Part shown: positions 1 through 47,927 of the stretch, piece by piece
Layout of the letters: each line of letters begins with the position of its first letter
How positions within the stretch are numbered: position 1 is the stretch's first letter
Virus record (IMG/VR): IMGVR_UViG_3300038457_000105
Location: 1-47,927 of that record
DNA from: a virus
Direction: 5' to 3' (one strand)
Length of the DNA stretch: 47,927 nucleotides
Made by a program: the position numbers and the translations under genes
Notes under the pieces: model-generated
The model's database searches: none
What the model saw: the letters and a program-made list of their open reading frames with translations, nothing else
What the model was told of the DNA's origin: nothing

Positions 1-130
1 GCGGCGCGACCCTCCGCGGCGCGCCCCTCCGCGGCGCGTACCTCCGCGGCGCGTACCTCAGCGGCGCGAACCTCCGCGGCGCGAACCTCCGCGGCGCGAA
101 CCTCAGCGGCGCGAACCTCAGCGGCGCGTA
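1..130 (+). repeat. 15-bp tandem repeat array (pentapeptide codons), left end
   Basis: Units of 15 bp (ctcMgcggcgcgWac) repeat about eight times with changes almost only at the codons for pentad positions 2 and 4. The same array continues at 47641-47927, so the window was cut inside it. The near-identity of DNA units points to recent expansion by slippage or recombination. Confidence 0.95.
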
Positions 131-443
131 CGAACTCGATTCGGCGATCATGCCCGGCGGCTTTACGTTTGCGGTCTACAAAGCCGAGGTGGTGCCTGCT
201 TTGCTCGCTGCGGGCGGTCGCGATCCGAAAGAAGTCGCAGCGAAATCATGGGACTGTCACCAATGGGATAACTGCCCGATGGCCGAGGCGTTCGGCGTTC
301 ATGGCATTGACGAGGTTCCGCCGCTCTATCGCGAGCAGGCGCGCTTGTTCGTGCAATTCTTCGACGCGAATCTGTTGCCGAACCCGTTCGAGTTCCATCA
401 AGCGGACGCGATGACGTACCCGCTTTCCGGTGGCGTATCTTGA
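1..443 (+). CDS. Pentapeptide-repeat protein, C-terminal part (gene runs in from the other end of the window)
   Basis: The third reading frame is open from the first base. Eight pentads of the form A-N/Y-L-S/R-G (two variants have T or P at position 2) run to about base 130. A non-repetitive domain of about 100 residues follows, with two Cys and several Trp, and ends SGGVS. Pentapeptide repeats fold as a right-handed quadrilateral beta-helix; some family members mimic DNA and act on gyrase, but nothing here proves such a role. The N-terminal half with a ribosome site and ATG is at 47560. Joining the ends over the shared gcgg keeps frame and gives about 268 residues. The Met codon at 150 is internal and is not taken as the start. 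The stop overlaps the next gene (TTGA). Confidence 0.85.
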   Translation, partial: GATLRGAPLRGAYLRGAYLSGANLRGANLRGANLSGANLSGAYELDSAIMPGGFTFAVYKAEVVPALLAAGGRDPKEVAAKSWDCHQWDNCPMAEAFGVHGIDEVPPLYREQARLFVQFFDANLLPNPFEFHQADAMTYPLSGGVS

Positions 444-661
444 AAGCACTACTATCTGACATTGCGCGTTGCGGGTCAATCAGGCCGCATGGTCCGCACA
501 TGTACGCGCTAGACGAGGAAACCGAGTCAGGCGATTGGGACGCCTTCTGCCGCGGTCTTTGCATTCACGGCCGCTGCTTTGAGCACGAAGCGCAACGGTT
601 TGTTGACGGCGGTCCTGAGCCGTACGAATGCCTTGGCGGTCGGAGTTTTGAGATCACATGA
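440..661 (+). CDS. Small hypothetical protein, 73 aa, Cys-containing
   Basis: It starts with TTG inside the stop of the pentapeptide gene (TTGA overlap) and ends with an ATGA overlap onto the methyltransferase gene, so it belongs to one translationally coupled series. Four Cys and several His are scattered through an acidic protein (C-x3-C-x3-C spacing around residues 39-47), which could bind a metal. No family recognised. The coupling at both ends is the main support for it being real. Confidence 0.65.
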   Translation: MKALLSDIARCGSIRPHGPHMYALDEETESGDWDAFCRGLCIHGRCFEHEAQRFVDGGPEPYECLGGRSFEIT

Positions 662-1338
662 AACCGTTGTTACGGGCTAAACCCCGTTTGCTGGACCTGT
701 TCTGCTCGGCCGGCGGTGCTGGCATGGGCTACATGCTCGGCGGCTTTGACGAGTATGAGATCGTCGGCGTAGACATTGATCCGCAGCCGCGCTACCCGTT
801 CAAGTTCGTGCAGGCTGACGCGCTGACGTTCCCGCTCGACGGGTTCGACTTCATCCACGCCTCGCCGCCGTGCCAACGGTTCTCGGATCTCGCGCACCGC
901 AACGGCAACGCGCATGAATGGCCCGACCTTATCGACCCCATTCGCCAACGGCTCATCCCGGCCAGCGTGCCCTACGTCATCGAGAACGTGGAACGATCGC
1001 CGCTCATCAAACCCATCATGCTATGCGGAACGATGTTCCCAGGGCTCCGTGTGCTGCGCCACCGCCTGTTCGAGTCCAATGTACCGCTGACGGCCCCGGC
1101 GCACGGAGCGCACCCCTTGGTGTTCACGCACGATAAGCGCAAGGCGCACTACGGCCAGCTTGACGAGCGCACCGCATTCGTCCAAGTCACGGGCGGCGGG
1201 AATTGCTCGGTAGCTGCGGCCCGCGAAGCGATGGATATTGATTGGATGACCAAGGACGAATTGAACGAAGCGATCCCGCCGGCATACACCGCGCATATCG
1301 CCCGCCAACTGCTCGCGTCGATCGCGGTCGCGGCATGA
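658..1338 (+). CDS. DNA (cytosine-5-)-methyltransferase, compact phage type
   Basis: 226 residues. Motif I (DLFCSAGGAGMGY, residues 13-25) binds S-adenosylmethionine. Motif IV (ASPPCQRFS, 68-76) carries catalytic Cys72, and motif VI is ENVE (109-112). A LRHRLFE segment stands where motif VIII lies, and the C-terminal AIPPAYTAHIARQL matches motif X. The enzyme should transfer a methyl group to C5 of cytosine. It is short against the 300-400 residues usual for this family, so the target-recognition region is minimal; similar compact forms are common in phages. No partner restriction endonuclease is adjacent, so protection of phage DNA from host restriction is the likely role (inference). Confidence 0.92.
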   Translation: MKPLLRAKPRLLDLFCSAGGAGMGYMLGGFDEYEIVGVDIDPQPRYPFKFVQADALTFPLDGFDFIHASPPCQRFSDLAHRNGNAHEWPDLIDPIRQRLIPASVPYVIENVERSPLIKPIMLCGTMFPGLRVLRHRLFESNVPLTAPAHGAHPLVFTHDKRKAHYGQLDERTAFVQVTGGGNCSVAAAREAMDIDWMTKDELNEAIPPAYTAHIARQLLASIAVAA

Positions 1339-1688
1339 AAGAAGATAGCAGCAAAGTGGAATTTGAAGAGATAGCAGATGAGCTTGCGGCGCTCATAAAA
1401 CCGTTGGGTCCGCATGCTGGAATGTATGAAAGCATTCCTGAGCATACGCGTCTTGTGGTTACCCGTGCCATTTCCGCGCTACGCTTTGCCGCTCCCAAGG
1501 TCGTGGGCGCGGTCCATCATGCTCCGCCCGGTGTGCCGATGATCGCGATAACGGCCGAGCGAATCCACATGCTGGATTACCTCGCCGCCAATGATTATGA
1601 CGAGCCGTTCGGAACGGATTCGGAAGACGCTGAAGATCGCATGATGCGAATTTGTCGCGAGATGCTCGCTGAGGCACAAAGCAAATGA
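1335..1688 (+). CDS. Hypothetical acidic helical protein, 117 aa
   Basis: ATG at 1335 overlaps the methyltransferase stop (ATGA). The protein is acidic at both ends and looks helical, with a short Pro/His-rich turn in the middle. No motif recognised. It is translationally coupled to the methyltransferase, which may only reflect operon packing. Confidence 0.7.
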   Translation: MKEDSSKVEFEEIADELAALIKPLGPHAGMYESIPEHTRLVVTRAISALRFAAPKVVGAVHHAPPGVPMIAITAERIHMLDYLAANDYDEPFGTDSEDAEDRMMRICREMLAEAQSK

Positions 1689-1713
1689 AATGTTCCTTTC
1701 AGGAGATAGTTTA

Positions 1714-2037
1714 ATGGCACGTTACACAAAACGCCCGGTCACTATTGAGGCCGTGAAGGTTCTTGCGCCCGACTTCGGCCCGGATGGGTTCGATGGGCGC
1801 GTGTTCACGGAGTATCCGCTTTGGCTTCGTGATGCCGTGGACGCAAAGCAAGTCTATCCGGTCGGCGATGATCGCGACTACGCGCTTTGGAAGATCAAGA
1901 CGCTTGAAGGCGAGATGACGGCGGAGCCCGGCGATATGATTATCCGTGGCGTTAAGGGCGAATTGTATCCGTGCAAGGCCGACATTTTTGAGATGACCTA
2001 CGAGCCCGAGTTCGTGCCGAGCATCCGAAATGAATAG
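1714..2037 (+). CDS. Conserved phage hypothetical protein, 107 aa
   Basis: The start at 1714 is chosen because AGGAGA lies 8 bases upstream; an in-frame ATG at 1690 has no such site. The C-terminal block PGDMIIRGVKGELYPCKAD followed by IFEMTYE is a pattern seen in many phage accessory proteins of unknown function; I recognise the pattern but no biochemical role. The gene overlaps the following HNH gene by 8 bases. Confidence 0.8.
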   Translation: MARYTKRPVTIEAVKVLAPDFGPDGFDGRVFTEYPLWLRDAVDAKQVYPVGDDRDYALWKIKTLEGEMTAEPGDMIIRGVKGELYPCKADIFEMTYEPEFVPSIRNE

Positions 2038-2464
2038 CAACAAACTGTCATTTGACGCGATAGCCGCAAAGCAAGATCGGTTCTGGAGGTTCGTCGCACC
2101 GATGACGGATGACCGTGGCTGCTGGGAGTGGTTCGGCGGTCGCAACGGTGACGGATATGGGACCACGTCGTTCGGCATGTCCGCGCATCGTGTATCGTTC
2201 ATTTTGCACAATGGGGAGATCGGTTCTGCTTGGGTTCTTCATCGCTGCGATAACCCGTCATGCGTGAACCCAATGCACCTGTTTCTTGGCGACAATACGG
2301 CGAACGTCCGTGACATGGTTGCTAAGGGCCGGCACTCCGCGCAGCTTAAAACGCATTGCAAGCGTGGTCATTTACTGAGCGGCGAGAACCTACGCCCTCA
2401 TCCACTGTGGCGCGTATGTCGCGCCTGCAAGAACGATAGGAGGCGCGAAAATGGAACCAAGTGA
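2030..2464 (+). CDS. HNH endonuclease (HNH_3-type, homing-like)
   Basis: 144 residues. The core has HRVSF followed by an N/E-rich turn, LHRCDNPSCVNPMHLFLG (about residues 71-88) and a DNTANVRDMVAKGR helix, which is the usual beta-beta-alpha metal layout of small HNH homing enzymes. The C-terminal third carries two further Cys pairs (THCKRGH and RVCRACKN), probably a zinc-stabilised DNA-binding element. It cuts DNA and typically spreads itself between phage genomes. It overlaps both neighbours slightly. Confidence 0.9.
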   Translation: MNSNKLSFDAIAAKQDRFWRFVAPMTDDRGCWEWFGGRNGDGYGTTSFGMSAHRVSFILHNGEIGSAWVLHRCDNPSCVNPMHLFLGDNTANVRDMVAKGRHSAQLKTHCKRGHLLSGENLRPHPLWRVCRACKNDRRRENGTK

Positions 2465-3335
2465 AGTCGAAGTCCAGCGGATGACGCAATGGTTCATGGA
2501 CAACTACTCCGACAGTAAAACGTCAGAGGAAATTGTCCGAGGCTTCCTTTCCGCTCTCGCCCAACAGGCTCAGCCGCTCTGCAAGTCGATTTGGCGCGGG
2601 TTTGAGTGCGAACTCGTCAACGGCCATTTGGGTCGCCACTACCATGACGATATGGAATTGAACGGCGACCTGTGGTGGAGTGACGATGACGTTCTTGGGT
2701 TGCTCGACGACGCCCAACAGACGCACCGATGCGATAACCCTGACGAGTGCGCGACCTGCAATCCGTATAGCCAACAGGCGCAGAAACATTGCGATTACGA
2801 AGTGTTGGCGGGGGACGGTTCGTGGTGGTGCTGCTTGCCCAAGGGCCATTGGGGCGAACATCGCGATGCGCGCTATTTTACCCAACAGGCACAGCCCGAC
2901 CATCACTTGCGGCGTAATCCGCACAATAACCAGGATTGGTGTGAATCGTGCAATTCGTATTCTTGCCAAGCCCAACAGGTGCAGCCGCTGACGGACGAGG
3001 ACGCGAGCCGCATTGCGCTTGCCGTATTCGATGCGGATGGTCCTGACTCGCTTGCTATCGTTCACGACATCGTGTTGAGATACGAAGCGCATACGCGCCG
3101 CCGCGACCGGATGGCCCAACAGGCGCAGCCCGAGATGCCGACGCGCGAGCAGATTCTTCAAGCACTTGCGAAGGCGAACGCATTTGATTGGGGCCAAGCA
3201 GCCGACGCCGTGCTGGCGCTCTTTGCGCCGAAGGAAACGCTCTCGGTCTGCGACTTCTGCGGCGGCGATCCGATGACCGACGACGATTGGCACAAGCACA
3301 TGGAAACCGTTCACAATGCACCGCCGCGCCATTAG
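2451..3335 (+). CDS. Modular zinc-finger protein with AQQAQP linkers, 294 aa
   Basis: Short Cys/His-rich beads are separated by a recurring linker (AQQAQP, SQQAQK, TQQAQP, AQQVQP, AQQAQP) encoded by a repeated DNA segment near 2560, 2711, 2770, 2880, 2971 and 3115. Beads include a C-x4-GHLGRH and a C-x4-GHWGEH element and several CxxC pairs. The C-terminus holds an ADAVLALF helix and a C-x2-C-x12-H-x4-H finger (CDFCGGDP...HMETVH), a canonical C2H2 spacing. The finger is repeated identically in the gene at 3643. The layout recalls modular phage accessory proteins built from exchangeable domains. Function unknown; nucleic-acid or protein binding is inferred. Confidence 0.8.
   Translation: MEPSEVEVQRMTQWFMDNYSDSKTSEEIVRGFLSALAQQAQPLCKSIWRGFECELVNGHLGRHYHDDMELNGDLWWSDDDVLGLLDDAQQTHRCDNPDECATCNPYSQQAQKHCDYEVLAGDGSWWCCLPKGHWGEHRDARYFTQQAQPDHHLRRNPHNNQDWCESCNSYSCQAQQVQPLTDEDASRIALAVFDADGPDSLAIVHDIVLRYEAHTRRRDRMAQQAQPEMPTREQILQALAKANAFDWGQAADAVLALFAPKETLSVCDFCGGDPMTDDDWHKHMETVHNAPPRH
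3201..3330 (+). repeat. 130-bp direct repeat, copy 1 (C2H2 finger coding segment)
   Basis: Identical to 3784-3913, starting at gccgacgccg and ending at ccgccgcgcc. Homology continues for about 25 more bases with one indel and one or two substitutions. The two copies are 583 bp apart and bracket the gene at 3360-3641. Confidence 0.95.
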
Positions 3336-3359
3336 CGCATAACGAGGATTTGACGAGAT

Positions 3360-3641
3360 ATGAAAATCGGAGCGTTGACGATCCTGAGCCGGATGCATTG
3401 CAACGGCACCCCCACCGATGGCTGGCTCCTCGCTGGCTGGCATCCGCGCGCGTCGATCACATGGCGTTGGGGCCTCGATTGGTCCCCGTACAAACCGTAC
3501 AACGATTCGTTCTTTTTCATCAAGACGAACGGTGGCGGAATCGCCGGCTTCCGTCTGCCCTACCTTGGCAACGTCTCGTTCTCGACGCAAGAGTTTATGC
3601 TAGACCCGAGCGTGCTACCGGTCATGCATCAAGGGAGATGA
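3360..3641 (+). CDS. Hypothetical protein, 93 aa, between two finger duplicates
   Basis: Trp/Phe/Gly-rich, beta-looking protein (LAGWHPRASITWRWGLDW region, then DSFFFIKTNGGG), no Cys pair. It lies between the two copies of the 130-bp repeat and so may have arrived with, or been enclosed by, the duplication. No family recognised. Confidence 0.7.
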   Translation: MKIGALTILSRMHCNGTPTDGWLLAGWHPRASITWRWGLDWSPYKPYNDSFFFIKTNGGGIAGFRLPYLGNVSFSTQEFMLDPSVLPVMHQGR

Positions 3642-3642
3642 G

Positions 3643-4275
3643 TTGAAAACAGTATTGACTGAGATACCCTCACGCGAGCAGATCGCTGAAGCCCTTTGGC
3701 GCGCGTCGGATCATTGGACGGCTCACGAATGGCCGTTACGCAAAATCAAAACGACTGAGGCGTGGCAGACTTATCTGCGTCAAGCCGACGCCGTGCTGGC
3801 GCTCTTTGCGCCGAAGGAAACGCTCTCGGTCTGCGACTTCTGCGGCGGCGATCCGATGACCGACGACGATTGGCACAAGCACATGGAAACCGTTCACAAT
3901 GCACCGCCGCGCCCTTTAGCGCATAGCGAGGATTTGAAGATGTATCTACATAGCGAAGGCTTAGACCCCGAGATGGCTCGCGCGCTAGACGAAGATGCGC
4001 GCAAGCTGGAGTCGATGGGCATGGATGCCGGCGCAACGATCAAGGACATTCGCCTACGCTATTCCGATGCAAAAGTCGGTGACGTGGTTGAGTGCTGGAA
4101 CGATGATACGGGCGACGAGTGGGGTCCGTGTACGCTCGTTAAGTCATATCGCCGAAAAGGCAACGCGAAAGGCTGGATGGCGAAGTGGTGGGTCGGGCGC
4201 GACGAAGCCAAGGGTTACGAATGGCGCTTTACTGAGGAGTGCATCTACGTGCTCAACGGAGTCGAAATTCAGTGA
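3643..4275 (+). CDS. C2H2-type zinc-finger protein with extra C-terminal domain, 210 aa
   Basis: TTG start one base after the preceding stop, with AGGGAG upstream. Residues 8-50 form the PSREQIAEAL...ADAVLALF helical module, also present in the 294-aa protein. Residues 59-88 are the same C-x2-C-x12-H-x4-H finger, DNA-identical to the first copy. The rest is unique: an acidic helix (about 100-140) and a Trp-rich domain opening VGDVVECWNDD (about 145-210). It looks like a paralogue that took the finger by duplication. Role unknown. Confidence 0.8.
   Translation: MKTVLTEIPSREQIAEALWRASDHWTAHEWPLRKIKTTEAWQTYLRQADAVLALFAPKETLSVCDFCGGDPMTDDDWHKHMETVHNAPPRPLAHSEDLKMYLHSEGLDPEMARALDEDARKLESMGMDAGATIKDIRLRYSDAKVGDVVECWNDDTGDEWGPCTLVKSYRRKGNAKGWMAKWWVGRDEAKGYEWRFTEECIYVLNGVEIQ
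3784..3913 (+). repeat. 130-bp direct repeat, copy 2
   Basis: Perfect match of 3201-3330, in frame within the 210-aa protein, where it encodes the ADAVLALF helix and the C2H2 finger. Confidence 0.95.
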
Positions 4276-4652
4276 GCACGAAAACAGTATACGATGAGTT
4301 ACTAGAAATCGCAGACCGCTACAAGGCGGCGTCTGCCGAGCATCGCGAACTTCGTGCGCGCGCCGACGATGAAGATAGCAAGTCGCTAGCCGAGGACTTG
4401 TACCGTGACGCTCGCCGCGCCCTTGAACGCTTTGAGTCAATCGAAGGCGAACTCAATCGCTGGATAGATCAGCATTCCGATTGGGACTACATGGAACACG
4501 GAACGCTTATCAAAGCGGTTCGGGAGTTGGCTCAACCAAGTCTCCCCGACGACGCGCGCGAGGCTCTAGTCTGGATTCGCGACCAGGGGGCAGGCGATAC
4601 GGTCGGCGTTTACGACCGCGCACGTTTCTTAGCGCGGAGGCTGTTGTCTTGA
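4272..4652 (+). CDS. Hypothetical helical protein, 126 aa
   Basis: GTG start overlaps the previous stop (GTGA). Highly charged and helical through residue 80 (many Arg/Glu/Asp, coiled-coil-like), ending RFLARRLLS. No motif. A TTGA overlap couples it to the next gene. Confidence 0.75.
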   Translation: MSTKTVYDELLEIADRYKAASAEHRELRARADDEDSKSLAEDLYRDARRALERFESIEGELNRWIDQHSDWDYMEHGTLIKAVRELAQPSLPDDAREALVWIRDQGAGDTVGVYDRARFLARRLLS

Positions 4653-4909
4653 AAGAACGATTGACGGATATTGTTTCGGAGGCTCCCGTTGACTTGCTTG
4701 CGCGCCACTTAGCGAACGCGCTCGAAGCGATTCAACTGCTGCACGACGCGAACGACGAACTACGCGCCCGGCTGAAGGTTTGCGAGATTCGCCTCGGCTT
4801 GAAGCCAGCGCCCGCGATCACGATGCCTGAGGCGGCGCAGAAGCGCACCGTCGAACTAATACGCAAGGCTGTCCCGGCAATCGGCGACCTACGCGATTGG
4901 GTGACCTAA
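4649..4909 (+). CDS. Hypothetical helical protein, 86 aa
   Basis: TTG start at 4649 overlaps the previous stop (TTGA) and has GGAGG 9 bases upstream. Sequence is helical with leucine spacing (APVDLLARHLANALEAIQLL), consistent with a small coiled-coil. Function unknown. Confidence 0.7.
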   Translation: MKERLTDIVSEAPVDLLARHLANALEAIQLLHDANDELRARLKVCEIRLGLKPAPAITMPEAAQKRTVELIRKAVPAIGDLRDWVT

Positions 4910-4978
4910 ATGCAGCATGAGCGCATGATCCGCATCAAGCGCGCTTGGGATGACTACTCGGCGAAAAAGCACGTATGA
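4910..4978 (+). CDS. Tiny ORF, 22 aa, bridging two genes
   Basis: ATG follows directly on the preceding TAA, and its TGA overlaps the next ATG (ATGA). It encodes a basic peptide (MQHERMIRIKRAWDDYSAKK then HV). The exact packing at both ends suggests it is translated, either as a micro-protein or simply to carry ribosomes to the next gene. Confidence 0.5.
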   Translation: MQHERMIRIKRAWDDYSAKKHV

Positions 4979-5256
4979 GCGACCGCATTTGGACGTGCGC
5001 TGTCTGCCGCAAACAAGAGCGGTGGGGAAAGTCGTGGTCCTGGTTTGGCTCGCGCAAGGATGAGGATGATTGGAGCCGTGAGGTCCTAGAGCAAAACGCG
5101 GTGTGTTCGGATGCTTGCAAGGCTCTGCACAAGCCGATAAAGTTCAAGCAGACGGCGGCTGAGATCGCGACGGAGAAGCGACTTCGCAAACAACAACGCA
5201 AAGCACCGCGCTCGGTGATAGACCATTCGCGTCCATCCGTGCTGGTGGACCTCTAA
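4975..5256 (+). CDS. Small zinc-finger protein, 93 aa
   Basis: CAVC near the N-terminus and CSDACK near residue 44 flank a Trp/Lys-rich insert, a likely four-Cys zinc site. The C-terminal half is very basic (EKRLRKQQRKAPR), fitting nucleic-acid binding. Starts by ATGA overlap with the 22-aa ORF. Confidence 0.75.
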   Translation: MSDRIWTCAVCRKQERWGKSWSWFGSRKDEDDWSREVLEQNAVCSDACKALHKPIKFKQTAAEIATEKRLRKQQRKAPRSVIDHSRPSVLVDL

Positions 5257-5287
5257 ACAATATCTTGAAAGGCGCATTGCTCGTTAT

Positions 5288-5749
5288 ATGAAAATTAAAG
5301 TTTCTCCCGGGGTTCGTTTTTGGCGTTTCGTTACGATCGGCGAACCCAACGAATGCTGGCTATGGAATGGCGCCGTAGAGAAAAGCGGATATGGGCGCTT
5401 TGCCGTTTCGCACAGGAAAATGCGCGGTGCCCATGCGTTCGCATTGGAACTTGCCACTGGCGAACCCGCTAATGGTCGCTGGACCCTTCACTCATGCGAC
5501 GTGCGGGCGTGCGTCAACCCGGGTCATCTCCGGTACGGTGACGGATTCGACAATATGCAGGATGCCCGCGACCGCGGCCGGTTAGCGATCGGAGCGCGGC
5601 AAGGACACGCGAAGCTGACAGCCGACAACGTCGCCGAGATCCGTTCCTTGTATGGAAAAGAACAGGGCGTCGCCTTAGCGCGGCGCTTCAACGTGCTGCC
5701 GCAAACGATCTCGATGATCCAGCGCGGCAAGAATTGGGCGTGGCTATGA
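5288..5749 (+). CDS. HNH endonuclease with C-terminal helix-turn-helix
   Basis: 153 residues. A WLWNGAVEKSGYGRF segment, then TLHSCDVRACVNPGHLRYG (about residues 66-84), is the HNH_3-type core as in the gene at 2030. Residues 108-150 (KLTADNVAEIRSLYG...ARRFNVLPQTISMIQRGKNW) look like the DNA-binding helix-turn-helix often fused to homing endonucleases. It is diverged from the enzyme at 2030, so the two are probably independent arrivals. Homing mobility is the usual role. Confidence 0.9.
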   Translation: MKIKVSPGVRFWRFVTIGEPNECWLWNGAVEKSGYGRFAVSHRKMRGAHAFALELATGEPANGRWTLHSCDVRACVNPGHLRYGDGFDNMQDARDRGRLAIGARQGHAKLTADNVAEIRSLYGKEQGVALARRFNVLPQTISMIQRGKNWAWL

Positions 5750-6225
5750 ATATCTCTATTAGGACGATACCGCATGCGGACCAACTGTACGAAACGGTCG
5801 GAAATTATTTTCTGATACCGAACGAAACCGACGTCGCTCGCCGACTCGATGTCGTCGTGTCCGACCTGCGCGACTGGAAGATGGAATTCCTCATCGGCAT
5901 ACATGAGACTATCGAAAGCGCGCTGATGCTAGCCGCGGGCATCCCGTTGATCGCGTCGACCGAGTTCGACGTGCTGTACGAGGCGGCGCGTCCCGACGAG
6001 GACGACTGGCGCAACAGCGACGCCGTCGACAAGTTCCGCGCGGTGATCGGGCCCGATGATCCGCTGCCGACGCGCGACTCCGAACCCGGCGACCATCCGG
6101 CGTCGCCGTACAAGCGCCAGCACTGCTTCGCCACGTCGGTTGAACGGCTACTGGCGGCCGAGCTGGGCGTCGACTGGGAAGCCTACACCATCGCGTGCGA
6201 AAACGCGGGAAAGCCTAAAGCATGA
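5746..6225 (+). CDS. Hypothetical phage protein, 159 aa
   Basis: Start at 5746 by ATGA overlap with the HNH gene; an ATG 12 bases upstream is in frame but less likely. Acidic in the middle (EAARPDEDDWRNSD) and ends with a helical segment containing HCFATSVERLLAAELGVDW. Not recognised. It is coupled by overlap to the GroES-like gene. Confidence 0.75.
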   Translation: MNISIRTIPHADQLYETVGNYFLIPNETDVARRLDVVVSDLRDWKMEFLIGIHETIESALMLAAGIPLIASTEFDVLYEAARPDEDDWRNSDAVDKFRAVIGPDDPLPTRDSEPGDHPASPYKRQHCFATSVERLLAAELGVDWEAYTIACENAGKPKA

Positions 6226-6689
6226 CGCTGATCTCACCGGAAATCGCCGAACTCATCCACGTGCGCCCGGCCGGCGCATATCTCGTCGTGCTGGCTGACG
6301 TGCCCGAGACCGGCATCGAGAAGACGGCGAGCGGACTGTTTATCGACGTGCGCTCGAGCCTGGGGGGCGTCGCGCTGCCCGATACGGTTGAGAACGAGCC
6401 GATTGAGGGCCGCGTCGTCGCGGTTGGCCCGGGCGTTCCTTTCGAGATACCGTACTGGCTGATCGAAAAGATCGCGGACGAGCTCGTAGCGGCAAACCAC
6501 TTTTTGCCGGAAGTCCGCGAAACGGTGCTTGCGCTGATCTCGCGCGTCGCCGCCGAGCCACGTCCGCTTCAGGTGAAGGTCGGCGATCGCATTCTCTGGA
6601 CGCCGTGGGCCGCGTTCTCCATCACGCTTGAGGGCATCGCGTATCACGTGATCACCGAGGACGACGTCGTCGGGACGATCACCGGTTAA
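6222..6689 (+). CDS. GroES-like co-chaperonin protein, 155 aa
   Basis: The order of GroES landmarks is kept: VRPAGAYLVVL at the N-terminus, EKTASGLFI at the mobile-loop position (residues 27-35), GRVVAVGPG (about 65-73), VKVGDRILW (about 122-130) and a final VITEDDVVG strand. An insertion of about 45 residues between GPG and VKVGD makes it longer than the usual 95-110. GroES caps GroEL and helps fold proteins; phage versions can replace the host cap for large capsid proteins. Whether this one binds GroEL is not shown. A second, more diverged GroES-like gene is at 34378. Confidence 0.85.
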   Translation: MTLISPEIAELIHVRPAGAYLVVLADVPETGIEKTASGLFIDVRSSLGGVALPDTVENEPIEGRVVAVGPGVPFEIPYWLIEKIADELVAANHFLPEVRETVLALISRVAAEPRPLQVKVGDRILWTPWAAFSITLEGIAYHVITEDDVVGTITG

Positions 6690-6708
6690 AGCGCGCCCCA
6701 GAGAATAG

Positions 6709-6738
6709 AAAAAGCGCCGCGGTAAACGGCGCTTTTTT
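6709..6738. terminator. Bidirectional intrinsic terminator between convergent arms
   Basis: A-tract, stem GCGCCG, loop CGGTAAA, stem CGGCGC, T-tract. It works on both strands, exactly where the plus-strand early arm and minus-strand late arm meet. Confidence 0.95.
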
Positions 6739-6759
6739 ATTTGCCCGGTTGGGGTTCCG

Positions 6760-7320
6760 CTAGGTCGCGGTGACGGAGATGGTCGCGGTGCGCGGAGGCG
6801 TTTCGGACGTCGAGATCGTGATCGTCGACGAGCCCGGAGCGACTTCCGTGACCGTGACAGCGGCGCCGGAAACGGCAACCGTGGCGACCGTAGTATCCGA
6901 CGACGTCGCGGTGTAGCCGGCCGAGTAGGTCGTCGAGTCGCTGATCGAAGCGGTCCCGACCGAGCCGACGCCGGTGATCGAGAGCGTCGCGGGGCTGACG
7001 GTCAGCGTGGGCGCACCGGTGGGATTTGCGTCCGTCGACGTGACCGTGTTGATCGCGGTCGCCAGCGTTGCGTTATCCGCGAGCACCTTCGCCACTTCGG
7101 CGGTCAGGGAGGGCGGGACCGACGCGGAGTCGGCGAGTTTTTGAAGGATCGCGCTGTTGGCGGCTACGGCAGCCGACAGCGATGTGAGTTCGGTATCTTC
7201 GGCCGCGAGCGCGGCGTCGAGGTCGGCGATAGTGGCCAATTCGGTCTCCTGATTTTGGATGATGCGTTGCAACGCGGCGAGGACCTTCGACTCGAATTCC
7301 TGGGAAATCCAGCGCCACAT
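6760..7320 (-). CDS. Ig-like (BIG2-type) virion protein with N-terminal coiled coil, 186 aa
   Basis: Residues 1-75 are a coiled coil (heptad-like A/L/I pattern, NQETELATIADLDAALAAED). Residues 105-186 are an Ig-like bacterial domain: LTVSPATLSITGVGS, then the SDTTVATV and APGSSTITIST strands typical of BIG2. Such domains are added to phage structural proteins and may bind cell-surface sugars. It is the last gene of the late operon, after the internal virion proteins, and is followed by the terminator. Confidence 0.85.
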   Translation of the reverse strand: MWRWISQEFESKVLAALQRIIQNQETELATIADLDAALAAEDTELTSLSAAVAANSAILQKLADSASVPPSLTAEVAKVLADNATLATAINTVTSTDANPTGAPTLTVSPATLSITGVGSVGTASISDSTTYSAGYTATSSDTTVATVAVSGAAVTVTEVAPGSSTITISTSETPPRTATISVTAT

Positions 7321-7345
7321 GGAGCCATTCTACCATAGACGAGCG

Positions 7346-10300
7346 TTAGTGAATCGCGCCGGCGTCCTTGAGCGACTGCATATAGGTCGACCAGGCATCC
7401 TGAAGGCTAGCGTCGCGGTCGGGATCATCCGGATTCCCAACGTACTGCCCATACGCTTTCAGATACGTGCGCTTGGCCTTGCTGAGATCCCGGCGCATGT
7501 CTTCCGGGATGGCCTCCGACGTGCTCCCGAGGCCAGCGGCGTTTAGGATCGCCGCGGCGACGTCGTGCGAACTGATTCCCTTCCGGGCAGCGTCCTCGAC
7601 GGCAAAGCCAAGGAGCGGCACCGGGATGAAATGGCTGGCGAGGTATGTCGCGACCTGATGGTCCCGTACGTCCGGCGGCGCCTTCGGGTTCCAGATCGCG
7701 TGGAAGTCCGACTCCGGGCCTTTGAGGTCGCTGGTCGCCGCGTAGGCGCCGGTCGTGATGAGGTCGATCGCCGACCGCGTGAACGGGTTGGCGCGGCCGC
7801 CGAGGAACGATTCACCCTCGTAATAGACCTCGCCAGGATCGCCCTTGATCGCGCCCATCGCCGCGTTCGCCAGTTTGGAGAGATCGCGGCTGACGTCGGG
7901 CGGCGTGAAATACTGCTCGCCGCCAGCATCGTCTTTGCCGATCGCGATGCGCTCGTCGGGCGGCGCGTACAGCCCTTGCTGCCCCGGGTCTTCCTGCGAT
8001 GTGTTGTAGTTGCGAATCGCGTGCACGGGCGCGGTCTTGTACTGCGGCTTACGGACGAGCGCGTTGACCCAGAACTTCGTGTTGCCTTTCAGGAACGGCA
8101 TGAACATGAAGATCGCGCCCCATGCCGACTTCGGGTCCATATCGTAGTAATCGACCAGCGCTTGGCGTGTGACCGCTGCGGCCTCGGTGTCGGACATCTT
8201 GCCCTTCTGGACCGCGTCGCGGAATAGCGATACCGCAAACGCCTCCTCGCCCTTGCTGCCGAACGTGCGCGCGAAGTTCGTGTCCATCGACTTCGTGGCG
8301 GTTTTGTCGAGCCGCTTGGCCCAAGTCGCGTACCACGGCTCGTACTCGGACCATGCCTTGTCGGTAATCGGTTCGGTCATCGCGCGCGCGCGCTCGGCGC
8401 CGAACATCGTCTTGCGCGACTTCCCGAATTCCTGGACCGCACCGTTCTTGAGCGCACGATCGAGCCACGACGCGTACTCTTGAGCGCCGCCGACGAACTG
8501 TTCCGGCTTGACGAGCCCCAGCTGCAGCGCGACCGCCTTGGCGGCATTGTAGATATAGCCCATTTTCTCGGGCGTCGCGCCGCCGAGGTTCTTCAGCCCG
8601 CGCTGCGCGACGTCGTTGCCGGCGACGTTGACCGCCGGATGGTAGAAGAAGTTCGTGAAGATCGCCGCGCGCGTGAGGCCGATGAGGCGCTGGCCCCACG
8701 TCGTTTCCTCGCCCGGTAAGAACGAGCCGCCCTGGTCGACGTATTTCGAGAACTGGCCGTCCTTTTGCATGAACTTCCAGAGTTCGGGCGCGATCATCGA
8801 GCGCTGCATGATCGGCGAGCGCGTGTTCTGCAACGCGTTCTTGGCCGCGACGTATTCGGTCTGCTCCTTGAGATTCAGTCGCAGCGGATGTCCGGGCGGA
8901 TAGTGCGCATTGTTTTCCGCGACGATGCGGTCGACCGTTTCGTGCGGCTGCTCGGTCGCGCTGCGCGCAAACGGCTTACCCATTCCACGGCCGGCCGGTG
9001 TCGTGTAGTCTTCCGGCTTGATGTCGCGGCGCAGCGACTCCGGCGCGCGCGCGAGCGCATCGTCGAACGCAACGCCCTGCATCCGCTGCCGCCGCCAGTT
9101 CAGATAGTTCTCGGGGGCGGATGCCTTCGGGTCCCACGACGCGGCCGCGCGCGATTCGTCGACGTTCTTGAACGCCTTCGCCTGCGACGTGCTACCGCCG
9201 GGTGGCCCCGCGCCCTTGAGTTCTTCCGCGAGTTCGAACTGCGGGCCGAAGTCGTGAGTCTGCGACATCGGAAAGTACGTCTCGCGATTGAAGATGTCGC
9301 CCTTCGACGCGTCGAGCCGACCAGTGCGTTCTTGCTCGGCCGTCACGTGCTTGATGTCTTCGCGCAGCGCTTTCGCGCGCTTCGAGAGATCGACGTATCG
9401 GCTGAAGAATCGGGGGTCGGGTTTGAGCCCTTGTGAGAGGCGTACGGTCTCCCATGACTCGTCCGGTGTCAGATCGCCGAAGAACTTCATCATGTGCTCG
9501 TCCGCGATCGGCTCCTCGCGCTTAACGGTCGAGATCATCCCCTCGAGCCACTGCTTGCCCTCGACGCCGCTACGCTGGAAGACTTCATGGAACGGTGACC
9601 CGAGCCCGGCGGCCTTGGCCACGTTGTTCGCGACGTCGAGCGTGCGCGCGGACTTCGTTGCGGCCGAGGCTACCGCGCCGGCGGCGCCGCCTTCGGCCAT
9701 CGCCATCGGGTTGCCGGTGATTTCATAGAACAGCGTCTCGAACGCGGCCGTTTTCGGGTGCTCGACCTCGAACTGCGCCGCGCGTCCGGTCTCCGAGTTC
9801 GGGTATTTCTTGGCGAGATACTGAGCGACGGCGGGCGAGCCCATCCCGTACTGGTCCATCGCCTGCGCGGGGTCTTTGAGATACGCCTTCCATGCTGCCG
9901 CGACGTTCGTTTTCGGGTCGCGCGCGAGATCGATCAGGCCCTTCACCTGGGCGCGCTTGTCGCCTTTCATCGCGCGCGCGAACGCGTCTGGCCCGTTGTC
10001 CATCGTCGACGCGTTCATCAGGATGTTCAGTAGGTCTTGATGGCCGGCGAGTTCGTTGAGGCTTGAGTGCGCCATCGCATCGGTGCCAGGGATCTGCGGA
10101 ATGCGCGACTGTCCGGGATCACCAGGCGTATCCATCGGGTTCGTAGCCGCTGCAAGCCGCGCGCCGACATCGGCGGGGTACGCGCCGCCAGCCGTCGCCC
10201 CCGGTGGAAGCGGAGGACTGCCCCCGCGAGGCGCGGGTAAATGCGCGGCCGCGCCGGTTGGGAGCGGCGGCAACGTCGGGATGGCCAGGCCAGCGCGCAT

Positions 10301-10915
10301 CTTGTCGACGTAATCGCGCGTCTCTTTCGGCAGCGACTCGATCGGGTCGGCCATCCGGCCAGGTCCGGCGTTGTAGCCGATCGCGGCCTTGACCGGATCG
10401 CCCCCAGCCCGCTTGAGAACATCGGCCAGGATCGTCATCCCGACATGCACGTTGTACGCAGGGTCGTCGAGCCGTGAGGGATCGAACCCGTACTCTTTCG
10501 CCGTGTCCGGCATGACTTGCATGATCCCGCGCGCGCCAGCCGTCGACACAGCGGCGTTGCGGCCGCCAGACGATTCGATGCCGGAGATGATGCGCCCGAG
10601 GCGATCGAGCGCGAAGTCGCCGCCGCTGTACTTCGTGATCAGGTCGGAGACGATCGGGGTCGGCTGCGGTGGCGCGGGTGTGGCCTTGAGCGCTGGCGAG
10701 GTGCCGGGGTTAGCGCCTGGCGGAAGCGGCGGCAACGCGCCGGCCGGCAACGGCGGAAGACTCGATTGCGGCGGCGCTGATGGCCCAGGAGCGACGGGAA
10801 CGGGCGGCGTGGTGTATCCGCCCGTGGCGGTGCCCGGCTGCGCGCCAGCGGGAAGGGGCGGAAGCGTTGCGCTACCGGCAGTCGCTCCTGCGGGAAGCGG
10901 CGGAGCCCCGGCCAT
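7346..10915 (-). CDS. Large internal virion/ejection protein with lytic transglycosylase domain, 1189 aa
   Basis: The N-terminus is a Pro/Gly/Ala tract with recurring PPLPAGA units (residues 5-70 and again near 215-245). Residues 91-200 are an SLT (GH23) domain: GIESSGG with catalytic Glu114, GARGIMQVMP (127-136) and GYNAGPGRM (180-188). The remaining 950 residues are helical and include hydrophobic stretches (ARAAIFTNFFYHPAVNV; AIFMFMPFLKG). This layout resembles ejected proteins such as T7 gp16, which open peptidoglycan locally during DNA entry. TAATG overlap with the upstream gene. Confidence 0.88.
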   Translation of the reverse strand: MAGAPPLPAGATAGSATLPPLPAGAQPGTATGGYTTPPVPVAPGPSAPPQSSLPPLPAGALPPLPPGANPGTSPALKATPAPPQPTPIVSDLITKYSGGDFALDRLGRIISGIESSGGRNAAVSTAGARGIMQVMPDTAKEYGFDPSRLDDPAYNVHVGMTILADVLKRAGGDPVKAAIGYNAGPGRMADPIESLPKETRDYVDKMRAGLAIPTLPPLPTGAAAHLPAPRGGSPPLPPGATAGGAYPADVGARLAAATNPMDTPGDPGQSRIPQIPGTDAMAHSSLNELAGHQDLLNILMNASTMDNGPDAFARAMKGDKRAQVKGLIDLARDPKTNVAAAWKAYLKDPAQAMDQYGMGSPAVAQYLAKKYPNSETGRAAQFEVEHPKTAAFETLFYEITGNPMAMAEGGAAGAVASAATKSARTLDVANNVAKAAGLGSPFHEVFQRSGVEGKQWLEGMISTVKREEPIADEHMMKFFGDLTPDESWETVRLSQGLKPDPRFFSRYVDLSKRAKALREDIKHVTAEQERTGRLDASKGDIFNRETYFPMSQTHDFGPQFELAEELKGAGPPGGSTSQAKAFKNVDESRAAASWDPKASAPENYLNWRRQRMQGVAFDDALARAPESLRRDIKPEDYTTPAGRGMGKPFARSATEQPHETVDRIVAENNAHYPPGHPLRLNLKEQTEYVAAKNALQNTRSPIMQRSMIAPELWKFMQKDGQFSKYVDQGGSFLPGEETTWGQRLIGLTRAAIFTNFFYHPAVNVAGNDVAQRGLKNLGGATPEKMGYIYNAAKAVALQLGLVKPEQFVGGAQEYASWLDRALKNGAVQEFGKSRKTMFGAERARAMTEPITDKAWSEYEPWYATWAKRLDKTATKSMDTNFARTFGSKGEEAFAVSLFRDAVQKGKMSDTEAAAVTRQALVDYYDMDPKSAWGAIFMFMPFLKGNTKFWVNALVRKPQYKTAPVHAIRNYNTSQEDPGQQGLYAPPDERIAIGKDDAGGEQYFTPPDVSRDLSKLANAAMGAIKGDPGEVYYEGESFLGGRANPFTRSAIDLITTGAYAATSDLKGPESDFHAIWNPKAPPDVRDHQVATYLASHFIPVPLLGFAVEDAARKGISSHDVAAAILNAAGLGSTSEAIPEDMRRDLSKAKRTYLKAYGQYVGNPDDPDRDASLQDAWSTYMQSLKDAGAIH

Positions 10916-12255
10916 TACTTACCAGCCGGTACAGGTGAACCGTCGTAAAATTCCCAGCCCGTGTTCTGGGCATTTGGCCGAATCGGTCGGCCGTTCAAGG
11001 TCGGACCGCCGGCCGGCGGGTCTTTTTGCTGAACATTCGCGCCTGTGATCTGCGAGTACGTGCGCGCGATGCTTTGCGACGCGTCGTACTGTTCGGCACG
11101 CAGCATCGGCCCCTGGGTCTGGATGAACTGGTTGAGCGACGCGGCCTGGTCGACAAGCGACTGATAGAGTGGCGAGTTCCGCAGCTTCGCGTTCTGCGAC
11201 ATCGAATTGATTTGCGCGGTGACGCCGTCGAGCGACTTCTGCGCGCCGTCGAGTTCGCCCGACGAGCCGGTCAGCATCGCCTTGTAGATGCGGAAGTCGT
11301 CCTGAACGCCGGTGCGCTGGAACCGCTGTTTGGCGAGGTCGACCGACTGCAGGTAGGCGTTCAGCCGGGTTTGCGATTGGTCGAGCCGAGTCTGCGCGCG
11401 CTGCGCGTTCGCCATCGCGATGCGCTCTTTGCCCTGGAGGTCCGCATACTTGAACGTCAGCGTGCGATCGAACTGCGACTTGAGGTCCTTCTCGCGGTCG
11501 GTTTTGTACTCGTCTTCGTTCGCGAGGTGAATGCCGAGCGAGTGAATCTTGTCGATCTCGGCCTGATATTCTTCGCCGACGTGCCGGTCCTTAAACGCGT
11601 CGCTGAGGCCAGTCCCATCCGCGTTGAGATATTCGTTCAGCGAGTCGGCTTCGGCGAAGTTTCCGGCGGCCTTCAGCCGATCTTGGGTCTGTTTGACGTC
11701 CTGAAGAAACATCGCTGGCTGGTAGCCGCTCTTGGCATCGGACAGCATCTTCTCTTTGGCCGCGAGTCCCGTGAAGACTTGGTTCAGCCCGACCGGTGTC
11801 ATTGGCGTACGAACCTGTTCGGTCTTCAACCAGTCCGGCGCGTCGGGTGGCAACACGCGCTGTTCGGGCGGCGACGCCATCGCCTTGTCGACGTCTTCTT
11901 GCGTCCACGCGGAGAACGGCTTTTGGGGATTCAGAATGCCGGACAGCGTCTTCGGATCCCAGTTGCCGTCTTGACCCGGCGAGAAGCCTCGGCGCTGCAA
12001 AATCGGCCCGAGTATGGCCTTCATGGCCGGAGTGTTCGCAAGCGCCGGGTTCGCGGCGAGCGCGGGGGCGATCCGGGAAAGATGAAGATCGTCTTGCTGG
12101 GCTCCAGCCTGATCGGTGGCGGCCTTTGCCGCAGCGACTTTTTCTGCGTTCTCGGCGACGTTGACCGGTGCATCTTGAGCGGCCTGAGCGAGTTCGCCCC
12201 CGATGTTTACGGGCGCGACAGTCGGGACGGCAACGGGCGTGAATCCAGGGCTCAT
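10915..12255 (-). CDS. Internal virion protein, helical, 446 aa
   Basis: Start placed at 12255 (MSPGFTPVAV), giving an ATGA overlap with the upstream stop; a longer ORF from 12384 would run far into the ATP-grasp gene. Long Ala/Gln-rich helices with coiled-coil character (AQRAQTRLDQSQTRLNAYLQ; SQNAKLRNSPLYQSLVDQAA). No enzyme motif. Position between the ATP-grasp gene and the transglycosylase protein fits an ejected core protein. Confidence 0.82.
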   Translation of the reverse strand: MSPGFTPVAVPTVAPVNIGGELAQAAQDAPVNVAENAEKVAAAKAATDQAGAQQDDLHLSRIAPALAANPALANTPAMKAILGPILQRRGFSPGQDGNWDPKTLSGILNPQKPFSAWTQEDVDKAMASPPEQRVLPPDAPDWLKTEQVRTPMTPVGLNQVFTGLAAKEKMLSDAKSGYQPAMFLQDVKQTQDRLKAAGNFAEADSLNEYLNADGTGLSDAFKDRHVGEEYQAEIDKIHSLGIHLANEDEYKTDREKDLKSQFDRTLTFKYADLQGKERIAMANAQRAQTRLDQSQTRLNAYLQSVDLAKQRFQRTGVQDDFRIYKAMLTGSSGELDGAQKSLDGVTAQINSMSQNAKLRNSPLYQSLVDQAASLNQFIQTQGPMLRAEQYDASQSIARTYSQITGANVQQKDPPAGGPTLNGRPIRPNAQNTGWEFYDGSPVPAGK

Positions 12256-13634
12256 TCGGTAAGTCCTCCGGGCAGATCGTCGATGCCAGCCTCGACACAG
12301 GCTTTCGCGTCTTCGATGATCGCCTCGTCTACCCCGGTCGCCCAGTAGGCAAGGCCCGGCACGCGCAAGCCCTCTTTCGGCCATTCCATCGCTTCATCGG
12401 CGAGTTCCGACGCGACGTCGCCCACAGCGCACGACAGCCCGACGAGCCCCTCGGGGGCCGCGACCGCGAGGCCTTCGTCGGCCGGGTACATGAGTTCGTA
12501 ACCGAAGAACGGCGGCTCCCACAAATTCCCGACGTCGCCCCGTACGTAAACGCCGACCGCGGACCCTTCGTCCTCGCGATCGATGTGCTCGAAGGGTGCG
12601 GGCGGGACCGTTAGGCGCACGGTCACCGCGAATCGATCGCGCGCCGGAGCGGAATCTTCGCCTTGGCCGGTGGCGACGTACCATAGCCAGCGCGAATAGT
12701 CGTCGTATAATAGCGTCGCGGCCGGTTCGCTATCGTACCCGAAACGGCCGCACCACTCGAGGAAGTACGCCTGCCCATCTTTTAGGATCGCGTTGATATC
12801 GTAGACGCCGGGCACCGCGTACTTCTTCACAAAAATGTCCGTCAGCCGATCCCAGTTCAACATTTTTGCGATGGTTGGCTCGTCGTCTTCATACAGCCCG
12901 ACTGCGTTCCATGCACAGCCTGTGGATGGACCGACGTCGCCAGGCATGAACTTCTTGTGCTCGATGTCCCACTGATACGGACCGACCCACGCGCGGCCGT
13001 TCCACCAGCGCTGAGTCGATAGCGCGAACCCCGGCAAGCAGTCCTCAAGGAGACATGCGCCGTTGTGGCCGCGGCGTTTCACCAGACGCAGGTAGTCGAC
13101 GAGGTCCTCGGCATCGACGCACTTGTGGGTGGAGTCGCCGTCGATGTACGTGTCGGTCTTCCAGTAGACTTCGCGATCGAGATCGCCGCTGCGCGCGTAC
13201 GCGATGCACGCATCGACCGATTCGAACTGCTGGGTGGCCGGAGACTCGATCCCGGCTTGCTCGGCGATCTCGCGCCCGAACGCGCGGTCCATCTCGAGCC
13301 GGTCGGAGAATTCGGACGCACCGATGACGTGGACGCCCGCCGCGCGCGCATCGTCGGCCAGCGCGCCGAGGCCCTCTTTCGTCGATGCGGTCGAGTCGAA
13401 CAGCATGATCGTCGGCTCGCCGGCGCGGCTGCCTTCCTTCGCGTACTCAAGCAATTCGTACCACGAATTCGTCAGCGGGACGAGGCCCTCGCCGACGTGC
13501 TTTTGGTTGGGAATGACGCGCGGCGAGCCTTTGTGGAGTTCGCCGCGCCAAACCTTGATATCCGCCCCCTCGTCCTGTAGCCGACGCCAGAGACCGACTG
13601 CGGTGCAGAACTCGCTGGCGATCGCGATGCGCAT
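12252..13634 (-). CDS. PurD-like ATP-grasp protein in the virion operon, 460 aa
   Basis: Order of features matches glycinamide ribonucleotide synthetase (PurD): an N-terminal nucleotide-binding-like start (MRIAIASEFCTAVGLWRRL), a DRLEMDRAFGREIAEQAGI helix (111-129), a Lys at VYWK (159), LLEDCLPGFALS (195-206), DIEHKKF and GDVGPSTG (223-239), and FLEWCGRFGYDSEP (291-304). These are the metal/ATP-binding stretches of the grasp fold. The usual Gly-rich lid loop is not obvious, so activity is uncertain. PurD joins glycine to phosphoribosylamine; here the substrate is unknown. It sits between two internal virion genes with tight spacing, so the product may be packaged or may modify a virion protein. 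Confidence 0.8.
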   Translation of the reverse strand: MRIAIASEFCTAVGLWRRLQDEGADIKVWRGELHKGSPRVIPNQKHVGEGLVPLTNSWYELLEYAKEGSRAGEPTIMLFDSTASTKEGLGALADDARAAGVHVIGASEFSDRLEMDRAFGREIAEQAGIESPATQQFESVDACIAYARSGDLDREVYWKTDTYIDGDSTHKCVDAEDLVDYLRLVKRRGHNGACLLEDCLPGFALSTQRWWNGRAWVGPYQWDIEHKKFMPGDVGPSTGCAWNAVGLYEDDEPTIAKMLNWDRLTDIFVKKYAVPGVYDINAILKDGQAYFLEWCGRFGYDSEPAATLLYDDYSRWLWYVATGQGEDSAPARDRFAVTVRLTVPPAPFEHIDREDEGSAVGVYVRGDVGNLWEPPFFGYELMYPADEGLAVAAPEGLVGLSCAVGDVASELADEAMEWPKEGLRVPGLAYWATGVDEAIIEDAKACVEAGIDDLPGGLTE

Positions 13635-13637
13635 GCG

Positions 13638-14354
13638 CTAGACGGAAGTCAGGGTAGGCGTCGACGACGTGTTGGGCGTCGGAATGTCGGGCGCGAATCC
13701 GGGCGGTCCCGACGGCTGGTCGAGGGCGCCGGTTCCACCGGGGATCGTCGGCACGGACACGCCCGTTCCGCCGGCCGGCGTCGCGCCAGGGGACGCGGGA
13801 GGGCTCAAGCCTTTGATCCCCGTCAACACCCCGCCAAGGCCGCTAGCCAAGCCGGCACCCGCCGCCGTACCGCTAAGACCGTCGTTGCGCGCCGCGAGCC
13901 CGTACGAGTTCCCGACGCCGCTGTAGATGTTCGCGGCAGCCTGGGCATTCTGCGTGTTGGCACTAAGAGCCGCGTTTAATGCCTGGCTGATGGAATCGCC
14001 AAACAGCGACTTTGCAAGCGCGCCGATATTGGGCACGCCGCCGGCACTCGACAGGAACGAATTGACTCCGCCCTTCTGCGCATCGAGGATCGGCTGAAGC
14101 GAGACCGGCTGCGCCAGTTGGTTGGCCTCTGCCGTTGCCGCCGCTTCGGAAGATGCCTGATTGGCTTGATTCGCCTTCGATGCGTTGTTCGCAGCGTTCT
14201 GACTCGAAATCGTTTCGCCCACGCCGAACAGTGACACCGCCAGCGCGGCGATCGGGATGGCGGCCGGCCCATAGAATTCACGTCCGCGAATGCGGCCGAG
14301 GTTTGCCAGCGAGTCTGGCTCGTCGCGCTCGAGCAGCCAGCGATAGAGGCTCAT
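13638..14354 (-). CDS. Small internal virion protein with membrane segment, 238 aa
   Basis: A hydrophobic segment (PAAIPIAALAVSLFGVG, about residues 30-46) is followed by Ala/Asn/Gln-rich helix and a Pro/Gly/Thr-rich tail. This resembles the small ejected membrane-active core proteins of podoviruses (T7 gp14-like role, inferred from order and composition). ATGA overlap with the upstream gene. Confidence 0.75.
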   Translation of the reverse strand: MSLYRWLLERDEPDSLANLGRIRGREFYGPAAIPIAALAVSLFGVGETISSQNAANNASKANQANQASSEAAATAEANQLAQPVSLQPILDAQKGGVNSFLSSAGGVPNIGALAKSLFGDSISQALNAALSANTQNAQAAANIYSGVGNSYGLAARNDGLSGTAAGAGLASGLGGVLTGIKGLSPPASPGATPAGGTGVSVPTIPGGTGALDQPSGPPGFAPDIPTPNTSSTPTLTSV

Positions 14355-14797
14355 TTCGGGACGTCCTTTCGCTTGTGTAAGAAGACCAGGGCGTGCGGCT
14401 CGTCGCCGGTCTCGCGGACGATCGCGTGCCAGTGCTCGCGATTCTCGTAGAGCGCGACGTGCGCAATTTGATCGATGTCTCCGCGGTTGAGCATCTCGCG
14501 ATAGCTGTAGAGCATTGAGGCGAACGCAATCTTACCTTCGAGCGTCCCGTCGTAGTACGCGTCGGTTACCTCAAGGCGCTTGCCTTCGAGGTATTCGCCG
14601 AACACGGCGACCGTGGTGCCCTTGTATTTCACGCCACGCCAGGTCGTCGCGCGTTCGTGCGCCTGATCGCGCGGACCCAGCCCAAACTTGTCGCGGAAGG
14701 CCATTAGCATCGACTCGACCGCCGGGTCATCTGCCGGCAGTTCGAGCGTCTCCATGTCGGCGGACAGCGCCGCGACGCGTTCTTTCGTAGTCGTCAT
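14351..14797 (-). CDS. Hypothetical virion-region protein, 148 aa
   Basis: Mixed alpha/beta protein with VAVFGEYLEGKRLEVTDAYY and a C-terminal HVALYENREHWHAIVRE segment with several His and Trp. Proteins at this place in podovirus late operons are sometimes acetyltransferase-like, but I see no clear acetyl-CoA loop and do not assign one. Overlaps neighbours by 4 bases on both sides. Confidence 0.75.
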   Translation of the reverse strand: MTTTKERVAALSADMETLELPADDPAVESMLMAFRDKFGLGPRDQAHERATTWRGVKYKGTTVAVFGEYLEGKRLEVTDAYYDGTLEGKIAFASMLYSYREMLNRGDIDQIAHVALYENREHWHAIVRETGDEPHALVFLHKRKDVPK

Positions 14798-15132
14798 GCA
14801 GATGGTGCTCCTGGCGTCGGTGGCGCGGGGGCTGGGTTCGGCACGCCGGAACGCCCGGCGAGCGATGCGATGATGCTACTGATCATCTTGGCCAATTCGG
14901 ACCCGCCAACGGCGTTACCGCCTTGCTCGGACCGCGCGATGCCTTCGCTCGGCCCCACCAATTGGCCGCGCACGGATCCGTGGTGCGTGCCTTCTGGACC
15001 GGCCGACGCCCCCATGACGCCCATCGCGCCATTCGGGTCCATGACACCGGGCGTAGCGGTCGGGCCGCCCATCGCCGGCTTCGGCTTGGGTTCGAGGGAT
15101 TGCGTCGCTGCGGCACCATCGCTCTTATCCAC
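14794..15132 (-). CDS. Hypothetical Pro/Gly/Ala-rich protein, 112 aa
   Basis: GTG start at 15132 (MDKSDGAAATQSLEP) is chosen because it overlaps the upstream stop as TAGTG; the longer ORF from 15204 would overlap that gene by 73 bases. Low-complexity, Met/Gly/Pro-rich, with one short helix (ELAKMISSIIASLAG). No motif. Confidence 0.65.
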   Translation of the reverse strand: MDKSDGAAATQSLEPKPKPAMGGPTATPGVMDPNGAMGVMGASAGPEGTHHGSVRGQLVGPSEGIARSEQGGNAVGGSELAKMISSIIASLAGRSGVPNPAPAPPTPGAPSA

Positions 15133-15389
15133 TATTGGCTCGCGTACCGACGCGCGAGTTGGTACTTGGCTAGCTCGCGGCTGATCAATTGCGCCGTGCC
15201 CCAATCACCCTGCTCGGTCGCGACGTGATACGCGCGGCGCAGGCGATCAGGAAACGGCCCGAGTTGATCAATGCCGTGCGGCTGCGAAAGTACGCGATAG
15301 TCTTCCATCGCTTGAGCCTGAAGCGCTTCGCTCTTGGCGCGCATCTCGGCTAAGACGTCGGTGGTGTTGGCGCCTATGTTACTTGCCAT
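15132..15389 (-). CDS. Hypothetical helical protein, 85 aa
   Basis: Charged helical protein (VLAEMRAKSEALQAQAMEDY). No motif. Lies between tail-hub and internal virion genes and may be a minor structural component. Confidence 0.7.
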   Translation of the reverse strand: MASNIGANTTDVLAEMRAKSEALQAQAMEDYRVLSQPHGIDQLGPFPDRLRRAYHVATEQGDWGTAQLISRELAKYQLARRYASQ

Positions 15390-15613
15390 GCCGATCCCGT
15401 CCAGACGTAAAGATGACTCGTATCAGTGCGATAAAACGTCTGCCCGGTCACCGGACTCGACGGGAACGCCGTGCCGACGCCGGTCGATGACGACGTGGTT
15501 CCGGAGTTAGTGGACGATTCCGTGCTCGTCGCGATTGATGAACTGCTCGGGAAGAACGATCCGCCTCCCCGGGTGTACTCGACGCCGATAGTTCCTGCCG
15601 GTAACCCTGCCAT
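15374..15613 (-). CDS. Small Ser/Thr-rich tail-type protein, 79 aa
   Basis: A Ser/Thr-rich middle is followed by GQTFYRTDTSHLYVWTGSAW at the C-terminus, a beta-motif often seen in tail-fibre and tail-tip proteins. Overlaps the following gene by 16 bases. Probably a small tail-associated protein. Confidence 0.7.
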   Translation of the reverse strand: MAGLPAGTIGVEYTRGGGSFFPSSSSIATSTESSTNSGTTSSSTGVGTAFPSSPVTGQTFYRTDTSHLYVWTGSAWQVT

Positions 15614-15622
15614 GATTCTATT

Positions 15623-18130
15623 CTACACCCTCGGCGTAAGCGTACGGTCAAGCGGCATGATGCCCCACACGGTAACGGCCCAGATTTGCGGTGCCGGCTT
15701 GCCCGCGGCGCCGGTGACCGAGACCGAAAGCTGCGCCATGTAGCCACGCGGAATCGTTCCTTGGCCGGGCGTTCCGATCGTTTTGATAAAGTGCGTGTCG
15801 ACCGAGAGGTCCGTAATCGTCCATACGATAGGGGCCTTATTGTCGATTTGCAAGGTGACCGTCGCTTTGCCGTATTGCAATGGCGGTAGGTCGAGCGTGA
15901 TCACGGTGTACTGCTTCTCGTTGCGCGGCTTGTTGCTGCGCGAGAATGGCGCCATCCAGGAGAACGTTTGCGGGTTGCCCAGATCATAGTCCGCATCGAC
16001 AAACCAGTAATCGACCGCAGCGAGTATCCCACCAGCGGGCTGCCGGGCAGCCACGATTTCATTGAAGCCTTGGCCTGCGCCGTTGGCGACGTAGTTGGCC
16101 GGACGCGCCGCCGTGAAGTCCAGAGCGCCTGCCGACGGCGGCGCAAACTCCAGTTGGCCGAGCCAGATGCTGCCCGGGATGAAGTACCCGTACGTTTCGT
16201 TCAGCAGTGGGAACGATAGGTAGTACGTCATGTTCGCGAATGAGCCGACCGACGTTTGCATCTGCGCTGGCGTGAGGGCTGGTGACGTTGGCGTTGCGTT
16301 GAATAGCCCGCGCAACGCTTCGGACACGTATTGCGGCGCGGAGCCATCGAACCAGTAGACGCCGTTTTCGGTCAGCCAGAACATGCCGCCGTTTACTGGC
16401 GCGACCGAATGTCGCGAGACGCAACCGATGTTGAATAGATCGCGCTGGATGAAGCTGCTCGCGGAGTCGCCGTAGACCGCCCACGTTTCCTGTCGCGCAA
16501 GCGCCATCAGCAGCGTTCCCACCTCGGCCAGCGCGATCGGGTCGTCGCCGTAGAAATCATCGTAGGTCGTGTTGTAATTCGGCGGCACCGTATACTGATT
16601 GATCTCGCCAGCCTGCATCTCAAGGACTTGCTGGATTTGGTTGAACTCCCACGGCCGGCCAAGATTGGAATACCACAGTTGGTTATCCGGGAAGTTGTTC
16701 GTCGAGGTATCCTGGACGTTCGCGTACACCCAGATACGATTTTTGTGGATGCAGATGGATGCGAAGTTCGCGGCTCCGGCCGGCACACCGTACGATCCCA
16801 TGACCGTAGGCGGCTGGTCACGCTGCGGTTGCAGCTGTGCGTTGCCGGTGATCGCTGCGTCGGGCGAGATGTCGAAGAAGTTGCCACTGACTCCGAGCCC
16901 TAGCACTGCCGAATTGCCAACGAAGCAGTATGTGGGCTGGAGATTCGACTGCCGGTAGATGTTGGTCGTATACGGCAGTCCGTCGAGCGTGTGCACGCCG
17001 GTCCAGGTGTATGCCGGTCCACTGAACGGCGAGATGTTGACGCCGAATCCGACGACACCACTGCCAACCGATGGCGGCGTAACGAATTGATTGAGGTCGA
17101 CGCTGGACTCGGAAATGGTTCCGTCCGGCATGACCGTTTGTCGCGTGAACAGATAGTAGACGGTCTCGTTCGAAAGGCCGCCGTATATGCTAAAGCCGGC
17201 GTCATGGACGATCTGGTTCGTGACCTGGAACGTCGTGCCAGTGACGCCGCTGACGGTCAGAATTTCTTGCTGCGTGCCCGAATCGATGACGACTTTATTT
17301 CCGTTCGCGATATTCGTCATGTTCGTCGGCGTGATCGTGACAGGCGTTCCGGTCGTCTGGATACCCGATCCACCGTTCGAATTGACTGGCCCCGTGCTGT
17401 AGGCTTGCACGCCCGAGACGTTGATATTTCCGTACGCGACTGGAGGCGGATACTGCCACGCGAACATATACGCATAAATCACCGGCTGCGCGATGTTGAA
17501 TCCGACCGCATGATTTTTCGAAAAGACCGCCGTGAACGTGGTGCCAGTAACAGCAAAAACGACAATCGTTTCGGCATTCACGCCAGTGTCGACGAGCAAA
17601 ACCTGACTGAGGCTGATGCCAGCCATCGATACGGGGGTGACCGTGACCGTACCAGGGTTGACCGCGACCGTTGATGTCGTGAGGTTGATCGGGCTGGTCT
17701 GGGTCGTAGCAAATAGGCGTTGACCACCGTTCGTATAAACGACGCCAGCGAATTGAACCGCCTGATCGAAGGGCACACTATTGGCGACTTGCGAGAGCTG
17801 CGGCGCTGCGCTCGTCGTGACCGGCGTATAAATATAGCAAGTCCACGCGCCAGCACTGTTAAGGCCGCCGACGAGATACGCTGGGATGCTGTTCACGCCG
17901 TAGACGCCGAGCATGAATCCGAAGACGACCGCGACGGACGATAGCACAGCTGAGAAATCGTAGAGCAGCACGCGCCCAGCTTCGGTTGTCAATGCGTCTT
18001 CGATAATCGCCGTGTTCGCGCCGACCGCCTGAACGGCGAATCCGGGATCAACAGTCGGTCCGGATTTCGTGTAGTTGACGCCCTTGAACGGTCCTAGCTC
18101 GAGGAGCGGCTCGTACTCGGCCGCGGCCAT
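15623..18130 (-). CDS. Large tail-hub/nozzle-like structural protein, 835 aa
   Basis: All-beta protein. The start (LLELGPFKGVN...DPGFAVQAVGANTAI...GRVL) and the central METWAVYG-like region with GGMFWLTENGVYWFDG (about residues 575-590) resemble beta-propeller tail-nozzle proteins of P22 gp10 type. Its place after the connector and receptor-binding genes fits a tail role. Assignment is by pattern and order only; a different large tail or head-closure protein is possible. Confidence 0.75.
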   Translation of the reverse strand: MAAAEYEPLLELGPFKGVNYTKSGPTVDPGFAVQAVGANTAIIEDALTTEAGRVLLYDFSAVLSSVAVVFGFMLGVYGVNSIPAYLVGGLNSAGAWTCYIYTPVTTSAAPQLSQVANSVPFDQAVQFAGVVYTNGGQRLFATTQTSPINLTTSTVAVNPGTVTVTPVSMAGISLSQVLLVDTGVNAETIVVFAVTGTTFTAVFSKNHAVGFNIAQPVIYAYMFAWQYPPPVAYGNINVSGVQAYSTGPVNSNGGSGIQTTGTPVTITPTNMTNIANGNKVVIDSGTQQEILTVSGVTGTTFQVTNQIVHDAGFSIYGGLSNETVYYLFTRQTVMPDGTISESSVDLNQFVTPPSVGSGVVGFGVNISPFSGPAYTWTGVHTLDGLPYTTNIYRQSNLQPTYCFVGNSAVLGLGVSGNFFDISPDAAITGNAQLQPQRDQPPTVMGSYGVPAGAANFASICIHKNRIWVYANVQDTSTNNFPDNQLWYSNLGRPWEFNQIQQVLEMQAGEINQYTVPPNYNTTYDDFYGDDPIALAEVGTLLMALARQETWAVYGDSASSFIQRDLFNIGCVSRHSVAPVNGGMFWLTENGVYWFDGSAPQYVSEALRGLFNATPTSPALTPAQMQTSVGSFANMTYYLSFPLLNETYGYFIPGSIWLGQLEFAPPSAGALDFTAARPANYVANGAGQGFNEIVAARQPAGGILAAVDYWFVDADYDLGNPQTFSWMAPFSRSNKPRNEKQYTVITLDLPPLQYGKATVTLQIDNKAPIVWTITDLSVDTHFIKTIGTPGQGTIPRGYMAQLSVSVTGAAGKPAPQIWAVTVWGIMPLDRTLTPRV

Positions 18131-18131
18131 G

Positions 18132-19100
18132 CTATAACGTCATCCGTTCGATGATGACGATGCCCGGTGCACCGGCTCCGCCAGCGGACGTCGTGAATGC
18201 ACCGCCCGAACCGCCGGCACCAGGGACGACAGCTGCGCCCAAGCCGACGCCGAAGACGAACTGGCCGCCGCCGCCGAACGGCGTGCCAGCACCGGCGCCC
18301 GGCAAGAACAGAATGCTGACAACGGCGGTCGTACCGTATCCACCGCGCGCGCCAGGTAATGCAATCGCCGGCGATCCCGAACTCACCGTACCGCCAGCAC
18401 CGCCCGAAGCCGGCGTCGAGGTCGTGACAGTCGCGGCCGTCGATCCGGTTCCTCCGGACCCTCCCCCTGCCGTAACCGCAGTCGCGAGCGCCAGCGACGA
18501 ACTGCCTCCGGCCCCGCCGTTGCCGCCGGTATTCGCGCCTGCCGAGCCTGCCGCTCCGACGGTCACAACGATCCCGGTCGACGCGGCGATGCCGCTGAAC
18601 GAACCTTCTGCATACGCACCCGCGCCGCCGCCGCCGCCGCTGGCCGCGTTGCCGTTCGCGCCGCCTCCGCCGCCGCCGCCGCCCATGATGCGAAACCGGT
18701 AAAGCGTCGCTATCGAGCTTGTCGAGGGCGTCGTGAACGTGAAAGTACCGGCGGTCGCATACGCAGTAATCGAGTACGTCTGTGCGCTCGCGATCGAAGC
18801 CGCTTGCCACTGGAACGGCGCCGTGACGCCGGGCGCAACCTGATAGAACTGGAGCCCGCCGCCCGGCAAGAACGCGACCGCAGACGAGATCAGAAGCGGG
18901 TTGACCTGCTGCCAGCCGAGCGTCGCGCTGACGAACGTCGCGTTGTAGACGTTCCACAGAATGCCGTTGACTTCGCGGGTTTCCCAATACTGACCCAGAG
19001 GGGTCTCGGTTCCGGCATAGATCATCCCGGGATATTGCTTTTGGACGTACGAATCGACGGTCGGGTTCGAGACGCCAGCAGCGTAGTCGAAGTTACTCAT
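18132..19100 (-). CDS. Glycine-rich receptor-binding protein with shared anchor domain, 322 aa
   Basis: Residues 1-100 match the N-terminus of the 567-aa protein encoded just upstream (VQKQYPG, GTE, REVNGILWNVYNATF, LGWQQVNPLL), so both are probably attached to the same virion site. Residues 135-315 are Gly/Ala/Ser-rich with oligo-Gly runs, resembling polyglycine-helix tips of tail-fibre adhesins. One ends where the next starts (ATG overlaps the stop region). Likely a receptor-binding or accessory fibre protein. Confidence 0.82.
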   Translation of the reverse strand: MSNFDYAAGVSNPTVDSYVQKQYPGMIYAGTETPLGQYWETREVNGILWNVYNATFVSATLGWQQVNPLLISSAVAFLPGGGLQFYQVAPGVTAPFQWQAASIASAQTYSITAYATAGTFTFTTPSTSSIATLYRFRIMGGGGGGGGANGNAASGGGGGAGAYAEGSFSGIAASTGIVVTVGAAGSAGANTGGNGGAGGSSSLALATAVTAGGGSGGTGSTAATVTTSTPASGGAGGTVSSGSPAIALPGARGGYGTTAVVSILFLPGAGAGTPFGGGGQFVFGVGLGAAVVPGAGGSGGAFTTSAGGAGAPGIVIIERMTL

Positions 19101-20803
19101 CAGTAACCCTCAGCGAAGATAACATAGTAGTCGCCATTCACTGTCGTGAAGGTAACGCTCGCCGCCGTTACGGCAGTGATCGTGGCATATGTGAGCGTGT
19201 TTGGGCACCAGATATGCACGTAGTATGTCAGGTTGCTGCTGAAAGATACGGGCCAGTAGTAGGTCGTCGAAGCGCCACTTGCTAGGACCTGATCTCGAAT
19301 CGTGTGCTCAACGTTGACGGGAACGTTTGTCCCAGACCCGATTGGAGCTACGTTGCTCGCGTTGCCAGTATAGCGAACGGGAGAGATGCCGCCGTATGCC
19401 TGCATGTTCGCCGACAAGTTTCCAGCGACGTTCGCCTCCATGATGACGTTTGCGGTTGTGGTCGCGCCGCCAGCAACTTGCGTCGTCGCGTTGATGCCGT
19501 AGCCGGCATTATTGCGAACCCACCCGCCGACGATTTGCACCATCGCGCCGAGCGAATCGTTACGAATTCCGTCCAGATGTCCCAGACCGCTATTTGTCCC
19601 CGCCTGCCACACCATCGCTTCGGTGAGCAGGATAAAACACGATGCCGAGACCGTGTTTTGCAACCAGAGTCCGTATCCACCGGAGTTCGATATCCATCCC
19701 TGGGTAAATGCGATCAAGACTGCCGTTCCCGCAGATGTCGCAACGACGACGTTATCGGCTACAGCAGTGTCAAAATTCGTGCCGGGACCGAAGAAAATCT
19801 CGCGATTCGTCGCTGCGTTTATTGCGTTGTCGACTCGGAAATTGACGTTGTTCGCGATGACGTCGAGGTCGTTCGTGTAGAGACCGCCGTAGTTGCCGCC
19901 ACAGTACAGGCCGATCCCGCCACAGTTGGTGATCAGGCCTTCGGTAAGGTAAAGGCCGCCATTGCCGCCGCCCGTCGTGCCGGCGACCGTGATACCGTTG
20001 TTCTTCGCGCCGACGTAGATGCCAGTCCAGTTGGTCGCGTTCACGCCATCGAAGAAAACGCCGTTGTAGCAGGTTGGCAGGCCATACTGGTACGTGTTGA
20101 TGGCGATGTTTGTCATGTACGACTCGCCCATACCGACGAGATGCAGCAGGTAGCCCGCTGTCATCACCGTGGTCGACGTCACGCCCCAGTCGCGGAACGT
20201 GCACGCGTGCAGAAACACCGTGTTATTTCCAAACAGCATGCAGTCGATCGTTGTGCTGGCGCCGCCGTAAATGAACGTGCTCGCGACCTGTCCTGCGCCC
20301 AGAATCGTGATCGGCGTGAAGATGCTCGCCGGAACGATCGTCAGCTGCGAGGTGAACAGGTACGTGCCTTCCGGCACCCAGCCGGGAACGCCGGTCTGGA
20401 TGACGTTCAGCCACGCCTGGATCGCTGCTGTATCGTCGGTGACGCCGTTGCCGGTCGCGCCGTAGTCCTTAAGATTAGCGAGGCCCAGCGGCGATCCGAA
20501 CGTCGTCGTGGTCGCCCAGACGATCGGCGATGTGGCACCCGCGATTGCGGTCTTGTACTGTAACCCCGCGCTCGAGAGCACTTGAGCGTACGATGGCAGC
20601 AGCGGGTTGACCTGAGAGAAGCCCAGCAGAGATGGATTCCAAGTCGCGTTGATCGTCGACCACAGCGAGCCCTGGATCTCGCGAACTTCGGACCATTCTC
20701 CAGAGAGCTCGGTGCCGTTGAGCTGAACACCAGGCCACTGCTTTTGAACGAGCGCGTCGTTCGCTGGCGATGCACCGCCGAAGTTGAAATCGGTGACGCT
20801 CAT
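19100..20803 (-). CDS. Tailspike-like protein, pectate-lyase beta-helix, 567 aa
   Basis: Residues 1-100 are the anchor shared with the 322-aa protein. Residues 110-180 (NLKDYGATGNGVTDDTAAIQ, then PEGTYLFTSQLTI) are the start of a Pfam Pectate_lyase_3-type right-handed beta-helix, and the rest is Asn/Gly-rich parallel beta-helix. Such spikes bind or cleave surface polysaccharide. No catalytic triad can be named from sequence alone. Confidence 0.88.
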   Translation of the reverse strand: MSVTDFNFGGASPANDALVQKQWPGVQLNGTELSGEWSEVREIQGSLWSTINATWNPSLLGFSQVNPLLPSYAQVLSSAGLQYKTAIAGATSPIVWATTTTFGSPLGLANLKDYGATGNGVTDDTAAIQAWLNVIQTGVPGWVPEGTYLFTSQLTIVPASIFTPITILGAGQVASTFIYGGASTTIDCMLFGNNTVFLHACTFRDWGVTSTTVMTAGYLLHLVGMGESYMTNIAINTYQYGLPTCYNGVFFDGVNATNWTGIYVGAKNNGITVAGTTGGGNGGLYLTEGLITNCGGIGLYCGGNYGGLYTNDLDVIANNVNFRVDNAINAATNREIFFGPGTNFDTAVADNVVVATSAGTAVLIAFTQGWISNSGGYGLWLQNTVSASCFILLTEAMVWQAGTNSGLGHLDGIRNDSLGAMVQIVGGWVRNNAGYGINATTQVAGGATTTANVIMEANVAGNLSANMQAYGGISPVRYTGNASNVAPIGSGTNVPVNVEHTIRDQVLASGASTTYYWPVSFSSNLTYYVHIWCPNTLTYATITAVTAASVTFTTVNGDYYVIFAEGY

Positions 20804-21681
20804 TAGTAGCGGCCTCCGTGGTTACGGCGCACACGCTGGCGCGAAAACTGCGGGCGCAGCGTACGAACCATCGGCGTCTCGGGTTTCTTGCCTTCCCACG
20901 TTCCGCGCCATGATAGCATCCGCTTCTTTTCCGCCTGGTAGTTCGATTCGCACAACGCGTTTTGCTTACGCGAGTTGTCGTCGTTGTTCGAGAAGAACGC
21001 CCAGCACGCAGCCGCCCAGACGATGCCGGGTTTGAAGTTCTCAGGCGATGTCATCGGCTGCGCGACAGTCACCCCACCGTTGGTGACGTACGGGATCGTG
21101 TCCGGTTGGCGAACGCCATCGACCTGGATCGGAACGCCGTCATTCGCCGGAATGCGGGGAAGTCCAAGCCATCCGCCGCGCCAGTAGTACCGCGGACGCT
21201 GATACGGCGTCCACGGGGCGGCATTGGGAGCGGGAAAACCACTACTCCAAGTGCCGGTCGAATCCGGGTACGACGCGGGCTCCGTTACCGTCCATGCCGG
21301 CGCGGACTGACCGGTCGTCCCGATCGGCTGATCGCCGTACGGTGCCGGGCTTTGCGTCGTTCCGCCGCTGCTGTTGTCATAATAGCCGATCTGGCGGCCT
21401 TCGAGCGTCGCGAGATCCGATGGCACGATAATCTCGCCGGCCAGATAGATGCCGTCAACCTCGAGCATGAGGGGAAACTGATAGATCTGCACGCCGCCGA
21501 CCGTCTCGACAACGACCTTGCAATCCGGGAACAAAATGTCCCCGATCATTCGTTTGTTGCCCTGATCGATCCAGTTGATCAGGGTCGCGTCGGACCAGCG
21601 CCCCGTCGACGATGTATCAAGATCAGAAAGCGTCTGCCGAAGCAGGGTCAGGCAGGCGCCGCTATCGAGCCCTTGCGACAC
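20803..21681 (-). CDS. Head-tail connector/adaptor-like protein, 292 aa
   Basis: The N-terminal helical part (LTLLRQTLSDLDTSSTGRWS, DATLINWIDQGNKRM) followed by a Tyr/Trp/Pro-rich beta region and a basic C-terminus resembles adaptor proteins encoded after the capsid in podoviruses. The function is inferred from order and topology. A single base overlaps the tailspike gene. Confidence 0.65.
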   Translation of the reverse strand: MSQGLDSGACLTLLRQTLSDLDTSSTGRWSDATLINWIDQGNKRMIGDILFPDCKVVVETVGGVQIYQFPLMLEVDGIYLAGEIIVPSDLATLEGRQIGYYDNSSGGTTQSPAPYGDQPIGTTGQSAPAWTVTEPASYPDSTGTWSSGFPAPNAAPWTPYQRPRYYWRGGWLGLPRIPANDGVPIQVDGVRQPDTIPYVTNGGVTVAQPMTSPENFKPGIVWAAACWAFFSNNDDNSRKQNALCESNYQAEKKRMLSWRGTWEGKKPETPMVRTLRPQFSRQRVRRNHGGRY

Positions 21682-21684
21682 ACA

Positions 21685-22023
21685 TCACCGGGCTAAAATC
21701 AGATAGCCAGGGGCAACGATCGACGTCGCGATCGCGCATGTGACAAACCCGCTGTTGAGCACCATGCCGGTCGCAGGGGCTCCGAGCAACGTCGTCAACG
21801 TCGGCGTGTTCGCATAGATTTGCGTTCCTGACAGCGTCGCGCTGTCAAAGCACGATACGACCGTGATCTGCGCCGCAAGCGACTGCACGCCGTAGAAAGT
21901 AGTCGCCTGAACAACCGTGGTGGCCGTTGTCGTCACCAGCGTGTACTTGGGCGGCGGTACGTCGGCGTAGACGGGGGCGGCAAACGCGGCAAGTAGCGCG
22001 CAGATGAGGACGATGCGCTTCAT
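21685..22023 (-). CDS. Secreted/virion protein with signal peptide, 112 aa
   Basis: N-terminus MKRIVLICALLAAFAAPVYA is a textbook Sec signal with cleavage after AYA-like VYA. The rest is Thr/Val-rich beta. An exported protein in the middle of head-tail genes is unusual. TAATG overlap with the upstream gene. Confidence 0.75.
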   Translation of the reverse strand: MKRIVLICALLAAFAAPVYADVPPPKYTLVTTTATTVVQATTFYGVQSLAAQITVVSCFDSATLSGTQIYANTPTLTTLLGAPATGMVLNSGFVTCAIATSIVAPGYLILAR

Positions 22024-22571
22024 TACGGAATCCCCAAGAGCGATACGTTGAAATTTCCAACCGGCGCAGCAGATGCGGTCAGCACCGCTCGAATCGCGAC
22101 GATCGTCCCCGAGATGGTCAACTGCGGCGACGTCGGCGTTAGTGGGTTGGCGACCGGGCCAGTGCCGCCCTGATCAGACGGTCCTTCGGCGAGTACCCAC
22201 ATGCCGGGATCGATGCCAGGAAAGAAGCCCGCCGCGGCATTCGCGAGGACTTGCGGGCTTCCACCGAATGGTAGCGCACGAACGCCGGTGGGCGTGCGAC
22301 CCTGCAGCGCGTACATGTACGTTTGGAACGCCGCCGGAGAACTCGTCACGTAGATCGATACGCCGTAGCCGACGAGCGCGGCCGTGCCGACTTGCTCGAG
22401 TTGGATGCGCCATTTCGAGAACGCGCGCGCCTCGACTGCGAACCCGCCCGAATCGTTTACACCCAGCGCACCATAGGCAACGGTCGGTGTCGCCACGACA
22501 GCCGTGTTCGGCCCGAGGTTCGAGAGAAGATACCCGGAGAGGAGATTGCTGCCGGCGCCTGATCCCGGCAT
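22023..22571 (-). CDS. Hypothetical structural protein, 182 aa
   Basis: Gly/Ala/Val-rich beta protein without Cys, starting MPGSGAGSNLLSGYLL. Composition matches the neighbouring capsid-associated proteins at 23145 and 24916. Probably a minor head or head-tail joining protein. Confidence 0.68.
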   Translation of the reverse strand: MPGSGAGSNLLSGYLLSNLGPNTAVVATPTVAYGALGVNDSGGFAVEARAFSKWRIQLEQVGTAALVGYGVSIYVTSSPAAFQTYMYALQGRTPTGVRALPFGGSPQVLANAAAGFFPGIDPGMWVLAEGPSDQGGTGPVANPLTPTSPQLTISGTIVAIRAVLTASAAPVGNFNVSLLGIP

Positions 22572-23108
22572 CTACGTCGCCGCTGCGTGGCGCGCGATGT
22601 ACGCTTGCGCCCGCGATACCAAGGTCGGATCGTTCTCCAGCATGCCAACGATTGTGTTACACCAGTTGCAGAGAAGGGCGCGAACGGCGTTTGTTTTATG
22701 GTCGTGGTCCACGTTCATCGTCCTTTCTTGAGGCTTCTCGCAAATCGCGCAGCAGTTGTTTTGACTGTCTTGCATCGAAACAAATTGCTCGCTGCTGATC
22801 CCATATTTCTTTTTCCTGGACCAGTGTGACTTTTCGTTTATTCGAATAGGGTTTCCGCGTTGATTGAGGACTACTCGCTCGCTGATCTTCTTCTTTTTCT
22901 CGTCCGGTTGATTTCGATACCACTCTCGATGATAAGTTTTATACGATTCCCATTCTTCGGGAGTGAGTTCTGACTTTCGTCCGCGTTTTATGCCTTTCGG
23001 TTTCGGTGGACGGTCAGCAGCGTCTACGGCCCGTTTTTTGCGCTTGTACTCCTTTTGATAATCGCGTATCGCCTGTTTTCTCTCGGGCGACAAGTCTGCA
23101 TATGCCAT
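22572..23108 (-). CDS. Recombination endonuclease VII-family nuclease, 178 aa
   Basis: Residues 118-150 carry CCAICEKPQE, then NVDHDHKTNAVRALLC and NWCNTIVGML, the His-Me finger/zinc pattern of endonuclease VII (CxxC, DHDH, LCxxCN). The N-terminal 75 residues are strongly basic and include RDYQKEYKRKKRA. The gene is visibly AT-richer than its neighbours, uses AAA/AAG-rich lysine runs, interrupts the head genes, and has its own promoter just upstream. These are signs of a recent arrival, as for free-standing homing nucleases. It could also resolve branched DNA before packaging. Confidence 0.9.
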   Translation of the reverse strand: MAYADLSPERKQAIRDYQKEYKRKKRAVDAADRPPKPKGIKRGRKSELTPEEWESYKTYHREWYRNQPDEKKKKISERVVLNQRGNPIRINEKSHWSRKKKYGISSEQFVSMQDSQNNCCAICEKPQERTMNVDHDHKTNAVRALLCNWCNTIVGMLENDPTLVSRAQAYIARHAAAT

Positions 23109-23113
23109 ACCCC

Positions 23114-23122
23114 ATTATAGCA
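23114..23122 (-). promoter_or_regulatory. Extended -10 promoter for the endonuclease VII gene
   Basis: On the minus strand TGCTATAAT is a perfect extended -10; the -35 is poor. The predicted start point falls at or next to the ATG at 23108, so the transcript would be leaderless or nearly so. Confidence 0.6.
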
Positions 23123-23144
23123 CATTCTTGTTACATTTCTAATC

Positions 23145-23933
23145 CTAAAAGTCAATACCGGGCTCGGGTGTTACCAGCGGCGGATACTGTTGGCCGGGTG
23201 CCGTCGCCTGAAGCGGCTGCGGTTCGTCGTACATCGAGATGATGAGGTTCGTGATCGTACCGGCACCGGCGGGCGTGGTCACGCGCAGCGTCAGCACCGA
23301 AGCGTTTGCCCAGATGCAGTCAGGATTTGAAGGCACCAGGATCTGTGCGTAGTTCGCTCCCGTTCCGGTCGCCGACGTGAGGTTCGGAAAGTTGGTTGTG
23401 TTGAAGACGACGTCCGCAGCGAACATCGCGTTGCCGGGGACCGATGGATTCGACGCAATCCCGCCGCCCCCGACCGGATAAGTCACGGTCAGCTGGCTGC
23501 CCGCATTCGGACCCTGGCCGCCCGATGCTTGGCCGAGCGCATTGTATGAAACAGGCGGCACCGATGAGTTGTCGTTACCGGGGATCGAACCTTGCACGTA
23601 CGCGCCGGTGCCGTGCACAATGTTGAACGAGGCCGAGCCAATCGCGGCGGCTCCGATCGCCGATACGAAAACGGCGATTTTCGGAATCTTGATGCGCCCG
23701 GGAACGATGAAATAGGCCGCGACAGTCGTGTTGACTTGCGAGATAGCAATGGTCGACAGCGCGAAAATGTTCGACTCGGTGCCGAGCGTGCCGAGCGTGT
23801 AGGCTTCGCGCGAGGTGAAGTCTAGCGACTTCTTCGCGCGACCCAGCAGCTGATCGAAATTTCCGGGATAGGCTGCTTGCAGCTGCGCCGGGGTGAGCGG
23901 CGACAGCTGCGGATAGCCGGGAAGACCTGACAT
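23145..23933 (-). CDS. Capsid-region structural protein, 262 aa
   Basis: An N-terminal helical part (TPAQLQAAYPGNFDQLLGRA) precedes a long Gly/Ala/Val/Thr-rich beta domain. It directly follows the major capsid gene. Likely a head-associated or decoration protein; family not recognised. Confidence 0.7.
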   Translation of the reverse strand: MSGLPGYPQLSPLTPAQLQAAYPGNFDQLLGRAKKSLDFTSREAYTLGTLGTESNIFALSTIAISQVNTTVAAYFIVPGRIKIPKIAVFVSAIGAAAIGSASFNIVHGTGAYVQGSIPGNDNSSVPPVSYNALGQASGGQGPNAGSQLTVTYPVGGGGIASNPSVPGNAMFAADVVFNTTNFPNLTSATGTGANYAQILVPSNPDCIWANASVLTLRVTTPAGAGTITNLIISMYDEPQPLQATAPGQQYPPLVTPEPGIDF

Positions 23934-23942
23934 GGAGTCCCC

Positions 23943-24914
23943 TTAGAAGGCCACAGCCCCAGCGCCGAGTGAAGCGACCGCCGAACGCCACGTCCAAGCG
24001 CCCTGCGCCATCCGGAACGAGTCCATGATGATGCGATTCTTCGTCATCGGGTCGCGGAACGAGTCGAAGTCCGACTGCCAGCGGAACCAAACGGTCAGGC
24101 CGTGCGCGTCGCTACCCGGCTTGCCCTTGTTGCCGAGCATGAACCATGCGTACGGGTTCGAGAGGTCGCGCCACGCGAAGATCTTCCACTTGTTGTACTG
24201 GATGTTCGTCTTGCGCGTATTTTCGTACGGCGCGGTCGGCGATGAGGTGATTTCCTCGGCGATCTGAGACATCTGCGGGTGGCAGACGATCCAGATCGGG
24301 GTACGTTTGTCTTTCTTCCCGCGATCGTCGAGCATTGTTTCGAACAGCAGCTCGCCGGCCCGAATCGATTCTGGCGTCATCTGCGTGTTGCCGAGCGAGT
24401 TCGAGAACGTCTGGCCGATGCGCGACACGACGCCGGTCGGCGTCACGACCGGGTTCAGCACGTGCGCGGGTGAGAACAGCGGCTGGCCGTCCGGGAGCAA
24501 TTTCAGGCCGGAGAAGCCGAGGTTCAGCATCGCGACGGCCAAGAGGTCCTTGGTGTTGCGCGCCGACTTCGCCATCATCGACGGGATCTCGGTCAGGATG
24601 TCCAGCGGGTCTTCGACGGTCGCTTCGCGCGACACGGCGGCGGCGAGCGCGTAGGTTGAGAAGATCGCCGTGAACGGAATCATCTCGTTCGGCGCATCGA
24701 ACGTGGGCGCTTCGCCCTCGCCCTTCTGGATAAAGTTCCCGAGGCCGGTATACGGCAGCATCTGCACGTACCGCTTGCGATCTTTCGGCGTGTACGTGTT
24801 GATGATGACGTCGTATTGAGCTGGTACCGAATCCGTCTCGTCCTTGTACTTCTCGTCGAGAAGATGGGTCGAGGCGATGAATGGGGCGTTGGTGGTCCAG
24901 AGAGGTGTTGCCAT
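23943..24914 (-). CDS. Major capsid protein, Mu gpT-like, 323 aa
   Basis: The core KLLPDGQPLFSPAHVLNPV (about residues 137-155), the DRGKKDKRTPIWIVCHPQM region and the C-terminal FRDPMTKNRIIMDSFRM are characteristic of the Mu gpT-type HK97-fold major head protein. Length (about 320) fits. The gene order portal, scaffold, two small genes, decoration-like gene and then capsid supports it. Confidence 0.88.
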   Translation of the reverse strand: MATPLWTTNAPFIASTHLLDEKYKDETDSVPAQYDVIINTYTPKDRKRYVQMLPYTGLGNFIQKGEGEAPTFDAPNEMIPFTAIFSTYALAAAVSREATVEDPLDILTEIPSMMAKSARNTKDLLAVAMLNLGFSGLKLLPDGQPLFSPAHVLNPVVTPTGVVSRIGQTFSNSLGNTQMTPESIRAGELLFETMLDDRGKKDKRTPIWIVCHPQMSQIAEEITSSPTAPYENTRKTNIQYNKWKIFAWRDLSNPYAWFMLGNKGKPGSDAHGLTVWFRWQSDFDSFRDPMTKNRIIMDSFRMAQGAWTWRSAVASLGAGAVAF

Positions 24915-24915
24915 C

Positions 24916-25923
24916 TTAGATCAGCGCCGCCGCGTTGAAGGCGACGAGGACGCGAGCGCCCACGTCGTTGACGTTACCCTGGTTTGGACTGAAGGCGAGG
25001 TCACGAATGACCCCCACCGCCGTCTGTGACGTATCTGCCACGAAGTACCCCGTCGTCGAGTCGATGTTCAAGCCGACTGCGGCGTTGAACAGGGTGTTAT
25101 TGAACGGCTGCACCAGCGACATCTCAAGGAGGCCGGACTGCAGCTTCGTGATCGGGAGCGCGAAGGGATCGTTCGTCCAGCCGGGGCCGTACGATTGCGT
25201 CGCGCCGAACAGGCCGCGCTTGCCGGTAAACTGCGAGCCGCCTGCGGTCGCGCCTTGCTGGCCGCCGTAGTACGCGTCCGAGTCGACGTCGGCGACGCCG
25301 ATGATGCCGGTCGACGAGCCAGCCGACGCGCGGTTGGCGCCGACCGAGTTGGTCAACGGGTTCAGGATGTTGCCGGTGGCCGTACCGAGCGTGATCACGG
25401 TGAACTGGCGTGCCCACGTGTTCGGCAGGAAGCCGAGGTACACGGTGTACGTGGTGGCACCGGCGGGAGCGCCAGCGGCAGCGACGTTGATTGTGGCCGT
25501 GAACCCGGGCTGAAGGTTGATGATGAACGGCTGGGAGTTCTGCGACTCCGTAGCAGCCGTGATCGTGTAAGTCACGACGCCGAACAGCGTGCGGGCCGGA
25601 GCACCGGCCGAAGCGACTCCGGTGACGGTCACGGCGCCCTGGACGAGCGCGGCGGTCGATCCGACGTTGAAGGCCGACGGCTGCGAAGTGGCGAGCGGCC
25701 CGAGGAACGGGCCGGGCGTATTCGCACCGGTCGCGTTCGTGAAGGAGGCTGCGGTACCGCCGGTCGGCACGACGATCGCACCGGTGGTCACGTTCAACAG
25801 GATGTCGCCATCGCGGAACGTGGCGTTTTCGGCCGGGTACACCTGCGCCGTCTGGGGCGAGGTGATCCCGCCTACGGCCTTCCACTTCGGCGCAAACGCC
25901 GGATAAACGAGTTGGACTGGCAA
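24916..25923 (-). CDS. Head decoration/cement-like protein, 335 aa
   Basis: Ala/Thr/Gly-rich beta protein starting MPVQLVYPAFAPKWKAVGG, directly before the major capsid gene. Short tracts such as GDILLNVTTGAIVVPTGG suggest beta-sandwich folds. Decoration role inferred from position and composition. Confidence 0.65.
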   Translation of the reverse strand: MPVQLVYPAFAPKWKAVGGITSPQTAQVYPAENATFRDGDILLNVTTGAIVVPTGGTAASFTNATGANTPGPFLGPLATSQPSAFNVGSTAALVQGAVTVTGVASAGAPARTLFGVVTYTITAATESQNSQPFIINLQPGFTATINVAAAGAPAGATTYTVYLGFLPNTWARQFTVITLGTATGNILNPLTNSVGANRASAGSSTGIIGVADVDSDAYYGGQQGATAGGSQFTGKRGLFGATQSYGPGWTNDPFALPITKLQSGLLEMSLVQPFNNTLFNAAVGLNIDSTTGYFVADTSQTAVGVIRDLAFSPNQGNVNDVGARVLVAFNAAALI

Positions 25924-25943
25924 GTGTGATCTCCCCTAAAACG

Positions 25944-25971
25944 AAAAACTCCCCGACGCTATAAGCGCGGG
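25944..25971 (-). terminator. Possible intrinsic terminator upstream of the capsid genes
   Basis: On the minus strand CCCGCGC-TTATA-GCGTCGGG (7 bp with one bulge) is followed by AGTTTTTCGTTTT. If used, it would partly uncouple scaffold from capsid expression. The plus strand also has a T-run beyond the hairpin, so the direction is not certain. Confidence 0.45.
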
Positions 25972-26011
25972 AAGCCTCGGTTTTTCCGTCAGCCTCGGTT
26001 TGGTCGAACCG

Positions 26012-26233
26012 CTACGAGCGGGCGACCTTGCGAGTGGCCTTTACCTCGGACGCTACGATTGCACCTTCTACCAGCGTGAACGTCACCGAGCCGAACGCGG
26101 GCCGGTTCTCCCAGGCCAGCAGCGCGGCGATCTCGTCGAAGCCGTTAGGATCGTTCTCCCACATCTCGACCAGCAGCCGAAGCGCGCGTTCCGGGAGGCT
26201 CCGCGGACGAACGACGCGCTCGGCTAAGGCCAC
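26012..26233 (-). CDS. Small hypothetical protein, 73 aa
   Basis: Arg-rich helical start (VVRPRSLPERALRLLVEMWE) then a short beta part. No motif. Between scaffold-region genes and the possible terminator. Confidence 0.6.
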   Translation of the reverse strand: MALAERVVRPRSLPERALRLLVEMWENDPNGFDEIAALLAWENRPAFGSVTFTLVEGAIVASEVKATRKVARS

Positions 26234-26237
26234 TTGC

Positions 26238-26819
26238 CTAGACGACTTGCTCTCTGGCGGTGTCTTTGGACGTTAGTTCGCCTGTCACACGCCCTTGCAA
26301 AGCCGTATGCGTGACTTGCTCCATATCCTCTGCGAACCGATCTTCGCTGCCGGCAAGCTCGGCGAGGTACGCCTTCTCCCAGTGCTCGCCCGACACGTCG
26401 CCCTGGTCTTCGTTGTTCATCTGCGCCGGATTGATGATCTCGAACAAGCCGAGACCGCCGGGCGTCCGAACGACTTTCTTCGGGCCGTCTTGCGTAAGGA
26501 TTCGCCGCAGTTCGATATTTGCGAATCGGCTGGTCCGATCGACTTCATCGCCCGTCACCGGACGCATAATGTGCCGCTCGACCATCGACGACGTGTACTG
26601 ATCGTCCGGCTTGCGCCAGCAGTATTGAGACGTCGGGTTCGGGTTTTTCAACATCAGGTGCGGCTGCGAGAAAATCGCCGTGCGATCGATCCCGGGAACC
26701 TTGAAGCCCGCGTACGGGCCGACGTTGATCCCCATGACCATCTTGCGGCGGTTGGAGCCCGGCATCCGGGCGCTGGCGATCGCGGCGGCTTCGGCCGACG
26801 CGGCACTCATATCGGTCAT
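26238..26819 (-). CDS. Hypothetical head-region protein, 193 aa
   Basis: Mixed protein with KPDDQYTSSMVERHIMRPV in the centre and an acidic helical C-terminus. Located between scaffold and decoration-type genes; may be a minor head or completion protein. No family recognised. Confidence 0.7.
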   Translation of the reverse strand: MTDMSAASAEAAAIASARMPGSNRRKMVMGINVGPYAGFKVPGIDRTAIFSQPHLMLKNPNPTSQYCWRKPDDQYTSSMVERHIMRPVTGDEVDRTSRFANIELRRILTQDGPKKVVRTPGGLGLFEIINPAQMNNEDQGDVSGEHWEKAYLAELAGSEDRFAEDMEQVTHTALQGRVTGELTSKDTAREQVV

Positions 26820-26822
26820 GTG

Positions 26823-27638
26823 TTAGCTCGCTTCTGCTTGCATGCGTTTTATAGTGGCCTCGATGCTCTTTTTCTGCTTGGCCGGATCGCCCGGGTAGAG
26901 TTCGGTGGTCCAGTCAATGAGCCGCTGAGACTCGGCTGCGTTCATCCCCGGGAACGAAACGACGTTTCCGCCGCCTCCGCCCCCGCCGCCTCCGCCCATC
27001 GACCGCGGCGCGGCGATGCGGGATGCCGATCCGAGCAAGACCTTGCCGGCAGCGCGTTCGTACTTCGCGTCGAGGTACTCTTTCGTCTCGGCGGGCGTCG
27101 CCGTGGCCAGCGATTGGCGCTCCGTCTCGGAGATCATGAAGTTCTTCGCGACGAGTTTATGGACTTTTTCGGGCGTGTCGGCGGCCTTCGTGTCCAGGAA
27201 CATCTGGACTGCGTACTGCCCAGCCTTGTCGGCCAGCGGGTTGCCGTATTTCGAGAGCGCCGCGTCGACTTTACGTTGCGCGACGTCCTCTACCGACCCG
27301 ATGAAGAACTTCGCGATATCGGCGTCGTCGCCGGTCAGGACGAGGTCTTTCAGTTTCTTTCCGTACGCGGCGATTTTGTTCGCCTGCTCGGCCGGATCTT
27401 CGCCCGGCTTGGCCTGAGTGGCCAAGAACGACTTGCCGATATTGATCAGTTCGGCCATCTGGGCGCTGCTGTTGCCGCCCATCGCCCGCAGTCGCTCGAC
27501 TTCCGCTTCGAGTCCGGCGAGTTTGGCCTCGGCCGCCGTAGGCTGCGCGCCAGGCTCGCCGCCTTCTCCACCCTCGCCGCCGCCGGCGGGGGTTTCGCCA
27601 TCCTCGAGTTCTACTTCGAGTTCGTCTTCATCCGGCAT
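26823..27638 (-). CDS. Scaffolding-type protein, 271 aa
   Basis: Very acidic N-terminus (MPDEDELEVELEDGE), Gly-rich spacer, long coiled coil (AAEAKLAGLEAEVERLRAMG), then helices and a second poly-Gly run before a C-terminal amphipathic segment (IEATIKRMQAEAS). Typical of capsid scaffolds, whose C-terminus usually contacts the coat protein. Lies after portal, as expected. Confidence 0.82.
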   Translation of the reverse strand: MPDEDELEVELEDGETPAGGGEGGEGGEPGAQPTAAEAKLAGLEAEVERLRAMGGNSSAQMAELINIGKSFLATQAKPGEDPAEQANKIAAYGKKLKDLVLTGDDADIAKFFIGSVEDVAQRKVDAALSKYGNPLADKAGQYAVQMFLDTKAADTPEKVHKLVAKNFMISETERQSLATATPAETKEYLDAKYERAAGKVLLGSASRIAAPRSMGGGGGGGGGGNVVSFPGMNAAESQRLIDWTTELYPGDPAKQKKSIEATIKRMQAEAS

Positions 27639-27969
27639 CGGGTTCTCCTTCGAGTTTTTGCTGCAATTTCTTGGCTTCTTCGATCGCGTGACGCGAACCG
27701 GCCATCATCGCCTCGGTTTCGCTCACGTCCGGCGACGACAAGAGGGCCCAGCCGCACGAACAGCCGGAAATGAACCGGTCTTCAATCGGCAACGTCGCGA
27801 CCCGGTGCATGTGCCGCGCCGAAAGTTCCATGTATCGCTCGACTGCTGGCACCTGATCGGACCTCCGCTCCGGTTCGCCCTCCGGTTCGCTTCGCCGGCC
27901 GTTCGCCACGCGATGAACGGCGTGCCCACCGGCCGTCAAAACCCCGTTCCTGTTGCCCAATCCGCTCAT
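27628..27969 (-). CDS. Hypothetical protein between portal and scaffold, 113 aa
   Basis: Contains a CSCGW element and several His in the HMHRVATLPIEDRF part, possibly one metal site; helical C-terminus (HAIEEAKKLQQKLEG). ATGA overlap with portal and 11-base overlap with scaffold show translational coupling. Confidence 0.7.
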   Translation of the reverse strand: MSGLGNRNGVLTAGGHAVHRVANGRRSEPEGEPERRSDQVPAVERYMELSARHMHRVATLPIEDRFISGCSCGWALLSSPDVSETEAMMAGSRHAIEEAKKLQQKLEGEPDAG

Positions 27970-29984
27970 GCTGATGCTCCCGCTGGTACGGGCGGCGGCG
28001 GTGCGCCGTTCTGCGACGGCTGGCCACCCGGCGCGGCCGCTCCCGGCTGCGCTCCGCCCGCTTGAGCCGCGGCTTGCGCGGCCATCTGCTGCTGACGTCC
28101 TTTGGCTTCTTCAACGGTGCCGATAAACCGCTCGATTCCCATCAACTGGAATGTCTGGAACAGTTCTTCAGCGAGGAAATATGCCTTCAGCGGGTCGCTG
28201 ACAATCCACGGGAACACCTTCGCGATGATGCCGAGGCACCCGAGGAATTCCTGACGTCGCGACGGCGCGTCGATCGGGTCGGACAGGCCCGCGATGTCGA
28301 TATTGAAGTTCCGGGCGAGCGCGGCCGGCGGCAGCGTGAATTCGCCGCCCTGTTTGTCGCCGTATGCTTTCGCGAGATCGTCCGGCATGACGGTCGATAC
28401 GTTTTTCGAAACGCCGAGATACTGCCGATTGAGTTTGTGCCAGAACTGCACGACGTCGCGTAAGAACTGGCGCAGAAACATCGCGACGAGGTTGGCGCGC
28501 ACGCTCTGGGCCAGCTGCTGCTGCCGCGACTCGGTCGCGCTGCGCCGACCGCCGGACTGCGCGCCTAGCGCTGGCGCGTTCTGGCCGCTGATCTTCGAGG
28601 TGTAGACATCGAGCCGCGACTCGTCGGAGAACGAGTCGGGCGAAAGCGGCGGCGGAGCAAACCACTTAAGCGATTTTTCGACGTCCTCAACGCGCCATCG
28701 CACGCCGGGTCCCCACTCCTGATCTTTGTCGCGCACCATGTCGCCATCGCGCTCGAGCAAGATCGGCAAGATGCAAAGATCAATGTAGTTGCGCCGCTGG
28801 TTGCGGCCGCTGTTCGCTTCAGCGACGATGTCAGCAAGGCGTTCAGGCAACGCGAATCCGTAGTCATTTTCCGGGCGCGGGAATGGGTTGAAAACGAAGT
28901 CGGGCCACTCGGTCGCGGCATACTCGTACGGTTCGAAGCCTATTGCGAGCGGCTGATGCGGCGAGAACCACATGATGTTTTTCTCGGGCACGCCGTCGTC
29001 GTCCATGTCGAACTGTTCGGTGAAGAATCGAACGACTTGCGCTGGACCGCGGTTCTTGAAAAACTTCGAAGTCAGCGATCCCTGAGCCATGCCGACTTGG
29101 ATTTGGCCGCCGGCGGTTTTATCGTACGTGCCCTGCTGATCGCGCGAGACATCGCTCGTTCCTTGCGTCACCCAAGACAGCAACTGCTCGACGGCCTCGG
29201 GCCGGAACGTGCCTTCCTTGACCTTCGCCTTCAACTCTTTTTCGTTCATCCAGATGACGGCGCCGATACCGAGCGCGGTCTGGATCGATGTCGACTCAGC
29301 GGGGACGAGATACCACTCTTTGAGCTCGCGCGGGGTGAACGTCGCCTCGCGGATCACTTCCTCGATCCGCGTCATTACGCGCTCGGTTTTGATCCCGCCG
29401 TCATCATCGAATTGGACTTTGTCGTCCTCGCCGATGACCGGCTCCTCGCTCGCGATCATCTTCGGCTCGATGCGCTCGGTAAACGACAGGCTCATCGGCG
29501 CCGTGCCGTCACGCAGGCCGAACTGCAGAACGCGGAGGAACTGCGCGAGCGGCGTCTTGCCGTCGAATCGCTTGCGCCGGAGTTCGGCGTTGTAGAACTT
29601 CTCGATCATCGGCGCCATGCGCGCCGTCTCCGGATCGTCGTCCGCTGGGCTGACGATCACCAGCCGCTGCACGAATACTTGCGCCGCGACGTATGCCATC
29701 AGCGATTCGAGTTCGGCCGGGATGATCGGGATGACGAGGTTTGCCGACCCGACCCACGGATCGTCTTGCTCCTCGACCTCAAGGTTGTAGAGCGCGCTAT
29801 ACGCAGCGAGGTTCTCGTTCATCGCCTCGCGCGCAGACGTCGCGGCGATCCACGTTGAGTTCAGGTCGACGCCTAAAGCGGACCACTCGTCTTCGTCGAG
29901 CGCGCGCGGCTTGGTGCCAACACGGAGATTCGCCTGCTTTGGCTGCGACGTCGTTGTCGGCTGCAGCGACTGGTCGTCAGCCAC
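27966..29984 (-). CDS. Portal protein, 672 aa
   Basis: The N-terminal region DDPWVGSANLVIPIIPAELE followed by a membrane-like LMAYVAAQVF stretch, the central wing-like beta domain, and NSGRNQRRNYIDLCILPILL (about residue 400) fit large podovirus portals. The C-terminus is Gln/Ala/Gly/Pro-rich (KGRQQQMAAQAAAQAG). Forms the DNA-entry ring on which terminase docks. It follows terminase and two tiny basic genes. Confidence 0.87.
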   Translation of the reverse strand: MADDQSLQPTTTSQPKQANLRVGTKPRALDEDEWSALGVDLNSTWIAATSAREAMNENLAAYSALYNLEVEEQDDPWVGSANLVIPIIPAELESLMAYVAAQVFVQRLVIVSPADDDPETARMAPMIEKFYNAELRRKRFDGKTPLAQFLRVLQFGLRDGTAPMSLSFTERIEPKMIASEEPVIGEDDKVQFDDDGGIKTERVMTRIEEVIREATFTPRELKEWYLVPAESTSIQTALGIGAVIWMNEKELKAKVKEGTFRPEAVEQLLSWVTQGTSDVSRDQQGTYDKTAGGQIQVGMAQGSLTSKFFKNRGPAQVVRFFTEQFDMDDDGVPEKNIMWFSPHQPLAIGFEPYEYAATEWPDFVFNPFPRPENDYGFALPERLADIVAEANSGRNQRRNYIDLCILPILLERDGDMVRDKDQEWGPGVRWRVEDVEKSLKWFAPPPLSPDSFSDESRLDVYTSKISGQNAPALGAQSGGRRSATESRQQQLAQSVRANLVAMFLRQFLRDVVQFWHKLNRQYLGVSKNVSTVMPDDLAKAYGDKQGGEFTLPPAALARNFNIDIAGLSDPIDAPSRRQEFLGCLGIIAKVFPWIVSDPLKAYFLAEELFQTFQLMGIERFIGTVEEAKGRQQQMAAQAAAQAGGAQPGAAAPGGQPSQNGAPPPPVPAGASA

Positions 29985-29990
29985 GCGTGA

Positions 29991-30236
29991 TTACTTCCGA
30001 ACTTTTTTTACGGGGGTTTTCTTCATCGAGCCGCGCTCGCCGGTTTTCTTGTCGAGCATCTTCTTTGACTCGACCTTTGACCCGGGCATCGCTGCCTTGG
30101 TCGCGCCCTTGGGGGGACCGCCGGGTTCGAAGCCGGGCGGATTCTTGCCCATGTTACCGAGGCCCGTCTTTTTGCTGGCCCGATTCGTCTTCGGCATCGT
30201 TTTCATGGGGCTGGCTTTCTTCGCCATCTTCTTCAT
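29991..30236 (-). CDS. Small Lys/Met-rich basic protein, 81 aa
   Basis: Start set at 30236 (MKKMAKKASPMKTMPK), with GAGG overlapping the stop of the preceding gene; a longer ORF from 30380 would overlap that gene heavily. Almost a quarter Lys. Histone-like composition suggests DNA or virion binding. No known family. Confidence 0.65.
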   Translation of the reverse strand: MKKMAKKASPMKTMPKTNRASKKTGLGNMGKNPPGFEPGGPPKGATKAAMPGSKVESKKMLDKKTGERGSMKKTPVKKVRK

Positions 30237-30246
30237 TGCGATCGCC

Positions 30247-30480
30247 TCACTGGTGCATCGTCGAGCGAACTTTGCCGGTCGGCATCGGCACGTTCCGCGG
30301 GGTGTTTCCGCCGTTCCGCATGATGCCGCGGGTGTCGCCGGCCATCTTCGCGCTGCCCTGCGGGCGCTCACCGCCGCCATTCATCATCGTCGAAGAAAGG
30401 CCGCCCTTGTCTTTGGCAGCCATCGCGGCGTTGTGGTGGTTCTTCGTCTCGCGCTCCGAGAACTTAGCGGCTTTCTTCAC
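30247..30480 (-). CDS. Small basic Gly/Met/Asn-rich protein, 77 aa
   Basis: MKKAAKFSERETKNHHNAAM, then Gly/Met-rich low-complexity sequence. Together with the next small basic gene it forms a pair between terminase and portal. No family recognised. Confidence 0.62.
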   Translation of the reverse strand: MKKAAKFSERETKNHHNAAMAAKDKGGLSSTMMNGGGERPQGSAKMAGDTRGIMRNGGNTPRNVPMPTGKVRSTMHQ

Positions 30481-30513
30481 GGTACGTCTCCCGAGGGGCT
30501 TGCTTCGAACGCG

Positions 30514-32343
30514 CTACCTCTTCAACCGCTGCGAGGATACGCCTGCCCGCCCGATCACGATTCGCTCGTCATCGTCGCGTCCGGGTATCGCCACGTGCAC
30601 GACCCGGATCGTCCCGTCTGCCATTCGCAGCGAATGCTTGAACGTGGATCCGAACAGCTGGCCAGCTTCCTCGGGGTCATCTTCGTTCAGTAATTCTCGG
30701 GTCGCGTCGTCGAGCGTCCGGTACCGGCACGCCTTCGCGAGCCCGTACTGCATCCCGAGCCCGTCGAAGACGTCGTCGTTCTCCACGTCCGGCCAGCCCT
30801 TGTACTGATCGTAAAGCGCCTCGCACGTGTTCCGGTGAATCGAGATCCCGCCGTTCCGGAACCGGGGCTCGAGCGCTTCGATGCGGGCTGTCTTCTTGCG
30901 CCGGCCGGTGGCCTGGACTTCGTCGCGCAGCGGGTGGTAGGACTCGAGCGTCCAGTTCAGGCCCTCGTCCGAGATGCCGCGCTGGATGCGCGCCACCATG
31001 TCGATGTCGGCGTTTGCTGACTCGATCCGACACCGGCCGCTTGCGAACTTCCGCATGTGTTCGAGGGCGATCTCGCCGATTTTCGATGGCACCTCGAGGT
31101 AGCGCCGCGCGAACATCAGCCACCAGTGATCGTCGGCGTCGACGCAATTCATCGTCATGCCGGTCCAGTCGGAGGTCCGGTTCGCCGTTACGGTCGGGTC
31201 GATTGTCATGTAGTTCGCGACCGGAAACTCCGCGATCGGGAAGCGGCCGCCGCCAGCCATGTCGCCGAAGACATGCAGCATCGGGATCGGCTGCGGCCGG
31301 TACTCGGCGCTGAAATACTGCAGGTACTCAAGCCGGAACCGGATCATGCCCTCGACGTCTGGCCGGTTCTCGTACCACGCGGCGTACATCTTGGCTTCGA
31401 TCGAGCGCTTTTGCTGGGCGAGGAACTTCTCAGAAAGCTTTCCGGGGAAGAACAGGTTCCCGCCGCGGTCGCGCACGCTGCGAATGTATTCATGCCACTG
31501 CGGCTTTACTTTAGCCGCTCCCTCGATGTCGCCAATTCTTAGGAGTTCAGCATGGGCCTGCGCATCTTTTTCGTTTTGATCGAGCAGCCATCCGTACACG
31601 TCGTTATGCGCGAATCTCGTTCCGCTAACGAACATCGCTCCCCACGGCGGCAAGATAGGATAGTACGCTTGGATTTTCGTTCGGGCATTGCGTTTCGCTT
31701 TGATCGACAGGTAGTTCTTTTCGTTGACGAGATCGTCGAAGAACACGATGTCAGGGTGCTTGCCGGCGCCGCCGTAATCCGCGCCCGACACGCTGATTGT
31801 CGCGTCGCGCGTGCGCGATAGGTTGATCGACTTCTGCGCCCAAATTCGAGCAACGAGCGAGAGGTTTCCCCAAAGTTCGATGATCGTCGGGTTCGATTCG
31901 AGATTCACCTTGACTTCGTAGAGAACGTCCTCGGCGAGCGCCGATGTCGCCCGAACGAAGTCCATCGAAATATCAACACCCTGCTCGCGAAAATACAAGA
32001 TGAGGTAAATCATAAACGCTACTTCGAGCGTCGTCTTGTATGTGTATCGCGGCGCGAGGTAGACTTCTTTCCACTGCTCGTCGCCCTTGCCAATCTTCGG
32101 CTTGGCGAGTTCCATTTCGTCCGCCATCTCGAGATGCGGTTGGTCCTCGAACAGCGGGATGACATCGCTGAACTTCGCGAAGTGGCGAAAGCGTGAGAGC
32201 AGGAACGCGCGCTTCGTTTTTTGCTTCGGCGTCAGTCTTGCGGTGACGACGTCGGGATGATCGTCGGGAAGGTCAGGCTTGGGGCGCGGCTTACTTTTTC
32301 TTTGCGGCAAACTCGACATAATACGATCGCATCGCCGCCTCAA
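30514..32343 (-). CDS. terL: Large terminase subunit, 609 aa
   Basis: ATPase domain: LAPRYTYKTT (96-105) at the Walker A place, DIVFFDDL (198-205) as Walker B with Asp/Asp, SGTRFAHND (240-248) as coupling motif. Nuclease domain: IDPTVTANRTSDW (381-393), Glu441 in RIESANADID, and ENDDVFDGLG (521-530) supply the acidic metal ligands of the RNase H-like fold. The start used is TTG at 32343, with AGGAAG upstream; ATG at 32319 is the alternative. The Walker A is atypical (no GK pair), as in many terminases. No small terminase was recognised. Confidence 0.92.
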   Translation of the reverse strand: MRRRCDRIMSSLPQRKSKPRPKPDLPDDHPDVVTARLTPKQKTKRAFLLSRFRHFAKFSDVIPLFEDQPHLEMADEMELAKPKIGKGDEQWKEVYLAPRYTYKTTLEVAFMIYLILYFREQGVDISMDFVRATSALAEDVLYEVKVNLESNPTIIELWGNLSLVARIWAQKSINLSRTRDATISVSGADYGGAGKHPDIVFFDDLVNEKNYLSIKAKRNARTKIQAYYPILPPWGAMFVSGTRFAHNDVYGWLLDQNEKDAQAHAELLRIGDIEGAAKVKPQWHEYIRSVRDRGGNLFFPGKLSEKFLAQQKRSIEAKMYAAWYENRPDVEGMIRFRLEYLQYFSAEYRPQPIPMLHVFGDMAGGGRFPIAEFPVANYMTIDPTVTANRTSDWTGMTMNCVDADDHWWLMFARRYLEVPSKIGEIALEHMRKFASGRCRIESANADIDMVARIQRGISDEGLNWTLESYHPLRDEVQATGRRKKTARIEALEPRFRNGGISIHRNTCEALYDQYKGWPDVENDDVFDGLGMQYGLAKACRYRTLDDATRELLNEDDPEEAGQLFGSTFKHSLRMADGTIRVVHVAIPGRDDDERIVIGRAGVSSQRLKR

Positions 32344-32551
32344 AGACTTCCTTGGTGCAGACGATCACCGACGACTTACCGGCGAGTTCTCCCGCCTGCC
32401 ATGTCATCGTGACCATATTTTCGGCAGGCACGTCGATCTCGATGCAGAGCGCGCCGTCCGGCGAATAGGCGTAGTGATAGCCCGGGATTTTCTTCCCGAG
32501 CGCGACGTTGCCCATCATCGTCGGCGGCCGGCGCTCTTGCGTGTCGGTCAT
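32291..32551 (-). CDS. Hypothetical protein, 86 aa
   Basis: Mixed alpha/beta protein with a central NMVTMTWQAGELAGKSSVIV region. It overlaps the terminase start. Position before terL is where a small terminase subunit might be, but no helix-turn-helix is visible. Not assigned. Confidence 0.62.
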   Translation of the reverse strand: MTDTQERRPPTMMGNVALGKKIPGYHYAYSPDGALCIEIDVPAENMVTMTWQAGELAGKSSVIVCTKEVFEAAMRSYYVEFAAKKK

Positions 32552-32817
32552 CAGCTACGGCCGATGTTGCGTTTGCGGCGCTTCTTCATAGCGGTGTTCG
32601 TCTTCATCACCTCGCCGCGCTGCTCATCGGTCGGCGGCTTCGTCTTCGCCCGATTCGACTGGCCCGACTCGGACATGCCGATCGCCTTCGCTTGCGCCGG
32701 GTTCGTGACTTTCTTGCCCGACGACGACTTCAGATCACCCGATGCGAACTTGCGCATCTCACCGGCCATCCGCGCCTTCTTGGCTTTTTTCGGCGCGGAC
32801 TTCTTCAGCGTCGGCAC
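32551..32817 (-). CDS. DUF6496-like small basic protein, 88 aa
   Basis: EMRKFASGDLKSSSGKKVTN, followed by AQAKAIGMSES, is the typical MRKFK-G-LKSSSGKKVT pattern of this small family of phage and bacterial proteins of unknown role. Very Lys/Arg-rich at both ends. One-base overlap with the next gene. Confidence 0.72.
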   Translation of the reverse strand: MPTLKKSAPKKAKKARMAGEMRKFASGDLKSSSGKKVTNPAQAKAIGMSESGQSNRAKTKPPTDEQRGEVMKTNTAMKKRRKRNIGRS

Positions 32818-32818
32818 G

Positions 32819-33043
32819 TTACGTGGGCGGCCAGAGGTCGACCGTGATCACGACGTCGCCGCTTTGAAACGTGCCGGCCTGGCCGAGCAGCGCCGCTTCG
32901 GCACCTTGAAGCGCCTGCGAGAACGTGAGATGGGTCGGCGTCCCGGCGAGGCTCGCGGACACGCGATACTTCCCGACGCGGAACTGAAGCGAGTGGCTGA
33001 AAACGGCTGCGCCGAGCGCGAGGGCAATGGCTTCCCAATTCAT
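32819..33043 (-). CDS. Small hypothetical protein with N-terminal hydrophobic segment, 74 aa
   Basis: MNWEAIALALGAAVFSHSLQF is weakly hydrophobic; the rest is beta-like ending in GDVVITVDLW. Unclear function, in the lysis-to-terminase stretch. Confidence 0.6.
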   Translation of the reverse strand: MNWEAIALALGAAVFSHSLQFRVGKYRVSASLAGTPTHLTFSQALQGAEAALLGQAGTFQSGDVVITVDLWPPT

Positions 33044-33044
33044 G

Positions 33045-33365
33045 CTAGGGACCTTTCTTCACAGCATCAGCTGTGGTGACGAACGTGGTCGCCGAGGTTG
33101 CGGGATTCGCGACCGGCGTATTCTGGTTTGGCACGATGGCCGGCGTGTAGCCCGCGGGGGTTGACGGGTTCTTGAAGGCGTTCGAGATCAGGGTCAGCAG
33201 CGTAACGAGCGTCGCGAACCGATGCGACCACGTCGCGGCGTCGCCTGGCGAGAGTCCCCAGGCGGTCAGGACGTCCGGCCCCTCAAGGAACGTCAGCGCC
33301 GCGATCGCGTAAGCGACGATCTTGATCCAGTCGAAAGCGGTCAGCCGCGAGAGGATGGAGCTCAT
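33045..33365 (-). CDS. Two-segment membrane protein, holin candidate, 106 aa
   Basis: Two hydrophobic segments (WIKIVAYAIAALTFLEG, residues 13-29; FATLVTLLTLISNAF, 50-64), then a Thr/Ala/Pro-rich tail ending in KKGP. Size, topology and place beside the endolysin fit a class II holin, but other small membrane proteins lie nearby, so the choice is open. Confidence 0.6.
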   Translation of the reverse strand: MSSILSRLTAFDWIKIVAYAIAALTFLEGPDVLTAWGLSPGDAATWSHRFATLVTLLTLISNAFKNPSTPAGYTPAIVPNQNTPVANPATSATTFVTTADAVKKGP

Positions 33366-33417
33366 GTGCGCCGACGTTCGGCAGCACGCTCGGTCGCCCT
33401 GTTCGGTTCGCCGACCT

Positions 33418-33780
33418 TCATTTCAGAAAATGCCCAATAACCGCACCGAGCATCGTCGCTACCGCAGCCGTCGCGCCAAGGCCCGTGTAGATCTCGCCTC
33501 GCGTCGGGCAGCGCGACACGTTGGTCGTGTTGATAGCCACGGCTGCCATAACGCCATCGAGTTTAGCCTCGGACTCCTTGCGCGTGATAAATGTCGCGGC
33601 TTGGTCGTTCAGCTGCTCCCGAAACTCGTTGGTACCGTCGAACCGCTTGTTGTTCGCTAAGTCGGCCTTCTCGTTTGCCTTCTCGGCCGCGGCGAGCGCT
33701 GCCGCAATCGCGCGCTGATCCGCTTCGCGCAAGTCGTCGAAGTGTTCTTTTACCGTGTCGACCGTCCACTCCGAGGCCAC
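33418..33780 (-). CDS. Coiled-coil protein with C-terminal membrane anchor, 120 aa
   Basis: Residues 1-55 are a charged Ala/Lys/Glu coiled coil; residues 97-119 (YTGLGATAAVATMLGAVIGH) form a membrane segment. It precedes no gap to the endolysin (stop and start adjacent). A role in lysis, as a holin-like or antiholin-like factor, is possible. The protein encoded at 35771 has the same topology when its frameshift is repaired. Confidence 0.68.
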   Translation of the reverse strand: MASEWTVDTVKEHFDDLREADQRAIAAALAAAEKANEKADLANNKRFDGTNEFREQLNDQAATFITRKESEAKLDGVMAAVAINTTNVSRCPTRGEIYTGLGATAAVATMLGAVIGHFLK

Positions 33781-34344
33781 TCACGCAGCGGCCGCGTGGG
33801 AGGCGGCGACGAACCCGATGTACGCCTTCATGGCGCGCGCTGCGTACCCATCGGTCGTTCCGTTGTCTGGATTCTGGCCGCCCTCGAACCGCTCTTTGAC
33901 CGCGCCTTCGCCTTCGTTGTACGCCGCGAACGCGTAGAATAGCACCTGGCCGTCGCCGAATTGGGCAAACTTCTCCGGGTCGGCGACCTGAAGGCCCTGC
34001 GCGAACTTGATCGCCGGAGCCAAGAAATACTCGCACGCGACGAACATGTTTTGGGCCGGATTGAGGAGGTCGAACCCGGCGTAGGTCGGCCGCTTCGGAT
34101 TCCACGGTTGGTCGATTCCGTCTGTGATCTGGCACACGCCGACGCCGCATTGCGTGCCGTCCGGCAGCAGGCCAGTCGCCGGGTCGGCTCCCTCCTGCAG
34201 TTCGTTCTTGCCGCCGGTCTCATTCGCGATGATCGCGGCGAGCGCACACGGCGGGACCTTCGTGTACGCGGCCTCGCCGTTGATCGACGCGGCAAGCGCA
34301 AAGATCGCAGGCACGGACTTATCGGCAAACGCGACGGTATCCAT
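33781..34344 (-). CDS. Endolysin, lytic transglycosylase (SLT/goose-lysozyme-like), 187 aa
   Basis: PPCALAAIIANETGG gives the catalytic Glu42, GVGVCQITDG (67-76) the G-x-x-Q-I-T motif, and YNEGEGAVKERF (about 143-154) the A-Y-N-x-G element. Three Cys (33, 66, 71) might form disulfides. No signal peptide, so a holin is needed. It cleaves the glycan backbone of peptidoglycan. It is separate from the virion transglycosylase domain at 7346. Confidence 0.88.
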   Translation of the reverse strand: MDTVAFADKSVPAIFALAASINGEAAYTKVPPCALAAIIANETGGKNELQEGADPATGLLPDGTQCGVGVCQITDGIDQPWNPKRPTYAGFDLLNPAQNMFVACEYFLAPAIKFAQGLQVADPEKFAQFGDGQVLFYAFAAYNEGEGAVKERFEGGQNPDNGTTDGYAARAMKAYIGFVAASHAAAA

Positions 34345-34377
34345 GCGCGCCCTATTGCGCGGCGGGACGCTTGGTTC

Positions 34378-34689
34378 CTAGATGAACCATGGCGCACCGT
34401 CCGGTGCTTGCACGATGCCGAGAATCGCAGCCTCCGTCAAAGCGTATATATTGCCTTGCGACGTGTGAATCCTTATTGGCCGATTCGGGGGAAATAATAT
34501 CCAATCATGCACACGCACGTCCCGGCACGTCGCGCTGATTTTCGTGACGCGTCCGAAGATGCAGGGCAGCCGGCGATCGTGCAGCGATTCTCCCGACTCC
34601 GTCTCGAGCCAGACCCCGCCGGGCGTTTGGCCGCCGACCTGAAACGGCTGCAAAAAGAACCCGCGGTGCTGGAACGGTTCGACTATCAT
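34378..34689 (-). CDS. Second GroES-like protein, 103 aa
   Basis: Length is that of real GroES. FQHRGFFLQPFQVGG and TPGGVWLE stand for the first strand and mobile loop, IFGRVTKISA for the G-x-V-x-x-V strand, VRVHDWILFPP for VKVGDRVLF, and YALTEAAILGIVQ for the terminal E-x-x-ILA strand. It is much diverged and in the late operon, unlike the early-arm copy at 6222. It may help fold capsid proteins with host GroEL; binding is not shown. Overlaps the upstream gene by 4 bases. Confidence 0.68.
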   Translation of the reverse strand: MIVEPFQHRGFFLQPFQVGGQTPGGVWLETESGESLHDRRLPCIFGRVTKISATCRDVRVHDWILFPPNRPIRIHTSQGNIYALTEAAILGIVQAPDGAPWFI

Positions 34690-35012
34690 CCGACCGTCTC
34701 TGAAAGCTCACCCAACGATGAGCTGAGTTCGCCTGCCATCGGTCCGGCGAGATGCTTCGCACGCGTCGCCCACTCGACAAAGTTGCACGGGTTCGGCGCC
34801 TTGAGCGCCAGTCGTACTTCGGCGAGTTGTGCAGCCGTCGCTTGGTAGAGTTCGTCCAGTCGGCGCGCGTTTGATTCTAGATTCGCAAATTGGATGCGTA
34901 ACGCGCTCACCAGCGATCGCTCCGTCCCCAGTTCAGCACCGCGCTGTTCGAGCAAATCGCGAAGGCGCGCGATCTCGGCGTTGGCCCGGTCTAGTTCGTT
35001 CTCGATGCTCAC
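34686..35012 (-). CDS. Coiled-coil protein, 108 aa
   Basis: Residues 1-70 are a long heptad-like helix (NELDRANAEIARLRDLLEQR), then a short Pro/Trp segment. No membrane part. Function unknown; spacing to both neighbours is an overlap of 4 bases. Confidence 0.72.
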   Translation of the reverse strand: MSIENELDRANAEIARLRDLLEQRGAELGTERSLVSALRIQFANLESNARRLDELYQATAAQLAEVRLALKAPNPCNFVEWATRAKHLAGPMAGELSSSLGELSETVG

Positions 35013-35494
35013 GGCACAGTCTCTCCTTCGATCGTTTCACCGCCCTCGGCCAGTCGCTTGAGGCGCTGCGTTTCGGTTTCCACCGTGTCGCCGGCATCCG
35101 GGGCGGGGACGAACGGCGTGCCGTGGCCGAGCACCGAGGCGGCCAGCGCCGTTCCGCGTTCGCTCGCCGCGACATCGCCGCGCGGCGCGAATAGATCGAC
35201 GACCTGCGCGCCGCGCGGACGGTCTTCATCGGCCCAAGTCGCCGCCGTTGTTCGCTCGCCGCCAGGCGTCGTATTCGCCAGCGCCTGAAGCCCGATCGCG
35301 AGCGCTTGCGCGAGCACCGCAGGCTTCTTGCCAAGGCCGCGCTCGACGAGCGTAGCCAGCAATTCGTACGATGCTTTGTCCATCGCGACCGGCTCGCGCA
35401 CAACCGGCGCCTGGGCTTTTTCGGCTTCGCGGATCCGTTCGCGCGCCTTCGCGAGCTCGGGGTCCGGCTTGACCTTACCCGGCTTGCGAGGCAT
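35009..35494 (-). CDS. Hypothetical protein, 161 aa
   Basis: Lys/Arg/Glu-rich N-terminus (KVKPDPELAKARERIREAEK), a helical middle (ASYELLATLVERGLGKK) and a Thr/Ala/Gly-rich tail with RLKRLAEGGETIEGE. No motif. Overlaps the upstream gene by 20 bases. Confidence 0.68.
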   Translation of the reverse strand: MPRKPGKVKPDPELAKARERIREAEKAQAPVVREPVAMDKASYELLATLVERGLGKKPAVLAQALAIGLQALANTTPGGERTTAATWADEDRPRGAQVVDLFAPRGDVAASERGTALAASVLGHGTPFVPAPDAGDTVETETQRLKRLAEGGETIEGETVP

Positions 35495-35771
35495 CGGGAC
35501 TCTGCGAGGCGTGCTCGGGCAACGGCTCCGGCTTCATCCGAAACTGCTCGGCCTGCTCTTTCGTAATCGTGCCGGCGCCGATCATCAAGTCGAGCATGTC
35601 GTCGCGCACGGCAATCCGCAGCATCGTGACGAGGTTGTGGAAAATCTGATCGCTCATCAGCATGACCGCGACGCTCGGGAACGCGATCGTCTTGCCGGTC
35701 TGCTCATTGTGGATGAACACCGGGTCGGCCGGCACCGGCTGCCCGATCAGCATTCCAGACGCGTCGTACAT
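35475..35771 (-). CDS. Hypothetical protein, 98 aa
   Basis: Mixed protein with VFIHNEQTGKTIAFPSVAVM and an acidic helical tail. Its ATG overlaps by one base the stop that the gene at 35771-36111 would use if not frameshifted (TGATG), evidence for the ancestral upstream frame. No family recognised. Confidence 0.72.
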   Translation of the reverse strand: MYDASGMLIGQPVPADPVFIHNEQTGKTIAFPSVAVMLMSDQIFHNLVTMLRIAVRDDMLDLMIGAGTITKEQAEQFRMKPEPLPEHASQSPDASQAG

Positions 35772-36111
35772 CAGGTGTGCACCCGAAACAGCAGTCCGAG
35801 ACCCACGGTCACGACCGCAACAATGATCCCGGCGATGGCCGCCGGTACGATGCTCGCCCAGAAGTCACGCTCGCCCAGAAGTCACGCTCGCGCGTGCGGC
35901 GCGCCTCGATCGCCTTGAGGTCTTCCTTCGTGGCAAGCGTGTCCAACTGCTCGGAGATCATCCGTTGCTGTGCCCAAAGCTTTTCGATTTCGCCTTCAGC
36001 CTGGGCGACCCGGTATTGCCACACTTCCGGAAAATCTTCCGCAAAACCGTCACCGTCCACCTGGCCCGCCGGCGTTTTCAAGCGGGTGCAACCCCGCGGC
36101 CCGTACTGCAT
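35771..36111 (-). pseudogene. Coiled-coil/membrane-anchor protein gene broken by a 17-bp tandem duplication
   Basis: Start taken at 36111 (MQYGPRGCTRLKTPAGQV). It encodes an acidic helix and coiled coil up to RERDFWAS. As written, the frame then runs into a Ser/Arg-rich tail and stops at 35809 (100 aa). Removing one copy of the 17-bp repeat at 35852-35885 restores 107 residues, with a C-terminal membrane segment (AAIAGIIVAVVTVGLGLLF) and a TGA overlapping the next ATG. So the intact gene should be a small membrane-anchored coiled-coil protein. The break may be real or a sequencing/assembly error. Confidence 0.75.
35852..35885. repeat. 17-bp perfect tandem duplication
   Basis: Two copies of gctcgcccagaagtcac, followed by six more matching bases. 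17 is not a multiple of three, so it shifts frame in the gene that contains it. Confidence 0.97.
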
Positions 36112-36334
36112 CGCTGATCTTTTGCCCCGGCCTGACCTTATCGGAGAGCCCGTTGACGCCGGAATCTCTCGCCGCCCGCAACGGCTTGCACGCGCGCTCG
36201 GCGACGGTCGTCGCATTTGCCGCATTCCCGAAGCGTACGGTCTCGGACATAACGAGCCCTGGCGCAACGGGCAACGGAAGTTCCTCTCTCGGATCGTGTC
36301 GGTAGACGCGGACCTCGACGTACCAGTCGCTCAC
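36050..36334 (-). CDS. Hypothetical protein, 94 aa
   Basis: GTG start at 36334 overlaps the upstream stop (GTGA); the longer ORF from 36451 would overlap that gene by 120 bases. Starts MSDWYVEVRVYRHDPREELP, then a GNAANATTVAERACKPLRAA helix. Function unknown. Overlaps the following broken gene by 62 bases. Confidence 0.62.
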   Translation of the reverse strand: MSDWYVEVRVYRHDPREELPLPVAPGLVMSETVRFGNAANATTVAERACKPLRAARDSGVNGLSDKVRPGQKISDAVRAAGLHPLENAGGPGGR

Positions 36335-36555
36335 GCGATCGTGCTGGGTACGATGCCGCCGCGGAATGTTTGCCGTGGAACTATCTCGACCGTGCGTCCG
36401 AACCGGCGCTTCATCATCGCGACGTATTTCTTCTGCAAGTCGGGATGCCACGTGCGCACGTCGGAGAACCGCGCTATTCGGCGCATCGCTCGGTCGACTT
36501 TCATGTGCGGGAACTCGGCTTGCTGCCGCAGCCGGACTCTATGCCGGCGCGCCAT
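36331..36555 (-). CDS. Small basic protein, 74 aa
   Basis: Arg/His-rich throughout (MARRHRVRLRQQAEF, later YVAMMKRRFGRTVEIVPRQ). It looks nucleic-acid or membrane binding, but no domain is recognised. Coupled by GTGA overlap to the next gene. Confidence 0.6.
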   Translation of the reverse strand: MARRHRVRLRQQAEFPHMKVDRAMRRIARFSDVRTWHPDLQKKYVAMMKRRFGRTVEIVPRQTFRGGIVPSTIA

Positions 36556-36787
36556 ACGACCTCAACTTCACGCGGTATCCGTCCTCGTTCAGCATCGTTG
36601 CGAACAGGATCTCGGCCTGCCGGAAGGACTCCGGAGAGATCACGGTTGCGGCAAGCGAGCCTGAGAACGTGCTGTAGACGGTGACCCGTCCGACATCGCT
36701 GACGGCCAAAAGCCGCGGCGTCGCGCTGCCGATAAGGGGCAGGGACGCGGCGGCGGCCATCGATGCGAGGAAACCGAACCGCTTCAT
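36539..36787 (-). CDS. Exported small protein with signal peptide, 82 aa
   Basis: MKRFGFLASMAAAASLPLIG is a Sec-type signal with a likely cleavage at GSA-TP. The mature part is about 60 residues with a Ser/Thr-rich beta stretch. It could act in the periplasm during lysis or exclusion; no family recognised. Confidence 0.65.
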   Translation of the reverse strand: MKRFGFLASMAAAASLPLIGSATPRLLAVSDVGRVTVYSTFSGSLAATVISPESFRQAEILFATMLNEDGYRVKLRSYGAPA

Positions 36788-36818
36788 GCCGCTATCTTGC
36801 CCTAGCGCGGGCTATCTG

Positions 36819-37031
36819 TCAACCGAAGCCGTTTCCGTGGTGCCCGAACACGATGACGACCGCGATCGCAACGATCAGGCCGCCGATGTTCCCCGGCAAG
36901 TTCGGCCCAAAGGGGTACCACGGCGACGACCGCCAGCCGACGTTGAACAGGCCGAGGAAGAATCCGAGCACGACGAACACGATGTAGAGTTCGCACAGCA
37001 CAACGATGAACCGGATGAACAGATCAAGCAT
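36819..37031 (-). CDS. First late gene: two-segment membrane protein, 70 aa
   Basis: Start at 37031 has AGGAGG placed ideally. An ATG at 37166 gives a longer ORF (115 aa) preceded by a G-rich site, but its extra part looks non-coding. Two membrane segments (IRFIVVLCELYIVFVVLGFF and IGGLIVAIAVVIVF) with a Pro/Trp loop between. Holin or another lysis/membrane factor is possible. Confidence 0.7.
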   Translation of the reverse strand: MLDLFIRFIVVLCELYIVFVVLGFFLGLFNVGWRSSPWYPFGPNLPGNIGGLIVAIAVVIVFGHHGNGFG

Positions 37032-37079
37032 GGTAGCCCTCCTGGCCGGGCCGTACCCAAAAATCGTTCGTCCGCCTAC

Positions 37080-37109
37080 TTGCGCCAAGAGTCGCCCGTA
37101 GCGTATTAT
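37080..37109 (+). promoter_or_regulatory. Candidate plus-strand promoter for the small zinc-protein operon
   Basis: TTGCGC, 18-base spacer, TATTAT. It would start RNA near 37116, giving a leader of about 95 bases before the ATG at 37212 that contains the 37190 hairpin. Moderate match only. Confidence 0.4.
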
Positions 37110-37189
37110 CGGCTGACAACACTCGGCTAGGCCGTCGTAAAAGACAACAGCGCCCGGGAACATCACCCCCCGAACGCTGCTTAAAGCCT

Positions 37190-37209
37190 AGCACCTCGGC
37201 ACAGGTGCT
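37190..37209. promoter_or_regulatory. Perfect hairpin covering a ribosome-binding site
   Basis: AGCACCT, loop CGGCAC, AGGTGCT. On the plus strand the right arm includes the AGGTG in front of ATG 37212, so folding would hide it. On the minus strand the hairpin would be at the very 5' end of the late transcript. Confidence 0.6.
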
Positions 37210-37211
37210 TC

Positions 37212-37397
37212 ATGCAAGATATAGCATCCGCTAGCGTTCCGTCAACCCCGTACCCACAAGATATAGTGGTTGCGGGTTTTATTTTTTGCTCCACGCCCGC
37301 CTGCGGCATCGTCGTCGGCGACGGGCGGTACGGCGCGCGTAAGCCCCGGCCGTGCTCTCGCTGCCAAGCGCGCATTAAGCGCGAGCGGGGCGTATGA
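37212..37397 (+). CDS. Small Cys-containing protein, 61 aa
   Basis: ATG at 37212 preceded by AGGTG in the hairpin. CSTPAC and PCSRCQARIKRER form a likely four-Cys zinc ribbon; the tail is basic. The first 20 residues are encoded over the minus-strand late promoter, so a later start is possible. ATGA overlap to the next gene. Confidence 0.6.
   Translation: MQDIASASVPSTPYPQDIVVAGFIFCSTPACGIVVGDGRYGARKPRPCSRCQARIKRERGV
37218..37245 (-). promoter_or_regulatory. Late-operon promoter (minus strand)
   Basis: TTGACG, 16-base spacer, TATATC with an extended TGC before the -10. The block TTGACGGAAC is shared with the early-arm promoters at 38917 and 40091. RNA would start near 37211 and read the whole late region. 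Confidence 0.65.
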
Positions 37398-37585
37398 CCC
37401 GGATGTCGCGCCTGATCTGGGAGCCGAAGTCCGAGAAGCCGGCAGTCACCCCGACCGTTCATGCCACGACGCGTGAGGAGAACTGCGGTCGCTGCGGCAA
37501 AGCGCGACTCGCCTGCAACCTCCGCCACGACCGCGACGAGACCGGCGCGCGCATTAAAGTCTGCCCTGGATGCAAGCAGTCGTGA
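37394..37585 (+). CDS. Small zinc-ribbon protein, 63 aa
   Basis: CGRCGKARLAC and CPGCKQ give four Cys in a ribbon spacing, within a basic protein. ATGA overlap in front and GTGA overlap behind. Typical of phage micro-zinc-fingers; partner unknown. Confidence 0.72.
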   Translation: MTRMSRLIWEPKSEKPAVTPTVHATTREENCGRCGKARLACNLRHDRDETGARIKVCPGCKQS

Positions 37586-37746
37586 GACTCGACGATCCGG
37601 CCATTGTGGTCGTCCACGAATGCCCATGCCCCAATTGCGGCGAGCATCCGGCCGAAACGTGCGCGTTCTGCGAGGGCTCCGGCACGGCGTACTACACCGA
37701 GATCCCGGGCGTCCCGCGGCTGCTTTGGGTTGGCGTCGACGCGTGA
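37582..37746 (+). CDS. Very small zinc-finger protein, 54 aa
   Basis: GTG start at 37582 inside the previous stop (GTGA). CPCPNCGEHPAETCAFCEGS is a dense Cys cluster resembling half of a DnaJ zinc centre (CxxCxG-type). The stop overlaps the next GTG. Below the usual length cut for automatic calls. Confidence 0.7.
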   Translation: MRLDDPAIVVVHECPCPNCGEHPAETCAFCEGSGTAYYTEIPGVPRLLWVGVDA

Positions 37747-38057
37747 TTCAAGCGCCGATTCTCCGCGGGTCGTTCAAGAATTCGCTTCCGAGCGACTTAG
37801 CCGAATTGGCAGCGTGGCTGAACCTGCGACTCGGAGACCACGAACGCCCAGCTTGCCCGAAGTGCCGCGAGCCACGATACGTTCTTGCAACCGTCGACGC
37901 CATGTTCTGGGCGTGCCCGAATTTCCGCGGGTGCGGCGCGAAGCTGCGACTCTGCGACGAAACGAAGATTTATGCCTATGCGCGTAAGCGCCTGAAGCAT
38001 CAGCCGCGCGAGTGCTATCCCCATCGTATCGCCCGCCGGCGCAAGGCCGCCATGTAG
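37743..38057 (+). CDS. Zinc-ribbon protein, 104 aa
   Basis: GTG start at 37743 (GTGA overlap). CPKCREPRYV and CPNFRGCG are the two halves of a topoisomerase-type zinc ribbon; the tail is Arg/Lys-rich (KRLKHQPRECYPHRIARRRK). Probably binds nucleic acid. Last of four overlapping genes. Confidence 0.78.
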   Translation: MIQAPILRGSFKNSLPSDLAELAAWLNLRLGDHERPACPKCREPRYVLATVDAMFWACPNFRGCGAKLRLCDETKIYAYARKRLKHQPRECYPHRIARRRKAAM

Positions 38058-38893
38058 AGAGCCCGCTATAAGCAACGCGGCCTCTCCCGCGATCTCGAAC
38101 TGGTGGCGAGCCAGAACGACAGGGCGAGGCGGCATTACCCTGACTGTCCCCCGGGACCTACGAGGGCAAGCCGATCCGCTTCATGGCAGGACCGGCCCGA
38201 CGGCGTAGACCGGAACAGGGCGATCGACCCCCGAGAATCGATCGTCGTCGTTGTGAGATCACCGCCAACAACACGGCGGCAGATGCAGAGCCACCCCAAC
38301 CCATCGCGGGGCCACACACGGCTTTTCGATGCGGAGCGAGGCTAACGGGCGACCAGGCACGACCTACCGCCATTTCGACCAAAATCGAAAACTCGCGCGC
38401 GGTAGACCGTTAGGGCGAAGCCATGCCCCGGACTCCCCAAGAACGCAACAAGCCCCGCCGTACGACGAGGACTTGCGCTACCACGCCCGGTGTACGCGCA
38501 TCCGGAAACAGGGGACCCGTAAAAGCGCGATGCCCCTGCCCCCGGGGGGTGGCCGCCCCCTCCCCGCGCTGCCGCGCACGCACGCGCTCGATGCGCAGGC
38601 CCGTCCCGCCTCGCCCCCGCCGCACCGGACGGACCGCGCTGGGGGGCTGGGCCTGGTCCGGCGCACTCACGATACGGGCCTCGGTGGGCAGATCGGCGGG
38701 CAGGTTGAGTCCGCCGCGGTTGGTCGCGGATGGTGTCGGTCTTGTGTGGTTACGCGTGCGCGAACAGACGAGGATCGCGCTGTCGCGTGGGCGCGCGTGT
38801 GGCTGGTTCATCGCTGCGCGCTGTGGCCACGTGCTCGGGGCGGGCTTCGCCCTTGTCGGCTATCGCCGCCACCCTGCGCGCGAGGCTATGAGT
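38058..38893. other. Long stretch without a confident gene
   Basis: About 840 bases between the zinc-protein operon and the next promoter. Several frames are open because the DNA is very GC-rich, with C/G runs near 38530-38570 and a CGATCGA/TCGATCG dyad near 38220-38245. No tRNA signature seen. It may hold the replication origin, a non-coding RNA or a decayed gene. Confidence 0.5.
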
Positions 38894-38896
38894 TGA
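38423..38896 (+). CDS. Doubtful ORF, 157 aa
   Basis: Arg/Pro-rich first 90 residues look like translated GC-rich non-coding DNA. The last 45 (WLRVREQTRIALSRGRACGW and following, with CGHVLGAGF) look more protein-like. Weak ribosome site. Listed because nothing better fills this region. Confidence 0.22.
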   Translation: MPRTPQERNKPRRTTRTCATTPGVRASGNRGPVKARCPCPRGVAAPSPRCRARTRSMRRPVPPRPRRTGRTALGGWAWSGALTIRASVGRSAGRLSPPRLVADGVGLVWLRVREQTRIALSRGRACGWFIAARCGHVLGAGFALVGYRRHPAREAMS

Positions 38897-38953
38897 GACA
38901 GAAACGGGCCGAGGTGTTGACGGAACCTTCCCGTTCGTGGTAATTCTGTCTCA
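38894..38953 (+). promoter_or_regulatory. Operator-like inverted repeat around an early promoter
   Basis: Arms TGAGACAGAA (38894-38903) and TTCTGTCTCA (38944-38953) are a perfect 10-bp inverted repeat, with a second, inner symmetry AACGGG...CCCGTT. They enclose the -35 and overlap the -10 of the promoter at 38917-38946. A regulator site is likely. Confidence 0.6.
38917..38946 (+). promoter_or_regulatory. Early promoter 1
   Basis: TTGACG, 18-base spacer starting GAACCTTCCCG, TAATTC. The block TTGACGGAACCTTCCCG recurs in promoters 2 and 3. RNA start near 38953, just before the leader tag. Confidence 0.75.
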
Positions 38954-38956
38954 CCT

Positions 38957-38967
38957 CACTCTGCTAA
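38957..38967 (+). promoter_or_regulatory. Leader tag CACTCTGCTAA, copy 1
   Basis: Identical 11-mer also at 40032, 40127 and 42126. Here it sits just after the predicted RNA start and 14 bases before the ATG. Confidence 0.8.
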
Positions 38968-38981
38968 CTGGAGACAAAGAC

Positions 38982-39215
38982 ATGGCGAGTTCACTGGATG
39001 CCGCGGTTGCGGCGGGGATCATTACGAAGAACGCGCTCGAGGCATGGATTCACTGCCAACCCTCGCCCCGGTTCGTTTGGCGCGACGTCGCCTCGCACGC
39101 GGGCCGGGAATACCGGGAGCGCGCGGGCGGGTACTACGCGCCGATGAATTGCTACCGCCAGCACGGGGACCGGGTTCTTCGGCGGGTTCTGCTCGTTGTG
39201 GATGACGCGCGGTGA
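38982..39215 (+). CDS. Hypothetical protein, 77 aa
   Basis: ATG at 38982 with GGAG upstream; an ATG-like start at 38937 would lie inside the promoter. Short helical start (ASSLDAAVAAGIITKNALEA) then an Arg/Tyr-rich part. First gene of the first tagged operon. No domain recognised. Confidence 0.72.
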   Translation: MASSLDAAVAAGIITKNALEAWIHCQPSPRFVWRDVASHAGREYRERAGGYYAPMNCYRQHGDRVLRRVLLVVDDAR

Positions 39216-39766
39216 GCGACCGAGCCGAGGGGACGCGTGCTGCGGTGCGCGTCCTTCGCGTTTGGTTCGAGGCAATCGATGCCGCGGGCGACCGCTATCG
39301 CGACCAGGGACGCGCCGAGCTCGTTCCGGGCAGCGCGGACGAGTTTCGTTTTCATGAGCGTGGCGGGTTCTGGAACGATACTTCCGGGCGCGCCGTGGTC
39401 GGTATCACGAAGGCGGACGTGCTCGGCTGCCGGCGCGATCTGCGGGCGTATGCGTGCGTGCGGCTTTCGTTCGTTGACGTCGACGCGATCTTGACCGAGG
39501 CGGTGATGACGCGCGGGCTATCGCTGGATGCGCTCGAACGCGTGGCGCGTCATCCGACCTGGAACAAGGTAAAGTCGCGCAACCGCAAGCAGGCGCGCGC
39601 GGCGGGAAAGTGCGGGATGTGTACGGTCCGGCCGGCGGCACCGAAGAAGAACGGGAAGCCAGGCAGCACGTGCGTGAAATGCCGCGCAAGCGCTGCCGAT
39701 CGTAAGGTCCGGCAGGCCATGCGCGATGAACTGCGCGATCTCAGGCCGCTGGAGGAATACGCGTGA
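39212..39766 (+). CDS. Zinc-ribbon protein, 184 aa
   Basis: GTG start by GTGA overlap. N-terminal 120 residues unrecognised, with helical segments. At the C-terminus, GKCGMC...STCVKC gives a CxxC pair repeated about 20 residues apart, in a Lys/Arg-rich environment. Likely binds DNA or RNA. Confidence 0.75.
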   Translation: MSDRAEGTRAAVRVLRVWFEAIDAAGDRYRDQGRAELVPGSADEFRFHERGGFWNDTSGRAVVGITKADVLGCRRDLRAYACVRLSFVDVDAILTEAVMTRGLSLDALERVARHPTWNKVKSRNRKQARAAGKCGMCTVRPAAPKKNGKPGSTCVKCRASAADRKVRQAMRDELRDLRPLEEYA

Positions 39767-39987
39767 GCGGCGAGATCGTGCCCGTTGGTGCGCCTGCGCT
39801 CGAGGGCGATTACGAAGGGCCGGGATTTACCGAGCGCGAGCGCGCGGGGCCGGAACCGCCGTGGAAGTCCGCGATCGGCACGCCTTCGCACCACTGGCGG
39901 TATGCCGTGGATACGGGCTGGTGGTCGTGCGAGATATGCGGCGCGCGGCGCGCAAGCGCGAATGCATTAGCGCCGGCATGCCGATAA
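39763..39987 (+). CDS. Small protein with CxxC pair, 74 aa
   Basis: GTG start by GTGA overlap. Pro/Gly/Glu-rich first half, then HHWRYAVDTGWWSCEICGAR, which resembles a small zinc site with His or Cys partners. Last gene of the first tagged operon, followed by a strong hairpin. Confidence 0.68.
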   Translation: MSGEIVPVGAPALEGDYEGPGFTERERAGPEPPWKSAIGTPSHHWRYAVDTGWWSCEICGARRASANALAPACR

Positions 39988-39994
39988 AACGCAT

Positions 39995-40024
39995 CCGCCC
40001 GCGAGGGCGAACCTCAGCGGGCGG
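39995..40024 (+). terminator. Very stable hairpin after operon 1
   Basis: CCGCCCGCGAGG, loop GCGAA, CCTC-A-GCGGGCGG: 12 paired bases with one bulged A. No T-run follows, so termination may need Rho or the hairpin may protect the RNA end or attenuate. Confidence 0.5.
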
Positions 40025-40031
40025 GCGGTCT

Positions 40032-40042
40032 CACTCTGCTAA
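40032..40042 (+). promoter_or_regulatory. Orphan leader tag CACTCTGCTAA, copy 2
   Basis: Same 11-mer, but no start codon or promoter block follows in the usual place. The next bases (gaacgggacc) resemble the downstream part of copy 3, so it looks like a decayed leader. Confidence 0.7.
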
Positions 40043-40090
40043 GAACGGGACCGGACCAGTATCGCACGGGCAACTTCGCAACGCAACCTA

Positions 40091-40119
40091 TTGACAGAAC
40101 CTTCCGCATAGACTACCGT
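40091..40119 (+). promoter_or_regulatory. Early promoter 2
   Basis: TTGACA, 17-base spacer beginning GAACCTTCCG, TACCGT. Shares the -35 block with promoters 1 and 3; RNA start near 40126. Confidence 0.72.
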
Positions 40120-40126
40120 CGAAATA

Positions 40127-40137
40127 CACTCTGCTAA
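40127..40137 (+). promoter_or_regulatory. Leader tag CACTCTGCTAA, copy 3
   Basis: Begins at or next to the predicted RNA start and ends 19 bases before ATG 40157, with a ribosome site (AAAGGAACGGGG) between. Confidence 0.8.
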
Positions 40138-40156
40138 ACCGAAAGGAACGGGGACC

Positions 40157-40558
40157 ATGCCAAACGCGACACCTTACAGCCTCAGTGAACGCAAATCGAT
40201 CGAGCGCGGTTTTTATGCCGTTTGCCGCGCGATTCAGTCCAGCGGGCGACTCGACACGATGTTCGACGACGCGCTGCGTATCGAACGCAAAGAGCGGCCC
40301 TCGCTGCAATCTGCGCAAGCGAATCTGTGCCGCGCTGTCCTTGACGGCATTCGCGACCGCTACGCGGTTGTGGACCTCGCCGACCTGTCGCGCGGGTCGA
40401 TCGCTGGGGTGATCATTGGCGCATGGATCGTGCGGCAGTCCACAATCTACCCGGACCGCATCGGCGGTTCGCTGGAAGAAATCACCGGCAAACTCGAGGA
40501 AGCGGATGCGACGTTCAACGCGCACATCCAGCGGTATCTCGCAAAGGTGGCGTCTTGA
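40157..40558 (+). CDS. Hypothetical helical protein, 133 aa
   Basis: Ser/Arg/Glu-rich helical start (SLSERKSIERGFYAVCRAIQ), then a hydrophobic stretch GSIAGVIIGAWIV that is probably buried rather than transmembrane, and a helical C-terminus. First gene of the second tagged operon. No family recognised. Confidence 0.78.
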   Translation: MPNATPYSLSERKSIERGFYAVCRAIQSSGRLDTMFDDALRIERKERPSLQSAQANLCRAVLDGIRDRYAVVDLADLSRGSIAGVIIGAWIVRQSTIYPDRIGGSLEEITGKLEEADATFNAHIQRYLAKVAS

Positions 40559-40797
40559 CCGCCGCGTCTCAGATCGCCCGCCGAGCGCTTCGGCGCTTCG
40601 TGCGCGAGCAAAAAGCCCTTCGCGTTGCGATCGTCGTCGGCGCGGTCGTCGCCTCGATCGCGTTCGCGGGCTGCGGGGGGCCGAGCGGCTCGCCCGCAAC
40701 GCTCCCGCCGATGCCCAGCCCGTCGCCCACGTGCGCGGCGCCGTACTACCTAACGGGCCAGGGCGGGATTCTCTATCCCGAGTGTGCCGCGTCGTGA
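40555..40797 (+). CDS. Small lipoprotein, 80 aa
   Basis: TTG start at 40555 (TTGA overlap) with AAGGTGG upstream. A basic N-terminus (RRALRRFVREQK) precedes a hydrophobic core (LRVAIVVGAVVASIAFAGC), where AFAGC is a lipobox, so the mature protein would start at that Cys. The remaining 40 residues are Pro/Ser/Gly-rich with two Cys. A membrane-anchored early phage lipoprotein could block superinfection; this is inference. An outer spanin is possible but it lies far from the lysis genes. Confidence 0.68.
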   Translation: MTAASQIARRALRRFVREQKALRVAIVVGAVVASIAFAGCGGPSGSPATLPPMPSPSPTCAAPYYLTGQGGILYPECAAS

Positions 40798-41003
40798 GCG
40801 CGCATGTGGACGCGCGCCGGCGCGATTTGTTCAGCGCAGCGGCCGAGCGCGCCTCGATGGCCTCCGGCCGACCAAAGTCGCAGGAGCTCGTCGAATTGCT
40901 GCATCCCGAGAAGGCGCCGGACTTCGGCGCCCTGTGGGCGTGCATTTGCGGCGCTGACCTTGGTCGCGACCCGCGCGCGACGTGCACGGGGTGCGGCCGA
41001 TGA
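40794..41003 (+). CDS. Small zinc-finger protein, 69 aa
   Basis: GTG start by GTGA overlap. Arg-rich helical front; the C-terminus CICGADLGRDPRATCTGCGR has C-x-C and C-x2-C in ribbon spacing. ATGA overlap to the next gene. Confidence 0.72.
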   Translation: MSAHVDARRRDLFSAAAERASMASGRPKSQELVELLHPEKAPDFGALWACICGADLGRDPRATCTGCGR

Positions 41004-41206
41004 GCGCCAAATATGGAGCGGCAGACATCGACGCGTTCTTCGATTCGTTCGGCGATTGCACCGATGCCGACATGGCACGCGTGGCGGCCGATCTTGCCAA
41101 ACTCTGCCCCTGCGGGCACTCGCGCGGGGGCCATCGGGTCCTCGACGGCAAGTGCCATGACTGCGAGTGCCGCAAGCCGGCGCCGCGAAAGAAGGCCAAG
41201 CGATGA
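41000..41206 (+). CDS. Small zinc-binding protein, 68 aa
   Basis: Start at 41000 by ATGA overlap. Acidic helical first half, then CPCGHSRGGH and CHDCEC, a Cys/His cluster, and a Lys/Arg/Pro tail (KPAPRKKAKR). Nucleic-acid binding is likely. Confidence 0.74.
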   Translation: MSAKYGAADIDAFFDSFGDCTDADMARVAADLAKLCPCGHSRGGHRVLDGKCHDCECRKPAPRKKAKR

Positions 41207-41433
41207 CGGATTTTCAGATTGGCGACCGCGTTCGCTACCGCGGCAGCGACGAATACATCGTTTGCGGGCCAGTCAAAAAGCACGACTCGTCCGACGTGCA
41301 TTTCGTGCTCGTCATCGAGCCCTCGGACCACTACCGCGTGTCGGCTGACTGGGTCGACACCGGCGACGTAACGATCCTTGAGGTCGCGTGGTACGCGAAG
41401 CCGGGCGTTGATATGGTCGAGGTGAAGGCATGA
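41203..41433 (+). CDS. Small beta-barrel-like protein, 76 aa
   Basis: Start at 41203 by ATGA overlap. FQIGDRVRYRGSDEYIVCGP is the KOW/SH3-like opening common to small phage proteins; the rest is beta with a Trp. No known partner. Confidence 0.7.
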   Translation: MTDFQIGDRVRYRGSDEYIVCGPVKKHDSSDVHFVLVIEPSDHYRVSADWVDTGDVTILEVAWYAKPGVDMVEVKA

Positions 41434-41681
41434 CGTGCGAGGACTGCAAAACCGCGCGGCGCGATCGCGCATTGAGACACTACGGCGCTATGCTCAAGCA
41501 GCTCGAAAACGAGCGCCGGTCTCCCCTTGCGCGCGCTGGGCGCTGGATTCACTGGTTTCTCACCTCGCCCGACACGCATATCGACGGCGTCCTGATCTGG
41601 ATCTGCGCGCCGCTCGCGACCGCCGGGACGATTATCGTCGGGCTGATGCTGTGGGCGCAACACGTGGGGCTGCTGCGATGA
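41430..41681 (+). CDS. Small membrane protein with N-terminal CxxC, 83 aa
   Basis: MTCEDCKTARRDRALRH at the start, then a basic helix and a membrane segment (VLIWICAPLATAGTIIVGLM, about residues 55-74). Early expression and topology could fit an exclusion or membrane-modifying factor (inference). Confidence 0.68.
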   Translation: MTCEDCKTARRDRALRHYGAMLKQLENERRSPLARAGRWIHWFLTSPDTHIDGVLIWICAPLATAGTIIVGLMLWAQHVGLLR

Positions 41682-41869
41682 CGAGCGCGACGCCGACGCT
41701 GTGCCGCAAACAGGAAGTTCGCGCGGCGTACGCGCGACCGGCGATTCCGTGGCACATGCACCCAGCGTGGTCGATCTGGGCCCAGATGCGGCCGGAGTTC
41801 CCGCACGTAACGCCCCCGCGGCCGCTGACGGCGCAAGAACTGCACGATCTGATCGTGGGGAAATCGTGA
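41678..41869 (+). CDS. Hypothetical protein, 63 aa
   Basis: ATG at 41678 by ATGA overlap. Pro/Trp/His-rich (RPAIPWHMHPAWSIWAQMRP), likely a short peptide-binding or structural protein. GTGA overlap to the next gene. Confidence 0.65.
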   Translation: MTSATPTLCRKQEVRAAYARPAIPWHMHPAWSIWAQMRPEFPHVTPPRPLTAQELHDLIVGKS

Positions 41870-42039
41870 GCCAAGAACACGGGGATGCGACGAAGCGCGA
41901 CCTGTCCGCCCGAATCGCGGCGGCTATCGGCGACAAGTCTAAGTTCGAGCGAGACCTTGATCGCTGGTATGAGTTTGCGGACGAAGCCCGCCGCGATCGC
42001 GTCCGCGATGAGGGTATCGACGCCGAAATCGACGACTGA
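41866..42039 (+). CDS. Hypothetical charged helical protein, 57 aa
   Basis: GTG start at 41866 (GTGA overlap). Nearly all Arg/Asp/Glu/Ala helix (AARIAAAIGDKSKFERDLDR-like run). Last gene of the second tagged operon, followed by a terminator. Below common length cuts. Confidence 0.65.
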   Translation: MSQEHGDATKRDLSARIAAAIGDKSKFERDLDRWYEFADEARRDRVRDEGIDAEIDD

Positions 42040-42058
42040 GGTAACTCGCGCAACCAAG

Positions 42059-42082
42059 AGCCTCGCTTCGGCGGGGCTTTTT
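42059..42082 (+). terminator. Intrinsic terminator after operon 2
   Basis: AGCCTCGC, TTCG loop, GCGGGGCT (8 bp with one T-G pair) followed by TTTTTCT. Confidence 0.9.
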
Positions 42083-42085
42083 CTA

Positions 42086-42115
42086 TTGACGAGACCTTCC
42101 CGAGTACGGTAGTAT
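42086..42115 (+). promoter_or_regulatory. Early promoter 3
   Basis: TTGACG, 18-base spacer beginning AGACCTTCCCG, TAGTAT. Drives the recombination operon; shares the -35 block with promoters 1 and 2. Confidence 0.78.
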
Positions 42116-42125
42116 CTGGGAAGAA

Positions 42126-42136
42126 CACTCTGCTAA
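42126..42136 (+). promoter_or_regulatory. Leader tag CACTCTGCTAA, copy 4
   Basis: Starts about 4 bases after the predicted RNA start and ends 19 bases before ATG 42156. Confidence 0.8.
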
Positions 42137-42155
42137 AACGAATGGACCTTATCAC

Positions 42156-42926
42156 ATGAGCGATGAACTGAACGTAATCGCGTTGCTACGCGAGGCGGCC
42201 GGAAGCGCGTCGATGCGCGGCCTCGCCCGTATCAAGTTGGCCGAACTGATCACAGAAGGCGATCTGCTCGGGCACCAGACACGCAAGCCAGAGATTCGCC
42301 CGAGCGACTTCGGTTCGTGCCGCCTGGCGTTGTGGGCCTCGATCAACGGGTTCGAAGACATTGGGCGGGACTCGATCGACGACACGCTCGCGCGGCTGGA
42401 CTTCGGTTCGTTAGTCGGCGCGTGGGAAGCGTGCCTCTTATGGTCGCGCGCCGAGATCGATGCGACGCTGCCCTGGGACTTCGAACTGGAATACATACCG
42501 GTGGGTGGCGGCCACATCGACGTCCTCGCCCGACATCGCGCAACTGGCGAGCATGTGCCTATCGAATTCAAATCGACGTACTCGACGCCGACCGCGCCGA
42601 TCAAGCCGCCGGAGAAAGAGAACAAAGCGCACATGCTGCAGCTGGGGGACTACGCGAATCGCGTCGAGCCTCGAGCATCGCGTATGATCCTGGTCTACAT
42701 CAAGCCGCCGGCCAGCGCCGGCGAACGCATGAAACAGTTCGAACGCGACGCGGAGCCCTGGGCGCCGTTGGTCGCAAACGAGCGCGATCGGTTGGCCGAT
42801 GCGTTAGGCGTCGATCCGCCGGTTGCCGATCCGCAAACCCGCTGGGCGTGCTTTACATGCCGCTACGGGTTTTGCGCCAAGAACAAAAACAAGGCCGCGA
42901 AGTCGGTCGAAGCGCTGCTCGGATGA
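42156..42926 (+). CDS. Cas4-like PD-(D/E)XK exonuclease, 256 aa
   Basis: RPSDFGSCRLALW (48-60) supplies the first Cys; GHIDVLARH (119-127) and PIEFKST (135-141) give the Asp122, Glu137, Lys139 catalytic set; QLGDYA (162-167) is the following helix motif; CFTCRYGFC (232-240) gives three more Cys. Four Cys in this arrangement hold an iron-sulfur cluster in Cas4/AddB-type nucleases. It should resect DNA ends. It is directly upstream of an annealing protein, the classical pair for phage recombination; no CRISPR genes are present. Confidence 0.88.
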   Translation: MSDELNVIALLREAAGSASMRGLARIKLAELITEGDLLGHQTRKPEIRPSDFGSCRLALWASINGFEDIGRDSIDDTLARLDFGSLVGAWEACLLWSRAEIDATLPWDFELEYIPVGGGHIDVLARHRATGEHVPIEFKSTYSTPTAPIKPPEKENKAHMLQLGDYANRVEPRASRMILVYIKPPASAGERMKQFERDAEPWAPLVANERDRLADALGVDPPVADPQTRWACFTCRYGFCAKNKNKAAKSVEALLG

Positions 42927-42943
42927 GCACTGGAGGAAACGAA

Positions 42944-44218
42944 ATGGACAGTCCACACCGCGGGAGCGGCGCGCTTGCAGTCGTGCGTCCCGGAACCCAA
43001 CGTGCGTCGATGGCGCAGGTTCGCGCGCAGTCGATCGGCGAGCTCAAGGACATCGCGCTCGCGTTCGCGCGTAGCGGGTTCTTCGAGGATTCGAAAGAGG
43101 CGGCGCAGGTCTTCACCAAGATGATCGCCGGCAGCGAGTGGGGCCTTGGCCCGATGGCCGCCATGACCGGGATCTTTATCGTTAAGAACCGGCCGACGAT
43201 GTCGGCGACGACGATCGCCGGCGTCATCAAGAAGTCAGGCGTCTACGACTTCCGCCGGTCGTGGATCACGCGCAAGGAAGACAAGACGCTCGCGATCGTG
43301 ACGGACGAACTGAACGAGAAGATCGTCGGCTGCCGAGTCTCGTTCTACCAGGACGGCGATCACCTGGGCGACTCGGTCTTCACCGATGTCGACGCCGCGA
43401 ACGCCGGGCTGACGTCGAACCCGACGTATCAGAAGTTCCCGCGCAACATGTACTTCAGCCGCGCGCTGACGAACGGCGCGCGCTGGCACTGTCCCGACGT
43501 GTTCGGCGGCGCGATCTATACCCCGGATGAAGTCGAGGAATCGGTAGAACTTGACTCGACGGGCCAGCCGACGAACTACAAGGAGCCGACGCCGCAGCCG
43601 GGTGCGCTAGCGATTGCCGCCGATGCGCCACGCGTTCCGAAGACGCTGGCCCAGATTAAAGAGATGTTCGAACTCGCTCTCGCGGCGTTGCCGCAGCCGG
43701 CGAACGGTGAGAAACTGAAGCTAGGGGTTTGGCTCGAGACGAGCGGAATCGCGCCGGACTTGAGCGCGCGCGTCGACAGTGTGACCGGCCGGCGGTTGGG
43801 GCTGACGGCTGAGGAGGCGCTGGCGGCCGAGGACGCTTTGCTCGCAGCGCAGGCGAAGATTCGGGCGGCATTCGACGGCGGCGACGCTCAACCGGCTGCC
43901 GCGGCGGCGGAGCCCGCACGCGATCCGGACGACATCCCCGAGACGACGTACGAGGCCGAGCCGTTCCCGGCCGATGACGGGCCGACCCGCGGCAGCATTA
44001 CGTTGGCGCAGAACCAGCGTATCCAGGCGATGTTCGGGGAGCGCAAGGAGGCGCTGAAGCGGATGTTCCCGGAGGCGTCATCGATCGACAAGCGACGCCA
44101 CGCGTTCGCTGCGCGCGTGCTTGACGACGAGTCCAAGGGCTCGAGCAAGTCGTGGGACTCGATCGACTACAAGCGCGTGAGCGATGCGCTGGAAGCCATC
44201 CCGCCGGACGCCGCGTGA
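42944..44218 (+). CDS. RecT-type single-strand annealing recombinase, 424 aa
   Basis: Start at 42944, with GGAGG 7 bases upstream; ATG 42923 (ATGA overlap) is an in-frame alternative. Residues 25-200: DIALAFARSGFFEDSKEAAQ, then a GLGPMAAMTGIFIV core, DGDHLGDSVFT, PRNMYFSRALTNGARW and CPDVFGGAIYTPDEV, a conserved layout of phage RecT-like annealing proteins. The C-terminal 200 residues are Ala/Pro-rich linker and a helical end. Works with the Cas4-like nuclease in strand-annealing recombination and possibly replication. Confidence 0.82.
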   Translation: MDSPHRGSGALAVVRPGTQRASMAQVRAQSIGELKDIALAFARSGFFEDSKEAAQVFTKMIAGSEWGLGPMAAMTGIFIVKNRPTMSATTIAGVIKKSGVYDFRRSWITRKEDKTLAIVTDELNEKIVGCRVSFYQDGDHLGDSVFTDVDAANAGLTSNPTYQKFPRNMYFSRALTNGARWHCPDVFGGAIYTPDEVEESVELDSTGQPTNYKEPTPQPGALAIAADAPRVPKTLAQIKEMFELALAALPQPANGEKLKLGVWLETSGIAPDLSARVDSVTGRRLGLTAEEALAAEDALLAAQAKIRAAFDGGDAQPAAAAAEPARDPDDIPETTYEAEPFPADDGPTRGSITLAQNQRIQAMFGERKEALKRMFPEASSIDKRRHAFAARVLDDESKGSSKSWDSIDYKRVSDALEAIPPDAA

Positions 44219-44418
44219 GGCTACGCTGGGAACCGTGCCCGGGCGAACGCGCGCGGGTGACGTTCTACTCGCGGTGGCTGACGTGGAGCCTGGGCTGGTT
44301 TCGAACGGACTGCCGGCGCTGGGGCTGGGTGGCAAATGACGGCCTGGACGACGGCGTCTTCTGGCTGCGCTGGGGCTCGCTTTTCTTCCACCGCCACGGA
44401 AAGGCTCCAACCGAATGA
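44215..44418 (+). CDS. Hypothetical Trp/Arg-rich protein, 67 aa
   Basis: GTG start by GTGA overlap. Nine Trp in 67 residues (for example RWLTWSLGWFRTDCRRWGWV), very unusual. May be a small beta protein packing on a partner. ATGA overlap to the next gene. Confidence 0.68.
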   Translation: MRLRWEPCPGERARVTFYSRWLTWSLGWFRTDCRRWGWVANDGLDDGVFWLRWGSLFFHRHGKAPTE

Positions 44419-44807
44419 CCAGCACCAAGACGATCACCGCGGACCAGGTCCGCGAGGCGTACCTCAACACCGGAAGCATGCGCGAGGCCGGCAAACTGCT
44501 CGGCGTCTCGGGCGCGCGCGTGCAGGCGATCCTCGCGAAGAACGGCGGTACGCCGACCGTGTTGCCACGCGCTGATCGCGAACTGCTTGAAACGGTCACG
44601 CGCCTGTCCCTCGTCGTCACTCGCGGTCCCAGCGTTGCGCAGGTCGCGGATGCGCTGGGGATCACGCCCCGCGCTTTGCGCTATCGGTGCACGAACCTAC
44701 GCAAAGCCAATCTCGTCGTTGCGGACAGCGAAGGCGGCCTGTTGCCGACTGACGCGGCGCGCGCCCTACTCAACGCGGCACAGCCGCAGGAAGACTCTCA
44801 TGTCTGA
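44415..44807 (+). CDS. Double helix-turn-helix regulator-like protein, 130 aa
   Basis: First HTH at about residues 8-40 (SMREAGKLLGVSGARVQAIL); second at about 70-98 (VAQVADALGITPRALRYRCT). No sensor domain. It is the best candidate in the window for a protein that binds the repeated early promoters, but no evidence links it to them. Confidence 0.78.
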   Translation: MTSTKTITADQVREAYLNTGSMREAGKLLGVSGARVQAILAKNGGTPTVLPRADRELLETVTRLSLVVTRGPSVAQVADALGITPRALRYRCTNLRKANLVVADSEGGLLPTDAARALLNAAQPQEDSHV

Positions 44808-45093
44808 AACACCCGAAGCCACGAAGCGCAAAACCTGGGTCCACAAGGACATCCCCAAACTCGTCATGGCCTTCCACGAAGGCGGCGTCTCCGCGGCGCA
44901 TAAGGCCTTTCCGGATCGCCCGCGCAGCGAAGTCGCCGATAAACTCACGCAGCTCGGGCTGATGGCTATCTCGGCCGAAGACGCCGCGCTCGTCGGCCAG
45001 ATCGCCGCGATCGCTCGCAAGGCCGAGAATCCCGCGCTCGTCGCCAAGGCTGCCGCCAAAGCGATGCGTGAGATTGCGGCGGAGACGAAATGA
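44800..45093 (+). CDS. Hypothetical protein, 97 aa
   Basis: ATG at 44800 with AGGAAG upstream; 8-base overlap with the previous gene. Contains a helix like a SANT/HTH element (DIPKLVMAFHEGGVSAAHKA, then PRSEVADKLTQLG) and an Ala/Lys-rich tail. Possibly DNA-binding. Confidence 0.7.
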   Translation: MSETPEATKRKTWVHKDIPKLVMAFHEGGVSAAHKAFPDRPRSEVADKLTQLGLMAISAEDAALVGQIAAIARKAENPALVAKAAAKAMREIAAETK

Positions 45094-45329
45094 GCGCAAC
45101 CAGCGAACGGTTGATCGACGAGGCCACCGACGACGCGAGCGTGCTTCAGCGCGTTGCGCAGTGCCTGGAAGAAGAAGCCGGCTACCACAAGACCGCCAAC
45201 AAGGCAAAGAACGCGTTCGCCGAGGCCAAGAAGCGGACGCAAGCCGCCGTTCAGTTCGCGAGCGAGCATTACGCCCGGACCCGCAACATCGAGATGAACT
45301 TCACCGTGCCGCGTGAGGACCCGGACTGA
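45090..45329 (+). CDS. Hypothetical helical protein, 79 aa
   Basis: Ala/Lys/Glu helical protein (HKTANKAKNAFAEAKKRTQA). ATGA overlap before it and TGATG after it. Function unknown. Confidence 0.7.
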   Translation: MSATSERLIDEATDDASVLQRVAQCLEEEAGYHKTANKAKNAFAEAKKRTQAAVQFASEHYARTRNIEMNFTVPREDPD

Positions 45330-45715
45330 TGCAGCAGCACGATCACGAAACCACGCGCCTGCGCGAGGCGCGCGAAGAAGCCCAGTACGAAGTCGGGCGC
45401 AGCACGGCAGTCCTCATGCTGGCCACAATCGACGAGATGCGTGCGCGCCAGGAAACCCAAGTCGGGGCGTACGCGTTCGAATGCAACCAACGGCGTGATG
45501 AAATGCGTAGTTTGAACGCGGCTTACGATCGCTCTCAAGCGCGCGTTCGATCGCAGAACATCGACCTGACCGCGTACGGCAAAGCCCTGGACGCCGCGAA
45601 CTCCGAGATCGCACGGCTCGCCAAACGGGCGCGCGTGAAGGCCGCGGCGATCCCGCATCCGGTCACGACCAATCTGCCGGCCACGGCATCGGCCGAAGAA
45701 GCAGCGCCGTTCTAA
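45329..45715 (+). CDS. Hypothetical coiled-coil protein, 128 aa
   Basis: Long charged helix from residue 5 to about 100 (ETTRLREAREEAQYEVGRST; SLNAAYDRSQARVRSQNIDL), then a Pro/Thr/Ala tail. No domain recognised. Confidence 0.7.
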   Translation: MQQHDHETTRLREAREEAQYEVGRSTAVLMLATIDEMRARQETQVGAYAFECNQRRDEMRSLNAAYDRSQARVRSQNIDLTAYGKALDAANSEIARLAKRARVKAAAIPHPVTTNLPATASAEEAAPF

Positions 45716-45960
45716 TGCACGACCGCGATGGGGCGCGCTCCGGCCATCGGCTGACATCCTGCGGGGACTGCCTTCAGGAATTCCCGGGCAAAAGCCAGGA
45801 GTCGGCCGATGCCGCGCGTGCTCACATCGAGGCGGGCTGCTCAAAAGCCCGGCGGCCCGAAAACGCCCAGAGCGGTGCGAGAATCGACGCGTACGAGGCG
45901 CCAGCGCCAAGCCGCGACGTTCCCGCCAACGACGACCTTGAGGCGCTTCTATGGGGCTGA
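45715..45960 (+). CDS. Small C2HC-type zinc protein, 81 aa
   Basis: CGDCLQEFPGK, then RAHIEAGC gives C-x2-C-x17-H-x4-C, a likely zinc site. Acidic and Pro-rich tail. TAATG overlap in front; 10-base overlap with RusA behind. Confidence 0.7.
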   Translation: MHDRDGARSGHRLTSCGDCLQEFPGKSQESADAARAHIEAGCSKARRPENAQSGARIDAYEAPAPSRDVPANDDLEALLWG

Positions 45961-46451
45961 TCGTCATCCGGCCCGTCGAGGCATTCACGGTTCAGGCGTT
46001 CGCGCTGGTCGTCTACGGCATACCGGTGCCCCAGGGCAGTATGAAGTCGATGGTCCGCCCGCATCCCTACGAGCGGAATCCAAACGGCCTCTGCCGCGGC
46101 GGGAACCGCCACGTAGCCACGACGAGCGACAACCCGGATCTCGCCGCCTGGCGCGAACGGGTCAAACTCGAGGCGACGTTCGTCCGGCGGCGGGCGACTC
46201 CGCAACACGTGACGATCGATGCGCCGGCCGCCCTGTACGCCACGTTCTACCTGCCGCGGCCGAAGTCGCTGCCCAAACGCATCGAATATCCGATGACAAA
46301 GCCCGATCTCGACAAGCTCACCAGGGCGATTTCCGATTCACTCAAAGATGCCGGCGTCGTCGCCGAGGACTCGCGTTTCGTTGATAACTGCACGTTCAAG
46401 CGCTACGCCATTGACCGCCCGTGCGTTGCCATCGGAGTATTCACGCAATGA
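45951..46451 (+). CDS. rusA: RusA-family Holliday junction resolvase, 166 aa
   Basis: GIPVPQGSMK (23-32) is the conserved first strand; KPDLDKLTRAISDSL (117-131) carries Asp119, Asp121 and Lys122; DAGVVAEDSRFVDN (133-146) gives Asp140. These correspond to the acidic catalytic set of RusA. Cuts four-way junctions formed in recombination. The insert PHPYERNPNGLCRGG (residues 37-51) lengthens it. Coupled to the small gene at 46448 by ATGA overlap. Confidence 0.9.
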   Translation: MGLIVIRPVEAFTVQAFALVVYGIPVPQGSMKSMVRPHPYERNPNGLCRGGNRHVATTSDNPDLAAWRERVKLEATFVRRRATPQHVTIDAPAALYATFYLPRPKSLPKRIEYPMTKPDLDKLTRAISDSLKDAGVVAEDSRFVDNCTFKRYAIDRPCVAIGVFTQ

Positions 46452-46609
46452 TTGATCTCATCGTAACCACTGGCACGAAAGACGTAAGTCACGAAATAAT
46501 TTCGCAGTCAATAAGTACGGGTGCGAAAACTTCAAGACGCGAAGAAACCCCTGTTGACTCTCACATCGACAGAGGTTCCTTTTGCTTATCTCAGGCCCGT
46601 ACGCAATGA
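46448..46609 (+). CDS. Small ORF after RusA, 53 aa, doubtful
   Basis: ATG by ATGA overlap with RusA. Sequence is Ser/Thr/Ile-rich with lower GC than its neighbours and overlaps the next gene by 28 bases. The segment also contains a TTGACT at 46554. It may be a regulatory gap rather than a gene. Confidence 0.35.
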   Translation: MIDLIVTTGTKDVSHEIISQSISTGAKTSRREETPVDSHIDRGSFCLSQARTQ

Positions 46610-47049
46610 TTCCGCGCTCATGGGTTGAGCCCTCCTCCGGGCTCGCTCCACGCGATCTTCACGTAGCTATCGCTCTCCTTTCTTTTGGCGGTAGCGACCC
46701 CGCGCATCCAGCCTTTCCGTCGCTCGCCACGTTGGCAAAACTCACGGGGCTTTCGACCCGCACGGTACGGCGCTCGCTATCGAAAATGGTGCAACTCAAG
46801 CACCTTCGCGCGCACCAGCGCACGGGCGGGACAACGGCGTACACCCTGGACATTTTGTATCGCACCCCGGACATAACTGCTGTCCGGGGGGTAGGACATG
46901 TATCTGACCAGGGTCCCCAGACAACACATGTCCGCCAAGTAACTCCGTTAGTATCTAAACAAATATCAACGGAGCAAGAAAAAGAAAAACGCGATGAGTT
47001 CCGACGCAATCTCCATGCGGTCGTTGAGAATTTGCGGCTAGTGCGATGA
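46582..47049 (+). CDS. Winged-helix (HTH_36-type) replication/regulatory protein, 155 aa
   Basis: TTG start at 46582 with AGAGG upstream; ATG 46606 is the alternative. Residues 25-90 form a winged helix: RDLHVAIALLSF, FPSLATLAKLTGLSTRTVRR (recognition helix) and a wing. HTH_36 domains are common in replication initiators and regulators of phages and plasmids. As no helicase or polymerase is coded, it is the leading candidate for the replication initiator. Lys/Arg/Glu-rich tail. Confidence 0.82.
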   Translation: MLISGPYAMIPRSWVEPSSGLAPRDLHVAIALLSFGGSDPAHPAFPSLATLAKLTGLSTRTVRRSLSKMVQLKHLRAHQRTGGTTAYTLDILYRTPDITAVRGVGHVSDQGPQTTHVRQVTPLVSKQISTEQEKEKRDEFRRNLHAVVENLRLVR

Positions 47050-47086
47050 GAGATGGCACAGTACAATTATTTGAGGAGATGAAGTT

Positions 47087-47512
47087 TTGAACGGCACGAT
47101 GTCCCTTGAGGACGTACTCACCAAACGCGAAGAACTGATTCGGCGGCAAGGTTCAATTCAGGCGCAGTTGTCGAATCTCAAACTCGGCGGATCGCGACGA
47201 CTGTCTAAGAAAGAATTGGCAGACCGTGAACTGCTGGCCGCTGAGTTTCAAACCGTTTCGTCTGACATTACGATCCTCAACAAACTCAAGCGCGAGGCGT
47301 CTGTAGGACGGCGCGAGGCCAGCAATGGCGAGTATATTTCAACGACCGCGATCGAGGTCGCCACGGATTTAAAAGAGGCGACGAAGCTTGTCACCGGCTA
47401 CCTCGGCGACGTTCACAACGTGCTGATTAGCTGGCGCAATGTCCCACCCGAAAACGTCGCAACGTGCATTTCCGAGTTGGCCGAGGCGTTAGGCGAATTC
47501 GGTAATGAATAA
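47087..47512 (+). CDS. Hypothetical helical protein, 141 aa
   Basis: TTG start at 47087 with GAGGAG 8 bases upstream; ATG 47099 is a weaker choice. Helical, coiled-coil-like N-terminus ([20 protein letters not shown]), hydrophobic amphipathic C-terminus. No domain recognised. Precedes the pentapeptide gene. Confidence 0.75.
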
Positions 47513-47567
47513 ACGCAAATATCCAATTACTGATTTCTGCGCTCGGGAGGGCGCGCACCATGCGTAA
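47505..47567 (+). CDS. Possible 20-aa ORF overlapping the pentapeptide start
   Basis: ATG at 47505 overlaps the end of the previous gene, and the TAA lies 7 bases past the pentapeptide ATG. It would encode [20 protein letters not shown]. It may couple translation of the two genes or be chance. Confidence 0.25.
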
Positions 47568-47927
47568 TATCGAAAAGGCTGACCTCGAAAAAATCCTTGC
47601 GCGCCATCTGGATTGGCTGAAGGGTAACGCCGAAGGCGAACGCGCGAACCTCAGCGGCGCGAACCTCAGCGGCGCGTACCTCCGCGGCGCGAACCTCAGC
47701 GGCGCGAACCTCCGCGACGCGTACCTCAGCGGCGCGTACCTCAGCGGCGCGTACCTCAGCGGCGCGAACCTCAGCGGCGCGAACCTCCGCGACGCGTACC
47801 TCAGCGACGCGTACCTCCGCGGCGCGAACCTCAGCGGCGCGTACCTCCGCGACGCGTACCTCAGCGGCGCGTACCTCCGCGGCGCGAACCTCAGCGGCGC
47901 GTACCTCAGCGGCGCGAACCTCAGCGG
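47560..47927 (+). CDS. Pentapeptide-repeat protein, N-terminal part (runs off the window end)
   Basis: ATG at 47560 after GGGAGG. The first 28 residues ([20 protein letters not shown]) are the short cap often seen in phage and bacterial pentapeptide proteins, with the EGERANLSG transition. Nineteen pentads follow, alternating A-N-L and A-Y-L with S/R and G/D at the last two positions. The coding frame continues into base 5 of the window if the 4-base terminal overlap is removed. No stop in this part. Confidence 0.92.
47641..47927 (+). repeat. 15-bp tandem repeat array, right end
   Basis: Nineteen 15-bp units, each encoding one pentad, differing only at a few positions (a/t at N/Y, a/c at S/R, g/a at G/D). 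The array continues at base 1. Confidence 0.95.

Follow-up and report, generated by a model that had tools for sequence, protein, structure and literature searches.

The gene at 12252–13634 (minus strand) of the window, by which we mean the whole 47,927-base virus record that was analysed, encodes a 460-residue protein (P0001; ATG start, TGA stop) that, as modelled, adopts an ATP-grasp fold of the PurD (GAR synthetase) type, and that we assign by sequence to a PurD paralogue family with cellular and phage-specific branches. The reading that we favour, at a probability of about one half, is that the protein would be a divergent ATP-grasp amide ligase of this PurD-derived family, joining a carboxylate and an amine other than those of PurD, with a target tied to the phage ejection proteins.

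The PurD-type fold and its substrate sites

When the window protein was compared with the PDB using phmmer, PurD was the best match (5vev, E 3.9e-8) and the top ten entries were all PurD (GAR synthetases). The NCBIfam purD model matched at E 7e-10, and comparison of a profile with the window sequence gave 99.1% probability (E 1.8e-18); Pfam GARS_A was found at E 0.0049, which is under its cut-off, and nothing in PHROGs matched the protein. Four PurD motifs that had been quoted in an earlier note on this DNA were all located, in order, in the ORF. On these scores the resemblance to PurD is far above chance.

An AlphaFold model of the window protein, built with 42 relatives, had a pLDDT of 67 and a pTM of 0.69; most of the ATP-grasp core lay at 80–90, and the C-terminal domain was poor (pLDDT about 30 at residues 342–398). 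Foldseek and VIA-align ranked GAR synthetases highest (2yw2, Z 26.7, rmsd 3.5, 377 residues aligned), and a PurD-type three-domain ATP-grasp fold is present in the model, its C-terminal part being poorly modelled; structure prediction thus agrees with the ATP-grasp assignment made in the earlier note. A relative (L086) that was modelled with phage and cellular rows reached a pLDDT of 94.3 and Z 35.2 to 2yw2, and this model matched GAR synthetases at Z 31–35 as against Z 22–24 for PurT, PurK and biotin carboxylase. No full-length PurD-like match was found in a viral structure library, where the best hits were other ATP-grasp proteins.

To compare the substrate sites we aligned 16 true PurD proteins, 37 cellular paralogues, 27 phage or prophage rows and the window protein, using Salmonella PurD numbering. 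All 16 true PurD proteins carry RxGDPE, and the PROSITE pattern PS00184, R[LF]GDPEx[EQIM], takes in the glycine-binding Glu. Neither a PS00184-type motif nor GGREH was present in any of 63 phage and 72 cellular relatives or in the window protein, which reads RFGYDSEP at the PS00184 position and SEFCTAVG at the position of the N-terminal GxGGREHA loop. This loop, which we take to be the phosphoribosylamine-binding loop of PurD, is absent from all relatives, and the family is also without GPE at positions 71–73. Relative to PurD the family has Arg for Lys105, Glu for Asp214, Asp for Tyr271, Asn for Gly273 and Thr for Asn288, and it has lost Asp293 and Glu295, the latter a glycine-site residue that is replaced by Ser, Thr or Leu (Ser in the window protein). 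At the Mg-site Asn288 the window protein has Cys (C295) where the rest of the family has Thr. The glycine ligands of Aquifex PurD, Asp212, Arg287 and Glu292 (PMC8880213, from which the ATP-binding residues mapped here were also taken), correspond to positions 214, 290 and 295 in the Salmonella numbering.

Most ATP-site residues are kept in the window protein, namely E114, K159, E197, K227, E293 and R297 (E102, K145, E187, K216, E286 and R290 of PurD), with R117 replacing Lys; the changed positions are K105 to R, D214 to E, E194 to A, N288 to C and E295 to S. What the protein shares with GAR synthetase (PurD; TIGR00877, PF01071/PF02843) is therefore the overall fold, the ATP-grasp core and Lys159, Lys227, Glu293 and Arg297, whereas it differs in being without GGREH and RxGDPE, in the substituted Mg site (Asn to Cys, or Thr in relatives) and glycine site (Glu to Ser, Thr or Leu) and in having a new Asp279 and Asn281. 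These motif changes indicate that the glycine site is altered and, the N-terminal loop being lost, that the phosphoribosylamine site is probably altered as well.

A rival explanation is that the gene encodes a true GAR synthetase and acts as an auxiliary metabolic gene boosting purine synthesis, as with marine viral 'GART'. PurD is the nearest solved fold, and viral phosphoribosylamine-glycine ligase (GART, K11787) was read as a purine gene in a 2024 ocean survey (PMC11360552). However, the window protein scored 38.3 bits against the purD equivalog model (TIGR00877), far under the cut-off of 288 (phage relatives scored 81–92 bits), the substrate-binding motifs are missing family-wide, cells hold the paralogue and true PurD together, and the gene sits in a late structural module. 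We rejected this explanation on the motifs and the cut-off and regard it as highly improbable. Judged by its sequence, the window protein is not a GAR synthetase and would have no role in the purine pathway, and the view in the earlier note that plain purine synthesis was unlikely is upheld, since the PurD substrate motifs are gone. Viral 'phosphoribosylamine-glycine ligase' annotations that have been taken to mean enhanced purine synthesis (PMC11360552) may include members of the PurD-like family described here.

Similar departures have been described in cells. The haloarchaeal 'extra' PurD-like proteins Hlac_1553 and rrnAC0307 are without GARS_N and the Mg sites and have lost the Asp of R[LF]GDPE, and in 2011 such proteins were judged, on their missing motifs, not to be GAR synthetases (PMC3261824). 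The window protein shows the same motif departures, and haloarchaeal members (L164, L180) fall in the cellular clade of the family; the haloarchaeal proteins differ in being cellular and outside an ejection module, and the likeness to Hlac_1553 and rrnAC0307 is by description, not by sequence.

The window copy also departs from its own relatives, in that it keeps Glu187 where other family members have Gln and has Ala (A204) at Glu194, which they keep. Because of this Ala and of the Cys at the Mg-site Asn, the window copy may be weaker, changed or inactive. It could accordingly be supposed that the protein is a degenerate, catalytically inactive ATP-grasp protein, whose part in the ejection module would be that of a structural protein, an ejected protein or a binding scaffold, and besides the E194 to A and N288 to C changes the very long branch of the window protein (see below) and its poorly modelled C-terminal domain would fit such a role. 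Against this, most of the other ATP-site residues are kept, and across the remaining phage family the Lys, Glu, Asp and Arg residues hardly vary, as would be expected if the enzyme were active; we consider loss of activity unlikely, though it deserves serious weight.

The paralogue family and its branches

A tblastn search over 50,697 phage records returned one family member, in MW202796 (Manatee Spring), whose PurD-like gene (L003:19752-21083) has no annotation although it is intact. Through this record we reached 49 IMG/VR contigs and then more, and 80 loci were kept. The phage branch comprises about 60 non-redundant sequences, with prophage or phage contigs (L104-L110) from Paraburkholderia, Rhodanobacteraceae, Methylococcaceae, Sphingomonas and other bins. 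The cellular branch, from archaea, CPR and other bacteria, is represented by a set (L111-L183) that includes at least Micrarchaeota, Woesearchaeota, Nitrososphaerota, haloarchaea, Patescibacteria and scattered bacteria. True PurD above the cut-off was found in 16 of 22 genomes that carry the paralogue or a prophage version, some of which may be incomplete. Further PurD matches in phage records came from Acinetobacter, Pseudomonas Y11 and Staphylococcus SA 1306, and were annotated purD or left unannotated. One apparent 'phage' PurD match was discarded as bacterial: AGRM01000005 (L053), although filed among phage records, is a Salmonella contig of 501 kb on which purH-purD stands next to rRNA.

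In the tree PurD was split from all other sequences with 100% SH-aLRT support, and the cellular and phage groups had supports of 92 and 94, respectively. The window protein formed a very long branch, at 3.7–5.2 changes per column; in a tree with fewer rows it stood beside the cellular rows (support 90), and an AU test rejected neither its placement with the phage group (p 0.26) nor that with PurD (p 0.30). By BLAST it scored 122 bits with the best cellular row, 86 with the best phage row and 58 with the best PurD, and the profile scores were 110.6 bits (cellular) and 107.1 bits (phage) as against 54.0 bits for PurD. The family motifs LE[FW][TC]xR, EHK and D.N appear in the window protein as LEWCGR, IEHKK and YDIN, and it is these shared derived residues that tie it to the paralogue family. 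By these comparisons the window copy is the most divergent member, with a somewhat better match to the cellular than to the phage branch, which makes it possible that it was recruited independently of the copies in other phages.

Gene order in the window and in other phages

It can be seen in the window that the PurD-like gene lies in a late module on the minus strand, in the order hub, small ORFs, 148-residue protein, 238-residue protein, PurD-like protein, 446-residue protein and 1189-residue transglycosylase protein. The hub is an 835-residue tail hub or internal virion-like protein (15623–18130; phrog_511 E 2.9e-11, phrog_578 E 3e-4), and the 1189-residue protein (7346–10915) is a gp16-like internal or tail lytic protein with an SLT transglycosylase domain (PF01464 E 9.7e-19; phrog_2013 E 7.6e-22). 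The 238-residue protein (13638–14354) was assigned by its size and position as a small, gp14-like ejection-type protein and the 446-residue protein (10915–12255) by its position as a gp15-like one, neither having a family match in Pfam or PHROGs. The 148-residue protein (14351–14797) corresponds in position to the GNAT, cupin or cupin-SET protein of other phages; GNAT homology was not detected for it. Tail spike genes precede the 238-residue, PurD-like, 446- and 1189-residue genes in the same-strand run, and terminase, portal-like and capsid genes are also in the window, as is a recombination endonuclease VII-type gene within the structural operon (22572–23108, minus strand; PF02945 E 1.4e-18).

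The 238-residue gene, directly upstream, ends three bases before the PurD-like ATG, and the PurD-like TGA overlaps the ATG of the downstream 446-residue gene (12255–12253) by four bases (ATGA, 12255–12252). The codon-position GC of the PurD-like gene (0.67, 0.46 and 0.79) is like that of its neighbours, which argues for a resident gene. The window version of the gene occurs in just one other record, the near-identical contig L001, which is identical to the window across the gene and its neighbours, and searches with the hub, 446- and 1189-residue proteins found close kin in the near-identical contig 3300037140_000274 only, the remaining matches covering the transglycosylase domain alone. A stretch of about 158 bases is present in two copies in the window (3200–3356 and 3783–3940), with cross-matches between the window and L001 at 97.5% identity.

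Other phages have a comparable arrangement, in which hub or stabilisation genes are followed by a GNAT (148–151 residues), cupin or cupin-SET gene, three ejection-type genes (of about 200–300, 300–650 and 500–1670 residues), the PurD-like gene and then fibre or lysis genes, and this order is kept in prophages. The annotation is anchored by matches to phrog_598 'DNA ejection' in L100, to phrog_578 head closure and phrog_1249 acetyltransferase in L086 and to an acetyltransferase in MW202796. A cupin was found in the upstream slot of L074 and, weakly, of L020, and proteins with a C-terminal SET domain take the GNAT slot in three contigs (L083:916-1791, L091:4927-5826 and L092:2476-3372), their N-terminal half appearing cupin-like by eye. 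In the phage branch the PurD-like gene directly follows the third ejection-type gene and shares a four-base overlap with the preceding gene in 43 of the 52 non-redundant phage contigs that have an upstream ORF, although many of these are close relatives and do not represent 43 independent events. From these overlaps the PurD-like genes are probably translationally coupled to ejection-type genes.

In the window the gene instead lies between the first (238-residue) and second (446-residue) predicted ejection-type genes. Neither BLAST nor profile comparison revealed homology between the 148-, 238-, 446- and 1189-residue proteins and their GNAT and ejection counterparts in other phages, so the setting common to the window and these phages rests on order, size and two family matches. 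Of what the earlier note had proposed about position, the late-module setting stands, while 'ejected-type' describes the 238- and 446-residue proteins by size and position only; likewise, placement beside ejection genes is kept in other phages but the exact slot is not. Phage homologues were not found outside late operons with purine genes, and no conserved purine neighbour was seen for the cellular paralogues, whose loci lie outside phage operons.

Candidate substrates and partner enzymes

ATP-grasp enzymes convert a carboxylate to an acyl phosphate, which is then handed to an amine. The retained phosphate-handling residues argue for ligase chemistry in the family, and the alterations at the glycine and ribose-phosphate sites point to different substrates. 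In the mechanism we propose, the ligase would phosphorylate a carboxylate other than glycine, because the glycine-binding Glu is gone, and would join it to an amine other than phosphoribosylamine, because the N-terminal GGREH loop and the GPE motif are gone. The coupling with ejection genes points towards a target that belongs to assembly or entry and would be made or used alongside the ejection proteins. It might be a virion or ejection protein altered while the particle is being assembled or, should the enzyme itself be packaged, some host component that is modified once entry has occurred.

A partner for the ligase is suggested by the cellular loci, six of which (L141, L160, L169, L170, L179 and L182), spanning archaea, CPR and bacteria, have a GNAT gene at +1, co-oriented and no more than about 20 bases away. 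A seventh neighbour (L161) is weak, and another weak GNAT match lies at a different offset; as candidates were picked by size and spacing, the rate is biased. In phages the GNAT gene is four genes upstream of the PurD-like gene. This pattern suggests that a common substrate or pathway may link the ligase to an acetyltransferase-type enzyme, and the cellular PurD-like and GNAT proteins may constitute an unstudied pair of enzymes.

An alternative is that the amide ligase synthesises a peptide or small metabolite within infected cells, one that serves, for example, to take over the host or to exclude superinfecting phages, and that the late operon determines only when it is expressed. Small-molecule synthesis is common among ATP-grasp enzymes and the cellular paralogues are paired with GNAT genes outside phage operons, yet the tight coupling to ejection genes across phages that otherwise differ favours an ejection-linked target, without proving it, and a small-molecule product seems to us improbable.

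Returning to the ejection-linked ligase, a bolder and rather doubtful extension is that the PurD-derived ligase and its GNAT or cupin-SET partner would form an undescribed protein-modification set acting on ejection proteins, or injected to modify the host, which unrelated phages would have recruited independently (the window phage from the cellular branch, the others as their own clade). Phage DNA enters the cell through a channel built from ejection proteins, whose enzymatic modification has, to our knowledge, hardly been explored; a ligase coupled to ejection genes in many phages offers a direct and testable entry point.

In the literature we searched, we came across no report linking an ATP-grasp or PurD-like enzyme with virion or ejection proteins, and none that covered this phage gene or its setting. 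The nearest phage systems are the ATP-grasp, amidoligase and GATase clusters of LUZ24-like and phiEco32-like phages, which likewise encode ATP-grasp carboxylate-amine ligases with an unnamed product (PMC3890496, PMC10580990). The ATP-grasp protein of UFV-P2, however, is shorter (291 residues), and its gene lies in the early region alongside those for amidoligase, GATase and GGCT-like proteins, whereas the window has a PurD-type protein in a late virion module.

A small protein of MW202796 (L003:11739-11984, UOF82053) is annotated 'ubiquitin', and in L086 and L106 the PurD-like gene is immediately followed by one for a similar small protein. We rejected the MW202796 protein as a ligase substrate, as its sequence is Cys-rich and zinc-ribbon-like and is not that of ubiquitin.
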